The translations under genes were made by a program, and so were the position numbers. Of a DNA stretch of 64,000 nt, positions 1 through 64,000 are shown piece by piece. The notes beneath the pieces were generated by a model that saw nothing but the letters and a program-made list of their open reading frames with translations, made no database searches and was not told the origin of the DNA. Source of the DNA: an uncultured Verrucomicrobia subdivision 3 bacterium (GTDB lineage: Bacteria > Verrucomicrobiota > Verrucomicrobiia > Limisphaerales > UBA11358); NCBI GenBank assembly GCA_903865745.1, contig CAIPKV010000059.1, positions 1-64,000 of the forward strand, read 5' to 3'. Each line of letters begins with the position of its first letter. The first letter of the stretch is position 1.

Positions 1-7
1 AGTCGCT

Positions 8-157
8 GAAAATAGGGGGGCAACGACTTTTGCGATGGGGGCAACGGTCCGGAAATTGGGGGCAGGTCTTAAAAATAAGGGGGCGGTCGTTGGTAAAACG
101 GGGGCGACGCTTTGTAATGGGGGGCAAGGCTTGGAAAATTGGGGGACAGGCGTCAGC
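8..157. repeat. Degenerate 21-bp tandem repeats, cluster A
   Basis: About seven units spaced 20-22 bp apart share a G5 tract followed by C and preceded by an A-rich stretch (GAAAAT-GGGGGC-type core); the positions after the core vary. Read in the frame starting at base 35, the units give a seven-residue periodicity (MGATVRK, LGAGLKN, KGAVVGK, TGATLCN), which simply reflects the 21-bp period. The cluster lies about 260 bp upstream of yicC. Between it and yicC (158-415) I see no gene. The cluster may continue beyond the left edge of the window. Confidence 0.75.
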
Positions 158-415
158 CGGTGTGGCTGGGGCATAAAACTTCCGCGGTCAGGGCGGGAAC
201 TAATCGCGCAGTGGCTGGCAAAGAGACGACCGACGGAGCCGAGCTTCCTCATGGGGTACAATGTGACCTTTTAGTAAAAGCGGGGTGGGGTCAACTGTAT
301 TCTTTTTATTTGCGTGTCGTTTGTGGAACGGCGCTAGAGCTGATTGTGGTTGCCGCTGGATTGCGGCCCCAAAATTGATTCGCCTGTCAGACGAAATCTT
401 TGCATCATGCGCGGG

Positions 416-1297
416 ATGAAATCCATGACGGGCTATGGTCGCGGTGAATGCGCGCAGGACGGCTTCAAGGTGACGGTCGAGCTCAGCTCGGTGAACCGTA
501 AACAGGCCGAAGTATCGGTCGTCCTCCCGCGTGAGCTGGAAATGATTGAAACGCAAATCCGCGATGCCATTAACCGCCACATCGCTCGCGGCCGCGTCAA
601 TGCCCGCATCACCCTCCACGCCGCTGAAGGCAAGGAATCCGCCCGTAAACACATCAATGTCGCGCTGGCCAAGGATTATGCCGCCGAATTTGCGCGGCTG
701 GCGAAGCAATTGAAGATTGCCGGTGAAGTGACCCTCGATCAATTGCTGCGCGCGCCGGGCGTCTTTCAGACGGATGAACAATTGGCGGAGTCGGAAGATT
801 TGTGGCCGGCCGTGGAAAAAGCCCTGACGCCAGCGCTGACCGCACTTTTGAAAATGCGCGAACGTGAGGGCACGCATCTGGCCAAGGATTTGACCTCGCG
901 TATTGGGGTGATGCGTGCAGCGGTGGACAAAGTGCAAAAGCAGGCGCCAGTGACGACGGAGAATTACCGGCAAAATTTATTGGAACGCATCAAGAGCGCG
1001 GGCCTTGAAAACATTGCGCTGGATGATGAGCGGCTGCTGAAGGAGATTGTGCTATTCGCTGACCGCTCGGATATTTCAGAAGAATTGACGCGGCTGCAAA
1101 GCCATTTCCAGCAGTTTGCGGACTGCTGTAAATCCAAGGAACCGGTGGGGCGCACACTGGATTTTTTAGCGCAGGAAATGAATCGTGAAATCAATACCAT
1201 CGGCTCGAAGGCGAATGATGCGGTCATCTCGCGTGAAGTAGTGACGCTGAAGGCGGAGCTGGAAAAGTTTCGCGAGCAGGCGATGAATGTGGAATGA
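416..1297 (+). CDS. yicC: YicC-family endoribonuclease
   Basis: This 293-residue protein begins with the family's N-terminal signature (MKSMTGYGRG) and ends with the conserved EMNREINTIGSKAND block near residues 252-266, followed by a charged helix. Members of the YicC/DUF1732 family are metal-dependent endoribonucleases, implicated in E. coli in small-RNA decay. I chose the ATG at 416 because the family starts there; an upstream in-frame start at 344 adds 24 residues without similarity. The stop overlaps the gmk start in an ATGA arrangement, so the two are probably co-transcribed; yicC next to gmk is common in bacteria. Confidence 0.9.
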   Translation: MKSMTGYGRGECAQDGFKVTVELSSVNRKQAEVSVVLPRELEMIETQIRDAINRHIARGRVNARITLHAAEGKESARKHINVALAKDYAAEFARLAKQLKIAGEVTLDQLLRAPGVFQTDEQLAESEDLWPAVEKALTPALTALLKMREREGTHLAKDLTSRIGVMRAAVDKVQKQAPVTTENYRQNLLERIKSAGLENIALDDERLLKEIVLFADRSDISEELTRLQSHFQQFADCCKSKEPVGRTLDFLAQEMNREINTIGSKANDAVISREVVTLKAELEKFREQAMNVE

Positions 1298-1971
1298 AAA
1301 AAAACAGTCCGAAATCCAAAGCTCAAAGCCCAAAGCCGTCACGCGTGCCGGCCAAAAAAACCGCGCCGCCGCTGCTGATACTCATTTCTGCGCCGTCGGG
1401 CGCGGGTAAGACGACGCTGTGTGATTTGCTGCTAGCATCGCAGCCAAACCTGACGCGCGCCATCACTTGCACGACGCGCCCGCCGCGTCCCGGCGAGCAG
1501 GATGGCATTGATTATCATTTTTTCACGGCGGAAGAATTTTTGAAGCGGTTGCATGCCGGCAATTTTCTGGAACATGCGACCGTCTATGGCAACAGCTATG
1601 GCATCTTAAAATCGGAGTTGCTCGGCAAATTGCGCGCGGGCAAGGATGTTCTCTTGAATGTAGATGTGCAGGGCGCGGCGACCATTCGCGAGCAGTCGGC
1701 GACGGAGTTGGAGCTGAAGCGTGCGCTGGTGACGGTTTTTCTGACACCGCCGTCGTTTGCGGTGCTCGAACAGCGCTTGAGGAAACGCGGTGCGGATGCC
1801 GAAGCCGTGATCCAGAAACGGCTGGCGGTCGCGCGGCAAGAGGCTGCGCAATGGAAGAATTTTGACTATCTGCTCATCAGCGGCGACAAGCAGGAGGATT
1901 TGCGGCGGGCGCTGGCGATTATTGAGTCAGAGAAGATGCGTTCGGCGCGTTCGGCAGCACCAGAGATTTAA
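1294..1971 (+). CDS. gmk: Guanylate kinase
   Basis: Guanylate kinase phosphorylates GMP to GDP with ATP in the cytoplasm. The P-loop SAPSGAGKTT is at about residues 32-41 and the GMP-binding segment TTRPPRPGEQDGIDYHFF follows about 25 residues later, both typical. At 225 residues it is slightly longer than usual because of a basic, Ser/Lys/Pro-rich N-terminal extension of about 25 residues. Its start overlaps the yicC stop by four bases, indicating translational coupling. No rpoZ gene follows; the next gene, coaC, begins 50 bases later. Confidence 0.95.
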   Translation: MKKNSPKSKAQSPKPSRVPAKKTAPPLLILISAPSGAGKTTLCDLLLASQPNLTRAITCTTRPPRPGEQDGIDYHFFTAEEFLKRLHAGNFLEHATVYGNSYGILKSELLGKLRAGKDVLLNVDVQGAATIREQSATELELKRALVTVFLTPPSFAVLEQRLRKRGADAEAVIQKRLAVARQEAAQWKNFDYLLISGDKQEDLRRALAIIESEKMRSARSAAPEI

Positions 1972-2021
1972 GGCTGCAGATTTTAGATTGCGGAATGTGG
2001 ATTTGAGTTAAGATTCAAATT

Positions 2022-2570
2022 ATGAGCGCTTCAAAAAAAATCATTCTCGGCGTCACCGGCTCTATCGCCGCCCACAAGGCGGCGGATTTGGCTTCTTTGC
2101 TCACAAAAGCGAAATGTGATGTGCGCGTGGTGATGACGGCGGATGCCCAGCATTTTATTGCGCCGCTACCCTTTAAAACACTCACGCGTAATCGGGTGGT
2201 GACGGATCTCTATGACGAGGATGAGGGCTGGAAGCCGACGCATATCGAACTGGCAGATTTGGCTGATTTACTGGTCATTGCGCCAGCAACGGCGAATGTC
2301 ATTGCAAAGCTGGCGCATGGAATTGCCGATGACGCACTGACATGTATTGCGCTGGCATTGAATCCCAAGGCGAAAATCTTAATTGCGCCCGCGATGAACG
2401 GGAAGATGTGGATGCATCCGGCAACGCAGGAAAATATGAAGACCTTGAAAAGGCGCGGTGCAGAATTCATCGGGCCAGACGATGGCTTGTTATCGTGTGG
2501 GTACGAGGGTGTTGGGCGATTATGGCCGGTGGAGAAAATTTCAGAGCGCGTCTTAGAACTGTTGCGTTGA
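2022..2570 (+). CDS. coaC: Phosphopantothenoylcysteine decarboxylase (CoaC domain only)
   Basis: This 182-residue flavoprotein matches the N-terminal decarboxylase half of CoaBC, which makes 4'-phosphopantetheine in coenzyme A synthesis. The start (ILGVTGSIAAHKA), the catalytic His at about residue 74 (THIELAD), the PAMNGKMW motif at about 123-130 and a Cys at about 159 (LLSCGYEG) that fits the family's substrate-clamp cysteine are all visible. The CoaB synthetase half is absent and no coaB gene follows, so that activity must be encoded elsewhere. A flavoprotein decarboxylase for another substrate is possible, but the PxMNxxMW motif and the context after gmk favour CoaC. Confidence 0.85.
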   Translation: MSASKKIILGVTGSIAAHKAADLASLLTKAKCDVRVVMTADAQHFIAPLPFKTLTRNRVVTDLYDEDEGWKPTHIELADLADLLVIAPATANVIAKLAHGIADDALTCIALALNPKAKILIAPAMNGKMWMHPATQENMKTLKRRGAEFIGPDDGLLSCGYEGVGRLWPVEKISERVLELLR

Positions 2571-2576
2571 GTCGTT

Positions 2577-3968
2577 ATGAACGCGAGCCGCGAGCCCTTG
2601 TTAAAGCGCCTGCCGGCCCTGTTTGAAATTCCCGCACCGGATGCCGATCGGGCGCGGCGGCGCATCGAGCTAATGGAGCGCAATCTAATGCTGCCGGCCA
2701 AGCTCTTTTTTGTGGGGGTGATTTTCTATTCGTTCAACTACTCACCGTGGATGGGGCAGATTTCCAGCGAGCTTGATGTAACAGTGGAGACGGTTCAGCT
2801 GATTTTTTGGTTTTATATTTTGTTTAGTGCACTGCTGGCCTTGCCGCTATTCGCTGCTGACCGGCTGCCGCTGGCGCTGTTGCAATGGTCGACGGTCACA
2901 AGTGCTTTGGTGGATGGCCTAGTATTGGCGGCGATGACATTAATTACAGGGGGCATGGATAGCATTCTGTTCTGGCTATTTCTCGGCCTGATTTTACGGA
3001 ACGCTGTGAGTGTGCCTCCGGGATTCTCCCAGCTTTTTCTGAACTTTGCGACGAGCCTCTGTTATGCGCTGGTGGGGGCACTGGACGTAGTCATTTCCAA
3101 AAACATAGATGACACAACCAGCCGTGCATTGGACTTGTCACCGCAGAGTGTGCTCGGTGAACCATTCCTACTTAGAATGCTTGTGCTGTGGCTCACGACA
3201 ATAACCTGCTACGGAGTACAGGCTTTTTTTGAAAGACAACGGCTGGCGGCGAATGAAGCGGACGAGTTTGTCGCACGGGAAAATCAATTGCATTCCGCCG
3301 GTCGACTAGCCGCCGAGTTTGCTCACCAGATCAAAAATCCGCTGGCAGTGATTAATAACGCTGCCTACTCGCTTCGGCGCGCGTTGGGTGACACCAATTC
3401 CGCCGCTGCCCAGCAAATCGAAATAATTCAGGAAGAGGTTGCACGTGCCGATCGGGTTATAACGCAGGTAATGGGCTATGCACAACTGAGTGAAGGACGC
3501 GTAGAGAAGTTAGACGTTGCCCAGAAAATTCATCAGGCTGTCGAATTGGTTTTCCCCGCCGCCGTACCAACGGAGATTCAGGTGGTCAAAAAAATCGGCG
3601 GCCAGTTTCCGCCGCTGCTGATGCAGCGTGCACATCTTTCAGAAATCTTGGTGAATCTTCTCCAGAACGCTCGCGAAGCGGTGGGTGAACACGGAAATAT
3701 CTTTGTGGGGGCCGTTGCCTTGCGGGATAATGCAATTGAGATTTCCGTTACTGATGATGGCCCGGGAATCGCGCCGGATAAGGTCGAACGTGTTTTTGAG
3801 GCATATTTTACTACGAAGGAAAAGGGCACCGGCCTCGGTTTGGCTATTGTGAAACATAACGCCGAGCTTTACGGTGGCAATGTGCTCGTGGAATCCACAC
3901 TTGGAAAGGGTGCCAAATTTAAGGTAGTATTTCCAGCCAGAGCTTTGCCAAAACCATTTTTGAAATGA
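2577..3968 (+). CDS. Membrane sensor histidine kinase
   Basis: This 463-residue kinase has an N-terminal region with about six hydrophobic segments between residues 40 and 220, then a HisKA dimerisation domain with the phospho-accepting His at about 250 (FAHQIKNPL) and a HATPase_c domain with the N box (NLLQNARE), G1 box (DDGPGIAP) and G2 box ([10 protein letters not shown]). It lacks PAS or HAMP domains; the signal is probably sensed by the membrane part. It overlaps the following NtrC-type regulator gene by four bases and is almost certainly its cognate kinase. The ligand cannot be told from sequence. Confidence 0.88.
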   Translation: MNASREPLLKRLPALFEIPAPDADRARRRIELMERNLMLPAKLFFVGVIFYSFNYSPWMGQISSELDVTVETVQLIFWFYILFSALLALPLFAADRLPLALLQWSTVTSALVDGLVLAAMTLITGGMDSILFWLFLGLILRNAVSVPPGFSQLFLNFATSLCYALVGALDVVISKNIDDTTSRALDLSPQSVLGEPFLLRMLVLWLTTITCYGVQAFFERQRLAANEADEFVARENQLHSAGRLAAEFAHQIKNPLAVINNAAYSLRRALGDTNSAAAQQIEIIQEEVARADRVITQVMGYAQLSEGRVEKLDVAQKIHQAVELVFPAAVPTEIQVVKKIGGQFPPLLMQRAHLSEILVNLLQNAREAVGEHGNIFVGAVALRDNAIEISVTDDGPGIAPDKVERVFEAYFTTKEKGTGLGLAIVKHNAELYGGNVLVESTLGKGAKFKVVFPARALPKPFLK

Positions 3969-5359
3969 GCCTTCCACTACCTCCGGTGCTGATTGTGGAC
4001 GACGAAAAAAACATACGTCGTTCGCTCTCGACCATGCTCACGGACGAAGGCTACGCGGTGCGCACCGCTGAATCCGCCGAGGAGGCGCTGGTTCTGCTTG
4101 CACAGGAAAAGGTTTTCATGGTTATAACCGACGCGCGACTCGGCGGCATGAGTGGTTATGATTTTCTTGCCAAGATTCACAACCAGTGGCCAGAACTGCC
4201 ATCGTTAATGATTACAGCCTACGCTACGCCAAAGCTAGCAGTCGAGGCGATCAAGGCTGGCGCTATGGATTATCTATCCAAGCCATTCGAACCGGAAGAA
4301 TTGTTTCACGCCGTTGCACGCTGCGCGGAACGCCACCGACTGCTGATGGAAAACGCTGCGCTGCGTTCGCGTGCTGGCGAGTTATTCAGTCTTGAACAAA
4401 TTGTCGGTGATTCGCCGAAAGTTCGCGAGTTGCGCCAACTTATTCGCACAGTTGCGGCTACGGATGCGCGTGTCTTGGTGCTTGGCGAAAGTGGTACTGG
4501 TAAAGAACTCGTTGCTGGTGCGCTGCACGCCTTGAGCAAGCGGCGAAACGAAAATTACGTCCGCATCAACTGCGCGGCGATTCCCGAGACGCTGCTGGAA
4601 AGCGAGCTATTCGGCCATGAAAAAGGCGCTTTCACGGGTGCTTTGAAACAGAAACTCGGCCGGGTCGAGGAAGCCGATGGTGGTACGATTTTTCTGGATG
4701 AAATCGCTGACATGGGCAAGCCGCTTCAGGCAAAGCTACTTCGGTTTTTAGAAGATGGTACATTTACGCGTGTTGGCGGTACTGAAGAGCTGCGTGTAAA
4801 TGTACGACTCGTGGCCGCCACGAATCGCGACATTGTTCAGGCCATTGATGTCGGCGAATTCCGCGAGGATTTGTTCCACCGGCTGAACGTCGTGCAGTTC
4901 CATCTGCCGCCCTTGCGCGAGCGCGGTCAAGATGTGCCGATGCTGGCAGAACATTTTTTGAAAATCTTCCGCGCTAACTTAAATAAGAACATTTCCGGAT
5001 TTACACCCGCGGCCTTGCAAACAATGCAAGCACACCGCTGGCCTGGGAATATTCGCGAACTGCGGAACGTGGTAGAGCGCGCGCTGATTCTGGAAACCGG
5101 CCGCGAAGTCCAGCGGGCCAGCTTGCCGGACTTTGGGCTGGAGTCACGTCTGCAAAAATCTGGACCAGCACTCACCGGGCCAGAAGAATCGCTTGAGTCA
5201 GCATTGGAACGAATCGAACGGGAACTGATCCACGGCGCGCTTGAGCAAAACAATTTCAGCCTGACACGCGCTGCGGGCCAGCTTAAACTAACCCGACATT
5301 CCTTGCGTTATCGGATGCAACGATTGAACATGAAAACCGACGCCGCAGATACTGACTAA
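3965..5359 (+). CDS. NtrC-family sigma-54-dependent response regulator
   Basis: This 464-residue protein has a receiver domain (VDDE at 11-14, phospho-acceptor Asp at about 56, Lys in LSKPFEP), an AAA+ domain with Walker A GESGTGKE at about 174-181, the sigma-54 contact loop GAFTGA at about 221-226 and the arginine-finger region FREDLFHRLNV, and a C-terminal Fis-type helix-turn-helix ending the protein. Such activators open sigma-54 promoter complexes after phosphorylation by their kinase. The gene overlaps the upstream kinase by an ATGA and the next small gene by one base. Its targets may include the hopanoid genes downstream, but I found no clear -24/-12 promoter to support this. Confidence 0.92.
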   Translation: MSLPLPPVLIVDDEKNIRRSLSTMLTDEGYAVRTAESAEEALVLLAQEKVFMVITDARLGGMSGYDFLAKIHNQWPELPSLMITAYATPKLAVEAIKAGAMDYLSKPFEPEELFHAVARCAERHRLLMENAALRSRAGELFSLEQIVGDSPKVRELRQLIRTVAATDARVLVLGESGTGKELVAGALHALSKRRNENYVRINCAAIPETLLESELFGHEKGAFTGALKQKLGRVEEADGGTIFLDEIADMGKPLQAKLLRFLEDGTFTRVGGTEELRVNVRLVAATNRDIVQAIDVGEFREDLFHRLNVVQFHLPPLRERGQDVPMLAEHFLKIFRANLNKNISGFTPAALQTMQAHRWPGNIRELRNVVERALILETGREVQRASLPDFGLESRLQKSGPALTGPEESLESALERIERELIHGALEQNNFSLTRAAGQLKLTRHSLRYRMQRLNMKTDAADTD

Positions 5360-5598
5360 TGGATATTGATTTTCAAACTTCCGGGGTAGCGGCTGACTGG
5401 ATGATTTTTGTCGCCATTCTACTGGCCATTGGCATAGGTATCGCCTGTTTCGTCATCTGGCTTTTCATGTTCCGCAAGACCAAAAAACGTCGCAAGCGCC
5501 GGGATGGGCATCACCATCGCAAGATCAATCCGACGCTGGCTCAGACTGGTGGCTTGCCCCCTCCACGCTCACCCGAAGAGCCGCCCCGCGGCGTGTGA
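5359..5598 (+). CDS. Small single-pass membrane protein, function unknown
   Basis: This 79-residue protein has one strong transmembrane segment (about residues 14-37), then a very basic stretch (KTKKRRKRRDGHHHRK) and a Pro-rich tail. The positive-inside rule predicts a cytoplasmic C terminus. Start and stop both overlap neighbouring genes by one to four bases (TAATG with the response regulator gene; its end with hpnD), so it is translated as part of the same operon. I do not recognise a family. Confidence 0.65.
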   Translation: MDIDFQTSGVAADWMIFVAILLAIGIGIACFVIWLFMFRKTKKRRKRRDGHHHRKINPTLAQTGGLPPPRSPEEPPRGV

Positions 5599-6470
5599 CC
5601 ATGCAACATAGTCGCGCGCTCACCCAGAAAAGTGCCTCCAATCTCGCGCTCGCCTTTATACTCCTCCCGCGCGAAAAACGTGACGCCATGTCAGCCCTGT
5701 ATGCGTTTTGCCGAGCAGTGGATGACGTTGCCGACGAGGATTCCATCTCCACAGAAAAGCGCCGTGAACAGCTTGTATCTTGGCGCGAAGACATCCGGCT
5801 CGCCTGCGAAAATAATACCCCACACTTCATCCTCAATCAGGAATTCGCGTCCGTCATCCAACAGTTCAAGTTGCCATTCGCGCTTTTCGAGGAACTCATC
5901 CGGGGCTGCGAGACCGATTTGGAAAAAATGCGCTACGAAAATTACGAAGAGCTTGAACTCTATTGTTATCGCGTCGCGTCCGCCGTCGGCCTGTTGAGCA
6001 TCGAGATTTTCGGCTACCAGAATCCAGCCTGTCACGACTACGCCATTTATCTCGGCAAAGCGCTCCAACTCACAAATATTCTGCGCGACGTGAAGAATGA
6101 CGCTGCCCGTGGCCGGATTTATCTGCCGTCAAGCGAACTGAAGAAGTTTAACGTTTCCGAGGCGGAGATTCTTGAATCTAAATACTCGGATAATTATTTC
6201 CAGCTTGCTGCCAGCGTGGCTGACCGGGCAAAGCACTTTTATTCGCTGGCGCAAAAGACCTTGCCGCTGGAAGACCGCAAAGCGATGGTCGCCGCCGAGT
6301 TAATGGGGAGCGTCTATTGGCAGTTGCTGCTAAAGCTGGAGCGCGGACGATTCAATGTCTTCGGCGCGCAGCCACTCAAATTGTCCAAGCCCCACAAGCT
6401 CGTGCTCATTCTCCAATCCTGGCTGCGCTTTGCGATTGGCTTGAATTCTCCAAACTACGGGACATGGTGA
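5595..6470 (+). CDS. hpnD: Squalene/phytoene synthase family protein, HpnD-like
   Basis: This 291-residue protein belongs to the trans-isoprenyl diphosphate synthases of the squalene/phytoene type. It has the first Asp-rich motif in AFCRAVDDVADED, the second in LTNILRDVKNDAARGRIYLP, and the LLPREKRDAMSALYAFCR start typical of HpnD, which makes presqualene diphosphate for squalene and hopanoid synthesis. HpnC and phytoene synthase are alternatives, but the adjacent hpnK- and hpnG-like genes favour the hopanoid assignment. It overlaps the upstream small membrane protein gene by four bases, and hpnK starts two bases after its stop. Confidence 0.82.
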   Translation: MTMQHSRALTQKSASNLALAFILLPREKRDAMSALYAFCRAVDDVADEDSISTEKRREQLVSWREDIRLACENNTPHFILNQEFASVIQQFKLPFALFEELIRGCETDLEKMRYENYEELELYCYRVASAVGLLSIEIFGYQNPACHDYAIYLGKALQLTNILRDVKNDAARGRIYLPSSELKKFNVSEAEILESKYSDNYFQLAASVADRAKHFYSLAQKTLPLEDRKAMVAAELMGSVYWQLLLKLERGRFNVFGAQPLKLSKPHKLVLILQSWLRFAIGLNSPNYGTW

Positions 6471-6471
6471 T

Positions 6472-7317
6472 ATGGCCGAGGCTGCTTCAAATCACAAAGC
6501 CGTTCGCCGCCTCATTGTCAATGCCGACGACTTTGGCCTTTTGTCCTCTGTCAACGCCGCCGTCATCCGCGCGCACCGCGATGGTATTCTTACAACGGCC
6601 AGTTTGATGGTTAATGAACTTGGATGCGACGAGGCCGTCAAGCTTGCGCAGGAAAATCCGCGGCTTGGCGTCGGACTGCACCTTACTTTGCTGATGGGTC
6701 ATTCGGCGCTGACGCCTGATAAAATTCCCGGCCTTGTTAACACTAGCGGCGAATTGTCCAATAACCCCGTCGGCGTCGGCATGAGTTATTTCTTCAAGCG
6801 CAGTTTGCGCGCGCAGCTTCGCGCCGAAATCCATGCGCAATTCGCAAGGTTTCACGCCACCGGCCTCAAGCTCGACCACGTCAACGGTCATCTGCACCTG
6901 CATCTGCATCCGATTGTCTTCGGAATCCTCATGGAAGATGCGGACACACTAGGCATCACACATCTACGCCTCACGCGCGATTGCCTGGCTCGCAGCCGAC
7001 GGCATTCCAGCGGCCATTTGTTTTACAAAATGTCCCACGTGGCCATCTTTGAATTTCTTTCAAATCGCGCTCGACCGGTTTTGGCGACCAAAAAAATTCG
7101 CCATGCTGACATCACCTTTGGCCTCCTACAAGATTCGCGCGTGGATGAGGAATACGTTTTGAGGCTGCTGCCCGAACTGCCCGCCGGCGATTCCGAGCTT
7201 TACTCGCATCCGTCCCTCGACAAATTTAAGCATGAGTTTGACGCCCTCGTTAGTCCGCGCGTGCGGGAACAAATTGAAAAACTCGGCATCCAACTGATTC
7301 GCTACCAGGATTTGTAA
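6472..7317 (+). CDS. hpnK: HpnK-like YdjC/ChbG-family deacetylase
   Basis: This 281-residue protein has the carbohydrate-deacetylase (YdjC/ChbG) metal-binding pattern: NADDFG near residues 18-23, GLHLTL, and the DHVNGHLHLHLHP block. The version encoded beside hpnD and hpnG in hopanoid loci is called HpnK. Its substrate is unproven; a role in processing the sugar or polyol side chain of hopanoids is an inference from family context. It is tightly packed between hpnD (1-base gap) and the next membrane protein gene (1-base gap). Confidence 0.82.
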   Translation: MAEAASNHKAVRRLIVNADDFGLLSSVNAAVIRAHRDGILTTASLMVNELGCDEAVKLAQENPRLGVGLHLTLLMGHSALTPDKIPGLVNTSGELSNNPVGVGMSYFFKRSLRAQLRAEIHAQFARFHATGLKLDHVNGHLHLHLHPIVFGILMEDADTLGITHLRLTRDCLARSRRHSSGHLFYKMSHVAIFEFLSNRARPVLATKKIRHADITFGLLQDSRVDEEYVLRLLPELPAGDSELYSHPSLDKFKHEFDALVSPRVREQIEKLGIQLIRYQDL

Positions 7318-7318
7318 T

Positions 7319-7768
7319 ATGACAAAAATACTGATCGTCCTCCTCATCGCCTTTTCATTCGAGGCATTTGGCGTCATCGCGCTAAAAAAAGGCATCAACG
7401 CCATCGGCGTGCAATACAACGAGCGCAAAGCCAGTATGCCTGTTTGGAAGAACGTACTGAAACTTGTCGGTAACTGGTTCACGAACAAGAACGTCCTCTT
7501 CGGCTTACTGCTCGAGACGATTTTCTTCGTCCTGCTGCAATATCTCCTTGGTCAGGCCGACGTGAGTTTCGTGTGGCCGCTGACGGCGATCAGCTTTGTG
7601 ATGACTACGCTTGCCGCGCAATTCATCTTGCACGAGCGCGTGGATGCTGCTCGCTGGGGCGGGGTGGCGCTGATTGTCTTGGGCGCGGCGCTCATCAGCT
7701 ACGGTGAGCACAATAAGGAGAAATCGGCGGCGACAGCCGGCGCACCGGCATCGTTTACGGGGAAATAA
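7319..7768 (+). CDS. EamA/SMR-like small membrane protein of the hopanoid cluster
   Basis: This 149-residue protein has about four hydrophobic helices: an N-terminal one with an FSFEAFGVIALKKG segment, one near 60-80, one with SFVWPLTAISFVMTTLAAQFIL and a last one with GVALIVLGAALISYG. The final two helices with the intervening ERVDAARWGGV resemble the small multidrug resistance/EamA fold. Similar small transporters occur beside hpnK in hopanoid loci and might move a lipid precursor, but this is inference. Its 3' end overlaps the convergent hpnG gene by 14 bases. Confidence 0.7.
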   Translation: MTKILIVLLIAFSFEAFGVIALKKGINAIGVQYNERKASMPVWKNVLKLVGNWFTNKNVLFGLLLETIFFVLLQYLLGQADVSFVWPLTAISFVMTTLAAQFILHERVDAARWGGVALIVLGAALISYGEHNKEKSAATAGAPASFTGK

Positions 7769-8396
7769 ATTTTCCCAGAACGCTGGCCAGTTGATTGGCC
7801 GCGAACTGGGTTTTCTTTTGCAACGCCATCAGCGCGCCAATCTTTCCGGGTGACTTGGCAATGGCGAGAAACAACTTGCCGAAATCAATACTCTTGTCCG
7901 CTTTTGCGAGCGCGTTGAAATCCAGTGGCAAATCCTCTTCCGCCGTGTCCGAAATCACGCGCAACGTGACGCAAGGGATTTTTTTCTCGGCACAGACGGC
8001 GTGAATCGCCGCAGATTCCATCTCCACCGCATCCGCGCCGGTCTGTTCGCGCAAGGCGCGCTTCTCGGTGACGGTGGTGGCGATACGGTCGGTGCAGAAA
8101 AACTTCACCGGTTTGGCCCCGGCGGCTAGTAGCTTGGCGGAGAGCGGGGAGTCGGTTTGGGGAGCAGCCAACTCGAACACCACCTCGCCCAATTTCAACT
8201 CCGGATTCAAGCCGCCCGCGAAGCCGCAGGTCAGCACTTGAGCCGGTGAACTGGCAGCCAGAAAGTGGCGCACCGATTTTTCGGCATTTTGGCGGCCAAT
8301 GCCGACGATAATGGTGAAAATGCCTGGTCGCTGCGCCGCGAACTTATGAAACGGGGCGGCTTCTTCTTTCAGGGCGAAACAGATGAGGGTAGACAT
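7755..8396 (-). CDS. hpnG: HpnG-like nucleoside phosphorylase/nucleosidase
   Basis: This protein of about 213 residues belongs to the purine nucleoside phosphorylase/MTA-SAH nucleosidase superfamily. Visible motifs are the N-terminal FALKEEA, the glycine-rich CGFAGGLN, the nucleoside-binding AVEMESAAIHAVC and RVISDTAEEDLPLDFN. HpnG acts on adenosylhopane in hopanoid side-chain processing. I chose the ATG at 8396 (MSTLICFALKEEA); an in-frame start 21 codons upstream adds a sequence unlike the family. It is convergent with the preceding membrane protein gene and lies on the opposite strand from the other hopanoid genes. Confidence 0.8.
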   Translation of the reverse strand: MSTLICFALKEEAAPFHKFAAQRPGIFTIIVGIGRQNAEKSVRHFLAASSPAQVLTCGFAGGLNPELKLGEVVFELAAPQTDSPLSAKLLAAGAKPVKFFCTDRIATTVTEKRALREQTGADAVEMESAAIHAVCAEKKIPCVTLRVISDTAEEDLPLDFNALAKADKSIDFGKLFLAIAKSPGKIGALMALQKKTQFAANQLASVLGKFISP

Positions 8397-8426
8397 AATT
8401 GGCGACCGAACTCCGCTATTGTGGCA

Positions 8427-8465
8427 TTTTGCCGGGCGGGCGGCAATCCCGCTTGCCAAACCACC
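8427..8465. repeat. GC-rich REP-like dyad
   Basis: A short sequence with GCCGGGCGGGCGG followed by CCCGCTTGCC can fold on itself and resembles repetitive extragenic palindromes in style. A comparable GGCGGGCAAGCCGC string occurs in the long inverted repeat beside the CRISPR array (45821-45926). Whether the two belong to one dispersed family cannot be decided from one window. Confidence 0.35.
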
Positions 8466-8536
8466 CTAAAAGGTCGTTTTTTACACATTTAGGGCAATTT
8501 TGCCGCTTTTCTTCCCAATCGGGGCCATTTACCAGC

Positions 8537-8683
8537 GAACAAAAAACATTTCTATGGCAATAGAAATCATTTTTGTTGCAACAAAAGTCATTTCCATTGG
8601 AAGGGAAACCATTTTCCTTGCAACAAAAGTCATTTTTCTTGCAATAGAAATCGTTTTTGTTGGCTTGGAAATGGGTTTTTGGT
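8537..8683. repeat. Degenerate 21-bp tandem repeats, cluster B
   Basis: Seven units of exactly 21 bp; five clean ones start at 8558, 8579, 8600, 8621 and 8642. The pattern is CAA-n-n-GAAAnTCATTTTn-n-TTG. Each unit is roughly palindromic and every junction reads TTG|CAA or similar. On the minus strand the period appears as heptapeptides such as NDFYCKK and NDFCCNK, but no start signal or family supports translation. The A and T tracts recur every two helical turns. It lies in the divergent region between hpnG and the DUF748 gene. Confidence 0.85.
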
Positions 8684-8778
8684 GAAGCGACGGTCGCCAA
8701 ATGGGAGGTTTTTATCCCCGCTGCCTTCTATAATTGACGTTTCCGCCGTTTGTACGGATGCTGTCCGACAGAGGATTT

Positions 8779-11700
8779 ATGAAGGTTTGGAACTCTCTCT
8801 CAACTCGCCAACGCAAACTGGGGCTCTGGGCGCTCGGTCTGCTGGTGTTTTACATTGTTTTTGGCTTTCTCATCCTGCCGCCCATCGTCCACGGCGTGGC
8901 GGTGAAACAGCTTTCCCAACAGCTTGGCCGCGAGGTCACCATTGAAAAAATAAAAATTAATCCCCTCATCTTTTCAACCACCGTAACCGGGCTGCTCATC
9001 AAGGACAAGGACAGCGAGCCGTTCGTGGCGTGGGACGAGGTTTATGTGCACTTTGACATCTTCTCGCTGTTCACCCATGCGTGGACTTTCGACGAGATCA
9101 GCACCAGCCGGCCCTATGTCCGCGTGCAAATGAACAAGGACGGCACGTTCAACTTCACGGACCTCATCACCAAATTTTCCACCAATGCCGCGCCCGCCGC
9201 CAAGCCGGAGTCCAAACCAATCGCGCTGCACATCAAGCGACTGCATATCGGCGGCGCGGTGGCGGCGTATGCGGACTACTCGCCGCGTACGCCCTTCAAG
9301 CGCACGCTCGGCCCGCTGGACATCACGCTGGACAACTTCCGCACGGACCCCGACAACAAAAATCCTTACGCCTTCACCGGCACAACGGATGCGGGCGAGA
9401 CGATTTCGTGGCGCGGCTTCTTCTATCTTTCGCCGCTGCGGTCGGAGGGTGAACTCAAGCTGTTCCACTTCGCCTTGAACAAATACGCGCCGCTGTATCA
9501 GGACTTCGTGAAGTTTGAGCTTCGTGATGGGACGATTGCGCTGGACGTGAATTACATGTTTGCGCTGGTAGCCGCCAAGCTCACGGCGTCGGTGACCAAC
9601 ACGGCCTTCGGGTTGCGCGATTTCAAGTTGGGTGCGCCCGGCGAGAGTAACAATCTGGCCGAGCTGCCCGTGCTGGCGGTCACGGGGATGAGCGCAGATT
9701 TGTCGGCGCGCACGGCCACGGTGAATTCCATCAGTGCCGATGGGGCGAAGCTGTTCTTAAGCCGCGACACGAATGCCGCCATCAATGTGGTTGAGCTAGC
9801 CAAGCCGTCCGTTCCCAACGCCGTGGCGGGCGATGGCATACTATTGTTGCTGCGCTCCGTCACTAATGCCGTTGCGATGCTGCTCGAAAGCACGAACCAA
9901 TGGCGCGGTGCGGTCAACAGCGTGGACATCACGAATTGTGCGGTTCATTTGGAAGACCATGTGAACTCGCGCCCAGCGAAGCTCGACCTGACGGACATCT
10001 CTTTCACCGCAAAAAACATTTCCAATCTGCCCGGCTCGAACTTGACGGCCAATCTGGCGCTGCGCTGGAACAAGAATGGCTCCATCAAGACGGTGGTCAG
10101 TGCGTCGTTCCTGCCGCCGACGGCGGATGTCCAGATGGATGTGGATAAGCTCGACCTCGGCACACTGGATCCGTATCTGGAACCCAAGGTCAATCTGTAC
10201 GTCCTCGGGAGTGAGGTCGGGTTGCATGGTAAAGTCAGCCTCGCGACGCCGAAAGACGCGCTGCCGCAGGTGGCTTTTCACGGCGATGCGCGGCTGGACA
10301 ACTTCCGCACGGTGGACGGCGTGATGGGTGAAGATTTGTTGAAATGGAATTCGCTCCAATTCAATGGCATTGACGCGAACTTGAACCCTGAGTCCGTCAC
10401 CATCAAGGAAATCTTCTTGGACAACGCCTACGCGCGGCTGGTCGTCGAGACGAACAAGACTATTAATCTACTCAATGCGCTGCGCCTGACGAACACAAAC
10501 GCGCCGGCCACCAATATCGTCATTGCGCCGCAGGCTGCCGGCACAAACGCGCCGCTACCGCAGTTTGCGATCGGCTCAATTGTCATTACGAACACGGCGG
10601 TTAGTTTCAGCGACCGCTCAATGCAGCCGAATGTGGACCTGACGATTCAGGACGTGAGCGGAAATATTTCGGGTATCTCGTCTGAGCAGTTCCAGCACGC
10701 CGATGTGGATTTGCATGCGAAGGTGGACGGCGCCGGACCGGTGGCCATCACGGGCAACATCAATCCTTTCAGTGGTACCCAGACGAACAATATTAAGATT
10801 TTGGTGGCGGACGTGGATTTGACCCCGACCAGCCCGTATGCGGGCAAGTTCGCCGGCTACGAAATCGCCGAAGGCAAGCTGAACCTCGACCTTGCGTATG
10901 AGATTGTCGGCAAGAAACTGGATTCCAAAAACGTCATTACGCTCGACCAGTTTAATTTTGGTGACAAAGTGGAAAGCACGAACGCGACGCATCTGCCGGT
11001 GCGGCTAGCCATCGCCTTGCTGAAGGATCGCGAGGGGAAAATCATTTTGAATGTGCCGATCCAAGGTGATTTGAACGACCCGAAATTCCGTGTTGGTAAA
11101 GTGGTGATGCGCGTCATCGAAAACATTTTGGTAAAAGTCGCCACCTCGCCATTCTCTTTGCTGGGTGCTGTCTTTGGTGGCGGCGGCGAGGAACTCGGCC
11201 AGCAGGATTTTGCGCTGGGCAGCGCGGAATTGACGGTATCGGATAAGACGAGATTGGATTTGCTGCTGAAAGGACTTTACGCCCGCCCGTCCTTGAACTT
11301 GGAAATTACGGGCAGTGTGGATGCAGAGGGCGATCGCGAAGGGTTGCAGCGCGCCGCGCTCGACCGGCAGATCCGCACGCGCATCTGGCTGAATCTTCGC
11401 AAGGCGGAGCAGGCCACGAACAGTGTGGATGCGATAGTCCTGACGCCGGAAGCCCGAGCCAAATGGGTGAAGAAGCTTTATGCCGAAGCCGTCACTGACG
11501 GGAAAATCACGCCGCAACTGCTGGCTGCTAATTCTAATCTCGTCACGTACGCCGCGCAGGTGCTGCCTCGCAAGATTGTTTTTGAAAAAGGCGCGACTAA
11601 GTTGAAATTTGGCTCAGGCGCCCAAGCGAAATCTCCGGCGGAATCAGGTTATCAGACCAAACTCGTGCCGCTGCCGGATCCGATTGAGGCCGTCATGCTG

Positions 11701-11868
11701 GCGACCTTGCCGGTGGTCGATGGTGATCTGGAAACGCTCGCCGCTAATCGCGCCCAGGCAGTGCAGGCTTATCTTCTATCGAGCGGCAAAGTTACGGCGG
11801 CTCGACTGTTCCTCAAGCAGGGCGAACTTCGCCGCACGGGCAGCAAGGTGCTCCTGTCGTTTCGTTGA
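8779..11868 (+). CDS. DUF748 (AsmA-like) envelope protein
   Basis: This protein of about 1029 residues has an N-terminal membrane anchor (LGLWALGLLVFYIVFGFLILPPIV, about residues 12-35) followed by a long, mainly beta, periplasmic region with the recurring style of DUF748/AsmA-related proteins (AVKQLSQQLGREVTIEKIKINPL near the start; a FALGSAELTVSDKTRLDLLLKGLYARPSLNLEITGS-like segment near the C terminus). AsmA-like proteins are thought to take part in outer membrane lipid transport or homeostasis; a lipid role would fit the hopanoid neighbours but is inference. I chose the ATG at 8779 because AGAGGA lies just upstream; a start at 8734 adds 15 residues. Confidence 0.75.
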   Translation: MKVWNSLSTRQRKLGLWALGLLVFYIVFGFLILPPIVHGVAVKQLSQQLGREVTIEKIKINPLIFSTTVTGLLIKDKDSEPFVAWDEVYVHFDIFSLFTHAWTFDEISTSRPYVRVQMNKDGTFNFTDLITKFSTNAAPAAKPESKPIALHIKRLHIGGAVAAYADYSPRTPFKRTLGPLDITLDNFRTDPDNKNPYAFTGTTDAGETISWRGFFYLSPLRSEGELKLFHFALNKYAPLYQDFVKFELRDGTIALDVNYMFALVAAKLTASVTNTAFGLRDFKLGAPGESNNLAELPVLAVTGMSADLSARTATVNSISADGAKLFLSRDTNAAINVVELAKPSVPNAVAGDGILLLLRSVTNAVAMLLESTNQWRGAVNSVDITNCAVHLEDHVNSRPAKLDLTDISFTAKNISNLPGSNLTANLALRWNKNGSIKTVVSASFLPPTADVQMDVDKLDLGTLDPYLEPKVNLYVLGSEVGLHGKVSLATPKDALPQVAFHGDARLDNFRTVDGVMGEDLLKWNSLQFNGIDANLNPESVTIKEIFLDNAYARLVVETNKTINLLNALRLTNTNAPATNIVIAPQAAGTNAPLPQFAIGSIVITNTAVSFSDRSMQPNVDLTIQDVSGNISGISSEQFQHADVDLHAKVDGAGPVAITGNINPFSGTQTNNIKILVADVDLTPTSPYAGKFAGYEIAEGKLNLDLAYEIVGKKLDSKNVITLDQFNFGDKVESTNATHLPVRLAIALLKDREGKIILNVPIQGDLNDPKFRVGKVVMRVIENILVKVATSPFSLLGAVFGGGGEELGQQDFALGSAELTVSDKTRLDLLLKGLYARPSLNLEITGSVDAEGDREGLQRAALDRQIRTRIWLNLRKAEQATNSVDAIVLTPEARAKWVKKLYAEAVTDGKITPQLLAANSNLVTYAAQVLPRKIVFEKGATKLKFGSGAQAKSPAESGYQTKLVPLPDPIEAVMLATLPVVDGDLETLAANRAQAVQAYLLSSGKVTAARLFLKQGELRRTGSKVLLSFR

Positions 11869-12168
11869 AAGCAGATTCGTTGAGTCGCTGGCCGCAGAAG
11901 AATTGCCGCCAAGTATTCAAAAGGACGGTTGTCTTCGCCTTTTTGACAAATCTAAAAGCAGCTTCAGTTCCATTATCGGGCGAAACCGCATGATTGGTTT
12001 TGTGCAAAATATGCTTATATAAAAAGGGAAATAAGCTGATTACCGTTTTGACTTCCGGCGTTATTCTATCGAGAGTTATCCCAGCCGAGTTGTAACCGTC
12101 CGAGCCAGCCGCCTCCGAGCGCCGAGCTGCGATTTCATCTTGTCCGTAGAAACTCCATTTCAAATATC
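11869..12168. other. Intergenic region with no recognised gene
   Basis: About 300 bp separate the DUF748 gene from the radical SAM gene. I see no conserved protein, RNA or tandem repeat here. A weak promoter-like pair TTGGTT (11994-11999) and TATATA (12016-12021), 16 bp apart, points towards the radical SAM gene, but the match is too poor to be firm. Confidence 0.4.
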
Positions 12169-14118
12169 ATGAGCAAAAAAGTATTGTTAACGAGTGTCTG
12201 CCGTCCAATGGGACCGCAGTATGGTGATGCTTCGTCGGTTGGCTACGAGTTGCTTTACCGGCAGGTTACCCGCGCGCAGGGCATTTTCAGCCCGCGCACG
12301 GTGAATGTGCAGTTTGGGCTGGACTACATCGCGGAGAACTTGGATGTACCGACGGTGGTGTTGCAATACCCTTCGAAGCGTGAGTTGATCAAGGAACTTA
12401 AGAAAGGGTATGACTATATTGGCATTTCGTTCATCATGGCCGTGATGCACAAGATGAAGGAGACGGTCGCGCTCATCCGTAAGTATGCGCCGAAAAGTAA
12501 AATCGTCCTCGGCGGCTACGGCACGGTCTTGAAGGATGAGGTGCTCAAGCCGTATGGCGATTATTTCTGCCGCGAGGAAGGCGTGGCGTTCATGCGTCGG
12601 TTGTTGGGAGAGCCGGAAATTCCGATGCCCTACAAACACCCACTGATTGTGAGCAAGCTGAAGGTCTTCGGCTGGGAAGTTTCTGGCACCGGCAAAATAT
12701 TTGCCGGTCTCGGCTGCCCGAATGGCTGCGATTTCTGCTGCACCTCGCATTTCTTCTCGCGCAAGCATATCAAACTCCTGCCGACTGGGCGTGACATATA
12801 CAATGTGGTGGAACGCTACTTCGACCTCGATCCGAATTTAGTATTTTTGATTATCGACGAGGATTTTTTGCTAAACAAAAAGCGCGCTATGGAATTCCGC
12901 GACTGCGTTTTGGCGGGGAACAAGAAGCCTTCGATCTTCGCATTTTCCAGCATCAAGGCCATCAGCCAATACACAGTCGAAGAAATCTTGGAAATGGGCA
13001 TTGATGGGTTCTGGATTGGGTATGAAGGCACAAGGTCGGGTTACGCCAAGCAGCAGGGACGGCCGGTAGACGAAATCCTTACAGAGTTCCGCGAGCATGG
13101 CATCACCATTCTGGCCTCGATGATTGTTGGCTTTGATTATCAGACGCCGGAAATCGTCGCGCAGGAACTGGATGGACTAATGAAGCTCAAGCCGGCGTTG
13201 GGACAGTATCTGATTTATGGGCCGGTGCCGGGAACTCCGTTCCATGAGCGTATCATCAAAGAGAATTTGCTGCAGGATGTTTACACCAGCGACAAAGATT
13301 TGTTCTACCGTCGCGCGGATGGGTTCCGCACCATGATCAAGCATCCGACGCTTTCCGCGAAACAGATTGAAGACATCCAGACGTGGTGTTTTGAACAGGA
13401 TTTCCAGAGGCTCGGCCCTAGCATTTACCGCGTTTTGGAAGGACGGTTGCTCGGCTATCTGAAACTCAAGGATTCACCAAATCCGGTTCTGCGGCAGAAG
13501 GCGCAATACTACGCGGATGAACTGCGCTACGCCTACCCAGTCTTCCTTCCTGGCCAATTGTTTGGACCTAATGCCTCCGTACGTAAATGGATTGGCAACC
13601 TAGAAAGGCGCATACACGCGGAACTCGGCCGTCCGCCGCTCATGCAAAGGATCAAGTCGATCATGGCTGTCGGCGCGGCGATGTGGACAGCCATCACCTT
13701 GAAGTTTGATTGGTTCCAGCATCCGAAATTACAACGCACGACCTATCGCCTGCCGGAAAAAAGCTGGAGTAAGTTTCATTTGTGGGAAGAGTTTCACGCC
13801 AAAATGGCCAGCCCAAACTTTTCCGTCAAAGTCGAATTGCAGCACGCCAAGCAGCAGGTCTGGATGCGGCTCGAAGGCGTGCTATCTGCCCAGGATGCAG
13901 AAGGATTGGGACAGCGGCTTCGCGATTCAATGGCGCGCAGCAAAAACCGACTCGTGTTGGACTTGAACAAGCTCCATTGGGATAAGGTGGAAAACCTTCG
14001 ACCACTTACCGAGCAATTGGCGGAATATCGTTCGCGTGTCCGCGTGGTGCTGCCTAAGGTAGCGGCAAACCCTCAAATACTGCTGCTTGCGAGTGCCTTC
14101 ACGCTCTATAAAGGTTAA
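12169..14118 (+). CDS. B12-binding-type radical SAM protein with C-terminal STAS-like domain
   Basis: This 649-residue protein starts with a cobalamin-binding-like Rossmann region (about 1-150; YDYIGISFIMAVMH, KIVLGGYGTV) but I do not see a DxHxxG B12-ligand motif. A radical SAM domain follows with the CxxxCxxC cluster motif at Cys183, Cys187 and Cys190 (GCPNGCDFCC), continuing to about residue 400. Residues about 550-649 look like a STAS/anti-sigma-antagonist fold (VWMRLEGVLSAQDAEGLGQRL, NRLVLDLNKLHWD). The substrate is unknown; lipid or hopanoid modification is only suggested by distance. HpnJ and HpnH were considered, but length and tail differ. Confidence 0.72.
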   Translation: MSKKVLLTSVCRPMGPQYGDASSVGYELLYRQVTRAQGIFSPRTVNVQFGLDYIAENLDVPTVVLQYPSKRELIKELKKGYDYIGISFIMAVMHKMKETVALIRKYAPKSKIVLGGYGTVLKDEVLKPYGDYFCREEGVAFMRRLLGEPEIPMPYKHPLIVSKLKVFGWEVSGTGKIFAGLGCPNGCDFCCTSHFFSRKHIKLLPTGRDIYNVVERYFDLDPNLVFLIIDEDFLLNKKRAMEFRDCVLAGNKKPSIFAFSSIKAISQYTVEEILEMGIDGFWIGYEGTRSGYAKQQGRPVDEILTEFREHGITILASMIVGFDYQTPEIVAQELDGLMKLKPALGQYLIYGPVPGTPFHERIIKENLLQDVYTSDKDLFYRRADGFRTMIKHPTLSAKQIEDIQTWCFEQDFQRLGPSIYRVLEGRLLGYLKLKDSPNPVLRQKAQYYADELRYAYPVFLPGQLFGPNASVRKWIGNLERRIHAELGRPPLMQRIKSIMAVGAAMWTAITLKFDWFQHPKLQRTTYRLPEKSWSKFHLWEEFHAKMASPNFSVKVELQHAKQQVWMRLEGVLSAQDAEGLGQRLRDSMARSKNRLVLDLNKLHWDKVENLRPLTEQLAEYRSRVRVVLPKVAANPQILLLASAFTLYKG

Positions 14119-14208
14119 TCCGGAAGTAAAACCATATTCGCCAAGTTGACGGCAAGAAATTTCCTGCTGGAAAACCGCGCCCTTCTGCGGCAGACTGACA
14201 ATTCAATT

Positions 14209-15501
14209 ATGGATGTTAAACTTCCCAAGCTCGGTGAAGGCGCCGATTCCGGTGTCGTGGTCGGCATTTTCGTGAAGGAAGGCGACGCAGTCGCCAAGGA
14301 TCAGCCCATCATGGAGCTGGAAAACGAAAAGGCCGTGGCTTCTATTCCTTCTAGCGGTGCGGGCATTGTGGAAAAGGTTCATGTCAAAGCTGGGGACCGC
14401 ATCAGCGTCGGCCAGAAAATCATCACGATCACCGATGGCGCAGCTCCAGTCGCATCGGCTCCGGAAGCGGCTGCGCCTGCACCCAAACCCGCTGCCAAGA
14501 AAGCGGTTGCCCAGGTTGCCCGGGTACCGGAAACAGTGGACGACGAACCGGTCATGGAAGCGGCTGATGAAATCGTGAATGAGCACCCCGTCGCTTCGCC
14601 TTCCGTCCGCAAGGCGGCGCGCGAGTTCGGCATTGATCTGCGGAAAATTCAAGGTAGCGAGTCTGGCGGGCGCATCACCGGCGGCGACGTCAAGAATTAC
14701 ATCGCGCGGTTGATCCGGGCGGCAGCGCGTCCGGCGACGTTCGTTGCCGAAGTCGCGCCGGCCAAGCCGGCGCCGGTACAAGTTGATTTTTCGCAGTGGG
14801 GGCCGATTCTTAAGAAGCCGGTCACGCCGTTGCGTAAGGTTATCGCGCGCCGCATGAGCGAGAGCTGGAATGCCGTCGCCCGCGTCACGCAGTTTGATGA
14901 TATTGATTTCACGAAGCTCGGCGAACTGCGGAAAAAATTTGCCGCCGATTACGAGAAGAAGGGCGTCAAGCTTACGCTCACGCCGTTCATTTTGAAGGCA
15001 GTTGCGGACACCTTGAAGAAGCATCCCATCTTCAATTCCAGTCTCGACGAAGTGGCCAACGAAATAATTCTCAAGGAATACATTCACCTCGGCATCGCGG
15101 TGGACACCGACCAAGGCCTGATGGTTCCCGTCATCCGCGATGTTGACAAGAAATCCCTGTTTGATCTGTCTAAGGAATTGGAAAAGCTTGCCGCGAAAGC
15201 GCGCGACCGGAAAATTACCGCCGATGAAATGAAAGGCGGTACCTTCACAATTTCTAACCAAGGTGCGATTGGCGGCGCGCATTTCACGCCGATTATCAAT
15301 CTGCCGGAAGTCGCCATCCTCGGTCTCGGTCGTGGCGCGCTTAAGCCCGTCGTACGCGAAGGTAAAGTCGAAATTCGCCTGCTGACACCGGTGGCATTGA
15401 GCTACGACCATCGCGTGATCGATGGTGGTAGCGCTGCGCGTTTCACGGTGGATTTGGTCAAGGCGTTTGAAAACTTCGACGAAGCCGTTGTTAAAATTTA
15501 A
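14209..15501 (+). CDS. Dihydrolipoamide acyltransferase (E2)
   Basis: E2 of a 2-oxoacid dehydrogenase complex, probably pyruvate dehydrogenase. The 430-residue protein has one lipoyl domain (MDVKLPKLGEG; lipoyl-lysine Lys41 in LENEKAVAS), an Ala/Pro linker, a peripheral subunit-binding domain (about 125-165; SPSVRKAAREFGIDLRKIQGS) and a catalytic domain ending with the active-site SYDHRVIDGG. I placed the start at 14209 where the lipoyl domain begins; an in-frame start at 14146 adds 21 unrelated residues. lpdA follows after five bases. The E1 subunits are not in the window, so the acyl specificity cannot be fixed. Confidence 0.9.
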   Translation: MDVKLPKLGEGADSGVVVGIFVKEGDAVAKDQPIMELENEKAVASIPSSGAGIVEKVHVKAGDRISVGQKIITITDGAAPVASAPEAAAPAPKPAAKKAVAQVARVPETVDDEPVMEAADEIVNEHPVASPSVRKAAREFGIDLRKIQGSESGGRITGGDVKNYIARLIRAAARPATFVAEVAPAKPAPVQVDFSQWGPILKKPVTPLRKVIARRMSESWNAVARVTQFDDIDFTKLGELRKKFAADYEKKGVKLTLTPFILKAVADTLKKHPIFNSSLDEVANEIILKEYIHLGIAVDTDQGLMVPVIRDVDKKSLFDLSKELEKLAAKARDRKITADEMKGGTFTISNQGAIGGAHFTPIINLPEVAILGLGRGALKPVVREGKVEIRLLTPVALSYDHRVIDGGSAARFTVDLVKAFENFDEAVVKI

Positions 15502-15506
15502 TTTGT

Positions 15507-16928
15507 ATGGATTCCATCAAAACTGAAATTGTAGTTGTCGGTGCCGGACCCGGTGGTTACGCGGCGGCGTTTTACGCGGCGGACTTGGGTAAGAGAGTCA
15601 TCCTCATAGAGCGCGAGAAACGGCTTGGCGGCGTTTGTCTAAACCGAGGCTGCATTCCCTCAAAGGCGCTGCTTTACGCAACGCACCAGATTGTGGGTGC
15701 GCGCGAGTCGGCGCATCGCGGCATCACTTTCACTGAACCTCATGTGGATGTGTCCAAGCTGCGCGCTTGGAAGGAATCCATCTTAGAAAAGCTTGGTGGC
15801 GGTGTAGCTACCCTCGCTAAAATGCGCGGTGTGACGGTCATCACCGGTCGCGCCTATTTTCAAGGCTCAAACAAATTGCGCGTCGAGACGGAGCAAGGCC
15901 AGCAGTTCGTGGAATACGACAAGGCGGTTCTTGCCGTCGGTTCGCTGGCGGCGATGCCCAAGGCGTTTGACCTCGGCAACCCGCGTGTAATGACGTCCAC
16001 TGGTGCGCTCGAAGTCGAGGACATTCCCGAAAGCCTGCTCGTGGTCGGTGGCGGTTACATTGGTATGGAACTGGGCTTTGTTTATTCCGCGCTGGGCAGC
16101 AAAGTGACAGTGATTGAAGCGATGGATGCGATTCTCGCTGGCGCCGACCCTGACCTCGCCCGGCCGGTAGTTGCCAATGCCAAGAAATCTTTCAAGGAAA
16201 TCCGGCTCAAATCGCGCGTGAACAAAATGTCCACCGCTGGGAAACAGATCAAAGTTGAATCTGAGTACAATGGCGAAAAACTTACCGAGCTATACGACCG
16301 CGTGCTGGTCGCCGTTGGGCGAGTACCAAACAGCGCCGATCTTGGTTTGGAAAACACCAAGGTCGTGCTGGATGAAAAGGGCTTTGTCAAAGTGAACCAC
16401 CACCAGCAGACTGATGACCCGAGCATTTATGCCATTGGCGATATCGCCGGCGGCATCCTGCTCGCGCACAAAGCGCACAAAGAGGCGCGCATCGCGATGG
16501 AAAATATCAACGGCGACGACGTGGTTTTCGAGAACATAACTATCCCGGCGGTCGTCTTTACGGATCCGGAACTCGCATGGTGCGGCTTGACCGAAGCCGA
16601 GGCCAAGGAAAAGGGCGTCAAATATGAAGTGGCCAAATTTCCCTGGTCGGCGTCCGGTCGTGCACTGTCGTTCGACCGCACAGACGGTGTGACCAAGATG
16701 CTGATTGATCCCGACACGGACCGCATCCTTGGTGTGGGCATCTGCGGTGCCGGCGCTGGCGAACTGATTTCCGAGGCTACGCTGGCCATGGAGATGGGCG
16801 CGACGGCGGAAGACATTGCTCTAACGGTGCATCCGCATCCGACGCTGTCCGAGACGCTCATGGAATGCGCCGAAGCCTTTTACGGCCACGCGACGCATAC
16901 CATCGCGAAGAAAAAAGCCGGCCATTAA
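15507..16928 (+). CDS. lpdA: Dihydrolipoamide dehydrogenase (E3)
   Basis: This 473-residue flavoenzyme reoxidises the lipoyl groups of the E2 encoded just upstream, passing electrons to NAD+. It shows the FAD-binding VVGAGPGGYAAAFYAADLG, the redox-active disulfide GGVCLNRGCIPSK (Cys44, Cys49), the NAD-binding VVGGGYIGMELG and the C-terminal catalytic HPHPTLSE. It lies five bases after the E2 gene and is followed by a strong intrinsic terminator, so the E2-E3 pair closes an operon. Confidence 0.95.
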   Translation: MDSIKTEIVVVGAGPGGYAAAFYAADLGKRVILIEREKRLGGVCLNRGCIPSKALLYATHQIVGARESAHRGITFTEPHVDVSKLRAWKESILEKLGGGVATLAKMRGVTVITGRAYFQGSNKLRVETEQGQQFVEYDKAVLAVGSLAAMPKAFDLGNPRVMTSTGALEVEDIPESLLVVGGGYIGMELGFVYSALGSKVTVIEAMDAILAGADPDLARPVVANAKKSFKEIRLKSRVNKMSTAGKQIKVESEYNGEKLTELYDRVLVAVGRVPNSADLGLENTKVVLDEKGFVKVNHHQQTDDPSIYAIGDIAGGILLAHKAHKEARIAMENINGDDVVFENITIPAVVFTDPELAWCGLTEAEAKEKGVKYEVAKFPWSASGRALSFDRTDGVTKMLIDPDTDRILGVGICGAGAGELISEATLAMEMGATAEDIALTVHPHPTLSETLMECAEAFYGHATHTIAKKKAGH

Positions 16929-16945
16929 AATCTTTCCATTATCAC

Positions 16946-16979
16946 AAACACCGCCGGCCTTTGCTGGCGGTGTTTTTTT
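16946..16979 (+). terminator. Intrinsic terminator after lpdA
   Basis: The inverted repeat AAACACCGCC / GGCGGTGTTT with a loop of about ten bases is followed by a run of seven Ts, 18 bases after the lpdA stop codon. The A run before the stem makes it potentially active in both directions, which would also serve the convergent YfhO-like gene. Confidence 0.88.
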
Positions 16980-17016
16980 GCATTCAAAGCTGGTGTTTCA
17001 AAGATAGTTATCTTTA

Positions 17017-19368
17017 TTACTCAGATTTGGTGGCGGGGGGTATTTGGGAGCGCCGTTGAATTAAGAGAAGAGCAAGGGCGCAATTCGTCCACATGCAAAC
17101 CGAGATTGCCGCGCCAATTTCAAACGCGTGGTCCTTATAGAAAAGGTGAATTTTGTGGCTGCCGGCCGGAATTGCCACGGCTTGAAAGGCAACATTTGCG
17201 CGTAATAGCGGCGTTGCCTTGCCATCCACTTCCGCTTTCCAGTTGTGATAGTACGTCTGTGCGACGACCACCAGCGACGGTGCGGACGCTGCCGCCTCGA
17301 TATCCACACTGTTGTTGCCGAAACTTGAGTTGAGAATATTTGCGGCGGTTTGATTGGTGACGGCAATAAGTATTCTGGATTGTTCCTGAAGGAAAACCAC
17401 CTTGCCGCCGTCAAAACTGTTTTGTGTGAGGGCTGCCAAGGTGTTTGAGTCGTCTAGGAAAACTGGTTTCTGCCCTGCGGTTACAAGCGGCTGAAAGTTT
17501 GCACGCGCTCGCCATTGGAAGATTTCGGTCGGCGCGGTGATGTGCGCGACGCCCAGAAAGTTTTCAAGGCCGGGATAATTTGCATTCGTGGTCGAGTAAA
17601 ATAGTGACAGTACCACGTCGTTTTCTCGCGGTGTCAGCGAGAAGAAGCCGTCGACCTTTGGCACCGCGTCCAGCACGTTGGCATTCGCGCAGTAGGCGAG
17701 TCGTTTGGTGAGAAAGTTATTCTTGGGTTCATGCGCGGCGAAGCAGACGAACTCGTTCGCGGCTTGCGGCGAGACCATCACGCGCGCGCCGCCGAGGGCG
17801 GGCTGTGGTTTGAGCGCGAGTTTGTTGCGGGCAAGATTGGGCGAATAGATCCACGGTGGGACGGTAGGATTCTGCGCCGGTTGATGTGTGAACACATCCG
17901 CCCACGCGACGAGCAGGAGCAGCAACGGTGCGAAACGGAGCGAGGCGGAAGTTGCTTTGCGGGTAAGGGCGAAAAGAATTGTGCCAGTGATAATAAAAAA
18001 ACACACACGCGAAAATCCGTTGTACAAAGCCGCCTTCGGCTCATCGCCCGGCTGTGGCTCAAATTGCGTCCATAACAATATTCCCACCAGCAGCGCTATC
18101 AGGGCGATTCCGAGCGGGAGTAGTCTTTTTTGCGCCTTCGAAAAATTCGCCAGCGCGAACGCCGCCAGCAGCGGTGTGGCGAAGATAGAAGCTGAGATAT
18201 ATTTGATCGGATAAGTGATTACGCTTAATTGTGGTACCACTTTTCTTACCGTAGGCAGCACCGGCGTGTTTTCGCCGAGCGCAAAAATCAATCCCGCTAT
18301 CGCGAGCCCGCCGAGCAGCCACACGCGGCGCTCGTGCAGGCACAGCAGCGTGAGCAGCGCCAGCCAGAGCGTGCCGATACCCAGATAATAGGACGAAGTC
18401 CAATACTGTCCGTGCTGAAAGAAGATGCCTTCAGTAGCGCTGTTGCCAAACGCCATTGGCACAAGGAAATTGGCGAGGCCGAAGGGTGGCATAGACCAGC
18501 GCAGATCCGCAAAGCCGGTGGTCCGCTGGGCGTGGGCGACGAGGTCGAAAAATGGCAGTAGTTGTATCAGTGTGAGCGAAATGACCAACGCAACCACAAG
18601 TGGGAACCGCCAGAGCATTGCGCTGCGCGGCGATTCGCCGTGGATGAATTGTTGAAGCCAAAGCGCCGAGACGATCAGCCACGTGAACAGAATTATTTCC
18701 GGCCCGCCCGCTAACATCTGAAAAGCACTGGTGAACGCGGTTAAAATTATCCATTGCCAGCCGTCGCGCCACGCGCGTTCTGCTAGCAGCACGACCCACG
18801 GCATCCAACTGAAAGTGGCCATATGACTTGGCCACATGATGAGATTCAACGTAAAACCATTAAAAGCAAAGACGGTTCCGGCAAACGCGGCGGCAAAATC
18901 ATTGCCTGTCCAGCGCCGCGCGAGAAAATACATACCGATGCCCGCCCACCATAGATGCATTAGTGAGAACATTCCCAGCGACCAAGTCAGCGGCAGTGTT
19001 AGATAAAACAATGCTGGCGGATAGAGCGGCATGGTGTTCCATTGTGCGAGAAACGGCACGCCACAGTTATTGTAGGGATTCCAGAAGGGCAGTTCGCCGT
19101 GCCGCAGGCACTCCTGCTGAAAATACGCGAGTGGATAGGCAAAGAAACCGAAGTCACGTGCTATAAAAGTTTCGAGTCCGAGGACGACTTGCGGGAATGA
19201 TGCGAACACCAGCAGCGCGAGAAAAATGCTAAAGCGCTTCGGTGTAACAATTATCTCGGCGAAGTTTGGTTTGCCGGTTGGTTGCACCAACAAATTAAAA
19301 CTGGAGGCGGTACGAATTGCAACTGCGGTTGGTAGAGGCCTAGTGCCGCAGTATGCCATCACTGTCAT
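17017..19368 (-). CDS. YfhO-family multi-pass membrane protein
   Basis: This protein of about 783 residues has an ER-like topology with about a dozen hydrophobic segments in the first 550 residues and a large hydrophilic C-terminal region ending in one more helix. Features such as PFWNPYNNCGVPFLAQWNTMPLYPPALFYL after the first helix and YYHNWKAEVDGKATPLLRANVAFQAVAIPAGSHKI-type text near the C terminus are typical of YfhO/DUF6541-like proteins, which are GT-C-type membrane glycosyltransferase relatives. The substrate is unknown. The open frame extends upstream to 19461, into the divergent fumarase gene; I prefer the ATG at 19368 (19359 is also possible). Confidence 0.75.
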   Translation of the reverse strand: MTVMAYCGTRPLPTAVAIRTASSFNLLVQPTGKPNFAEIIVTPKRFSIFLALLVFASFPQVVLGLETFIARDFGFFAYPLAYFQQECLRHGELPFWNPYNNCGVPFLAQWNTMPLYPPALFYLTLPLTWSLGMFSLMHLWWAGIGMYFLARRWTGNDFAAAFAGTVFAFNGFTLNLIMWPSHMATFSWMPWVVLLAERAWRDGWQWIILTAFTSAFQMLAGGPEIILFTWLIVSALWLQQFIHGESPRSAMLWRFPLVVALVISLTLIQLLPFFDLVAHAQRTTGFADLRWSMPPFGLANFLVPMAFGNSATEGIFFQHGQYWTSSYYLGIGTLWLALLTLLCLHERRVWLLGGLAIAGLIFALGENTPVLPTVRKVVPQLSVITYPIKYISASIFATPLLAAFALANFSKAQKRLLPLGIALIALLVGILLWTQFEPQPGDEPKAALYNGFSRVCFFIITGTILFALTRKATSASLRFAPLLLLLVAWADVFTHQPAQNPTVPPWIYSPNLARNKLALKPQPALGGARVMVSPQAANEFVCFAAHEPKNNFLTKRLAYCANANVLDAVPKVDGFFSLTPRENDVVLSLFYSTTNANYPGLENFLGVAHITAPTEIFQWRARANFQPLVTAGQKPVFLDDSNTLAALTQNSFDGGKVVFLQEQSRILIAVTNQTAANILNSSFGNNSVDIEAAASAPSLVVVAQTYYHNWKAEVDGKATPLLRANVAFQAVAIPAGSHKIHLFYKDHAFEIGAAISVCMWTNCALALLLIQRRSQIPPATKSE

Positions 19369-19417
19369 GCGCAATTGACGCTTTCGCCGCGAGGTCTTAC
19401 GCTGTTCCAAGAACTTT

Positions 19418-20296
19418 ATGAGCCAATTGCTTGATTCCTTGGTCGAACTCATCCGCCGCACCTCCGCCGAGATTCCCGATGATGTTCATCGTGCGATTCT
19501 CACCTCGCTGGAGAACGAGCAGAAGAACTCCCTCGCGCAAAACGCCTTCAAGATCATTGACCAAAACATCGCGCTCGCGAAAACCAAGTCGCAGCCGATT
19601 TGTCAGGATACCGGCAGCGTGCTGTTTTTCGTGGATGTGCCGGTCGGCTATGACCAAATTACTTTCGCCGAAACCGCGCGCGAAGCGGTGACGCTGGCGA
19701 CCAAGAAAGGTTTTCTCCGACAGAACTCCGTGGATTCGCTTACTGGCAAGAATGATGGCACGAATGTCGGACCGGGCGCGCCAGCGTTTCATTTTCATCA
19801 ACACCGCTCGCCAGAGATTTCCGTGCGGCTTGCGCTCAAGGGCGGCGGCTGCGAAAACGTCGGGGCCCAATACTCACTGCCAGACGACGGCCTCCACGCT
19901 AACCGCGACCTTGATGGCTGTCGTAAGGCGATTCTCGATGCGGTGCTCCAAGCGCAGGGCAAGGGCTGCGGTCCGGGTGTGCTTGGTGTCTGTATTGGTG
20001 GCGATCGCGCGACGGGTTATGAGTTGAGCAAGACGCAGTTTCTCCGGCTGCTTGATGACCGTAATCCCGAACCGAAATTGGACGCGCTGGAACAAGATAT
20101 TTTGAAAACCGCAAACGAACTCGGTATTGGCCCAATGGGTTTTGGCGGCAAGACGACGCTGCTGGGCGTGAAGATTTGCGTGGCGAACCGCGTGCCAGCA
20201 TCATACTTCGTAAGTGTGAGTTACATGTGCTGGGCGTTTCGCCGTCAGGGCGTGGCGCTGGATGCGGGCGGCACGATTCAAAAATGGTTGTATTGA
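19418..20296 (+). CDS. Fumarate hydratase class I, alpha subunit
   Basis: This 292-residue protein is the N-terminal (alpha) half of class I Fe-S fumarase or a related tartrate dehydratase. It shows the conserved KTKSQPICQDTGSVLFFVDVP, SVDSLTGKNDGTNVGPGAP, KGGGCENVGAQYSLPD and GPMGFGGKTTLLGVKI blocks, with Cys residues for the 4Fe-4S cluster. It catalyses hydration of fumarate to malate in the citric acid cycle. A beta subunit is needed for activity but the next gene is aroE, so the beta gene must lie elsewhere. Tartrate or mesaconate specificity cannot be excluded. Confidence 0.85.
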   Translation: MSQLLDSLVELIRRTSAEIPDDVHRAILTSLENEQKNSLAQNAFKIIDQNIALAKTKSQPICQDTGSVLFFVDVPVGYDQITFAETAREAVTLATKKGFLRQNSVDSLTGKNDGTNVGPGAPAFHFHQHRSPEISVRLALKGGGCENVGAQYSLPDDGLHANRDLDGCRKAILDAVLQAQGKGCGPGVLGVCIGGDRATGYELSKTQFLRLLDDRNPEPKLDALEQDILKTANELGIGPMGFGGKTTLLGVKICVANRVPASYFVSVSYMCWAFRRQGVALDAGGTIQKWLY

Positions 20297-20347
20297 ACGA
20301 GGACGCCGGACTTTGCGCTTTGAAGTCATGCGCTGGCCGCATATAAA

Positions 20348-21232
20348 TTGCCCGTGCCGCAAACCAGTTTAGCCCCCATCAACGCCGCCACGCGCCTGTG
20401 CGCGGTGCTGGGTTCGCCCATCCGGCATTCCGCTTCGCCGGCGATGCACAATGCGGCGTTCGCGGCGCTCGGCCTGAACTGGCGCTATCTTGCCTTTGAA
20501 GTGGATCCCAAAAACCTCCGCGCGGCCATCGAAGGTGCGCGGGCGATGAACTTCGCCGGCCTCAATCTCACTGTCCCGCACAAGTTGCTGGCCGTGGACA
20601 TGGTGGATGAACTTGACGCCTCCGCCAAGACGTGGGGCGCGGTTAACACGATCAAATTTGAATCGGACGGCGATGGAAAACCCCGTGCCATCGGTTTCAA
20701 CACTGACGCCGACGCCATTGTCACTTCTTTGCGCGAGGATATGGCGGTGGAGTTGCGCGGAGCGAAAGCCCTTCTGCTCGGCGCCGGCGGTGCGGGACGA
20801 ACGGCGGCCCTGAAACTCGCGGCAGAAAGCGTCGCGGAACTTTTTCTCGTGAATCGCACGGCCAGCAAAGCAGAAGAAATCGCCGTTGAAATCAAAAAAC
20901 AATTTCCAGCCGTCAAAGTCTTTGTCGGCTATCCGCAGGTGCCGGTGGAATTGTTGCTGAACGCCACGTCGCTCGGCTTGAAGCCGTCCGATGGTTCGCC
21001 GCTTGATGAAAAACAGTTTTCGCTTAAGCAGTCACGCGCCGTCTACGACATGATTTATCAGCCAGCAGAAACAAAATTGCTCGCCGGTGCGAAGGCTGCC
21101 GGCTGCAAGACCGCCAATGGCATCGGCATGTTGGTGCAGCAGGGCGCGAAAGCGTTTGAAATCTGGACGGGGCAGCCCGCTCCCATCGCCGTGATGCGGC
21201 GTGCTGTCGAAGGGAGCGTTTATGGGATTTGA
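20348..21232 (+). CDS. aroE: Shikimate dehydrogenase
   Basis: Shikimate dehydrogenase reduces 3-dehydroshikimate with NADPH in aromatic amino acid synthesis. The protein of about 294 residues has the substrate site AVLGSPIRHSASPAMHNAAF, the catalytic NLTVPHK segment, the AKALLLGAGGAGRTAALKL nucleotide-binding loop and NATSLGLKPSDGSPL. No ATG is available; the start is TTG at 20348 or GTG at 20354. The 3' end overlaps the prepilin peptidase start by 11 bases. Confidence 0.92.
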   Translation: MPVPQTSLAPINAATRLCAVLGSPIRHSASPAMHNAAFAALGLNWRYLAFEVDPKNLRAAIEGARAMNFAGLNLTVPHKLLAVDMVDELDASAKTWGAVNTIKFESDGDGKPRAIGFNTDADAIVTSLREDMAVELRGAKALLLGAGGAGRTAALKLAAESVAELFLVNRTASKAEEIAVEIKKQFPAVKVFVGYPQVPVELLLNATSLGLKPSDGSPLDEKQFSLKQSRAVYDMIYQPAETKLLAGAKAAGCKTANGIGMLVQQGAKAFEIWTGQPAPIAVMRRAVEGSVYGI

Positions 21233-22328
21233 TGCTGTGTTCGATCCGCACAATTGGGCGGTCGTACCGTTTCATTTCTGGTCGGTAGTGTTCTTTTCCT
21301 TCGGCTGCATCGTGGGCAGCTTCCTGAACGTCTGCATCTACCGGATGCCGCTGGATTTGAGCGTCGTCTCGCCGTCGTCGCATTGCCCGCATTGCAAATA
21401 CGCCATCCCGTTTTATCTGAACGTGCCGCTGCTGACGTGGCTGTCACTGCGTGGCAAATGCAAAAACTGCGGCGCGCCCATCTCGCCTCGCTACTTCGTG
21501 GTGGAACTACTGACCGGCGTGACGTTTCTTCTCTGCTGGCTGGCCTACGGGCACACGTCGCCGTGGCTCGCAGCCGTGTATTCACTATTTCTCGCGGGGC
21601 TGATTGTGGCGACGTTCATTGACTTCGAACATTTCATCATCCCGGATGAAATCACCATCGGCGGCGCGGTCGTCGGTTTCGTCATTTCCTTCTTCCTGCC
21701 GGTGGTGCACGGAACCCGTTCGCTGAGTGAGAGCATGGAGCGCAGTCTGCTGGGCATCGCGGTCGGTGCGGGCATTGTCTATGCGGTGTTGCGATTGGGC
21801 AAACTGCTGTTTGGCCGGCAGAAAATACAACTGCCAGGCGATACCAACATTGTATTCACCGAAACTGCGCTGTGCCTGCCGGACAAAGAGATTCCTTACG
21901 AAGAAATCTTTTATCGCAAGACCGACACCATCGTGTTGCAGGCGAAGTCGGTGGAACTGATTGACCGCGGTTATCGCAACGTCACGCTGCGGCTGACGCC
22001 GGAACTGCTCAAGCTCGGTGACGAGAAAATCAATCCGGAAACGGAGCCGCACATGGACGTGGTCTGCTCGGAACTGGTTTTGCCGCGCGAGGCGATGGGT
22101 CTGGGCGATGTGAAATTCATGGCGGCGATCGGTGCCTTCATCGGCTGGCAGGGCGCGGTGTTTTCGCTGCTGGCAAGTTCGTTGATCGGCTCGGCGGCGG
22201 GCATCGTGCTGATTTTGCTGCGCAAGCGGGAATGGTCGTCGCGGATGCCTTATGGTCCTTACATTGCGCTGGCAGCCGTCCTCTGGATCTTTGGCGGTAG
22301 CCGAATCTTCAATCTTCTGTTCCCCTAA
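21222..22328 (+). CDS. Type IV prepilin peptidase (A24 family) with a central insertion
   Basis: This 368-residue membrane protease cleaves prepilin leaders and methylates the new N terminus. It has the N-terminal GSFLNVCIYRMP, the zinc-type cysteine pairs HCPHC and CKNC, and the aspartyl protease motifs DFEHFIIPDE and GLGDVKFMA. Between the two catalytic Asp motifs sits an extra hydrophilic stretch of about 90 residues (about 195-285) not found in the compact enzyme. Two PilT-type ATPase genes at 42.3-44.6 kb indicate a type IV pilus system. The start at 21222 overlaps aroE by 11 bases. Confidence 0.88.
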   Translation: MGFDAVFDPHNWAVVPFHFWSVVFFSFGCIVGSFLNVCIYRMPLDLSVVSPSSHCPHCKYAIPFYLNVPLLTWLSLRGKCKNCGAPISPRYFVVELLTGVTFLLCWLAYGHTSPWLAAVYSLFLAGLIVATFIDFEHFIIPDEITIGGAVVGFVISFFLPVVHGTRSLSESMERSLLGIAVGAGIVYAVLRLGKLLFGRQKIQLPGDTNIVFTETALCLPDKEIPYEEIFYRKTDTIVLQAKSVELIDRGYRNVTLRLTPELLKLGDEKINPETEPHMDVVCSELVLPREAMGLGDVKFMAAIGAFIGWQGAVFSLLASSLIGSAAGIVLILLRKREWSSRMPYGPYIALAAVLWIFGGSRIFNLLFP

Positions 22329-22358
22329 AGAGAAAAAGTGCGGAGATGGTGCGATAGT

Positions 22359-22447
22359 GGTGAGTTTTGGGTGATGAGTAATGAGTTGAAACCCGAAACA
22401 CTCCGTTTTTTCCTTGCTCGCGGCTCATAACTGGCCATTCGTAACTG
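22359..22447. repeat. Heptamer-rich inverted repeat (TGATGAGTAATGAGT type)
   Basis: The left arm contains GTGATGAGTAATGAGTTG and the right arm, reverse-complemented, contains CAGTTACGAATGGCCAGTTATGAGC. Overlapping seven-base words such as TGATGAG and TAATGAG recur. Similar elements are at 40131-40227, 54050-54134 and 60577-60668. Here it lies just after the prepilin peptidase gene and could act as a transcript end. Confidence 0.5.
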
Positions 22448-22483
22448 TTTTATTGCCCAAAAAACCGGTCCGGCGGCCGGCTG

Positions 22484-22840
22484 AGTGCAATTAGCTGCCG
22501 TCGGAAGGCGTTTATTAGGCGAATGAACGGGTTTACCTGCCGGTTGAAGCCCTTTACCTCGCGGGTAAACGGGTTTATTTGCCGACTAAACCCGTTTAGC
22601 ACGCCGGTAAACGGGTTTAACCGCCGGGGAAACCCGTTTAGTTGCCGGTAAAGGCAATTACCCGTCGGGTAAACGTAATTACCCTCGGTATAATCGCGAT
22701 TATACTGCGGGGAAACGTCTTTATACCGCGGGTAAACGCGTTTCCCCGCGGGGTAAATGGGATTACCTGCCAAGTAAACGCATTTAGCTCGCTGCTAATC
22801 GGCTTTAGTTGGCAACTAAATGCGTTTAGTTAGCAGCGAG
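22484..22840. repeat. Degenerate 21-bp tandem repeats, cluster C
   Basis: About 17 units of 21 bp fill the gap between two convergent genes; 15 can be laid out without gaps from 22526 to 22840. The pattern is (TA)AAC-G-n-GTTTA-n4-GCCGG-TA, so each unit boundary forms a near-perfect dyad TAAACGnGTTTA. Conserved and variable positions alternate regularly. Minus-strand translation gives heptapeptides such as LNPFTGV, LNGFSRQ and INPFTRE, merely reflecting the period. Confidence 0.88.
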
Positions 22841-22850
22841 ATTGAACGAT

Positions 22851-23849
22851 TCACCACTGGTAAAGCCAGACGTAGGTGGTGTAACGGGCGGGCGGCGGAT
22901 CGTGAAAAATATGTTCGCCAAATTTTTCACCACAGCGGCAGGTCAGCCGCAACCCATTCTGGAAAAATACCGGGTCGTCCTCGTGAAAACGATAAGCGGA
23001 GAATTCGTTCTCATTTCCGTCAAAGTGGGTCAACCCAGCCACCGGCGTCGCATACCGGCCTTTATTGAAATAATAGGTGCCGAGAAAGTAATCCTCCAAG
23101 CCGGAGGACAGAAAGAGGGGCTCTTTCGCGCCGCCGATGTAGGCCCGCATGCACGCTTCCATGAAACTCAGGTCTTTCCATCGCTGCGCCGGATCCGTCA
23201 GTTTGCGCAGGCCTTTCGCCGCCATGGTAACTTGATAAAGGGCGCCGTCGCCTTTGACGTCGCATAACGAAAACTCTTCGAGCGGCTGGGCGGTGTAATT
23301 TTCCAACTTATAAAGCTTCAATCGCGCGTTTTCCGGCAGGCGCACGCCGCCCAGTTCAACCGGCAGATTCTCCGTCCCGCGGATAATCCACCAAAACAGC
23401 GGATTATCCGTGGTGTCCGGACTGAGCTGGCCGGTCACGCGTATGCTTTTGCCAAAGGGAATCCGGTAGGTGTCATAAACATTGGCCCCGCCGCCGGTCC
23501 GCCCGATGCGGGCCACGCCCCACGGCGCGGTCTCATCGCCAAAACCAATGCCGTGGCCGAGATAGAGTTCCATGTCAATCGAGGCGTTGGTTTCACCGTC
23601 GACATAAATGCGGATGCGTGTTTTATCGCAGCCTTTCCAGCCGCCACCGAACCACATGTGCGTCAGGCACCCTTTGCCAGTATGTTGGTATAGCTCCGCC
23701 TCCGTATCGCGGCGGAGGGGTCTGACTTCCTTGCCCATGGTGCCAAAGGTTTTGAGCGTCTGATCAGCGATGGTGACCGGAGTTTGGGCTGCCAGCGGCC
23801 AGGCAGCTAGCACGAGGGCGGCTACGATAAGTGAGTAAACAGATTTCAT
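22851..23849 (-). CDS. Secreted DUF2961 (GH172-like) protein
   Basis: This 332-residue protein has an N-terminal signal peptide (MKSVYSLIVAALVLAAWPLAAQ) and a DUF2961 domain, the family now classed as glycoside hydrolase GH172. Typical features include HMWFGGGWKGCDKTRIRIYVDGE near residues 64-86, and LSSGLEDYFLGTYYFNKG with the conserved GLEDYF motif near the C-terminal third. Characterised members act on fructofuranosyl or arabinofuranosyl linkages; the substrate here is unknown. The open frame runs upstream through two tRNA genes, so I used the ATG at 23849. Confidence 0.8.
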   Translation of the reverse strand: MKSVYSLIVAALVLAAWPLAAQTPVTIADQTLKTFGTMGKEVRPLRRDTEAELYQHTGKGCLTHMWFGGGWKGCDKTRIRIYVDGETNASIDMELYLGHGIGFGDETAPWGVARIGRTGGGANVYDTYRIPFGKSIRVTGQLSPDTTDNPLFWWIIRGTENLPVELGGVRLPENARLKLYKLENYTAQPLEEFSLCDVKGDGALYQVTMAAKGLRKLTDPAQRWKDLSFMEACMRAYIGGAKEPLFLSSGLEDYFLGTYYFNKGRYATPVAGLTHFDGNENEFSAYRFHEDDPVFFQNGLRLTCRCGEKFGEHIFHDPPPARYTTYVWLYQW

Positions 23850-23892
23850 GATTAAGTGGAGTTCACGGCGACGAAATGTGTTGGTTTGCCAA

Positions 23893-23942
23893 GCCCGCCG
23901 GACGGCTAAGCGCCGTAAAACTTCTGCTATCCGGCGGGGCAT
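23893..23942 (-). terminator. Hairpin downstream of the tRNA pair
   Basis: GCCCGCCGGA and TCCGGCGGGGC form a long GC-rich stem just past the 3' end of tRNA-Val in the direction of transcription. There is no T run, so it may be a processing or weak termination signal for the tRNA transcript. Confidence 0.45.
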
Positions 23943-23947
23943 TGAAA

Positions 23948-24022
23948 TGGTGGGCACTGAGGGATTCGAACCCCCGACCTTCTCCGTGTAAAGGAGCAGC
24001 GCTACCACTGCGCCAAGCGCCC
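23948..24022 (-). tRNA. tRNA-Val (anticodon TAC)
   Basis: Read on the minus strand, a cloverleaf begins GGGCGCT and ends AGTGCCC-A-CCA, giving a 7-bp acceptor stem with one G-U pair. The D arm (GCGCAGTGGTAGCGC), the anticodon loop TTTACAC (anticodon TAC) and the T arm GGGGGTTCGAATCCC are intact. The CCA end is encoded. It lies 10 bases after tRNA-Met on the same strand. Confidence 0.95.
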
Positions 24023-24032
24023 AAATCCAAAA

Positions 24033-24109
24033 TGGTGCCAGCGAGTGGAATCGAACCACTGACCTCGGGCTTATGAGTCCCACGCTCTAACCAACTGAGC
24101 TACGCTGGC
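24033..24109 (-). tRNA. tRNA-Met (anticodon CAT)
   Basis: The minus strand gives an acceptor stem GCCAGCG / CGCTGGC followed by A and an encoded CCA, a D arm GCTCAGTTGGTTAGAGC, anticodon loop CTCATAA (anticodon CAT) and T arm GTGGTTCGATTCCAC. It lacks the initiator-type C1-A72 mismatch, so it is an elongator Met or a lysidine-modified Ile tRNA; bases alone do not settle which. It is encoded just upstream of tRNA-Val. Confidence 0.92.
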
Positions 24110-24179
24110 AACCAAACGGCTAACCATTTTGCGGACATTTTGCCTTCTGTCAAACCGGGAATTGCGCCACGCTTCCGCC

Positions 24180-24731
24180 GTGACCAAACTGCCGCGCACT
24201 TTCTACGACCGCGATACCACCGTTGTCGCCCAGGATCTGCTCGGCAAATGGCTGGTCCGGCAGTCTGCTGGCGTGGAGCGCATCGGCAGAATTGTCGAAG
24301 TCGAGGCCTATCTCGGCGAGCACGACCTCGCGGCGCATTCTTCCAAAGGTCTGACCGAACGCACCAAAATCATGTTTGGTCCGCCCGGCCATGCCTATGT
24401 CTATCTGATCTACGGCGTCCACCATTGCATGAATGTCGTGACTGAATGCGAGGGCCATGGGGCTGCCGTTTTGTTGCGCGCCGTCGAGCCGGTGAAGAAT
24501 CTGGCCGGTCGCACACAAGGACCAGGTCTGCTTAGCCGCGCAATGGGAATTGACCGGCGATTGAACGGTCATGATTTGTTGAACGACGATTTCTTCATCG
24601 CCGAACCGGCCGCCGCCGAAAAGATTGCCATCGTCAAACGCCCGCGCATCGGCGTGGACTACGCGAAGCATTGGGCGAAACGGCGGCTGCGCTTTTACAT
24701 CAAGAACAACCCGTTTGTCTCGCGGCCTTAA
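24180..24731 (+). CDS. mpg: DNA-3-methyladenine glycosylase (AAG/Mpg family)
   Basis: This enzyme of about 183 residues removes alkylated purines to start base-excision repair. It shows [24 protein letters not shown] at the start, the catalytic-region [38 protein letters not shown], and LLRAVEPV, all family hallmarks. I chose GTG at 24180, where the family homology begins; a TTG at 24129 would add 17 residues. The gene is convergent with clpP and their ends overlap by four bases. Confidence 0.88.
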
Positions 24732-25348
24732 ACTTTTTCGCCGCCGGGGATTTCTTTGCGCGACTGCACCACGAGGTCCACGAGGCCATATTTCTTTGCT
24801 TCTTCGGCGCTCATGAAATTGTCGCGGTCACAGTCTTTTTCCACCTGCGCAACCGTCTGGCCGGTATGCTTGGAGAGAATGCCGTTCAAAGTGTTTTTCA
24901 ACTTGAGCATGTGCTTCACGCGGATTTCCACATCGCTGGCCTGGCCTTCCGCACCGCCCAGCACTTGATGAATCATGATGTTGGAATTCGGCAGCGCAAA
25001 CCGCTTGCCCTTCGTGCCGGCGCACAGCAGCACCGCGCCCATGCTCGCCGCCTGGCCGATGCAGTAGGTGTTAATGTCGCAGGTCATGTATTGCATCGTG
25101 TCGTAAATCGCGAGTCCCGCCGACACGCTGCCACCGGGCGAATTGATGTAGAAATGCACATCCTTCTTCGGATCGGTCATCTGTAAAAACAAAAGCTGCG
25201 CGACGATGACGTTGGCGATGCCGTCGTCCACCGGCGTGCCGAGAAAGATAATGCGGTCAACGAGGAGCCGCGAAAAAATGTCGAACTGGCGCTCGCCGCG
25301 CGCGGTTTGCTCGATGACGGTCGGATAAGGAATAATCGAATTTTGCAT
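24728..25348 (-). CDS. clpP: ATP-dependent Clp protease proteolytic subunit
   Basis: ClpP forms the tetradecameric serine protease chamber that works with ClpX or ClpA. In this 206-residue protein the catalytic triad is visible: Ser102 in [11 protein letters not shown], His127 in [10 protein letters not shown], and an Asp at about 176 in [12 protein letters not shown]. The substrate-channel [20 protein letters not shown] block is intact. No clpX gene follows; rarA lies 45 bases upstream on the same strand. Confidence 0.96.
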
Positions 25349-25393
25349 CCGAAATAACTACTCCATTTTCGGCGCAAGTAAAGTAACGAAGTT

Positions 25394-26779
25394 TCAACTG
25401 CGCCCGCCGGTGGCTTTTCTTTTTTCAACGAATTGCGCGCGCCATTTTTCGACGCGCTCCTTGATTTTCTTTTCCACACCTTGCTCGGTCGGCTGGTAAT
25501 AAGTTTTATCCACGCCTAAATAATCCTGCGCGACGAAATGTTCCTTACCATCGTGTGCGTATTCATAGCCTTTACCATGGCCGAGGCGTTCGGCGCCTTG
25601 GTAATGTTTGTCGCGCAAATGTTCCGGCACGGCAATCGTTCGACCTGAACGCACATCGTCCAGCGCGGCGTCAATCGCCAGATACGCTGAATTGCTCTTG
25701 TTTGCCGTGGCGATGTAAACCGTCGCTTCCGCCAGGGGAATCCGCGCTTCGGGCCAGCCGACAAATTCCGCTGCTGACAAACAGGCGTTCGCCAGCACCA
25801 GCGCCATGGGGTCGGCTAGCCCGACATCTTCTGCCGCACAAATCACGATGCGGCGTGCGATGAAGCGCGGGTCTTCGCCGGCGTGAATCATCTTAGCGAG
25901 CCAGTAAAGCGCGGCGTCCGGATCACTGCCACGCATGGATTTGATGAACGCAGAAATCGTGTCGTAATGCGCATCGCCGTCGCCGTCATAAACCACGGCC
26001 TTTTTTTGGATGCTCTGCTCGGCGACGGCGAGGGTGAGGCGGATGACGCCATCCGCGTCCGGCGCGGTGGTGAGCGCGGCGATTTCCAACGAGTTGAGTG
26101 CCTTGCGGGCATCGCCATCGGCAATCTTGGCGAGATGGCTTAGCGCATTTTCATCAGCAAATATCTTCAAGTAGCCGAGGCCGCGTTCTGCGTCGGCTAA
26201 AGCACGCTGTAGTAAGGCAAGCAAATCTTCCTCGGTCAGCGGGCGCAGCTCGAAAATCTGCGAACGCGAGACGAGCGGCGAATTAACGAAGAAAAACGGG
26301 TTGTGCGTCGTGGCGCCAATGAGCTTGATGACGCCGCTTTCGACATCCGGCAGCAAGACATCCTGTTGCGATTTGTTGAAGCGATGGATTTCGTCAATGA
26401 AGAGAATCGTGGAGGCGCCGATGTTTTCCAGACGGTTGGCGGCGGCGGACAAGACGCGCCGCATATCGGCCACGTTAGATTCCACGCCGCTCAATCTTTC
26501 GAACTTGGATTTGGTTTGGCGCGCGATGATTTGCGCGAGCGAGGTCTTGCCGGTTCCCGGTGGACCGTAAAAAATCAGCGACTGAATGCGGTCGGCCTCA
26601 ATAGCGCGGCGCAGGAGTTGGTCGGAGCCGAGGATGTGGGACTGGCCAGCGTATTCATCGAGGTTGCGCGGGCGCATCCGGGCGGCGAGCGGTTGACTGC
26701 GGAAGGTATCTGGCGCAGGCACGGATGTATTGGCCGGCAAGTTTTCTGCCGGGGTTTTAAACAGTTCATCGCGCGCCAT
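25394..26779 (-). CDS. rarA: Replication-associated recombination ATPase RarA/MgsA
   Basis: This AAA+ protein of about 461 residues acts at stalled replication forks. It contains Walker A YGPPGTGKTSLA at about 71-82, Walker B ILFIDEIHRFNKSQQD, sensor 1 LIGATTHNPFF and the C-terminal MgsA tetramerisation region with KSMRGSDPDAALYWLAKMIHAGEDPRFIARR. I used the ATG at 26779; the longer frame to 27007 runs across an intrinsic terminator and the candidate 6S RNA. A 6S RNA gene next to rarA (COG2256) is a known arrangement in other bacteria. Confidence 0.93.
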   Translation of the reverse strand: MARDELFKTPAENLPANTSVPAPDTFRSQPLAARMRPRNLDEYAGQSHILGSDQLLRRAIEADRIQSLIFYGPPGTGKTSLAQIIARQTKSKFERLSGVESNVADMRRVLSAAANRLENIGASTILFIDEIHRFNKSQQDVLLPDVESGVIKLIGATTHNPFFFVNSPLVSRSQIFELRPLTEEDLLALLQRALADAERGLGYLKIFADENALSHLAKIADGDARKALNSLEIAALTTAPDADGVIRLTLAVAEQSIQKKAVVYDGDGDAHYDTISAFIKSMRGSDPDAALYWLAKMIHAGEDPRFIARRIVICAAEDVGLADPMALVLANACLSAAEFVGWPEARIPLAEATVYIATANKSNSAYLAIDAALDDVRSGRTIAVPEHLRDKHYQGAERLGHGKGYEYAHDGKEHFVAQDYLGVDKTYYQPTEQGVEKKIKERVEKWRAQFVEKRKATGGRS

Positions 26780-26814
26780 GCTTGGAAGACTAGCACCCGG
26801 TAAATTGTTTCCCA

Positions 26815-26847
26815 AAATAAAAAAGCCCGCAACGGGTGGCGGGCTTT
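26815..26847 (-). terminator. Intrinsic terminator between 6S RNA candidate and rarA
   Basis: On the minus strand AAAGCCCGC and GCGGGCTTT form a stem with an eight-base loop, followed by TTTTTTATTTT. It lies 35-70 bases upstream of the rarA start, where no protein-coding gene ends, and is best explained as the end of a small RNA transcript. Confidence 0.8.
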
Positions 26848-26873
26848 GATTGGCGGAGTGCCGAAGCAAGGCG

Positions 26874-27071
26874 TCAATCTTGAAAGAAACCCCACCATTG
26901 CCGTGTCTAACTGTATCCTTCGGACATATGTTGCCATATGTGGGACTCGCCCGGCGGCTTACAACTTTCGGGCAATGCCGACGTGCTGGCCACCGTCTGC
27001 GGCTCATCCCGAGTTCGTTTTAATTACGGTCCAAGGACTGTTGCGAATCACGAACAGGGCAGGGAAATTGA
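26874..27071 (-). ncRNA. ssrS: Candidate 6S RNA
   Basis: The minus-strand RNA of about 198 nt folds by eye into the 6S layout. The closing stem is UCAAU/AUUGA, CCCUGCC/GGUGGGG and CGUG/CACG. It leads to a central bubble bordered by GUCCUU/AAGGAU and GGAC/GUCC. The 3' side of the bubble carries a 7-bp hairpin ACAUAUG-GCAA-CAUAUGU. A terminal stem begins ACGAACU-CGGG/CCCG-AA-AGUUGU. The 5' CCCUGCCCUGUUCG text resembles 6S RNAs. Length, the bubble, the following terminator and the position directly upstream of rarA agree. 6S RNA sequesters sigma-70 RNA polymerase. I ran no covariance model. Confidence 0.62.
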
Positions 27072-27229
27072 TTTTTTAAAGAACAAGCTGAACTACCTAG
27101 AAGTTCGTCCCGCCGGACACTTTTCTCAAGTGAAATTTACAAAAAAATTTTCGCGTTTTTGAAACTGGCGCTTGCATTGCCAGTGAGACAGGCGTCTAAT
27201 TAAATTTCTTCCCTGTGTCTACCCGTATT

Positions 27230-30200
27230 TCACTTACCCGTCTGACCGTCGAGATTTTTCCGGATGATGGCGGCAATGGCCTCGGGCTTGAACGGTTTGC
27301 GGATGAAGTTGACACCCTCGGTGAGCGTGGCGTGGCGACCCTCCAGATTGCCGGTGTAGCCGCTGGTATAAATAACTTTCAGCGACGGCTTGTCCGCCAG
27401 TAGTTGGTGACCCAGTTCAATGCCGTTCAGGTTTTCTGGCATGATGATGTCGGTGAACACGAGTTGAATGCGGTCGCGGTGTTGTTGCCAAATCTTCAGT
27501 GCGGCCGGGCCGGACTCAGCCTCCAGCACGGTGTAGCCGCAACGTTGGAGCAGGTCGCTGACAAAGGTGCGCAGCGGGAACTCATCCTCCACAAGCAGGA
27601 TGGTTTCATCGCCCCACGGCAACACCGACTTCAGCTTGGCTTCAGATTTTTCCGTCTGGGCCGGGGCGACGATGGTAAAGAAGACGTTGAAGGTCGTACC
27701 CTTGCCGATTTCGCTCTGCACCGTAATTTCGCCGTGATGCTGCTGCACAATGCCATAGACGGTGGCAAGGCCAAGGCCGGTGCCCTTACCCACTTCCTTG
27801 GTTGTAAAAAACGGCTCGAAGATGCGCGGCAAGATTTCCGGGGCAATGCCCGTGCCAGTGTCAACCACGGATAAGCAGACGCGGTCCGTCGGCTGGCAAT
27901 TTTCCACCCGGGTGCGGATGGTGAGCCGGCCGCCGTCGGGCATGGCGTCGCGGGCGTTGACGGCGAGGTTGAGGATGATTTGCTCGATCATGCCGACGTC
28001 GGCATGGACGAGCGGCAGCGCGGGCGCGTATTCCGCCTGAAGCGAGACGTCTTCGCCGAGGATGCGCTGAAGCATCTTGGTCATCTGCGAAACCGTCTCG
28101 TTGAGGTCGAGGTTGACCGGCTGCATCTGCTGTTTACGGGCGAACATCAGCAGTTGGCGCGTCAGGCCGGCCGCGCGTTCGCTGGCGCGCGCAATCTGGT
28201 TGGAACAATCGCGGATTTCCGACGGTTGTAAATCAAGCCCCTGCAACAGCGCGGCGTTGCCTTGAATGACGGTGAGAATGTTGTTGAAATCATGCGCGAT
28301 GCCACCGGAAAGCTGGCCGACGGCTTCCATCTTTTGCGACTGGCGGAGCTGGGCCTCGAGATTTTGCCGTTCTTTTTCGGTGCGAATTTTGTCGGTGATG
28401 TCCGCGACGATGGACAGGCAGCCGCAAATTTGACCGCTCGCGTCGCGCCACGGTGTGTTGCGCCATTCGCAAGTCAGCCGGCGTCCATTCTTGGTCACGT
28501 TTTCATTAATGGAATGGCTGGCCACGTTCCCGGATTGAATAACCTCTTTCCAAATTCTATCTATGTTTGGTTGGACTTCCGGCGGCACAATCAGTTTGTA
28601 GGCGTGCTGGCCCATGGCCTCGGTGGTGCTCCAGCCGAATATCTCCTCGGCGGCATGGTTCCATTCCGCCACGCAGAAATCGCGGTTCCACGCGATGAAC
28701 GCCAGCGGCATCCGGTTCATGTAAAACTGCGTGCGCTCGACGGCCTGGCGCAACTCTTCTTCCATCCGCCGGCGCTGGGTGATGTCCTGTTTGATGGCGA
28801 CGAAATGCGTAACCCGGTTTTTGCCGTCATGCAGCGGCGAGATGGTCATGTCCTCCAGATAATAGCTGCCATCCTTGCGGCGGTTGATGATTTCGCCGTG
28901 CCAGACCTTGCCGGCCAGAATAGTCTCCCACATCGCCTGATAATATTCCCGGCCGTGCTTGCCGGAGCGGACCAGTTCGCGCGGGTTTTTCCCGAGGCAT
29001 TCGGCGAATGCGTAACCGGAACTCGCGGTGAACGCCGGGTTAACCCACTCGATGATACCCCGTGCATCGGTGATGAGGATCGAGTTGGCGGCCGTCTCCA
29101 GTGCGAGGCTTAGCAGGCGCATGGATTCTTCCGCGAGCCGCTGCTTCGTGATGTCGCGGCCGATGCCGACCAAGCCGGCGACTTTGCCTTGCGGGTCGCG
29201 GAAGGCCACCATATTCGTCACCACCGTGCGGTGCTCGCCGTCAGGAAAAGTGATGTCGTCCTGATTGGTGCAGAAGGTTTTTGATGTGAGCACCATCGCT
29301 TCGCTCGCGCGGAAGTATGCCGCTATTTCCGGCGGCAAAAATTCAGCGTCCGAGTGGCCCAACATTTCCGCTGGCTCCTTGCGGTAACAGCGGGCAATCG
29401 AATTGTTGGCAATCAGATAGCGGCTTTCCAGGTCTTTGACAAAAATGAAATCCGGCGCGAGATCAATCAGCGTGCGTAACAGCTGCCGCTCATGCTCCGT
29501 GGACTTTTCCGCTTGCAGCTGCTTCGTCACATCGCGAAAACTCCAGACACGGCCGATAATTTTATCCCCAAGCTGTTGCGGGCGCGAGACGCGGTCGAAT
29601 ATCCGGCCGTCCTTGAAATAAATCGTGTCATAGGATTCCTCTGCGGGCTGCCGGTACAGTTCCTGGACGCGCTTTAGAAAAGCTTCCGGTTCCTGAAGCT
29701 GCTCTAGCACCACGGAAAGAATCGTCTGCTCGTCGTTTTGCGCCAACAGTTCGGGCGGAACGCGCCACATTTCGAGGAAGCGGTTGTTGTACGTCGTGAT
29801 TTTGCCCGTTGTGTCCACCACGAGGATACCGCTACCGCTGGACTCAATAGTCGTGCGCAGAAGCGAAATGGATTGCGCGAGCTGATCCTCGTATTCCTTG
29901 CGTTCGCTGATGTTGCGCACCAGCGCAGCGAACAAATGCTGCCCCTGCAGTTCGTAGCGGGTCAGACTGACTTCCACGGGAAAGGTCGTACCGTCCTTGC
30001 GTCGTTGCCGGCCGCGTAAAGTCTCGGAATGGCCGGGCTTGATTTGCCGCCACAGCAGCTGCAGCTCTTCCAGCGGAGTGTCTTGTTCCAGGTCTGCCAC
30101 CGTCATCCGCAGCAGTTCCTTGCGCGTATAGCCCGAACTCTCGCAGGCGCTCCGGTTCACGTCGATAAAATGTCCGTCGGGGCCATGCACAAAAATCGCG

Positions 30201-31000
30201 TCGGAGGCTTGCTCTACCAGGGTCCGGAAACGTTCCTCGCTCACGCGCAAGTTTTTCTCGGCGCGCGCCTTGATGATGGCGGTGGCCGCCGTGTGCGTCA
30301 CCAACTCGATAATCCGGACATCCTTGTCCTCGGGGAGACCGGTCTGGTCATGATAAATGGCGAACGTGCCGAGCACTTTGTTCTGCTCATCCAGAATCGG
30401 CGTGGACCAGCACGAACGCAACTTATGCGGCAGCGCGAGGTGCTTGTAATCCGTCCACAACGGATCATGCGCAATGTCTTCGACAAACACTGGTGAACCC
30501 CGGTAAGCCGCCGTGCCGCAGCTGCCCACTTTCGGACCGACCGCCACCCCGTCAATCGCGTTCACGTATTCCGCCGGTAGCGACGGCGCCGCGCCGTGCC
30601 GCAGATGCAGGCCATCCGGGTCCAGTAGCAAAATTGACGCCCGCAGTTCCCGCGTTTGCGCCTCGATACCGCGCAGTAGCGTATCCAGTGTATCTTTCAG
30701 CGGCTTGCCGCTGGCAATCATCTGCAGCGTCTGGTTTTGGAGCTGCGTCAGGGCGTCCGCCGCCTTGAGTTCCGCAATCTTCTGCGCTTCACCCCTCAGC
30801 GCCTGCCGCACGATGAAATACATGATGGCCATCGTGAACAACACGAATACCACATCATTAACGGTCTCCATCCGCATCAGCAGCCGCTTGTCTTTGATGA
30901 ACTGGTCTAAAAGATCATCGGAAAAATACGCCCAAACTGCTGCGATGATGCCGTATAACAGGCTCGCGCGGAATGCCACCTTGCTGGAGGTATGGTTCAT
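27230..31000 (-). CDS. Hybrid sensor histidine kinase with GAF, PAS repeats and receiver domain
   Basis: This protein of about 1256 residues begins with two membrane helices (about 10-30 and 48-66), then a GAF domain (about 95-240; [21 protein letters not shown]), four or five PAS domains (for example [25 protein letters not shown]), a HisKA domain with the phospho-acceptor in [17 protein letters not shown], a HATPase domain ([36 protein letters not shown]) and a C-terminal receiver ([25 protein letters not shown]). It is probably a stand-alone signalling protein. The open frame continues antisense through alaS to 32323; I chose the ATG at 31000, where the first helix begins. Confidence 0.88.
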
Positions 31001-31126
31001 GGGAATAAATTGACGCTGGCAGTATGTTTCAACCCCGCCGCTTTTGCAACCGGCACCGAGCAAAACTTCCACTCGCTTGCCCACCCCCGTTCTGCTACCG
31101 TCTTCGCTCAATTTTGTCTGATAACC

Positions 31127-34126
31127 ATGACCACCAGCACCCAGATTCGCAAAGACTTTCTCGATTTTTTTAAGTCGAAAGCGCACACCATCGTTCCCTC
31201 GTCCTCGCTGATGCCGGACAGCCCCAATCTCCTGTTCACCAACGCCGGCATGAACCAGTTCGTGCCCATCTTCCTCGGCCAGACCAAGTGCCCCTACACC
31301 CCCGGCCGCGCCGCCGACACCCAGAAGTGCATCCGCGCCGGTGGCAAGCACAACGACCTCGACGACGTCGGCCTCGACACCTATCACCACACCTTCTTCG
31401 AGATGCTCGGCAACTGGTCCTTCGGCGACTATTTCAAGCGCGAAGCCATTGATTGGGCGTGGGAACTCGTCGTCGGCATCTGGAAATTCCCGCCGCAACG
31501 CCTCTACGCCACCGTTTACAATCCCGACAAGACCAAGCACGACCCCAGTGACTTCGACCAGGAAGCGTGGAACTTCTGGGCGGAGAAATTCCGTTCCGTC
31601 GGCCTCGACCCCGCCGTTCACATCGTCAACGGCAACAAGAAGGACAATTTCTGGATGATGGGCGAGACCGGCCCGTGCGGCCCCTGCTCCGAACTCCACG
31701 TGGACCTCACGCCCGCTGGCGACACCAAAGGCGCGCTCGTGAACAAAGGTTCCCCCGCGTGCATCGAGATTTGGAACCTCGTTTTCATCCAGTACAACGC
31801 CAATCCCGACGGCACGTTCTCCCCGCTGCCGGCGCAGCACGTGGACACCGGCATGGGTTTTGAGCGCGTGACCTCCATCATCCAAGGCACGAAGAACTTC
31901 ACCGATTTCGCCAACGCCAAGATTTCCAACTACGAGACCGACATCTTCCGCCCCATTTTCGATGTTTTGGAGAAAATGAGCGGTAAAACCTATCGCAGCA
32001 CCCTCCCAGTGTCCCAAAGTGGGGCAAATCCGCCTTTTTCCGGCCCCAACGCTCCCGCCGTTGGGCCCAATGCCGCCGTGGTTGGGGCCAATCCTCACAC
32101 TATTGGGGCCAATGCTCCCGCCGTTGGGACCAATCCTCCCATGGTTGGGGCCAATGACGCCACCGTTGGGTCCAATCTCCCCACGGCTGGGGCCAATGAC
32201 GCCGCCATTGGGGCCAATCTTCCCACCGTTGGGGCCAATCCTCCCGCCATTGGGGCCAATCTTTCTACCATTGGGGCCGACCAAATTGCCGTGGACATCG
32301 CTTTCCGGGTCATCGCGGACCATATCCGGACGCTCAGCTTCGCCATTGCTGATGGCATCCAGCCCGGCAACAACGACCGCAACTACGTCCTGCGCCGCAT
32401 CCTGCGCCGCGCCGTCCGCTACGGCCGCACGCTAGGCTTCAAGGAACCGTTCTTCTACAAGCTGGTGGATGTGCTGGCCGACACCATGGGCGACGTCTTC
32501 CCCGAGATTCGCACCCGCAAGAAAGTCGTGCAAGAAACCATCCGCATCGAGGAAGAGGCGTTTAATAAGACGCTGGATAGGGGAATTGCAATGTTTGAAG
32601 ATGCGGTTGGTCTAATAAATTCTGGCGAAGTGGTTCTTCAACAAATTCCGAATAGTGATAAAATGGTTGCTGCTTCGGTTGCTAAAGAAATTGATGCCAA
32701 CTTTGCTTTCATGCTTTACGACACTTACGGCTTCCCGCTCGACCTAACCGAGTTGATGGCGCGCGAACGCGGTTTGACCGTGGACACCGCAGGTTTTGAA
32801 AAGTTGATGGAAGAGCAGCGCGCCCGCGCCCGCGCCGCGCAGAAGAAGGAAGTCATTTCCCTCTCGCAAATCGAGACCACCACGCCCACCAAGTTCGTCG
32901 GCTACGACGCACTCGCCGTGCCGGCCAAGGTGCTGGAAGTCGTTTCGCTCAAGGATAAGACCGCCGTCATTCTCGATACCAGCGCGTGCTACGCCGAGAT
33001 GGGCGGCCAGGTCGGCGATACCGGCGAGCTGACCGGCAGCGGCCAGCTCTGGCGCATCGTCAACACGCAGAAGTCCGGCAACACCTTCCTGCACTTCGTC
33101 GAGGGCGGCGATGCCCCCGCCATCGGCGCCGGCGTAACGTTGTCCGTCGAGAAGTCGCGCCGCGATGCCATCCAACGGCATCATACGGTGACGCATCTGC
33201 TGCATTGGGCGCTGCACGAAGTCGCCAGCAAAGAGGCTTCGCAGAAAGGTTCCTTCGTCGGCCCGGACAAACTGACCTTCGATTTCAACAGCGCGCCGCT
33301 CACGCCCGCGCAGGTCGCCGACATCGAGAAGCTCGTGAACGAACGCATCGTGGAGAACGCCGGCGTCTCGTGGACGGAAGTCGCCCACGCCGACGTGAAG
33401 GCGCGCAAGGACGTGATGCAATTCTTCGGCGATAAATACGGCGACACCGTGCGCGTGGTCCAAATCGGCGGCGGCGCGGGCAAGTTGGATGGCTATTCCA
33501 TGGAACTCTGCGGCGGCACGCATACGCGCGCGACGGGCGAGATTGGTCTGTTCCGCATCGTCAGCGAAGCCGCCGTGGCGGCAGGCGTTCGCCGCATCGA
33601 AGCCGTCGCGGGTCTGACGGCTTACGACCTCGCCAATGAACAGTTGCAACTCATCAAGAGCATTGCCGCCAAAATCAATTCGCCCGTCGGCGAGTTGGAA
33701 AAGAAAGTTGAGGCCCTCCTCGCGCATCAGAAGGAACTCGAGAAGGCGCTGAAGTCTGCCCAGCAGCGCGAGGCATCCAACGCCGCGAGCAATTTGCTGG
33801 AGTCGGTTCACACCATCAACGGTACGCCCGCTATCATCCACAATGTCGGCGGCGTGGACGGCGACTTTTTGCAAGGCATCGTGGATGCGCTGAAATCGCA
33901 GTTCAAAGGCGTGGTCGTGCTCGGCGGCGCGGCGAATGGCGCGGTCACCTTGATCGCGTCGGTCTCCGCTGACTTCACCGCCAAGGTGCAGGCGGGCAAA
34001 ATTATTCAAACCATCGCGCCCATTGTTGGCGGCAAAGGCGGCGGCAAGCCCGACCACGCGCGCGGCGGCGGCAAGGACGCCACCAAGCTCGACGAAGCGC
34101 TAGCCAAGGCGAAGAGCTTGCTCTGA
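31127..34126 (+). CDS. alaS: Alanyl-tRNA synthetase with a heptapeptide-repeat insertion
   Basis: AlaRS charges tRNA-Ala. The 999-residue protein has the aminoacylation domain (QIRKDFLDFFKSKAHTIVPSSSL; TGMGFERV), the AFRVIADHIRTLSFAIADG helix, the editing domain (HHTVTHLLHWALH and CGGTHTRATGEIG) and a C-Ala domain ending in GKGGGKPDHARGGGKD. Typical AlaRS has about 875-900 residues. The excess is explained largely by residues about 299-382: twelve seven-residue units (GANPPFS, GPNAPAV, GANLPTV and so on) in the loop between TDIFRPIFDVLEKMSGKTY and AFRVIADH, encoded by 21-bp DNA repeats. I chose the ATG at 31127; an upstream frame to 30992 lacks homology. Confidence 0.95.
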   Translation: MTTSTQIRKDFLDFFKSKAHTIVPSSSLMPDSPNLLFTNAGMNQFVPIFLGQTKCPYTPGRAADTQKCIRAGGKHNDLDDVGLDTYHHTFFEMLGNWSFGDYFKREAIDWAWELVVGIWKFPPQRLYATVYNPDKTKHDPSDFDQEAWNFWAEKFRSVGLDPAVHIVNGNKKDNFWMMGETGPCGPCSELHVDLTPAGDTKGALVNKGSPACIEIWNLVFIQYNANPDGTFSPLPAQHVDTGMGFERVTSIIQGTKNFTDFANAKISNYETDIFRPIFDVLEKMSGKTYRSTLPVSQSGANPPFSGPNAPAVGPNAAVVGANPHTIGANAPAVGTNPPMVGANDATVGSNLPTAGANDAAIGANLPTVGANPPAIGANLSTIGADQIAVDIAFRVIADHIRTLSFAIADGIQPGNNDRNYVLRRILRRAVRYGRTLGFKEPFFYKLVDVLADTMGDVFPEIRTRKKVVQETIRIEEEAFNKTLDRGIAMFEDAVGLINSGEVVLQQIPNSDKMVAASVAKEIDANFAFMLYDTYGFPLDLTELMARERGLTVDTAGFEKLMEEQRARARAAQKKEVISLSQIETTTPTKFVGYDALAVPAKVLEVVSLKDKTAVILDTSACYAEMGGQVGDTGELTGSGQLWRIVNTQKSGNTFLHFVEGGDAPAIGAGVTLSVEKSRRDAIQRHHTVTHLLHWALHEVASKEASQKGSFVGPDKLTFDFNSAPLTPAQVADIEKLVNERIVENAGVSWTEVAHADVKARKDVMQFFGDKYGDTVRVVQIGGGAGKLDGYSMELCGGTHTRATGEIGLFRIVSEAAVAAGVRRIEAVAGLTAYDLANEQLQLIKSIAAKINSPVGELEKKVEALLAHQKELEKALKSAQQREASNAASNLLESVHTINGTPAIIHNVGGVDGDFLQGIVDALKSQFKGVVVLGGAANGAVTLIASVSADFTAKVQAGKIIQTIAPIVGGKGGGKPDHARGGGKDATKLDEALAKAKSLL
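32021..32293. repeat. Degenerate 21-bp tandem repeats in alaS, cluster F
   Basis: Twelve full units of 21 bp plus a partial one share the core TTGGGGCCAAT, itself a dyad (TTGG-n2-CCAA), followed by a C/G-rich variable part such as CCTCCCGCC. The phase keeps alaS open, giving G-[APTS]-N-x-x-x-[VI] heptapeptides. The antisense strand is also stop-free here (repeated IGPNGGx), which is why an antisense frame crosses it. Codon choice in the units differs from the surrounding gene because the core is fixed at DNA level. Confidence 0.92.
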
Positions 34127-34138
34127 TTCAAGCTCGCC

Positions 34139-34690
34139 ATGGCAACCACAACCTCAGCCCGTCGCAAACGCGCCAAGCAATTGCCGTCCGTGGAAATTCG
34201 CGAGATGGAATTGCGCGACGTGCCGCAGGTGTTCGAGCTGGGCGAGAAGTTATTTACCGCTGAAGAATGGCCGACGCTCTATCGCTCGTGGGATGACCAT
34301 GAGCTGGCGCAGTTGTTCAGCAGCGACGCGGAGACGTGTCTCGTCGCCGAGGCGGACGACAAGATTATCGGCTTCGCGCTCGGCCGCGTGACGGAAAAGC
34401 CGCACAGCGCCTGGCGTTACGGTCTGCTCATGTGGCTGGGCGTGGATCGCCGCTTCAAGCGCGCCGGGATCGCGACGCGGCTGGTGCGGCAGTTGACGGG
34501 GCTCTTCATTGACCGCGACGCGCGCATCATGCTCGTGGATACGGCGGCCAAGAATCACGCGGCGCTGGCCTTCTTCCGGCGCAACGGCTTTGGCCAGGAA
34601 ATCCGCCACGTCTATCTCTCGCAGAATCTGGAGAACCATCCGCGCTACATCGAACGCAACGACGACAGCGAGGACGATACGGACGATTAA
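34139..34690 (+). CDS. GNAT-family N-acetyltransferase
   Basis: This 183-residue protein has a GNAT fold: VEIREMELRDVPQVFELGEKLF at the first strand and helix, CLVAEADDKIIGFALGRVTE in the central strands, an acetyl-CoA binding segment DRRFKRAGIATRLVRQLTGLF (RxxGxA type) and NHAALAFFRRNGF at the end. The substrate is unknown; RimI-type protein acetylation is possible. It starts 12 bases after alaS and so is probably co-transcribed with it, and is followed by a strong hairpin terminator. Confidence 0.85.
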   Translation: MATTTSARRKRAKQLPSVEIREMELRDVPQVFELGEKLFTAEEWPTLYRSWDDHELAQLFSSDAETCLVAEADDKIIGFALGRVTEKPHSAWRYGLLMWLGVDRRFKRAGIATRLVRQLTGLFIDRDARIMLVDTAAKNHAALAFFRRNGFGQEIRHVYLSQNLENHPRYIERNDDSEDDTDD

Positions 34691-34722
34691 AAAACCTCCG
34701 TCGCGATGACGGAGGTTTTGTA
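34689..34722. terminator. Bidirectional intrinsic terminator between GNAT gene and pckG
   Basis: AAAACCTCCGTC and GACGGAGGTTTT form a perfect 12-bp stem with a four-base loop between two convergent genes. A runs precede and T runs follow the stem, so it can stop transcription from either side. Confidence 0.9.
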
Positions 34723-34741
34723 TCTAACTAAGTTGGTCAGT

Positions 34742-36577
34742 TCAGAGCCGCGAGATGAGCAGCTCGCGTTGGAAGATGAGTTCCTTCGGCAGCTGGCTGT
34801 AGAGCTTGATGAAGAGTTCGTCCTGCATCACGAGTTCGCGGTGCCATTCGCCTTCATCAATCTTCTGCGCCTCGGCAAACTTCTCGGCGGTCATTTCATT
34901 TTCCAGCCCGGTCATGTCGAGGTCCTGATATTCCGGTACCCAGCCGATGGAGGTCTCGATGGCGTGCGCGCCCGTCTGGCAGCGTTGGACGATCCATTTC
35001 AAGACGCGCATGTTGTCGCTGTAGCCCGGCCAGAGGAACTTGCCAGCGGCGCTCTTGCGAAACCAATTAACATGGAACACGCGCGGCAGATGCTTCACCT
35101 TGCGGCGCATTTCGAGCCAGTGCGCAAAGTAGTCGCCCATGTTGTAGCCGCAGAAGGGCAACATCGCCATGGGATCGCGGCGCACTTGGCCAAGCGTACC
35201 GGCGGCAGCAGCAGTCATCTCCGAGCCAACGGTCGCACCGAGATAGACGCCGTGCACCCAGTTGAACGCCTGGAAGATCAGCGGCATCGTTGTGGCGCGG
35301 CGGCCACCAAAGACAATTGCGCTGATTTTGACGCCGGCGGGATTCTCCCAGTCGGGGTCGATGATGGGACAATTCTTTGCGGGCGCGGTAAAACGGCTGT
35401 TCGCGTGGCTGGTGACGACGGGTTTGCCATCGGCATCTTTCGTATCGGGCGTCCAGTCCTTACCTTTCCAATCAATCAAATGCGCGGGTGGCGTCTTGGT
35501 CATGCCTTCCCACCACACATCGCCATCGTCGGTGAGCGCGACGTTGGTAAAGATGGTATCGCGCTTGATGGAATCCATCGCCATCGGATTGCTGCTGTAA
35601 GAAGTGCCGGGCGCAACGCCGAAGAAGCCGGCCTCCGGGTTGATGGCGTGCAGATGGCCGTCGGTGCCGGGCTTGATCCATGCGATATCGTCGCCAATGC
35701 AAGTGACTTCCCAGCCTTCATCCTTGAGATGTTTCGGCGGGATGATCATGGCGAAGTTCGTCTTGCCGCACGCGCTGGGAAACGCGGCCGAGACGTAGGT
35801 CTTCTTACCCGACGGATCCTTGACGCCAAGGATCAACATATGTTCCGCCATCCAACCCTCGTCGCGCGCCATGGCGGACGCGATGCGCAGGGCAAAGCAT
35901 TTTTTACCGAGCAATGCGTTGCCGCCGTAGCCGGAGCCGAAGCTCATGATGAGCCGGTCTTCCGGGAAATGCGTGATGTAGGTGTGCTCCGGATTGCACG
36001 GCCACGGCACGTCTTTGGCACCCTTCGCCAGCGGACTGCCGACGGAGTGGAGACATTTCACGAACGTACCAGTCTGCTCAATCTGCGCATAAACGCCCAC
36101 GCCCATGCGCGTCATAATGCGCATATTGGCGACCACATAAGGACTGTCAGAAAGTTCAATGCCGTACTGAGCGATGGGGGAACCAATCGGCCCCATGCTG
36201 AACGGGATGACATAAAGCGTACGGCCTTTCATGCAACCGGCGAACAGGCCGTTGAGCTTGGCCTTCATCGTGGCGGGCGCTTCCCAGTTGTTGGTGGGGC
36301 CGGCATCTTTCGGCGACTTGGAGCAGATGAAAGTGCGCTGCTCGACGCGCGCCACATCGCGCGGGTCGCTGCGGACGAGCAGGGAGTTCGGGCGCAGTTT
36401 TTCGTTGAGCCAGAGACCGGCGCCCGACTGCACGATACGGTCGCGCATCAGCTTATCCTCGGCCGCCGAGCCATCGCACCAATGGACGCTGTCCGGCTGA
36501 CAGAGGGCGGTGATCTCATTGACCCAGGTTAAAATGGTTTCGTTTTTGGTGAGGGGTTGTGTGGCGGTAGTGCTCAT
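34742..36577 (-). CDS. pckG: Phosphoenolpyruvate carboxykinase (GTP)
   Basis: This 611-residue enzyme converts oxaloacetate and GTP to phosphoenolpyruvate, the first step of gluconeogenesis. It carries the GTP-class hallmarks: the P-loop with a Cys ([12 protein letters not shown]), the metal-binding [42 protein letters not shown], and the C-terminal NWFRKS and [16 protein letters not shown] blocks. I used the ATG at 36577 ([13 protein letters not shown]); the open frame runs further upstream into the divergent ATPase gene. The 210-bp region to that gene must hold both promoters. Confidence 0.96.
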
Positions 36578-36787
36578 ATAAATAGTGTTATTCGTTTCAA
36601 GTTCCGATCCTCCCCCAGTGGTTGGTCGATAATTGATTCCGGCAACACGCGCAACCTGCCAGAACCTTGCGGGCATGGCCAACCCGATTTTGTTACAAAC
36701 TTGCTCAATTTTGTCAGCCACCATTCGCGGGCGAAGGCTATCTTTACCGTCGCCGCAAGTTTGCGGCTGTGCTAAAATGTGGCTGCC

Positions 36788-39103
36788 ATGACCGTGCCAG
36801 TTGCCAGGAATGAACGTGAGGGTGAGGCTGCCAAATGCCTCGCCCGCTCCGTCATGGATACGCTGGTTGAGGAGCCGGGCTTGGAGGCAGTCACGATTGA
36901 TACCGCCCAGCAGAAGATTTCCGTCGCCACTCTTGGCCGGGCTGACGTGGAAAAGCTCACGGCTAAAATCTCTGCCAAGATTTCGTCCGCCCAAAATTCC
37001 GCCGCGGGCGGAACCTGTTCGCTGCTCACCGGCCACAGCGATTGTGCGCATTGCCACCAGCCGCTCTCTGAAAACGAGCAGAAACAAATCACCATCCGCC
37101 GTGATGCCGCCGTCACGACCATTGCGCGCGTCACCTGTCCGACTGCGCCGAAATTCTGGCGCTGGCGCGATATGCCGTTTCCCAAGATCGCGCCGCGCGA
37201 AATGGAGGTTCCCGAAGACGAGCATCATATCGATGAGTGGAAAGGTCAGCTCGTTCTCGCCATCGCCTGTGGGGTGTTTGGCCTACTCGCGGCGTTCGTC
37301 GTGCCGGCGCCGTTTCAGGTCTTGGCCTATGCGGCCGCTTATCTTGCCGGCGCGTTCTTCGCCGCCGAGGAAGTTTTGGAGCGTTTGCACAAACGTATTC
37401 TCGATGTGCATTTCCTGATGCTCGCCGTTGCTTTTGGCGCGGCCACCATCGGCGCGTGGGCAGAGGGTGCAACGTTGCTGTTTCTCTTTTCATTCTCTGG
37501 TGCGCTCGAACATTACGCCTTTGGCCGCACGCAGAAAGAAATCCGCTCGCTCTTTCGTGATGCGCCGAAGACGGCCACGTTGATTGATGCCGATGGCAAT
37601 GAGAGCGAAATTGCCGTAGAAAAAATCCTTAAGGGCGTGCGCCTGCTCATCAAGCCTGGCTCGCAATTTCCCGTGGACGCGGAAATCGTCCGTGGCAATA
37701 CCGCCGCTGACGAATCCAATCTCACCGGCGAGGCGGCACCCGTGGAAAAAATCATCGGCGATACCGCGCTCGCCGGCACCATCAACTTGTGGGGCGCGGT
37801 CGAAGTCAGCGTCCTGCGGCCGGCAGCGGAAAGCGCGCTGCAAAAGATCATCAAGCTCATCAAGGAAGCGCAGCACCAGAAGGCACCCGCGCAAATGTTT
37901 GCCGACAAGTTCAGCACCTATTACACCTACGGCGTGCTAGGCCTGTCGCTCGCGATGTTCTTCGTGTGGCGCTATGGCTTCGGCCTGGCGGCGTTCACCT
38001 CCACCGTTGCTTCGCACAGCGCCTTTTATCGCACCATGACCCTGCTTGTCGTGTCATCGCCGTGCGCGCTGGTGTTGTCGATTCCCTCGGCGGTGCTCGC
38101 GGCCATCGCGTGGGCGGCACGACACGGCATCTTATTTCGTGGCGGTGCAGCGGTGGAGAAACTGGCCGAGGTCAATGTTGTCGCGCTCGACAAGACCGGC
38201 ACCCTGACCACGGGCGAATTGCGCGTGGAACTGGTGGAAAGCTTTCCGTCTGGGCGCGAGCATGACATCGCCCAACTAGCCTACTCGCTGGAAAAGCTCT
38301 CCACGCATCCACTCGCCCGCGCCATCACGCGCCATGGCAAACAGTCGAATCTGGCCACCGTAGACTTCTCGCAATTCGAATCCGTCACCGGTCAGGGTTT
38401 GAAAGCGCAGCGGGCGGGCAAGGAAGTTTTCCTTGGCAAACGCGCCTGGGTCCAGGCGCAGGTGGCGCGCGGGGAATTTGCCGCACCGCAAGCTGGTGTG
38501 GGCACCTCCGAAGTGTGGATTGCCGCCGATGGCCTGCTGGGCCGCGTCGTGTTGCGCGACGATATCCGCCCGCAGGCCGCGCAGGTCATCGAAGCCTTGC
38601 GGCAGGAAGGTTTGAAATCCGTCGTGCTGACCGGTGATAATCAGGCTGCCGCCGATTTTCTGCGCACGGAATTGAAGCTCGATGATGTGCGCGCCGAATT
38701 GAAGCCGGAGCAGAAGGTTGCCGCCATCCAGGAATTCACTGCCGCCGGGCAGAAGGTTGCGATGATTGGCGATGGCGTGAATGACGCGCCAAGTTTGGCG
38801 GTGGCCTACATCGGAGTGGCGATGGGCGCGCGCGGGTCCGACGCTGCCCTGGAGCAGGCGGACGTGGTGCTGATGAACGACAAACTGGAAAACTTTCTCG
38901 CCGCGTTCCGTTTGAGCCATCGCGCGCGGAATATCATCCGGCAAAATCTCTTCATCTCGCTCGGCACCGTCGTGGTGCTGGTCACGTTTGCGTTGTTCGG
39001 CAGGATTCCGCTGACCCTCGGCGTGATTGGCCACGAAGGCAGTACGGTGGTGGTGGTGATGAACAGCCTGCGCCTTCTTTTTGGCGGCGGTAAGAAATCC
39101 TGA
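36788..39103 (+). CDS. Heavy-metal-exporting P1B-type ATPase
   Basis: This 771-residue membrane pump shows the phosphorylation motif [10 protein letters not shown], the actuator TGEAAP, the ion-binding helix [14 protein letters not shown] (SPC rather than CPC) and the hinge [16 protein letters not shown]-type pumps usually carry Zn, Cd or Co; CPC pumps carry Cu or Ag. The N terminus has a degenerate HMA-like domain without a CxxC and a Cys/His segment ([15 protein letters not shown]) that could bind metal. The start is the ATG at 36788 (a GTG three codons upstream is possible). It is divergent from pckG; no metal-responsive regulator lies beside it. Confidence 0.9.
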
Positions 39104-39115
39104 CTGTCAAATTCT

Positions 39116-40126
39116 TCAGGTTTTCGGCGGGGCAGTGCTCTTGCGTTCCACGAACTCGGCGGCGAGGCGCTTCAACTGGAATTTTTCGCCGCGAATCAGC
39201 TTCAGCATCGTTTCCACCGCCGTCACGCCGAGCCGGTATTTGGGCTGGCTGATGGTGGTGAGCGGTACGCGATAATGTTCCGCGGTCAGGATGTTGCCAA
39301 AACCAACGAGCGAGACGTCTCCCGGAATCTTGATGCCCTGTTGCAAGAGGGTTTCCGCAGCGCCAATGGCCACGAGGTCGCTCACCGCCATGATGGCAGT
39401 GGGTTGAATGCCTTCGTTCAGCATTTGCAACGCGGCTTTGGTGCCATCCTCAATGGTGTTGCCGGCCTGAAAGACGAGCTTGTCGTCTACCTCGAGGTTG
39501 GCTTCGCGCAGGGCGCGGCGAAAGCCTTCAAAGCGTTCATGCGCCCACGGGGCTGTGGGTGGGCCGGTGAAGTAGGCGATTCTTTTGTGGCCGAGACCGA
39601 TGAGATGTTTCGTGGCGTTATAGCTGGCCACAAGTTCTTCAATCTCGATGGCGGGAAAATTCTTGCAGAACGGTGCGGGCGCTCCGAGCAGGACAGTCGG
39701 AGTCTGGCGCACGACAATTTCCTGATAGATCCGCGCCTCCGCCTCGAAGCGATAGACCGGGGCGATGAATAATCCATCCACGCGACGCGAGAGCAGGCGG
39801 CGCAGGCAGGCATCTTCGCGCTCCGGTTTGTTATAAGTATGGCACAGAAGCAGGTCGTAGCCGAGATCATGCGCGCGTTCCTCAATGGCAAACACGATGC
39901 GCGCGTAAATCGGGTTGGTCGTGGACGGGATGACCAGACCGAAGAGCTTAGTCGTCCGGGTGCGGAGACCTTGCGCACTGGAGTCGGGGACATAGCCCAT
40001 GTCCATCGCGATTTTCTTGATTCTGGCCTTGGTGGCGTCGGAGACGTCCGGCTCATCGCGCAGGGCTTTGGAGACGGTCATCACGGAGACGCCGACGATT
40101 TGAGCAATATCTTTTAAACGAACCAT
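39116..40126 (-). CDS. LacI-family transcriptional regulator
   Basis: This 336-residue repressor has the N-terminal LacI helix-turn-helix (VRLKDIAQIVGVSVMTVSKALRDEPDVSDATKARI) and a periplasmic-binding-protein-like sugar sensor (LFGLVIPSTTNPIYARIVFAIEERAHDLGYDLLLCHTYN). Such proteins sense a sugar or derivative and control catabolic genes. No sugar operon is adjacent, so the target is unknown. It is separated from nadK by a heptamer-rich inverted repeat. Confidence 0.92.
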   Translation of the reverse strand: MVRLKDIAQIVGVSVMTVSKALRDEPDVSDATKARIKKIAMDMGYVPDSSAQGLRTRTTKLFGLVIPSTTNPIYARIVFAIEERAHDLGYDLLLCHTYNKPEREDACLRRLLSRRVDGLFIAPVYRFEAEARIYQEIVVRQTPTVLLGAPAPFCKNFPAIEIEELVASYNATKHLIGLGHKRIAYFTGPPTAPWAHERFEGFRRALREANLEVDDKLVFQAGNTIEDGTKAALQMLNEGIQPTAIMAVSDLVAIGAAETLLQQGIKIPGDVSLVGFGNILTAEHYRVPLTTISQPKYRLGVTAVETMLKLIRGEKFQLKRLAAEFVERKSTAPPKT

Positions 40127-40130
40127 GTTT

Positions 40131-40227
40131 CAGAAGGATGAAGTGTGAATGATGAATGATGAAGTGGGAATAATTACCGCGTTGACGGCTGTCGTCTTTG
40201 CTTTTAATTCATAATTCATAATTCTTC
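40131..40227. repeat. Heptamer-rich inverted repeat (TGAATGA type)
   Basis: The left arm has GTGAATGATGAATGATGAAG, in which TGAATGA recurs every seven bases; the right arm has AATTCATAATTCATAATTC, its approximate complement. The unique spacer between is about 45 bp. It lies between nadK and lacI on the same strand and could separate the two transcripts. Confidence 0.6.
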
Positions 40228-40236
40228 CTTCAACCT

Positions 40237-41121
40237 TCACAAATAAGTTCCGCGCCAATGCAGTTTGCGGCGCAACGCTTCCAGAAATGAGCCGTCTGCG
40301 AGATGCACAAGGCGCACCGTGCTCTGGCTGCGGCGAATGGTGATTTCGTCGCCGTTCATCAATTCGCCGATGATCTGGCCGTCGGCATTGAGGAAGGTCG
40401 CTGGCTCGGTCTTCACGGCCTTTACCCGCAGCGTGGCCGATAGCGGTAAAATGATGGAACGGTTCGAGAGCGCGTGCGGGCAGATGGGCGTAAGGACGAA
40501 CACCTCCGCCGTCGGCAGCACGATGGCACCGCCCGCTGCGAGCGAATACGCCGTGGAACCGGTGGGTGAACTGACAATCAAACCGTCGCAGCGGTAGCGC
40601 GTGATGTGTTCGCCATTCACGCTCACGTCGAGCGCGATGAGTCGAGAGGCGGCCCCACGGCTGATGACCACGTCATTCAACGCAACGGCCTTGATTTTTT
40701 TCTCATGCGCAATGCCCGTGGCCTCGATGAGTGCGCGGGCTTCATAGCGGAATTCACCGCGCCAGAGCAGTTTTAAAGCGGTGGCCAGTTCGTCGGATGG
40801 CACGGCGGTAAGAAAGCCAAGTCCGCCAATATTGACTCCGAGCATGGGTGTCTCCGAACCGGCAATCTGTCGCGCAGTGTGGAGCATCGTGCCATCGCCG
40901 CCGAAGACGAGGAGGAGATCCACCTTGCCGGCCAGCGTGGCGGTGTTAGGCAGGATCTCGCATTTGAGTTTGGCAGTCTGCGCGGTGATGGCTTCGGCGA
41001 AAACCTTCTTACCAGCGCGGCGCAGGAGCTGCGCGGCGGCGCGGACGTTGGCGGCGGCGGCGGGTTTCTCCGCGTTGCCGACGAGGCCAATGCGCTGGAA
41101 ATGGTCAGCGGTCTTTTTCAA
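40237..41121 (-). CDS. nadK: NAD kinase
   Basis: NAD kinase phosphorylates NAD to NADP. The 294-residue protein has the diagnostic LLVFGGDGTMLHTAR motif at about 70-84, YRCDGLIVSSPTGSTAYSLAAGG with the second glycine-rich loop, and ALNDVVISRG. It overlaps tlyA upstream by 17 bases, an arrangement seen in many bacteria, indicating co-transcription from the pilT-tlyA operon. Confidence 0.94.
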   Translation of the reverse strand: MKKTADHFQRIGLVGNAEKPAAAANVRAAAQLLRRAGKKVFAEAITAQTAKLKCEILPNTATLAGKVDLLLVFGGDGTMLHTARQIAGSETPMLGVNIGGLGFLTAVPSDELATALKLLWRGEFRYEARALIEATGIAHEKKIKAVALNDVVISRGAASRLIALDVSVNGEHITRYRCDGLIVSSPTGSTAYSLAAGGAIVLPTAEVFVLTPICPHALSNRSIILPLSATLRVKAVKTEPATFLNADGQIIGELMNGDEITIRRSQSTVRLVHLADGSFLEALRRKLHWRGTYL

Positions 41122-41839
41122 TCAGAGCCAGAAATTCTTTATTGCCGGCAGGGCCGAGCAGGGGTGATTCAACCATACCGCGCCAGCAAAGGCCAGTCTG
41201 TGTGGACACAAATTCTTCCAGTTCCGCCAGCACCCGCTCGTGGATGGCGGTATCAGTGATGACGCCGCGCCCTTTGTCGGCTTCCGCCTTACCCGCCTCG
41301 AACTGCGGCTTGATGAGCGCGACAATTTTTCCGCCCGGTTTTAGCAAAGGCACGGCGGGCGGCAGGATTTTCTTGAGGGAGATGAAGGAGCAGTCCACCA
41401 CGACCATATCGGCCAGCGCGGGGAAACTTTCTGGCTTAAGGAAGCGCGCGTTCGTTTTTTCCATGACCACCACGCGCGGGTCGCTCCGCAGCTTCCACGC
41501 GAGCTGGCCTTGTCCGACATCCACGGCATAAACTTTTTGCGCGCCGCGTTGCAACAGGCAATCCGTAAAGCCCCCGGTGGAGGCGCCGAGGTCAATGGCG
41601 TTCAGGCCGGCGACGTTGACTTGAAAGTGGGCGAGCGCGTGTTCGAGTTTGTGGCCACCGCGGCTGACAAATTTCTCCGCTGCCTCCACGGTAATCTCAT
41701 CGTCGGTTTTGATGTTGTCACTGGCTTTTTGGGCGGGATGACCGTTGACGCGGATAGCCCCGGCAAGGATGAGACGCTTAGCCTTTTCGCGGCTGTCGCA
41801 GAGGGCGCGCTCGACGAGCGCCTGATCTAGTCGCGTCAC
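41105..41839 (-). CDS. tlyA: TlyA-family rRNA 2'-O-methyltransferase
   Basis: This 244-residue protein has an S4 RNA-binding domain (TRLDQALVERALCDSREKAKRLILAGAIRVNG, about 1-60) and an FtsJ-like methyltransferase domain with DLGASTGGFTDCLLQRGA, AVDVGQGQLAWKL and VVDCSFISLKKILP. TlyA methylates ribose in 16S and 23S rRNA; haemolysin activity is an old label. It starts one base from the end of the receiver-like gene and overlaps nadK downstream. Confidence 0.92.
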   Translation of the reverse strand: MTRLDQALVERALCDSREKAKRLILAGAIRVNGHPAQKASDNIKTDDEITVEAAEKFVSRGGHKLEHALAHFQVNVAGLNAIDLGASTGGFTDCLLQRGAQKVYAVDVGQGQLAWKLRSDPRVVVMEKTNARFLKPESFPALADMVVVDCSFISLKKILPPAVPLLKPGGKIVALIKPQFEAGKAEADKGRGVITDTAIHERVLAELEEFVSTQTGLCWRGMVESPLLGPAGNKEFLALIEKDR

Positions 41840-41840
41840 G

Positions 41841-42314
41841 TCAGAACCGGGTGCCGCTGGTCAAGATGCGGGTTTGGATTTCGCGAAAGCTGTGCAGGAA
41901 AATGTCGTTGTCGGCGACGGCCTTTTCGATCAGTTGCCGGAGCAGGAATAGCTCTGAGCTATTGATGACGGCGTGGACACTGTGCTTGAAGGCCTCCATC
42001 GGCGTGAAGGTTTGAAAGGAGTCGCCGATGAGCAAAACGGTAGCGTTTCGGCGCTGGTTGACCAGCATCTCTTGTAGCGCCTTGAGCGTGAGGTTTTCTT
42101 CAATTTTGTTGGCACCGAAAAGTTCTTCCACAATCACAACCTGATACCGCGCCTGAGTGAAGCGGATTAGGAAGTCACTGTGTGTGGCGGCGGTGTGGAC
42201 CTTGTAGCCCAACTCATTTAGAGCGGCTTTAGTGGCATCCATCCATTCCGGCGTTGAAAAAGCAATCAACGCTGGTTTGTCCGCGCTGCTGACAAAATCG
42301 AAGGTGCCATTCAT
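41841..42314 (-). CDS. Receiver-like protein of the PilT operon, function unknown
   Basis: This 157-residue protein has the alternating beta-alpha pattern of a response-regulator receiver domain (KPALIAFSTPEWMDATKAALNELGYKVHTA at the start; YQVVIVEELFG at the position of strand 3; NATVLLIGDSFQ at strand 4), but the phospho-accepting Asp is replaced (VVIVEELF) and the acidic pair is absent. It is therefore probably a phosphorylation-independent pseudo-receiver. It overlaps the second PilT gene by four bases (ATGA), suggesting a role with twitching ATPases. Confidence 0.65.
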   Translation of the reverse strand: MNGTFDFVSSADKPALIAFSTPEWMDATKAALNELGYKVHTAATHSDFLIRFTQARYQVVIVEELFGANKIEENLTLKALQEMLVNQRRNATVLLIGDSFQTFTPMEAFKHSVHAVINSSELFLLRQLIEKAVADNDIFLHSFREIQTRILTSGTRF

Positions 42315-43510
42315 TTTAATTTTAAAACTGGTGGTGTGGTCACGGCATCGCCGCCAGCCTTAAGGTTTTTCATGCGAAGCGAGTTGGCGCTGGCACTCAT
42401 TTCGCCACGAGCTTTCTTGATGTTATCAATCCCACGCGAGACGACGCTGCGCTTGGTGCAGTAGAGTACGGCGGTTTCCTCGGAGATGTGTCCCTGCTCA
42501 TAGGCTTCAAGGCAGGCATTGTCGAACGTACGCCAGCCGAAGGGATAACTGGCCTCAATGATCTCGTAAAACGTCTTGCCCTCGCTTTCGCCCAGCCGGA
42601 TGGTTTCTTGAGTACGTAGGTTGGAGCCCATCAGTTCAATCAGGGCAAATCGTCCGCCACTGAGTCGCGGTACCAAACGTTGGCTGGCAATCCACCGGAG
42701 TGAATCCGAAAGCCGCGTACGTATTTGCTCCTGCTCATCCGGCTCAAACATACCTAGAACGCGGTTGATGGTCTCACCCGCGTTGATAGTGTGCAGCGTG
42801 CTTAAGACGAGATGGCCGGTTTCCGCCGCGCTGAGGGCAATTCTGACCGTTTCACGGTCGCGCATTTCGCCGACGAGAATGACCTTTGGTGCCTGACGCA
42901 GCGCGGCGCGCAAACCGTTGGCGTAGGTATCAAAATCCAAACCCAGCTCGCGCTGGTTGAACGTGGCCACCTGATGCTTGTGCAGATACTCAACCGGGTC
43001 TTCGAGCGTGACGATGTGTACTGGCTTAGTGCGGTTAATTTCGTCGAGGATGGCCGCGAGTGTGGTAGATTTGCCGGAGCCAGTTGCGCCGGTGATGAGC
43101 ACCAGACCAGTTTTCTCTTTGGGTATCTCCGCGAAGATTTCTGGAAATTTTAATTTCTCCAACGTCGGCACCGAGGCGTTCAACTGCCGGCATACGATGG
43201 AAAAGCTGCCGCGCTGGGAAAATATGTTGACGCGAAAGCGCGCTTTGTCTGAAAGCGAATAAGACGCATCGCAAGAGCCGTGCCGCAGTAGGTCCTCGAT
43301 GTGCCAAAGATTGTCGCCGATGATGTTCATCGCGATGGTCTCAACTTGAAAGGGCGTCAGTTTTTCAATCGGTGGATCCAATACTACGGGCTTGAGTTCG
43401 CCGTAAGCCTCGACCTGTGGCGGTCGGTCCACCGTGAAAAGCAAATCAGAAACCTCCGGCTGCGAGGCTAGCATCGTTGTTAACATTTGGTCCAGCTCCG
43501 GTCGGCGCAT
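42311..43510 (-). CDS. PilT/PilU-type retraction ATPase
   Basis: This 399-residue hexameric ATPase has Walker A ITGATGSGKSTTLA, the Asp box IVTLEDPVEYLH, Walker B VILVGEMRDRETVRIAL and the His box TGHLVLSTLHT. It is more divergent than the upstream PilT paralogue and has an extended C terminus, as PilU does. It would support pilus retraction in twitching motility or DNA uptake. Six bases separate it from the upstream pilT stop. Confidence 0.88.
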   Translation of the reverse strand: MRRPELDQMLTTMLASQPEVSDLLFTVDRPPQVEAYGELKPVVLDPPIEKLTPFQVETIAMNIIGDNLWHIEDLLRHGSCDASYSLSDKARFRVNIFSQRGSFSIVCRQLNASVPTLEKLKFPEIFAEIPKEKTGLVLITGATGSGKSTTLAAILDEINRTKPVHIVTLEDPVEYLHKHQVATFNQRELGLDFDTYANGLRAALRQAPKVILVGEMRDRETVRIALSAAETGHLVLSTLHTINAGETINRVLGMFEPDEQEQIRTRLSDSLRWIASQRLVPRLSGGRFALIELMGSNLRTQETIRLGESEGKTFYEIIEASYPFGWRTFDNACLEAYEQGHISEETAVLYCTKRSVVSRGIDNIKKARGEMSASANSLRMKNLKAGGDAVTTPPVLKLK

Positions 43511-43516
43511 AACAAA

Positions 43517-44614
43517 TTACATTGTATCGTCGTCATCCGGCGGGTGGGCCAGCAGCGGGCGGAATTTTTTCTTGTCGAGTGACTTGTCGTAGGCGTCCTC
43601 AGGCGTGACGCGCCGCATCCGGACGTGCTCCATGATATGGTCGTCGAGTTGCTGGTTGCCGAATTTCTTGCCGACCTGGATCATGCCCTGGATCTGGTGC
43701 GTCTTGCCTTCGCGCACCAGGTTGGCAACGGCGGTGTTGAAAACGAGAACCTCGAACGCGGCCACACGCCCTTTCTTGTCCGAACGCTTGAAAAGCGTCT
43801 GCGCCACGACCCCTTTCAAGGCTTCCGAAAGCGTCTGGCGAATCTTGTTCTGCTGGTCCGCCGGGAAAACGTCGATGATACGATCCACCGTCTTGGCCGC
43901 GCTCTGCGTGTGCAGGGTGCCGAAAACTAAATGGCCCGTTGTGGCCGCCGTGATGGCGAGTTCGATGGTCTCCAAGTCGCGCATTTCACCGACGAGAATG
44001 ATGTCCGGGTCTTCGCGCAAAGCGCCGCGCAAGGCTGACGCAAACGACTTGGTGTGGACGCCGACTTCGCGGTGGTTCACGAGGCAGTTCTTGCTTTCGT
44101 GGACAAATTCAATCGGATCTTCAATCGTGATGATATGGTCTTTCCGGTTGCGATTGCAGTAATCCACGATGGCCGCGAGCGTGGTAGATTTACCGGAGCC
44201 GGTTGGCCCGGTAACGACCACGAGGCCGCGATGCAACATCGCGAATTTCTTAAACACCGCTGGCAAGGGCGCCTCCAACTTTTCAAAATCCTCGAACGAT
44301 AGCACCCGGCTTGGAATCTGGCGGAACACTGCACTCACACCATTTTTCTGGTTGAAGAAGTTCACGCGGAAACGCGATATGTTCGGGATTTCGTAGCCGA
44401 AGTCCACGTCACCGGTTTCCTCGAACTGTTTGATTTTGTAATCCGGCGCGATTTCGTAGAGCATCGCCTTGAGCGTATCGTTTTCCAGCGGCGGATAATC
44501 CACGCGCTGGAGTTCGCCATGGATGCGCATCATCGGCGGGTTACCGGAGGCCATGTGCAGGTCGGAGGCCTTCTGCTCGAACATCAGATTAAAAAACGCG
44601 TCAATTTTAGCCAT
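43517..44614 (-). CDS. pilT: Type IV pilus retraction ATPase PilT
   Basis: This 365-residue protein has the PilT core: MAKIDAFFNLMFEQKASDLHMASGNPP at the N terminus, Walker A VTGPTGSGKSTTLAAIVDYCN, the Asp box IITIEDPIEFVH, Walker B IILVGEMRDLETIELAI and the His box TGHLVFGTLHT. It retracts type IV pili using ATP. I chose the ATG at 44614 because AGAGGA lies just upstream; a longer frame starts at 44689 inside the divergent midA gene. It heads an operon with the second ATPase, the receiver-like gene, tlyA and nadK. Confidence 0.92.
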   Translation of the reverse strand: MAKIDAFFNLMFEQKASDLHMASGNPPMMRIHGELQRVDYPPLENDTLKAMLYEIAPDYKIKQFEETGDVDFGYEIPNISRFRVNFFNQKNGVSAVFRQIPSRVLSFEDFEKLEAPLPAVFKKFAMLHRGLVVVTGPTGSGKSTTLAAIVDYCNRNRKDHIITIEDPIEFVHESKNCLVNHREVGVHTKSFASALRGALREDPDIILVGEMRDLETIELAITAATTGHLVFGTLHTQSAAKTVDRIIDVFPADQQNKIRQTLSEALKGVVAQTLFKRSDKKGRVAAFEVLVFNTAVANLVREGKTHQIQGMIQVGKKFGNQQLDDHIMEHVRMRRVTPEDAYDKSLDKKKFRPLLAHPPDDDDTM

Positions 44615-44666
44615 AAATCCTCTCTCGTGAAACGACACTAGCCAATGCCATGGTACACTGCAAGCA

Positions 44667-45785
44667 ATGAAAATGCCGACTGACGCCATCCGTGCAGAAA
44701 TTCAGCAAAGCGGCGCAATTTCCTTCGCGCGCTTCATGGAACTGGCGCTTTACTGTCCCGAAACTGGCTATTACGAGACAAAAAAGGACACCGTCGGACA
44801 GGCGGGCGACTTCATAACCAGCGTCAGTACCGGCTGTTTGTTTGGCGAACTGTTGGCCTTTCAGTTCGCCGAATGGCTCCAAGAATTTAAAGTCTCAAAT
44901 CTTAAATTTCAAATTGTAGAGGCTGGCGCGCATGACGGCAAACTGGCGCGCGACATTCTAGGCTGGCTGCAAACGCACCGCGCAGAACTCCTTGCTGAGA
45001 TCGAATATGTTATCCTCGAACCGTCAGAACGGCGGCAAGCATGGCAGCAGGAAACCTTAAAAAGTTTCCCAAGCGTCCGCTGGTTCACCAGTTTTGATAA
45101 CTTAAAACTCAATACCCAAAACTCAAAACTGCAAGGAGTGCTGTTCGGCAACGAGTTGCTCGACGCCTTCCCCGTCCGCCGTTTTGGCTGGGATGCCAAA
45201 GAAAAAAGCTGGTTCGAATGGGGCGTGACGCTCACCTGCGATAAATTTACTTGGACGCGAATGTCTAATTCCCTCGCCCCATCGGACGGGGAGAGGGTGC
45301 TGCCATCTTCCATCCGCCATCTTCCATCCTCGCTTTTGGAAGTCCTGCCCGATGGTTACGTCATTGAAGATTCACCCGCCGCCGAGAACTGGTGGCGCGA
45401 AGCCGCAGGCATACTGGCGCGCGGCAAACTGTTGGCCATTGATTACGGCTTTGGCTTCGACGAACAGTTTTCCCCCAACCGCACGGGTGGGACGCTCCGC
45501 GCCTATCATAGGCATCATGTCAGCGATGATCTGCTGGCGCAGCCGGGGGAACAGGATTTGACCGCGCACGTCGATTTCTCCGCCATCCAGCAGGCAGGCG
45601 AGGCGGCGGGCCTACAGACAGACCAGTTTTGCACCCAGCCGCAGTTCCTCACGAGCGTCTTGCAAAAGGCTGTGACGGATAAATCCTTCGCCGCACTGGA
45701 TGCGAAGCAAGTTCGACAGTTCCAGACCCTTACGCATCCCGACCACTTGGGCCGCGCCTTCCGCGTCTTGGTGCAAACGCGCTGA
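44667..45785 (+). CDS. MidA/NDUFAF7-like SAM-dependent methyltransferase with repeat-derived inserts
   Basis: This 372-residue protein belongs to the DUF185/MidA family (mitochondrial homologue NDUFAF7, an arginine methyltransferase for complex I). It shows GAISFARFMELALYCPETGYYE, the SAM-binding IVEAGAHDGKLARDIL, LFGNELLDAFPVRR and GKLLAIDYGFG. Three stretches look inserted: 44895-44920 (AAAGTCTCAAATCTTAAATTTC style), 45097-45136 (AACTTAAAACTCAATACCCA style) and 45262-45335 (CATCTTCCATCCGCCATCTTC style). These low-complexity words match intergenic repeat styles and sit at variable loops, keeping the frame. Confidence 0.82.
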   Translation: MKMPTDAIRAEIQQSGAISFARFMELALYCPETGYYETKKDTVGQAGDFITSVSTGCLFGELLAFQFAEWLQEFKVSNLKFQIVEAGAHDGKLARDILGWLQTHRAELLAEIEYVILEPSERRQAWQQETLKSFPSVRWFTSFDNLKLNTQNSKLQGVLFGNELLDAFPVRRFGWDAKEKSWFEWGVTLTCDKFTWTRMSNSLAPSDGERVLPSSIRHLPSSLLEVLPDGYVIEDSPAAENWWREAAGILARGKLLAIDYGFGFDEQFSPNRTGGTLRAYHRHHVSDDLLAQPGEQDLTAHVDFSAIQQAGEAAGLQTDQFCTQPQFLTSVLQKAVTDKSFAALDAKQVRQFQTLTHPDHLGRAFRVLVQTR

Positions 45786-45820
45786 TTCTGTGGATTCTAG
45801 ATGCTTTGGGCGGGGGAAAT

Positions 45821-45926
45821 TAAAACCGGCGGCGGGCAAGCCGCTGCCTAATAATAATTCGGCCAGAAATTGGCTGAACCAATACAATTTTTAAATTCCG
45901 CAGCGGCTTGCCCGCCGCCGGTTTTA
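45821..45926. repeat. 27-bp perfect inverted repeat abutting the CRISPR array
   Basis: The arms TAAAACCGGCGGCGGGC... (45821-45847) and its exact complement (45900-45926) flank a 52-bp AT-rich loop. The right arm ends one base before the first CRISPR repeat, whose GTTTTG start supplies a T run. It lies 35 bases after the midA stop, so it may terminate midA transcription and insulate or form part of the array leader. Confidence 0.85.
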
Positions 45927-48008
45927 GTTTTGCCTTCCCCCCAGAAGTGCATCGGATAAAATGATGCTGAGTGGCACTCATGAGAACTCGAGGTTTTGCC
46001 TTCCCCCCAGAAGTGCATCGGATAAAATGAGGCCTTTCAGTTCAGCTTCCACGAACTCGTTTTGCCTTCCCCCCAGAAGTGCATCGGATAAAATAGCATC
46101 GAGCTGTTCCGCGTCTGGGTGAACGTTTTGCCTTCCCCCCAGAAGTGCATCGGATAAAATCTAGTTTCTCAGGACCCGGAAAAGGTCGATGTTTTGCCTT
46201 CCCCCCAGAAGTGCATCGGATAAAATGGGCAGGCCGTCGGCGCGGACGCATTTGAGGTTTTGCCTTCCCCCCAGAAGTGCATCGGATAAAATCGCACGGC
46301 ACGAGCCTGCAAATCACCCGCGGTTTTGCCTTCCCCCCAGAAGTGCATCGGATAAAATTGACTGCCTGCAACTGTGAGTTGATTCCTAGTTTTGCCTTCC
46401 CCCCAGAAGTGCATCGGATAAAATACCATCTTCGGTAGAAACGGTGGACCCGTCGTTTTGCCTTCCCCCCAGAAGTGCATCGGATAAAATCCGACGGTTC
46501 GTCTGTCGGCGTCGTCACGCGTTTTGCCTTCCCCCCAGAAGTGCATCGGATAAAATGCAAACTGAATTTTACCGGCAGCGCAACGCGTTTTGCCTTCCCC
46601 CCAGAAGTGCATCGGATAAAATGGGGTGGAACATGGGATGTCTTAGGTATTAGTTTTGCCTTCCCCCCAGAAGTGCATCGGATAAAATGTATCGGACAAT
46701 GCTACCCGGAGCACCAACGTTTTGCCTTCCCCCCAGAAGTGCATCGGATAAAATTGCGGCGGGAAATTATGAAGCGGTGAAAGCGTTTTGCCTTCCCCCC
46801 AGAAGTGCATCGGATAAAATTGTTGCTCGCGACACCCCAAATGCCATCGAGTTTTGCCTTCCCCCCAGAAGTGCATCGGATAAAATGACCATATTGCGAT
46901 TGACGCCGGGGGTATGGTTTTGCCTTCCCCCCAGAAGTGCATCGGATAAAATGAGCTGGTGACGTTTGAGGCTGAGGGTCCTGTTTTGCCTTCCCCCCAG
47001 AAGTGCATCGGATAAAATTCCTGAATATCTGTTCCTGTCCGCATTTGCGTTTTGCCTTCCCCCCAGAAGTGCATCGGATAAAATCCTGTAACTGCGTTTG
47101 TGCTGGGCTGTGCAGTTTTGCCTTCCCCCCAGAAGTGCATCGGATAAAATCCCACAGGGAACGGGTCCGTACTGGACCGCGTTTTGCCTTCCCCCCAGAA
47201 GTGCATCGGATAAAATGCATTGGGTTCTTTCCAATCAGCTACGCCAGTTTTGCCTTCCCCCCAGAAGTGCATCGGATAAAATACGGCGTGGATCAGCCCG
47301 TGAGCACGCCGCGTTTTGCCTTCCCCCCAGAAGTGCATCGGATAAAATATCAAGATTGCGCCCGGATCGTAATTGGCCGTTTTGCCTTCCCCCAGAAGTG
47401 CATCGGATAAAATTAGAAGGTTGTTGTTGATGATGCGGCACCGGTTTTGCCTTCCCCCCAGAAGTGCATCGGATAAAATAAACCTTCCGCTGTTAGCAGA
47501 CCAAAAAACGTTTTGCCTTCCCCCCAGAAGTGCATCGGATAAAATTTGCAGGCGTTGTGCAGACGGCATCACGTAGTTTTGCCTTCCCCCCAGAAGTGCA
47601 TCGGATAAAATTGAGCTTTGATTCTGGCACCCGTCAGTACGGGTTTTGCCTTCCCCCCAGAAGTGCATCGGATAAAATTACCCTTCATTCCACTACTGTT
47701 CACCTCATGTTTTGACTTCCCCCCAGAAGTGCATCGGATAAAATTGGCAAGATTCTGCCGCATTCAACATTGCTGTTTTGCCTTCCCCCCAGAAGTGCAT
47801 CGGATAAAATTGCGAAGGCTGCACGATGAACCCAGTCCATGTTTTGCCTTCCCCCCAGAAGTGCATCGGATAAAATGTCGGCTCGGTGGTTTATCGGCCG
47901 GATGTGGTTTTGCCTTCCCCCCAGAAGTGCATCGGATAAAATAGCTTGCAAGATGTTATCGGCAATCCACACGTTTTGCCTTCCCCCCAGAAGTGCATCG
48001 GATAAAAT
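45927..48008 (+). CRISPR. Type II-C CRISPR array, 32 repeats and 31 spacers
   Basis: Direct repeats of 36 bp begin GTTTTGCC, contain a C6 tract and AGAAGTGC, and end GGATAAAAT. They start every 66 bp from 45927 to 47379, then at 47444, 47510, 47576, 47643, 47709, 47775, 47841, 47907 and 47973. Spacers are 30 bp except the one before 47643 (31 bp); all 31 differ. The repeat at 47379 has C5 and is 35 bp; that at 47709 has GTTTTGACTT. The tracrRNA anti-repeat matches plus-strand transcripts, so crRNAs are read towards the cas genes. Both variants lie near the 3' end, suggesting that end is older. Confidence 0.98.
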
Positions 48009-48012
48009 AGGT

Positions 48013-48042
48013 TTGTCAGAACCAGTTGATTTTGGTTATGTT
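48013..48042 (+). promoter_or_regulatory. Putative tracrRNA promoter
   Basis: TTGTCA (48013-48018) and TATGTT (48037-48042) are separated by 18 bp, giving five and four matches to the sigma-70 boxes, and would start transcription near 48049, a few bases before the anti-repeat. The -35 box begins five bases after the last CRISPR repeat. Confidence 0.5.
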
Positions 48043-48048
48043 AGTTGC

Positions 48049-48133
48049 AGTTGACGCACTTCTGGGGGGAAGGCTTAACTGAATATGAACCGAGTTGCCC
48101 ACTGTGCTTGCACACGGCAACTCGGTTCTTTTT
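48049..48133 (+). ncRNA. tracrRNA of the type II-C system
   Basis: A perfect 19-nt anti-repeat (48056-48074) is complementary to repeat positions 6-24, running across the G6/C6 tract. Two mismatched Us follow, then AAC pairing with the GUU at the start of the repeat, so the duplex has an internal loop as in known crRNA:tracrRNA pairs. After only about 12 nt comes a hairpin with a 13-bp stem (GAACCGAGTTGCC at 48087-48099 with its complement at 48116-48128) and TTTTT, an intrinsic terminator. The end touches the cas2 stop codon on the other strand. Start inferred from the promoter. Confidence 0.88.
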
Positions 48134-48479
48134 ATTCCCAAAACTCCACTTGGTTGGGGATTTTGGCGTTGTTTGCTCGCTTGCCTTGGTCGTAATTCGG
48201 CCCAATCACCGTCACGCTCTTGGCCCATTGCTCATCCGTGATATAAATCAGCCGCACATTACCTGCTTCCGGCACCATCTTTTCAATGATGCCAAGATGC
48301 TTGTTTAATTGCTCAAAATTCACGCACGGGCGCGCATAAACGGAAAATTGAATCATCAAAAAACCGTGGTCAATCAGGTCGTTGCGGAAGCGCGTGGCCA
48401 TCTTCCGCTCCTTGTCGGTCATCACCGGCAGATCAAACATGGCCATCAACCAGCCCATACTAAAAGGCGAATTGTTCAT
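48132..48479 (-). CDS. cas2: CRISPR-associated endonuclease Cas2
   Basis: This 115-residue ferredoxin-fold protein has the conserved MAMFDLPVMTDKERKMATRFRNDL start with the active-site-region Asp, and QFSVYARPCVNFEQ, typical of type II Cas2. With Cas1 it forms the spacer-integration complex. It lies 71 bases downstream of cas1 and its stop codon overlaps the tracrRNA terminator tract on the opposite strand. Confidence 0.95.
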   Translation of the reverse strand: MNNSPFSMGWLMAMFDLPVMTDKERKMATRFRNDLIDHGFLMIQFSVYARPCVNFEQLNKHLGIIEKMVPEAGNVRLIYITDEQWAKSVTVIGPNYDQGKRANNAKIPNQVEFWE

Positions 48480-48550
48480 CCGTTCCGTCCGTAGCAGCGG
48501 ATGTCAATCCGCTCATTATTCAGTCAGAGCCGACTCACGTCGGCTGCTAC

Positions 48551-49450
48551 TTAATTTACCGCCAGCAACGGCAGTTCCGGCACCCAGAACGGCTGCACGG
48601 AATTTTCCTCATACGCCCGCGCCAGCGAATTGGCCGAGGCGTCAATTGCATCCATCAATTTCAGCGTGTAAGCCTGATGCTGCACCCGCCGCTCGCGCAA
48701 TTCCGTGCCGACCTTTTTGGCCCACGCTTTCATGGAAACATCCGGCTCCAACATGAATTCCGCGAGCATCAATTCCACCGCCGGACGAAATGCCTCCATC
48801 AAGTCATACACCAGCGGTTCGGAACGGAAACGCGGCTTGTGAAACACGCCCAGTTGCGGCAGCAGCCCGTGAACCAGCAGGCCGCGATGACACAACGCCG
48901 ACAGCACCGCGTAACCGTAATTGAGCATCTGGTTCGGCGCGGTGTCCTCCTTGCGGTCGCGCCGGCTGGACGACCAGCCGATGGCCGGAAAATACAATTG
49001 CCAGTAACGCCGCGCGCAATTGCCCTCGTCAAACACCTCCTGCTTGAGCGCCAGTTCCAGGTGTGGCGAGCGAAGCTGCTTGTGCTGCAACACGCGCGAC
49101 TGGTTGAGCGTCTTGCCGCGCAACATCTCGTGCCAGAGTTTTTCATTCAGGCGTTTGGGCTTGGCCGTCTGATTTTGAAACGTCTTCAAATCCACCGTCC
49201 GCGCCAGCGGTGCCGTCCAGCCGCAGGGCTGATACCGCTCGTCGCAATGCAGCACAATGGCATCCGTCTCCAGCAGGCCGGAAAGAAAATTGGACGAGAT
49301 CGTCACCCCGCGCGCCGCGATGATGACCGCCCGGACATCATCCAACGGCAACCGCCGTTCTGCCTGCCCGTCCGCCTTGCAGGTGATGAAACCGCGTTCC
49401 CGGCCCAAAACCGCGCCGTGCTGAAAAACGTGAAGGATGTGGTGGCTCAT
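48551..49450 (-). CDS. cas1: CRISPR-associated integrase Cas1
   Basis: Cas1 of about 299 residues, the catalytic subunit of spacer acquisition. It contains the metal-binding Glu region DEGNCARRYW, the LNYGYAVLSALCHRGLL helix, and the His and Asp motifs in LPQLGVFHKPRFRSEPLVYDLMEAFRP. I chose the ATG at 49450 (MSHHILHVFQHG) eight bases after the cas9 stop; a frame to 49489 would overlap cas9. No csn2 or cas4 accompanies it, consistent with subtype II-C. Confidence 0.95.
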   Translation of the reverse strand: MSHHILHVFQHGAVLGRERGFITCKADGQAERRLPLDDVRAVIIAARGVTISSNFLSGLLETDAIVLHCDERYQPCGWTAPLARTVDLKTFQNQTAKPKRLNEKLWHEMLRGKTLNQSRVLQHKQLRSPHLELALKQEVFDEGNCARRYWQLYFPAIGWSSSRRDRKEDTAPNQMLNYGYAVLSALCHRGLLVHGLLPQLGVFHKPRFRSEPLVYDLMEAFRPAVELMLAEFMLEPDVSMKAWAKKVGTELRERRVQHQAYTLKLMDAIDASANSLARAYEENSVQPFWVPELPLLAVN

Positions 49451-49458
49451 AAATTTTA

Positions 49459-52400
49459 TTAGATTCGTTCGAGACCAGCCGCAACCCAAACATCAAGAGA
49501 CGCAACGACTCTGGTGTTATCTGCCAGAGTTAGTTCACCTATCATGTCCTTCGTAATAATTGTCCGAAGTGTCAACTCACAAGGCGGCAATGGTTTTTCA
49601 GCCACAATTCGTCGTTTCTGTTTGGCTTCGTTTCTTATGACGAGCTTATAGCTCTCCATCGGAATTTCTTTTTTTGTCCGCACTGGACAGTCGGATTGAA
49701 AGAATCCATAGAACTTTGATTTTCCACCAAGGGAATTTATTTTCTCACGCTTCTGAAATAACGAATCGTGAGGATAAATTGGCGCTACACACAATTCTCC
49801 AGCCGCATCCCAATATACAATCTGCCCCTTGTGTCCCTTCAATGCTTTGCGGTATGCACCCGTGCCGTCCTTCGACATATCTTTATATTCGGTTGGCTCA
49901 CCGACGTTCACTGTGACGAACAACACACGCGAACCACTGGAATCGTCTTTGCCTTTAAGGCGGAATTCCGCGCAGAACTTTCGCCATGCCACTTCATCTG
50001 GATTGGTTGTTAGAAATTCCAGCACCCTTTCTTGAATAATTGAATCGCGGATAGATTGAGACTGTTTGACAGCATATTTCAGATCGTAAACCGATTTGCC
50101 CGGCGTAGTGGGTTTCATTCCCAACAACACCAACTCTGCCCGCTGGACAATTACTTTTTTCCCGTGATCGGTTCGAGCGCCGTAAATGGTTTCAGCCAAA
50201 GCCGCCTTTTCAAAGCAAAGGTTACGTGGAACAACGGATGCGATTTCCTTTTCAAAAAATCCCTTGGCGTTTTGGTGGATGGGTTCGGGGAAGCGGAAGA
50301 ATTTTTCTTTCATCGCATCCCGCACCCAGCTTGGAATAAAACTGATCACCATCGCGTCCAACGCATGATGCCGGTCGTCATCACGATTTTTCTTTTCGGA
50401 TTCTTCTTCGGTTTTGGCGTTCGGATTCAGGACTTGATTGAGCGCATATTTGCGACGGATGCGCCCGGTGAGTCCGCCGGAAATCACCGTGACCCGCTTG
50501 TTTCCATTTTCATCCACGCCATTGCGCCAACCGAAATGCAAACCAACGATTGCTTGCGCGAGCTTGGCAATCCACGCGGTTTCCGCCAGCGCGGTATATT
50601 TGTCAGCAAGCTCGGCGGCGTTCAGGGCAACAAGCAGTTGCACTTTCTTGTTCCGTAAATGCGTGGCGCGTGAGCGGACGCGGTTGACATAGGCATCCCA
50701 CTTGTCCGGCATTTCCTGATGGAACCAATCGTAAGGAGTGCGGTCGGCTTTGGCTTCGTTGGCCTTTTGCGTTGTCAGCACATAATTAACCACGGCATCC
50801 GGCCCACCTTTTGACCGAGGAACAATGTGATCAATCTGGTATTCGTCTAACTTGGAAGGAACCAAGCCTTCGTTGGTGTAAAGACAGCAACCGTCTTGGG
50901 CGCGAAGCAGTTCCAGTTTTAATCCCGCCGATTTTTCTGTAGCACCAACGCTGGCGGCTTCCTCACGGGCTTTAATGCGTTCCTCGGCGCGTCTTTTTAT
51001 GAAGCTAAAATATTCAATCTTCGCTTTTTTACCCATGAAGTCTTCACGGACGAATTCCAGCACCACTTGGTCAGGCCGGGATTTTGTGGACTTTTCAAGC
51101 TCAAGAAGCCGTTTGTAAAACACGCCCAAACGATGCCGGACAATCGGATCGTTCTGCTGTCCAATCAAACGGGTGATGGCTTCGTCTGAATTGTTGGAAA
51201 GTTCTACCAGTGCATCCAACTGCTGGTTCGGAATATAAATCCCTTCCCAAGTATCGTTCTTTGCCGCCATGTCGCCGATGAATTTCAGGTCGGCTTCAAC
51301 CAAACCTTTGAGCGGGTCTTTATTTCCATTCAGGCGTGCGATTTCTTCCTGCAAAAACTCTGACGGTTTTTTACCGGACAAAATCAATCGTTTCAAAACT
51401 TCCAATGCCGGGCGGCAAAACCGGCTGCGGCCAGAAAAACGCGGTGACTCAATCTCATCATGTCCGGGCAATGGGATTGCGCCGATGGTGACGCATAACT
51501 TTTTCCACGCAGATTTTGTGAATTTCCAATCTGTGCGTTTTGGGTTTTCAAGAATGGCGCGAATCTCTTTCGCGGATAGCCAGCCGTTACCACCAGGACG
51601 CTGCACACGGAGATTTTTCAGCTTCATCAAAAAGGCGACTTCCACCGCTACCAACGATTTTTCATGCGGCTGGCCTTTTTCACCTTCGCGCAGTTTGCAA
51701 ACATTCAAGCGGGGAATCAAAGCACACTTGGCAATGATGCGGTTTTCAAAGCGTGGAATCTTTTGGCCGACGACACCTTGCCAGTCGGTTGCGCCGCCTT
51801 CGCGCAGCTTAAATTTCTCGCGCAGTTCCGGCTTGGTAGAGGCGTAGCTTTGCTGGGCGATGCCATAGAGCAGATAATCCGCCTTGCCCGCCAATGCCGG
51901 ATAATGTTTGGCCGCGCCCTCGACCATCTGGCGGATTTCAGCTTCGACTAATTTGCGTGGGACAATCTGGTTGCGCGTTGTCTTGGCGTGGCAATCACTC
52001 CGCAGTTTCAAATCATCCGGCTTCGTGGGATTCCATAACCCCATTTGGTAAGCATCGAAGTAGGCGGGGAAGTGAAATTCACTTTTGCCCGGAGCCATGC
52101 TTTCCAAGTCCTGTTCAAACTTGTGCATCCGCTGTTCTGTGCCGGCATCGTCATCGTCCGCATCTTTGGCTTTTCGTGTTTCGCGGGTTTTCCACGGAAT
52201 ATCTTTATCATAACCGCGCCGCTGAATCGCCGAATGAAATGCCTTGAACACTTGCCACGGCTCCAATTTTTCACCGCGCAGCAATTTGATCCGCAAAAGA
52301 CAAGATGTGTAACAAGTATCGTCGCCGGGCGCGGGGAACTCTTGCTCAAGGCGTTTGCCCGCCGGTTCGCCTGGTTTCCAATTTCCCGCCGCGTCGTAAT

Positions 52401-52674
52401 TGCGTCCGTGTAAAACTTCAACTCCCGCTTCCCGCATGACTTCATTCAGCCATCGTTCGCGTGCCTTGTGTGCCTCGCGGGTGCGGAACATCCGGCGGCG
52501 ACCGGCGGCGGTTTTGGTTTCGGCAAATTCCGCCGGGATGAGCAGGGAGGCCTTGTGCAGAAATTCGTTGCCGCACCGCACCGCCTCGCCGATGGAACCT
52601 TTGCCCAGGTCAAACGCCCAGACCATTTCATTTGAAGCCGGTTCCGGTTTTTTATTCAGAATGTAATCTTTCAT
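49459..52674 (-). CDS. cas9: Type II-C effector nuclease Cas9
   Basis: RNA-guided DNA nuclease of 1071 residues, within the usual II-C size range. Seen in order: RuvC-I with catalytic Asp22 (AFDLGKGSIGEAVR), the arginine-rich bridge helix at about 57-78 (AGRRRMFRTREAHKARERWLN), an alpha-helical recognition lobe, RuvC-II with Glu540 (VVLEFVRED), the HNH domain with His616 (YQIDHIVPRSKGG) and Asn630, RuvC-III with HHALDAM (His769, Asp773), and a C-terminal PAM-interacting region. All catalytic residues are present. RuvC-I reads SIGEAV where SIGWAV is commoner. The start is the ATG at 52674; a TTG two codons upstream is also open. Confidence 0.97.
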   Translation of the reverse strand: MKDYILNKKPEPASNEMVWAFDLGKGSIGEAVRCGNEFLHKASLLIPAEFAETKTAAGRRRMFRTREAHKARERWLNEVMREAGVEVLHGRNYDAAGNWKPGEPAGKRLEQEFPAPGDDTCYTSCLLRIKLLRGEKLEPWQVFKAFHSAIQRRGYDKDIPWKTRETRKAKDADDDDAGTEQRMHKFEQDLESMAPGKSEFHFPAYFDAYQMGLWNPTKPDDLKLRSDCHAKTTRNQIVPRKLVEAEIRQMVEGAAKHYPALAGKADYLLYGIAQQSYASTKPELREKFKLREGGATDWQGVVGQKIPRFENRIIAKCALIPRLNVCKLREGEKGQPHEKSLVAVEVAFLMKLKNLRVQRPGGNGWLSAKEIRAILENPKRTDWKFTKSAWKKLCVTIGAIPLPGHDEIESPRFSGRSRFCRPALEVLKRLILSGKKPSEFLQEEIARLNGNKDPLKGLVEADLKFIGDMAAKNDTWEGIYIPNQQLDALVELSNNSDEAITRLIGQQNDPIVRHRLGVFYKRLLELEKSTKSRPDQVVLEFVREDFMGKKAKIEYFSFIKRRAEERIKAREEAASVGATEKSAGLKLELLRAQDGCCLYTNEGLVPSKLDEYQIDHIVPRSKGGPDAVVNYVLTTQKANEAKADRTPYDWFHQEMPDKWDAYVNRVRSRATHLRNKKVQLLVALNAAELADKYTALAETAWIAKLAQAIVGLHFGWRNGVDENGNKRVTVISGGLTGRIRRKYALNQVLNPNAKTEEESEKKNRDDDRHHALDAMVISFIPSWVRDAMKEKFFRFPEPIHQNAKGFFEKEIASVVPRNLCFEKAALAETIYGARTDHGKKVIVQRAELVLLGMKPTTPGKSVYDLKYAVKQSQSIRDSIIQERVLEFLTTNPDEVAWRKFCAEFRLKGKDDSSGSRVLFVTVNVGEPTEYKDMSKDGTGAYRKALKGHKGQIVYWDAAGELCVAPIYPHDSLFQKREKINSLGGKSKFYGFFQSDCPVRTKKEIPMESYKLVIRNEAKQKRRIVAEKPLPPCELTLRTIITKDMIGELTLADNTRVVASLDVWVAAGLERI

Positions 52675-53419
52675 AGCCAAGCCACGTTTCCAGATTTCCC
52701 GATGAGATGTCTAGCCAAGGCTACGCCGATGCCCCGGCAGGTCAATCGAAATTGGGAGATAGGAGTACATCTATAAATGTAGTGCTGAGTTCTGAGTTCG
52801 AAATCGGCGAGTTTTAACTGTCCCTTATGTGGTCGATAGTGTCCCGTTTTATTTTACAGTGTCCCATTAACGGTCGGTTGGGAAAATTAAAACCGTCCCG
52901 TTCTGGGACGAAACCGGGATGTTAAAAATAAATTGAAGAAATCAGCGTTTATTTCACTTTTTAGCCGTTTCACAGCCGGTTATCGCTCCAAAACAACGGT
53001 TTATTTTGACTTCGCTGCGGTGTTTTGTTCAATGAACACGGTGTCATGTGACTTTACTGCCGGTTTTTGTGTCAGTGCTGCCTTTGTTTTTGATTTCACT
53101 GCCTTGTTAAATGATTTCACTGCGTTGCAAAATCATTTCGCTGCCTTGTTTTGTCATTTTACTGCGTTGTAAAATGATTTTACTGCCGGTTATTTTCACA
53201 TTACTGCGCTGTTTTGCCTCATTACTGCCTTTTTAAGTCATTTTACTGCGGTGTTTTCTTCCTGCACTGCCTTTTTGCCTCAAGCCGTCGTTTTTGCCGG
53301 CAAAACGTCGTTTGTGAAATTTTTCACAAATGTGGCATCGCTGATGCTCGTTATTATTTTACGCACAATTGATTGCCTGTCGGCGGTCAGTTGGATTCTT
53401 TCAGGTCTCTCTAAATGGT
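52675..53419. other. Intergenic region between cas9 and the Fn3-like gene
   Basis: About 745 bp with no convincing gene. It must contain the cas operon promoter on the minus strand. From 52818 three copies of [CG]TGTCCC spaced 21 and 20 bp (52818, 52839, 52859) form a mini-cluster, and 52952-53287 is filled by cluster D of 21-bp repeats. Short CTGAGTTCTGAGTTCG heptamer-like text occurs near 52785. Confidence 0.55.
52952..53287. repeat. Degenerate 21-bp tandem repeats, cluster D
   Basis: Sixteen units of 21 bp, clean from 53015 (53015, 53036, 53057, then every 21 bp to 53267), with pattern CTGC-[CG]-n-TGTTTT-n4-CATTT-[TC]-A. The plus-strand frame shows TALLNDF, TALQNHF, AALFCHF heptapeptides, but an in-frame stop lies inside one unit (near 53170) and the periodicity continues after it, so the period is a DNA-level property rather than protein selection. 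It sits between divergent cas9 and the Fn3-like gene. Confidence 0.9.
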
Positions 53420-54043
53420 ATGAAAAAACTACAACCAGTACAGGTGAGCCTTGCCTTTGCGAGACTAAAGAAAAACGACTTCAACAGCTTCGCGCTGTTG
53501 GTGCTCGTGTGTCTGGGAAAAAACGCGCTGCTGTTTCCCAACCTCCCCGTAACCCTCGTGGCGCTCCAGGCCTTGCAAAAGGTTTATCAAACCGCCCTGA
53601 ACGCGCAGGCCATCGGCGGTCCCCCGGATACGCAGGCAATGCGGGAAGCCTATGCCGATCTCGTCGTGGCCTTACGCGTGATTGCGGCTTATATCCAATC
53701 GCTCAACCTCTCCGCCGCGCAGGTGCTGCTGTCGGGCTTTGACGTAGTGACTTATTCGCACAACGCAATCACGCTGACCGCGCCGTTGATCCTAGGCCTG
53801 GATAATTCCATGACCACGCAACTCGGAGTCTCGCTCCAAGCGGTGCCCGGAGCCAAGGCGTATCACGTGCAGTATTGCACGGCGACGGGCGGCTGGCTGG
53901 ATGCCGGTATCTGGCCGAATACCAAGAACATTATCCTCACCGATCTCCTGCCGGGCACGGTGTATGGCGTGCGCGTCCGAGGTGTCGGCGGAGCCACGCG
54001 CTACGGTCCGTGGAGCGCCACGGTGTCGCTCATGTGTACCTGA
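53420..54043 (+). CDS. Uncharacterised protein with C-terminal fibronectin-III-like domain
   Basis: This 207-residue protein has a helical N-terminal part (about 1-100; ALQALQKVYQTALNAQ, YADLVVALRVIAAYIQSL) and a C-terminal beta domain with the Fn3-like YHVQYCTATGGWLDAG...TVYGVRVRGVGGATRYGPWSATVSL pattern. It has no signal peptide. The gene begins 133 bp after repeat cluster D. I do not recognise a named family; a surface, adhesion or phage-derived role is possible. The start at 53420 is chosen because the homogeneous composition begins there. Confidence 0.6.
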   Translation: MKKLQPVQVSLAFARLKKNDFNSFALLVLVCLGKNALLFPNLPVTLVALQALQKVYQTALNAQAIGGPPDTQAMREAYADLVVALRVIAAYIQSLNLSAAQVLLSGFDVVTYSHNAITLTAPLILGLDNSMTTQLGVSLQAVPGAKAYHVQYCTATGGWLDAGIWPNTKNIILTDLLPGTVYGVRVRGVGGATRYGPWSATVSLMCT

Positions 54044-54049
54044 TTAAAT

Positions 54050-54134
54050 AGTTATGAGTTGTGGGTTATGAGTGATGAGTTAAAGCCGAAACCGCCAAGC
54101 AACTCAAAACCCATAACTCAAACTCACAACTTGT
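54050..54134. repeat. Heptamer-rich inverted repeat (GAGTTATG type)
   Basis: GTTATGAGTTGTGGGTTATGAGTGATGAGTT on the left is nearly complementary to AACTCAAAACCCATAACTCAAACTCAC on the right, with about 20 bp between. It starts just after the stop of the Fn3-like gene and could act as its terminator. The words TGAGTTA and TGGGTTA recur at seven-base steps. Confidence 0.6.
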
Positions 54135-54465
54135 AGAAAAATTTGCCACTGGATTTATCTCCACGGCGCAATCGCCGGTCGATGGGCACATGCCAAGCGT
54201 CAGAGCAGAGAATAATTGGCCAACCCACCGCCCGGTTCTGTCCTTGCGGACGGCCACTGCCTGCGGTAAAGCTAATTCGGACTAACTTCCAATAACTCGA
54301 GTACGTTCATTCGCAAAATCCGAACACCTAGCATCCAGCATCTGCCATCTCCTGTTTTCCATCTGCGTTTATCCGCGAAATCTGCGGGCAAACTTCTCTG
54401 GTGCATTTTCCCGCTAAATTGTTTTTAGATGGCGGCTGGCTGCCCAATGCCGTTAAAGTTCCTGC
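54135..54465. other. Intergenic region with a faint integrase-like fragment
   Basis: About 330 bp without a clear gene. A minus-strand frame at 54140-54257 begins MAVRKDRTGRWVGQLF, which recalls the N terminus of some phage integrases, but nothing further of that family follows. Near 54330-54385 there is text of the CATCCAGCATCTGCCATCTCC style like that inserted in midA. Confidence 0.35.
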
Positions 54466-54879
54466 ATGGGTGCATTTCCCGTCAGCCTCGAAAAAGAAAG
54501 CCAGCTCGCGCAGCGCATGGCCGCGCTCGGCGTGCGCGAGGCGGACATTGAGGAGAGTTTTGTCCGCTCCGGCGGTCACGGCGGACAGAACGTCAACAAG
54601 GTTTCCACCTGCGTGATGCTGGTGCACGGTCCGACGGGCGTGTCGGTCAAATGCCAGGAAACCCGCCAGCAGGGGCTGAACCGCTTCATCGCCCGCCGGC
54701 TGCTCCTCGACAAGATTGAAGAGCGGAAGCATGGCTTCATCGCCGCCCAGCGCGCGGAGATTGAAAAGATCCGCCGCCAGAAACGCAAGCGCTCGCGGCG
54801 CGCCAAAAACAAGATGCTCGCCGATAAATCGCATCACGCCGGCAAGAAAGCCGCGCGCCGGTCGGTGGCGCTGGATTAA
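54466..54879 (+). CDS. Release-factor-like GGQ-domain protein
   Basis: This 137-residue protein consists of a class I release-factor catalytic domain with the peptidyl-tRNA hydrolysis motif [25 protein letters not shown] and a very basic C-terminal tail ([30 protein letters not shown]). It lacks stop-codon recognition domains, so it probably rescues stalled ribosomes like ArfB or mtRF-R. ArfB proper usually has a shorter linker, so I leave the symbol empty. Confidence 0.85.
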
Positions 54880-54935
54880 AGATAATTCGCGATATGATGC
54901 GGGTTGCGGCGGATTGTCTGTTAGGTTGCCAGTTC

Positions 54936-55169
54936 ATGAATATCCTCATCGAGAACGCTGACAGCCCGGAATACCTCAACTACGAGAATCACTGGACCAA
55001 AACTTTAGCCGCCGGCCGACAGTATCCGTCCACCGGCGCTGCCTTCGAAGCGGCAAAGCATGCGCCCATTGGTAAGTTCAACATCGTCGGCTACGTCGCC
55101 GAAACCCGGCAGCTCATCAACCTGAATCACGGACGCGGCCGGGGTACGACCGAAACCCTGCCGGCCTAA
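54936..55169 (+). CDS. Small hypothetical protein
   Basis: This 77-residue protein (MNILIENADSPEYLNYENHWTK at the start, ending INLNHGRGRGTTETLPA) has mixed composition and no membrane segment or known motif. I chose the ATG at 54936; a frame to 54894 adds 14 residues. It is followed by a GC-rich hairpin at 55175-55200. Function unknown. Confidence 0.5.
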   Translation: MNILIENADSPEYLNYENHWTKTLAAGRQYPSTGAAFEAAKHAPIGKFNIVGYVAETRQLINLNHGRGRGTTETLPA

Positions 55170-55174
55170 ACCAA

Positions 55175-55200
55175 ACGCCCCGCGAATAGTCGCGGGGCGT
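55175..55200. terminator. Hairpin after the small hypothetical gene
   Basis: ACGCCCCGCG and CGCGGGGCGT form a perfect 10-bp stem with a six-base loop between two convergent genes. A T run does not follow directly, so it may be a strong pause or bidirectional stop. Confidence 0.65.
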
Positions 55201-55242
55201 CTGGCTTTCAGGCGGTAAATCGGATTGGAACGCGACGGCGTA

Positions 55243-55548
55243 TCAGAAGGTCACAGCTTCTTTTTCTTCGACGGCGGACTGCTTCAATTCATCCAACGCG
55301 CGGAACCGGCTGGCGGCAAAACCCGCCTCGACGCCGAGCTTATTGGTGGGATTGTAGATGCCGACCAGCAGCAGGGATTGCTCCAGCACACGCCGCATGT
55401 CCATGATCAGTTCGTCTGCCCGGACCCCGACGCGCACGGCGCGAACGACATAGACTGTCTCCAAGACCGGCAATTGCAGGTAAAGCTGCTTAACCGTCTC
55501 CGGCCACTTGTCATCTACGAGCACTACTTTTTGACCGACGCTAAACAT
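55243..55548 (-). CDS. Small hypothetical protein
   Basis: This 101-residue protein (SVGQKVVLVDDKWPETVKQLYLQLPVLETVYVVRAVRVG at the start; AGFAASRFRALDEL near the end) resembles in style short phage- or mobile-element-associated proteins with an SH3-like N terminus and a SRFRPLDEL-type tail; this is recollection, not a search result. It begins eight bases after the end of the fusion gene on the same strand and may be its operon partner. Confidence 0.55.
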   Translation of the reverse strand: MFSVGQKVVLVDDKWPETVKQLYLQLPVLETVYVVRAVRVGVRADELIMDMRRVLEQSLLLVGIYNPTNKLGVEAGFAASRFRALDELKQSAVEEKEAVTF

Positions 55549-55556
55549 GGTGCTTA

Positions 55557-57734
55557 TTAATATGGCAGCGGAAATTTCGCCGTCAACTCGCGGACGCGGG
55601 CGCGGACCTTGTGGGCGGCGTCCACGTTCTTAATGTCCATTAACACCTCAGAAATCATGTCGGCGATGGCCGCCATCTCCGCTTCCTTCATGCCGCGCGT
55701 GGTGCAGGCCGGCGAGCCGAGCCGGATGCCGCTGGCTTGAAACGGCGAGCGGGTCTCATTCGGAATCGTATTTTTGTTTACCGTGATGCCGGCCTCATCG
55801 AGCGCTATCTGCGAATCCTTGCCAGTAATGCCTTTGGCCCCGACGTCCACGAGCATAAGGTGGTTGTCCGTGCCACCGCTGACGAGTCGGTAGCCGTTAC
55901 GCTTCATGCCGTCAGCGAGGGCGGCGGCGTTTTTGACAATCTGTTGCTGATAACTTTTGAACGAAGGCTGCAGCGCTTCGTGGAAACAAACTGCTTTGCC
56001 AGCGATGACGTGTTCCAAGGGTCCACCCTGGATACCGGGAAAAACGATGGAATCAATTTCCTTCGCGTATTTTTCCGCGCAGAGAATTAATCCGCCGCGC
56101 GGGCCGCGCAAAGTCTTGTGCGTGGTAGTCGTTACGAAATCCGCGTGTCCCATCGGGCTGGGGTGAACACCCGCTGCGACCATGCCGGCGATGTGCGCGA
56201 TGTCCGCCAGCAGATACGCGCCAACCTCGCGGGCAATTTCGCCCATGCGCTTGAAATCAATCACGCGGGGATATGCGCTCGCCCCGATGGTAATCATCTT
56301 CGGTTTATGTTCGCGTGCCATTGAAGCGATCTGGTCGTAATCAATCAGTTCGGTTTCCTTGTTTACACCGTAGTGGACGATCTCAAAGAATTTGCCGGAG
56401 AAGTTGGCCTTGTTGCCATGCGTCAAATGACCGCCGTGGCTCAAATCCATAGTGAGCATCTTGTCGCCGGGTTTTAAGAACGCGAAATACACAGCCATGT
56501 TCGCGCCGGAACCAGAGTGCGGCTGGACGTTGGCGTGTTCCGCGCCGAATAATTTCTTGGCGCGGTCAATCGCGAGCTGCTCAATGGAATCAATGTTTTC
56601 GCAGCCGCCATACCAGCGCTTCTTCGGATAGCCCTCGGCGTATTTGTTCGTCAACACCGAGCCTTGCGCTTCCATTACGGCGGGCGAGGTGAAGTTTTCC
56701 GATGCAATCAGCTCAATGTTTTCTTGCTGGCGCGTGCGTTCGTGTTCAATGGCGCCAGCGATATCCGGATCAACATTCGCCAAACGCAGACTGGCGGCAG
56801 GAAACTTCGCATCCATTTTCAATACGCGGCGTTCGTGGCGGCCGCCTTCGAATTTCGCCGCGATGAAGGCGGCGAGAATCTTTTTGCCAAGCTCGGCGGA
56901 AGTCTTCTTGCCGCCCAAACAAAGGACGTTCACATCATTGTGCTGGCGGCAGAGAGTGGCGGATTCTTCATCGCCGATGAGGGCGGCGCGCACGCCGGAA
57001 ACCTTGTTGGCGGTAATGCTCATGCCCACGCCGCTGGTGCAAACGAGCAGGCCGAGTTCGGCTTGGCCAGCCGCCACGGCTTCAGCGACGAGCTTGCCGT
57101 AATCGGGATAATCATCGGCCGGGTCTTTGGTGGTCGCGCCGAAATCACTGACCGTCAGGCCGCGTTCACGCAAAAAGGCCTTGAGCGTCTCCTTGAGTTC
57201 CAAGCCACCGTGATCGGCGCCGAGAGCGAAATTGATTACGGATGACGTGGCCGGGTTTTTGTCTTTCGAGAGGAAGTTATGTTGTTCCATAAATTTCAAA
57301 AGTGTGACGATGCCTTGTTCAATCTGGTCGCGGCATTCCACATAAATGTGATAAGGACTGCCGATGGGATCGCTGATGTCTTTTTCGTAGGGCTCCAGCG
57401 TTTCGTCGAATTCGCGCAGCAGAAAAGTTTTTTCGGCTGCCTTCGGATACAGCAACGCCACTGTGTCGGTGTGGCTGTGCGTCATGCCGAGAATCAAATC
57501 CGCCTGCTTGACCAAATCGGCCGTGAGCGCGCGGCTGCGCTGGCTGGATATATCGATGCCAATCTCGCGCATCGCCTGCACGGAATGGTGCGTGGGCAGG
57601 TCGCCATCCACCGCCCCGAGGCCCGCCGAGAGAATCTGGAATTCGCCCCGGCCCTTGACCGCATGGCGGAACAGGCCTTCAGCCATCGGACTGCGGCAAA
57701 CGTTGCCGGTGCAAAGAAATAGAATAGTTTTCAT
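55557..57734 (-). CDS. Three-enzyme fusion: LMW protein phosphatase + RpiB + serine hydroxymethyltransferase
   Basis: One open frame of 725 residues holds three complete enzyme domains. Residues 1-155: low-molecular-weight phosphatase with the P-loop [13 protein letters not shown] (Cys8) and Asp122 in SDPIGSP. Residues about 166-305: RpiB/LacAB sugar-phosphate isomerase ([15 protein letters not shown]; Cys232 in [19 protein letters not shown]). Residues about 307-725: GlyA, with the PLP Lys540 in [14 protein letters not shown] and Asp511 in DIAHIAG. Bacillus has the genes ywlE, ywlF (rpiB) and glyA in the same order. No stop or frameshift separates the domains. Internal initiation at Met307 (56816) could also make GlyA alone. 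Confidence 0.88.
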
Positions 57735-57787
57735 CCCAAGCGCGAACGGAAAAGGTGGTTGTTCAAGGGCAAATCGTCAATGCGAAA

Positions 57788-58474
57788 TCAACCGCGCGCC
57801 GGATGCAGCGCCGCCAGCGCCTTGAACAGATCCACCGCGCGTGCCAGTGCCGGGTCGCGGATGACGGGCTGGGCAGGCGCGACGCGTGGACTGGTAGTGT
57901 CTTCCTCCTCGCCGTCTTTGATGCGCTTGCGCACGAGATCCGCCTCGCTGGTGTGATCCACATATTCCGTGAAATCATTGGTACCCGCCGTAAAGGCTGG
58001 CTTGGTTGCGGTGGGGATAAAGAAGGGGTCGGCGAGAAATTTAATTTCATCGGCGCCGGAAACCATCACGGCGATATCCGGACTTTTACCGGCGAAATTG
58101 GTGCTGCCGACGAGCACGCCGTCACCTGCCATCCGCAAATCCACCGCCAGCGTCGCCGCCGCCCCGCGCGTCTGACCGTTTACGAGGATGACCAGTGGTA
58201 ATTTCTTATCTGCTAAAAAGTCGCCCGCCGCTGCCGCTGCGTTTTTGTCACCGTCCGCCGAGCGCAGGTCGAGGACGATGCCATCCAGCCGGTTGGTCGG
58301 CTGTGCGGCCAGGAATTCCTCTGCGAAATTGCCAGTCAGATGGGCGACGCGGAGCCGCAGCACGTCATTTTCCAACAGCGAGGCCGTCAGAGGCACGGTT
58401 TCCGCCGCGTTCGCACCCACGGCCATCTGTGCCGCCAGTACGATAATAAATAAACTCAAAAACGGTCGCGTCAT
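57788..58474 (-). CDS. Secreted S41-like protein lacking the catalytic serine
   Basis: This 228-residue protein has a signal peptide (MTRPFLSLFIIVLAAQMAVGANA) and a crotonase/S41-peptidase-like core: LDGIVLDLRSADGD and KLPLVILVNGQTRGAAATLAVDLR. In C-terminal processing peptidases the second segment reads TASAAE with the nucleophile Ser; here Gly-Ala-Ala occupies that place, so it is probably not a protease. It lies 53 bases upstream of the fusion gene on the same strand. Confidence 0.6.
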   Translation of the reverse strand: MTRPFLSLFIIVLAAQMAVGANAAETVPLTASLLENDVLRLRVAHLTGNFAEEFLAAQPTNRLDGIVLDLRSADGDKNAAAAAGDFLADKKLPLVILVNGQTRGAAATLAVDLRMAGDGVLVGSTNFAGKSPDIAVMVSGADEIKFLADPFFIPTATKPAFTAGTNDFTEYVDHTSEADLVRKRIKDGEEEDTTSPRVAPAQPVIRDPALARAVDLFKALAALHPARG

Positions 58475-58655
58475 GTGGCGTTAAATTGCGCCATGAAGCA
58501 CCGAAAGTAAAGTGGCTTGAACCTGTCGGCGCCGGATTCATCGTCTTCGAAGCTGGAAACGTCGCAGTATTCGTTTTACTTAAAGTTTTCACCATCGTTG
58601 CCGGACTGTTACTAAAACGAATTGCACCCCGCCGCCGAAAATGTAAAATGCCCGG

Positions 58656-59879
58656 ATGAATTTGGATGCGCTTTATTCTGAACTGACTCTCAAAACCAAA
58701 ACTAAACTCGCCTTGATTGTCCTCGACGGTCTGGGCGACCTGGCAACCAAGGAGCAGGGCTACCTCACGCCGCTCGAAGCCGCCTACACGCCGAACCTCG
58801 ACAAGCTTTCGAAGGATTCCGCGCAGGGCCGCATGATTCCTGCCGCGCCCGGCATCACGCCCGGCAGCGGACCCGGCCATCTCGGTCTGTTCGGCTATGA
58901 CCCGCTCGAATTTCAGGTCGGTCGCGGCGTCATTGAGGCGCTTGGCCTCGGTGTCGAACTCAAGCCCGGCGACGTCTGCGCCCGTGCGAACTTTGCAACG
59001 CTGGATGCGAAAGGCATTGTCACCGATCGCCGCGCCGGACGCATTGCGACCGAAGTCTGCGAGAAACTGGTGGCCAAGCTTTCCGCCAAAATCAAAAAGA
59101 TTGGCGACACGGAAGTCATCATCAAGCCCGGTAAAGAGCATCGCTTCGTCGTCGTGTTCCGCGGCAAGGGTCTCGAAGGCCCGCTGACGGATGCCGATCC
59201 GAACCGCGAAGGTTTTGCCATCCCGACCGTGAAGCCGCGCGATGCGAAAAATCTAAAGCAGAAGAAAACCGCAAAGCTCATCGCCGACTTTTACAAGGCC
59301 GCGCTGCCGATTATCGCCAAGGAAAAGCCCGCGAACGGTTTTCTCATGCGCGGCATTGCGCATCAGCCGGAGATTCCCTTGTTCGAAGATCGCTACCTGC
59401 TCAAGCCCGCCTGCCTCGCGGTTTATCCCATGTACAAAGGCCTCGCGCAACTCGTCGGCATGGTCAAGATCGAAGGCCCGCAGACCATCAAGGAGCAGTT
59501 CGAGCGTTATCTCGCTGAATACGACAACTACGATTTCTTCTTCATCCATTACAAGTACACCGACAAATACGGTGAAGACGGCAATTTCGCTGCGAAGAAA
59601 AAAGCGATTGAAGATTTCGATGCCGCGCTGCCGATTCTTTTGAAAAAGAAGCCCGACGTCATCGCCATCACCGGCGATCATTCGACGCCGTGCTCGCTGA
59701 AAGGCCATTCATGGCATCCGCAGCCGCTGCTGTTGCATTCCTCTGCGAGCGGTTCGGACAAGCTGGAGCGCTTCACCGAGACCGGGGCGAACATCGGCTC
59801 GCTCGGCATCTTCCCGGCGAAGTTTCTCATCCGCCTCATGCAGGCGAATGCGAAGATGTTCGACAAGTTCGGCGCCTGA
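58656..59879 (+). CDS. apgM: Cofactor-independent phosphoglycerate mutase, archaeal type
   Basis: This 407-residue alkaline-phosphatase-superfamily enzyme interconverts 3- and 2-phosphoglycerate. The metal-binding start LALIVLDGLGD, the GITPGSGPGHLGLFGYDPL segment, NFATLD and GRIA regions, FFIHYKYTDKYGEDG and the later ITGDHSTPCSLKGHSWHPQPL His/Asp ligands match ApgM. It stands alone, with a 180-bp upstream gap in which I see no further gene. Confidence 0.92.
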   Translation: MNLDALYSELTLKTKTKLALIVLDGLGDLATKEQGYLTPLEAAYTPNLDKLSKDSAQGRMIPAAPGITPGSGPGHLGLFGYDPLEFQVGRGVIEALGLGVELKPGDVCARANFATLDAKGIVTDRRAGRIATEVCEKLVAKLSAKIKKIGDTEVIIKPGKEHRFVVVFRGKGLEGPLTDADPNREGFAIPTVKPRDAKNLKQKKTAKLIADFYKAALPIIAKEKPANGFLMRGIAHQPEIPLFEDRYLLKPACLAVYPMYKGLAQLVGMVKIEGPQTIKEQFERYLAEYDNYDFFFIHYKYTDKYGEDGNFAAKKKAIEDFDAALPILLKKKPDVIAITGDHSTPCSLKGHSWHPQPLLLHSSASGSDKLERFTETGANIGSLGIFPAKFLIRLMQANAKMFDKFGA

Positions 59880-59962
59880 AGAATTTACGATGCCCGATTT
59901 GCGGTCGACGCGCCCTTTTGAATTGCTTCGCGTAAATCGCAAATCTAACATCGCAAATTCAC

Positions 59963-60565
59963 ATGAACCTCCCCAATAAACTCACCGTCTCGCGTTTCGC
60001 GCTGACGGTGGTTTTTTTGGTGGCGCTCTTCTGGCCGTGGAATATTCCCTACCGCAATACCTTCGCGCTTTTCTTTTTCTGTCTTGCGGGCGTCACGGAC
60101 TTTCTCGACGGCCGCATCGCGCGCTCGCGCAACCTCATCACCAGCTTTGGCATTCTCATGGACCCGCTCGCGGACAAGATCATGACCTGCTCGGCGTTCA
60201 TTGCCTTCGTGGAAAGCACGCGCCTGCATCCCGCTGCGCCGGTGAAAGTCGGCGCGTGGATGGTCATCATCATCGTCTCGCGCGAACTCGCCATCACCGG
60301 GCTGCGCTTGCTCGCGGCATCCAAGAATATCGTCCTCGCGGCGGAGCGTTACGGGAAGCACAAGACTATTTCACAAATCATCTGTATCATCGCGCTGCTC
60401 GTGGTGGATGCGTGCCAGGAATGGCCGGATGGATTGAAGAACTTATTTGTGCAGTGGGCCCCGTCCTTTGCGGACGCGATGCTGTGGCTCACCGTGCTGC
60501 TGACCGCACTCTCGGGAATCATCTACCTCTGGCGCAACCGCGCGCTCTATCTCGAAGACGTTTGA
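59963..60565 (+). CDS. pgsA: CDP-diacylglycerol-glycerol-3-phosphate 3-phosphatidyltransferase
   Basis: PgsA makes phosphatidylglycerol phosphate at the inner membrane. This 200-residue protein has about five hydrophobic helices and the CDP-alcohol phosphotransferase motif D-G-x2-A-R-x8-G-x3-D-x3-D in FLDGRIARSRNLITSFGILMDPLADKI. It starts 83 bases after apgM, on the same strand. The short gap contains GTAAATCGCAAATC heptamer-like text. Confidence 0.93.
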   Translation: MNLPNKLTVSRFALTVVFLVALFWPWNIPYRNTFALFFFCLAGVTDFLDGRIARSRNLITSFGILMDPLADKIMTCSAFIAFVESTRLHPAAPVKVGAWMVIIIVSRELAITGLRLLAASKNIVLAAERYGKHKTISQIICIIALLVVDACQEWPDGLKNLFVQWAPSFADAMLWLTVLLTALSGIIYLWRNRALYLEDV

Positions 60566-60576
60566 GCCGAAATGCA

Positions 60577-60668
60577 GAAGTATGAATGCTGAATGATGAA
60601 GTGAAATTTGCGGCCACCCGGATGCGGCCCGGTTTCTTCATTCAACATTCATAATTCATACTTCTTCA
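60577..60668. repeat. Heptamer-rich inverted repeat (AGAAGTATGAATG type)
   Basis: AGAAGTATGAATGCTGAATGATGAAG (left) matches the reverse complement of the right arm AGAAGTATGAATTATGAATGTTGAATG with few differences, over about 31 bp, with a 25-bp GC-rich centre. It sits exactly between the convergent pgsA and RodZ-like genes, an ideal place for a bidirectional transcript end. Confidence 0.7.
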
Positions 60669-61151
60669 TTTGTGCAGTGGCAGCGTATCGTCGGCACCGG
60701 CGGGCTGATAGACGGCGGGCGGCAGGTTCTTAAGCGGGTCACTCTTCTGATGATGCCGCCACGCCCAGAAAGATATTGAGAAAATGGCCACGAGCGCGAT
60801 GACCGCCAGGCCGACCAGCCCCACCTTCCAGTTCACCTTCGCCAGCACCAGCGTGATGTGGTCCACGAACGATTTTTTGGATTCCGACAGCGGCGGCGGC
60901 TCGCTGAGCTTCTGCGAGCCGCTGAGTTCCGCCGTCAGCGCGGCCAGCACGGCGGCGGTGTCCAGCTTGAGCGCGGCGGCATAATTCTTAACGGAACCCC
61001 GGATATAGATGGGCGCGGAGAATACGGCGAAGTTGCCTTCCTCGATGGCGCGGATGTGGTCGGTGCGAATCTTGGTGGTTTCGGCGACCTGCTCGACCGT
61101 GAGATTTTTGGCCTCACGGGCGGAGCGGAGTTGTTCGGCAACCGTTGACAT
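60666..61151 (-). CDS. RodZ-like helix-turn-helix membrane protein
   Basis: This 161-residue protein has an N-terminal Xre-type helix-turn-helix (AEQLRSAREAKNLTVEQVAETTKIRTDHIRAIEEGNF, about 5-42, then APIYIRGSVKNYAAALKLD) as in RodZ, and one transmembrane helix at about 112-130. It lacks RodZ's large periplasmic domain; only about 30 residues follow the helix. It may help anchor MreB or act as a shortened relative. Confidence 0.78.
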   Translation of the reverse strand: MSTVAEQLRSAREAKNLTVEQVAETTKIRTDHIRAIEEGNFAVFSAPIYIRGSVKNYAAALKLDTAAVLAALTAELSGSQKLSEPPPLSESKKSFVDHITLVLAKVNWKVGLVGLAVIALVAIFSISFWAWRHHQKSDPLKNLPPAVYQPAGADDTLPLHK

Positions 61152-61217
61152 TCCCTTTATTTAGCGTGATTGGTGCGAACTTGGCAATCTTGGAAAATAA
61201 ATTAAGGCGACTAAAAA

Positions 61218-61242
61218 GCCGGGAATGAACTTCATTCCCGGC
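61218..61242 (-). terminator. Intrinsic terminator of the 61265-62218 gene
   Basis: GCCGGGAATGAA and TTCATTCCCGGC form a 12-bp stem with a one-base centre; on the minus strand it is followed by TTTTTAG. It lies 23 bases past the stop codon of the minus-strand gene. Confidence 0.85.
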
Positions 61243-61264
61243 GTTGCGAAATCATCCCGCTGGT

Positions 61265-62218
61265 TCACGCCGTCGGGGCGAGCAGCTTCAAGGAGCGGAT
61301 GCTGCCCGTCGTCGTGCCGATACCGTTCTTCACGCGGGTGCGGACATTTACCGTCTGGCCCACCGCGAATGGCCCCAGCGTGTTGCCGCTCGGGTCCACC
61401 GGCAGGCTGTTTGAAAATTTAGCGTCCGTACCCACCCGCTGCCATTCGATGGTGCTCGTGAGTGTGGCGTCGTAGCTCGCGTTGTCATAGTTCACCAGCA
61501 GATGCAACTGGTCCGTGCCGCCTTGCAAAACACTTTTGATGCCGAGCGTGACCGGCAGGTTCATGGATTCCGTGTCAATCTGGCCAAGCGCCACTTCCAG
61601 CGCGGGATTGGTGCGCGCTTCCGATTGCAGCTTCGCATAAAAATGTTTGTTCAAACGGTCCACCCCGGTGGCCGGCGTCCGCAAACCCGTGCGCGCCGAC
61701 GTCAACCCGGCGCTCGTGTCCTCGATGGCTTGTACCAAGACCGGTTGACCGGTGATCAACGCGTTCAAGTCCGTCACGCCCTTGCCGCCGCTCGTCACCG
61801 GTCCGCGTGCGGGCGTCTGCGCCGCGAGATAGGGGTTGATCAGGTCCAACGCGCTCTTGAGCTTCATGCCACGCTCCAAGGTCAGCTCCGTCGTGCGTGG
61901 AACGAGGGCGTAAACCGGCGCGAGCAGATTCAACAACGCCGATTCCGCCGGCACAGTGTCATTTAGTTCACCCTCGGCTGCGCGCGGCAGTTGCAGTACC
62001 AGGTCATGGAGCGTGGACTGACCCAGGTTCTCCGCGTTCACAGCCGCGATGTGGGCGCCCATCGCGTCGTCGCGTTTCTGCGCGAACCCATCGAGCGCAT
62101 GGGACTGCAGGAGCAAGCCCGGAGCGTCCACGGCGCCGACCTTGAGGGTGGGAATGAACTGGGTAACGACAGCCGCCGTTTGCACGGCCCGGTTTTGGTA
62201 GACTTGATAATATTCCAT
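61265..62218 (-). CDS. Uncharacterised protein with C-terminal Fn3-like region
   Basis: This 317-residue protein (start MEYYQVYQNRAVQTAAVVTQFIP) has no signal peptide or transmembrane helix. The first 200 residues are mainly helical (TELTLERGMKLKSALDLINPYL; DRLNKHFYAKLQSEARTNPALEVALGQID); the last 100 are beta-rich with an Fn3-like end (FAVGQTVNVRTRVKNGIGTTTGSIRSLKLL). In overall plan it resembles the gene at 53420-54043. Repeat cluster E starts 219 bp upstream. The function is unknown. Confidence 0.65.
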   Translation of the reverse strand: MEYYQVYQNRAVQTAAVVTQFIPTLKVGAVDAPGLLLQSHALDGFAQKRDDAMGAHIAAVNAENLGQSTLHDLVLQLPRAAEGELNDTVPAESALLNLLAPVYALVPRTTELTLERGMKLKSALDLINPYLAAQTPARGPVTSGGKGVTDLNALITGQPVLVQAIEDTSAGLTSARTGLRTPATGVDRLNKHFYAKLQSEARTNPALEVALGQIDTESMNLPVTLGIKSVLQGGTDQLHLLVNYDNASYDATLTSTIEWQRVGTDAKFSNSLPVDPSGNTLGPFAVGQTVNVRTRVKNGIGTTTGSIRSLKLLAPTA

Positions 62219-62436
62219 AAATTTTTTACGACACCTTGTTATCGCCGCCTAGCTGCTTAATAGCGAGAACCAAATTTATATATTAATCATCCCATATTTT
62301 GCCGGTGAGAAATCACAGCAGCAAACGAAGGAAACGAAGTTCGGATTTAAAAAACCGAGATTCCTTAGTTAGCTTCGTTCCTTTCTGTACAAATTCTCCT
62401 CGGACTGGTTGCTCAACCATTTATCGGCAGGAAAAA
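62219..62436. other. Upstream region of the 61265-62218 gene, no gene seen
   Basis: An AT-rich stretch containing ATTTATATATTAATCATCC (about 62272-62290) that could hold the promoter for the minus-strand gene. No conserved RNA or protein was seen. Confidence 0.4.
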
Positions 62437-62688
62437 GACGTTTACCAACCCCAAACAGACGTTTACCGGGCGCACCGGGACGTTTACACCCGGCAAACAG
62501 ACGTTTACGACCCCCGCCCGGACGTTTACGAGGGGCGAGCAGACGTTTACACCCCCCGCGCAGACGTTTACGAGGGACAAACAGACGTTTACCACCCAGA
62601 CTTGTACGTTTACGACCCCCAAGCAGACGTTTACACCCCACACTCGGACGTTTATACCCCCCGAGCAGACGTTTACCGTTTGGTGTAT
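62437..62688. repeat. 21-bp tandem repeats with an invariant 9-bp core, cluster E
   Basis: Twelve contiguous 21-bp units start every 21 bp from 62437 to 62668. Ten begin with exactly GACGTTTAC; the others have TACGTTTAC and GACGTTTAT. The remaining 12 bp differ in nearly every unit, being C-, G- or A-rich (for example CAACCCCAAACA, CGGGCGCACCGG, GAGGGACAAACA). The plus-strand frame reads TDVYRAH, RDVYTRQ, ADVYTPR, again just reflecting the 21-bp period. It lies between the 61265-62218 gene and the end of ftsK. Confidence 0.95.
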
Positions 62689-62868
62689 CAGCTATATTTG
62701 ACGCGGGTAGGCTCGCATCCGGCGGGAATAGTGGCTAAATAGCTACAGTTGGGGAGTTAGGGGAGCGGATTATCCACCGCGAACTAAGCGAAATACGCGA
62801 ACGGAGGGAAAGATTGTCCTGCCCTGTTCGCGTATTTGGCGTATTTCGCGGTTAAAGTCTTTCCCGGC

Positions 62869-64000
62869 TTACACCGCAGTCTGCGTGCCGCCGTCGGCAC
62901 CGCCGCCGTCGAGGTCGATCAGGATTTCACGTGGCTCGGCGCCTTTGCTCTCGCCCACGATGCCGCGGCCTTCCAACTCGTCCATGATGCGCGCGGCGCG
63001 GGTGTAGCCCAGCCGCAACCGCCGTTGGAGCAGTGAGACGCTGGCCTTCTGTTCGCTGCGGATGACTTCGATGCATTGCTGGATGAGTTCCTCGTCTTCG
63101 TCGGTGCCGCTCTCGATGTCGGTGTTCGCACTGGGCTTGGAGAGTTGCTGATGGATTTCCATCTCGTAGCTGGGCTTGCCCTGCTTGGCAATGAAGTTGA
63201 CGATGTCTTCCAGTTCTTTGTCGGTGATGAGCGCACCTTGCGCGCGTTTCAAATTGCCGGAACCGGGCGGCAGATAGAGCATGTCGCCCTTGCCGAGGAG
63301 CTTGTCGGCGCCCATGGCATCGAGAATCGTGCGCGAGTCCACGCGGCTCGCCACCTGGAAGGCGATGCGCGCGGGGATGTTGGCCTTGATGACGCCGGTG
63401 ATGACATCCACGGACGGCCGCTGGGTGGCGACGATGCAATGGATGCCGGCCGCGCGCGCCATCTGGGTGATGCGCGCGATGGCCATTTCGACATCGGCCG
63501 GCGCGACGAGCATGAGGTCCGCCAGTTCGTCAATGATGACGACGATGTAGGAAAGTTTTTCAGGAATGATGATGTCTTCCTCGCGCGGCACGACGATTTC
63601 TTCATCCACCTCGACGGCGAACCCGCCCGCGCCGGCCTCGACTTTTTCCTTTTTGACGGAGAGCGGCAGTTCCATTTCCTGTTCGGGCAACGGCTTGTTC
63701 TTCGGCCGTTCGTTGAAGGACTTGATATTGCGGACGCCGACGCGCGCAAAGATTTTGTAGCGCTTTTCCATCTCGTTGACGACCCAGCGCAAGGCGAGCA
63801 AAACCTTTTTGGGATCCGTCACGACGGGAACGACGAGGTGGGGCAGGGCATTGTATTGCTGAAGTTCGACCACCTTGGGATCAATCATCACGAAGCGGAG
63901 CTGGTCGGGCGAGAAGCGGTAGAGCAGGGACGCGATGATGGAATTGATGCAGACGGATTTGCCGGAACCGGTGCTGCCGGCGATGAGGCAGTGGGGCATC
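62869..64000 (-). CDS. ftsK: DNA translocase FtsK/SpoIIIE, C-terminal part (runs off the window)
   Basis: The visible 377 residues carry Walker A LIAGSTGSGKSVCINSI at the window edge, Walker B YIVVIIDELADLMLVAPADVE, the IVATQRPSVDVITGVIKANIPARIAFQV block and the C-terminal gamma winged-helix domain (ELIQQCIEVIRSEQKASVSLLQRRLRLGYTRAARIMDELEGRGIVG) that reads polar KOPS-type sequences. FtsK pumps DNA at the septum and helps resolve chromosome dimers. The 5' part, with the membrane domain, lies beyond base 64000. Confidence 0.95.
   Translation of the reverse strand, partial: MPHCLIAGSTGSGKSVCINSIIASLLYRFSPDQLRFVMIDPKVVELQQYNALPHLVVPVVTDPKKVLLALRWVVNEMEKRYKIFARVGVRNIKSFNERPKNKPLPEQEMELPLSVKKEKVEAGAGGFAVEVDEEIVVPREEDIIIPEKLSYIVVIIDELADLMLVAPADVEMAIARITQMARAAGIHCIVATQRPSVDVITGVIKANIPARIAFQVASRVDSRTILDAMGADKLLGKGDMLYLPPGSGNLKRAQGALITDKELEDIVNFIAKQGKPSYEMEIHQQLSKPSANTDIESGTDEDEELIQQCIEVIRSEQKASVSLLQRRLRLGYTRAARIMDELEGRGIVGESKGAEPREILIDLDGGGADGGTQTAV

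Follow-up and report, generated by a model that had tools for sequence, protein, structure and literature searches.

A helically phased row of twelve 9-bp direct repeats in an uncultured Limisphaerales genome: a candidate array of protein-binding sites

Iterons are direct repeats of about 17–23 bp that bind an initiator protein at plasmid and secondary-chromosome origins and are phased at about two helical turns, so phased direct-repeat binding arrays are already known. For Verrucomicrobia, 21-bp arrays were not described in the literature that we searched, an absence that proves little; nor did that literature report any chromosome on which some 250 arrays of diverse sequence have one period in common. 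Another class of repeats, the REP/BIME elements, consists of GTAG- and CGTC-tagged palindromes and was reported to be abundant in the verrucomicrobium O. terrae (PMC3733652). Here we describe an array of 21-bp units in the window, the whole 64-kb stretch of DNA that was analysed. It belongs to contig C59 of a 3.63-Mb draft genome of 87 contigs, and all sequences compared with it are draft metagenome-assembled genomes.

The array is intergenic: an FtsK-like gene has its 3' end on one side of it, and a gene for a 317-aa protein starts on the other (Table 1). Close relatives of the FtsK-like protein occur across the Limisphaerales, the closest being metagenome-assembled and from Verrucomicrobia subdivision 3. 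On the plus strand the first GACGTTTAC starts at 62437 and the last at 62668, in steps of 21 bp; ten of the 12 cores are exact, and the other two carry one substitution each (TACGTTTAC at 62605 and GACGTTTAT at 62647). This confirmed the initial annotation, which had described a 12-unit array of an invariant 9-mer with two core substitutions. In the minus-strand register the array opens with GTAAACGTC at 62676, its final full spacer ends at 62425, and ATAAATGGT follows, a half-unit that resembles the terminal units of the paralogous arrays and of a sister-species orthologue described below. Outside the array, no copy of GACGTTTAC was found on either strand of the window, against a chance expectation of about 0.5. 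A separate intergenic element, an inverted repeat made of TTCGCGTATTTCGCGG, occupies 62776-62852 and has dozens of matches in the genome.

Table 1. The array and the features beside it (window positions).
Feature	Position	Strand	Basis or remark
Gene downstream of the array, 317 aa, no Pfam match	61265..62218	minus	
Other flank, with weaker likeness to the C52 paralogue	62315..62415	minus	
Final 12-bp spacer at 62425-62436, then the degenerate terminal half-unit ATAAATGGT at 62416-62424	62416..62436	minus	Unit lists, four arrays
Array: 12 cores GTAAACGTC (= GACGTTTAC on the plus strand) at 21-bp steps and, between them, 11 spacers of 12 bp	62437..62676	minus	Sequence, tandem repeat finder, column statistics
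126-bp flank, 86% identical to C52:66449-66574 beside the paralogous array	62677..62802	minus	Whole-genome DNA search, alignment
Gene for an FtsK/SpoIIIE-like DNA translocase, C-terminal part, beyond the opposite end of the array	62869..63999	minus	Named from sequence; runs past the window end

Core and spacer differ sharply within this array. Pairwise identity between units is 96% in the core and 44% in the spacer, for which composition alone predicts 34%, and the mean information per column is 1.73 bits in the core versus 0.61 bits in the spacer. The same holds for all four arrays of the GTAAACGTC family, namely this one, two paralogues and the sister-species orthologue (1.4–1.7 versus 0.5–0.6 bits). 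The 12-mers had initially been called almost unrelated. That wording was too strong, since the spacers are patterned and A-poor: they start TGYTYG-like, and A on the core strand makes up 3 of 144 spacer bases in the array and 27 of 516 (about 5%) in the family, as against a fraction of 0.22–0.28 in the flanks. Even and odd spacers of the array alternate, giving a 42-bp period (p=0.007), and GGG or CCC occurs in 24 of the 44 units of the family (expected 18.2 ± 3.0), a mild preference.

The spacing of the units is exact. We found no indel between the 12 units of the window array and none in the 43 units of the four family arrays, where every step is exactly 21 bp. By an informal estimate, a free unit length would have given several indels, the spacers being diverged near the composition limit. 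One unit per two helical turns means that the sites would face one side of the DNA, and the phasing without indels accords with the initial proposal of putative sites on one DNA face. The likeness of units showed no clear drop with distance along the array, which argues against recent local slippage as the cause of the uniform cores.

A whole-genome scan for the 9-mer in further phased arrays revealed two more members of the family. The array at C71:23107-23283 bears the same core as the window array; in that at C52:66575-66793 the core is GTAAATGRC in 10 of 11 units, and one unit is still GTAAACGTC. Between the window and C52 arrays the spacer identity is 0.31–0.48, whatever the register, and best-match spacers resemble each other more than after column shuffling (p=0.002). 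Moreover, one C52 spacer equals one C71 spacer at 12 of 12 bases, though the neighbouring cores differ. Judged from these sequences, the near-complete core change in C52 next to a persisting spacer fits altered recognition; homogenisation of a satellite likewise yields concerted core change. The 126-bp flank exists in only two copies in the whole genome by DNA search, and the whole 489-bp region 62315-62802 is 69% identical to the C52 paralogue region. The spacers of the two arrays are far more diverged than this linked, 86%-identical flank, which faintly favours the idea in the initial annotation that spacers are actively diversified; the composition rule that they follow speaks against it. 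The C52 paralogue sits just past the 3' end of an SMC gene (L031 9577-13841) and the window array just past that of the FtsK-like gene. These placements are possibly a coincidence, the C71 copy lying between ThiC and an H-type lectin gene.

We searched 49 genus genomes for a run of cores. Apart from the window's own genome, only G049 carries one (the sister-species genome of L083, isolate 339R_metabinner_32); G022 holds one two-unit match. The G049 array, which lies upstream of the orthologue of the 317-aa gene on a contig that also carries FtsK, has 11 units and ends in a degenerate half-unit like that of the window array. Because G049 keeps the orthologous array by the same gene, the array is older than its species. 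In G064, the orthologue of the 317-aa gene (63% amino acid identity) is preceded by 356 bp free of an array, where the contig ends. Between the window and G049 arrays the core identity is 0.85–0.88 in near registers and that of the spacers about 0.4, while the 317-aa gene and its G049 orthologue are alike at 73% of amino acids, 0.74 of DNA positions and 0.58 of third codon positions. In this comparison, the core is better kept, and the spacer worse, than synonymous sites. This supports the selection on the core that had been proposed at the outset. Whether core and 12-mer change equally had been set beforehand as the test of that proposal, and the sister-species arrays gave unequal change, with the core conserved. 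Conservation of a site above neutral sites between species and exact helical spacing, two marks of a generic phased protein-binding array, are both found here.

Taken together, these findings suggest a non-coding, intergenic, helically phased row of 12 direct 9-bp sites for a sequence-specific DNA-binding protein, a reading to which we assign an even chance, the binder and its role being deduced from the pattern. Each core would most likely be bound by one unit of such a protein, which would fill the row, probably cooperatively. The 12-bp spacer would set distance and phase, avoid A on the core strand, and otherwise be free. The role may be either local, on the downstream gene, or architectural. 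Several observations count against this reading: there are only three family arrays in the genome, the site in G049 that is orthologous to C52 has no array, the other 21-bp arrays have unrelated sequences, and satellite homogenisation would also give a concerted core change.

The strongest competing reading is a functionless satellite: lineage-specific intergenic minisatellites, neutral or selfish, would be duplicated with their flanks and turn over quickly, no protein would bind them, and the uniform core would be the residue of the last homogenisation. We consider this possible, yet not probable. It draws its strength from the genome-wide class to which the array belongs. Array densities were taken from sampled genome stretches, 283 kb of them unselected for arrays. 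The unselected part comprised 49 kb of intergenic DNA, with 18 period-21 arrays, and 234 kb of coding DNA, with 2; other, unrelated periods were seen once or twice each. By extrapolation the genome has about 250 period-21 arrays. At one threshold, their density was 77/Mb in the genome's own stretches, 21/Mb in G049 and 14/Mb in other genus members, the fair own value being about 71/Mb (unselected sample) because pattern hits had guided the choice of some own stretches. At FtsK loci across the order it was 5/Mb, and period 21 was no longer prominent there. The 21-bp arrays are a lineage expansion, as expected of a satellite. With genes called by a simple coding-potential script instead of a standard gene finder, 24 of 25 examined arrays were intergenic, and where both flanking genes were known, these were convergent in 7 cases, divergent in 6 and co-directional in 6; this lack of orientation bias likewise suits a satellite. 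So do the higher-order repeats of 42 and 63 bp that occur among the arrays.

The turnover of the arrays points in the same direction. Several arrays share common flanks and have quite different array sequences, as a satellite would. In one such pair (L037 370-678 and L049 128-392), 145 bp of left flank show 97% identity and the array units differ throughout, so that array sequence changes much faster than flank. Two other window loci and the C52 locus have no array beside the orthologous genes in G049, gene order being conserved at only some of them; array presence turns over, and absence from the sister species at several loci is again what a satellite predicts. Nevertheless, four properties of the arrays sit badly with a satellite. 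Copying would homogenise the spacers along with the core, and the spacers stay near the composition expectation. The same 9-mer is kept across species, where flanks and spacers are not alignable. A neutral process also leaves unexplained both the exact period of 21 over unrelated sequences and the absence of indels.

Further arrays of similar build were noted along the way. The window itself has three more intergenic ones with a 21- or 42-bp period and unrelated sequences (8538-8662, 22505-22840 and 53040-53280), the first two dyad-symmetric. A fourth, at 32046-32278, is probably a coding heptapeptide repeat, since it lies inside a predicted long gene (27230-32323). A 41-bp period, similar in design and just off 42, was seen in an order-level relative (L174 13988-14260) and in the window's genome (L048 13990-14250). 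Two other genomes each have, in similar context, a short row in which CTGTCCGACAG palindromes follow one another at a spacing of about 22 bp (L097 22-140 and L169 22-140).

An array of DNA or RNA hairpins whose units pair with each other, be it REP/BIME-like, a terminator or a structured RNA, is improbable. Tested against a column-permutation null, most of the genome's remaining 21-bp arrays show dyad symmetry; in addition, the spacers of the window array alternate at 42 bp and fold energies lie slightly under those of shuffles (z about -2). All of this would suit pairing units. However, the GTAAACGTC family lacks dyad symmetry (p=0.46–0.88), local complementarity and covariation did not exceed shifted controls in any class, and no terminator-like site was found. 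No Rfam family covers the array, the only Rfam matches of the window being two tRNAs (Val and Met, 23948-24109) and a 6S RNA (26885-27068). The Y1 (REP-type) transposases are also unexpanded, with 2 copies here, whereas array-poor relatives have as many as 12. Further candidates were rejected. An apparent dyad symmetry of the window array vanished against the column-permutation null (score 0.40 versus 0.41, p=0.63). A terminator or promoter reading met with no terminator, one weak promoter match and mixed gene orientations around arrays. Intrinsic curvature was discarded because the A/T autocorrelation is near 0 at lags 10 and 11, leaving no 10–11 bp A/T phase.

Least credible of all are a heptapeptide repeat (DVYxxxx) in a coding frame and an array of CRISPR type with the 12-mers as acquired spacers: 21 is divisible by 3 and the frames are open, and a shared flank at one end with a degenerate last repeat at the other recalls a CRISPR layout, but in GAC GTT TAC the third positions are nearly fixed while first and second vary among paralogues, spacer differences spread evenly over codon positions (0.56/0.53/0.58) with no third-position excess, A-poor, patterned spacers are unlike captured DNA, and the immediate neighbours, FtsK-like and a protein without known family, are not cas genes. 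The window does hold a CRISPR-like array elsewhere (45927-48010), with about 31 repeats of 36 bp (GTTTTGCCTTCCCCCCAGAAGTGCATCGGATAAAAT) and spacers of about 30 bp.

Returning to the row of putative protein sites, we ask how it may relate to the genome-wide class. Each period-21 array has its own sequence. That some 250 sequence-diverse intergenic arrays have one period indicates that the period itself is what is kept, and the unrelated sequences of the other arrays imply that a single sequence-specific protein cannot serve all. We tentatively propose, as a doubtful rather than a likely case, a categorically new kind of bacterial chromosomal element: about 250 intergenic arrays per genome that would have nothing in common but the exact two-turn period of 21 bp. 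Each would have a site sequence of its own, which could be rewritten across almost every unit together, the spacers being retained, and the arrays would be read by a fast-evolving DNA-binding protein family or by one phase-sensing protein. Such elements, with their binders, would be the bacterial equivalent of fast-evolving satellite DNA and the proteins that bind it. In any case, this genome of an uncultured member of the Limisphaerales has about one array for every 2.7 kb of its intergenic DNA, and the arrays are thus a large and apparently undescribed component of the chromosome. If bound, the arrays would form a chromosome-organising or regulatory layer; if unbound, they would be a rare bacterial instance of expansion in the manner of satellites. 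In both cases, concerted change of core sequence can be studied in them as a natural experiment.

In summary, the array shares features with four described systems and differs from each in others. Like iterons, its 12 units of 21 bp lie in one orientation on one strand, at a phase of about two turns, with a conserved core and a variable remainder. In contrast, iterons have their initiator gene adjacent, where here the neighbours are FtsK-like and a 317-aa protein without Pfam match, and there are many unrelated arrays per chromosome here and no sign of an origin. REP/BIME elements are, like the arrays here, intergenic, dispersed, clustered and expanded by lineage, and the core contains CGTC; they are palindromic stem-loops of 20–40 nt, whereas the window array is non-palindromic and in strict 21-bp head-to-tail phase. 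Furthermore, each array here has its own sequence and no Y1 transposase expansion accompanies them, the window's genome having 2 PF01797 (Y1, RAYT-type) genes, below many relatives with few arrays. CRISPR arrays resemble it in that repeats are constant and spacers variable, one end has a shared flank and the last repeat is degenerate, but their repeats of about 23–50 bp and unique spacers of similar length differ from a 9-bp core with a 12-bp, composition-restricted spacer. Eukaryotic satellites that carry a protein box, for instance alpha satellite with its CENP-B box, also place a conserved site (a protein site there, a putative one here) in diverging tandem units, and satellite DNA shares the higher-order repeats and lineage-specific turnover; the arrays here are bacterial and short, have a 21-bp unit and a putative binder, and are spread over some 250 intergenic places.
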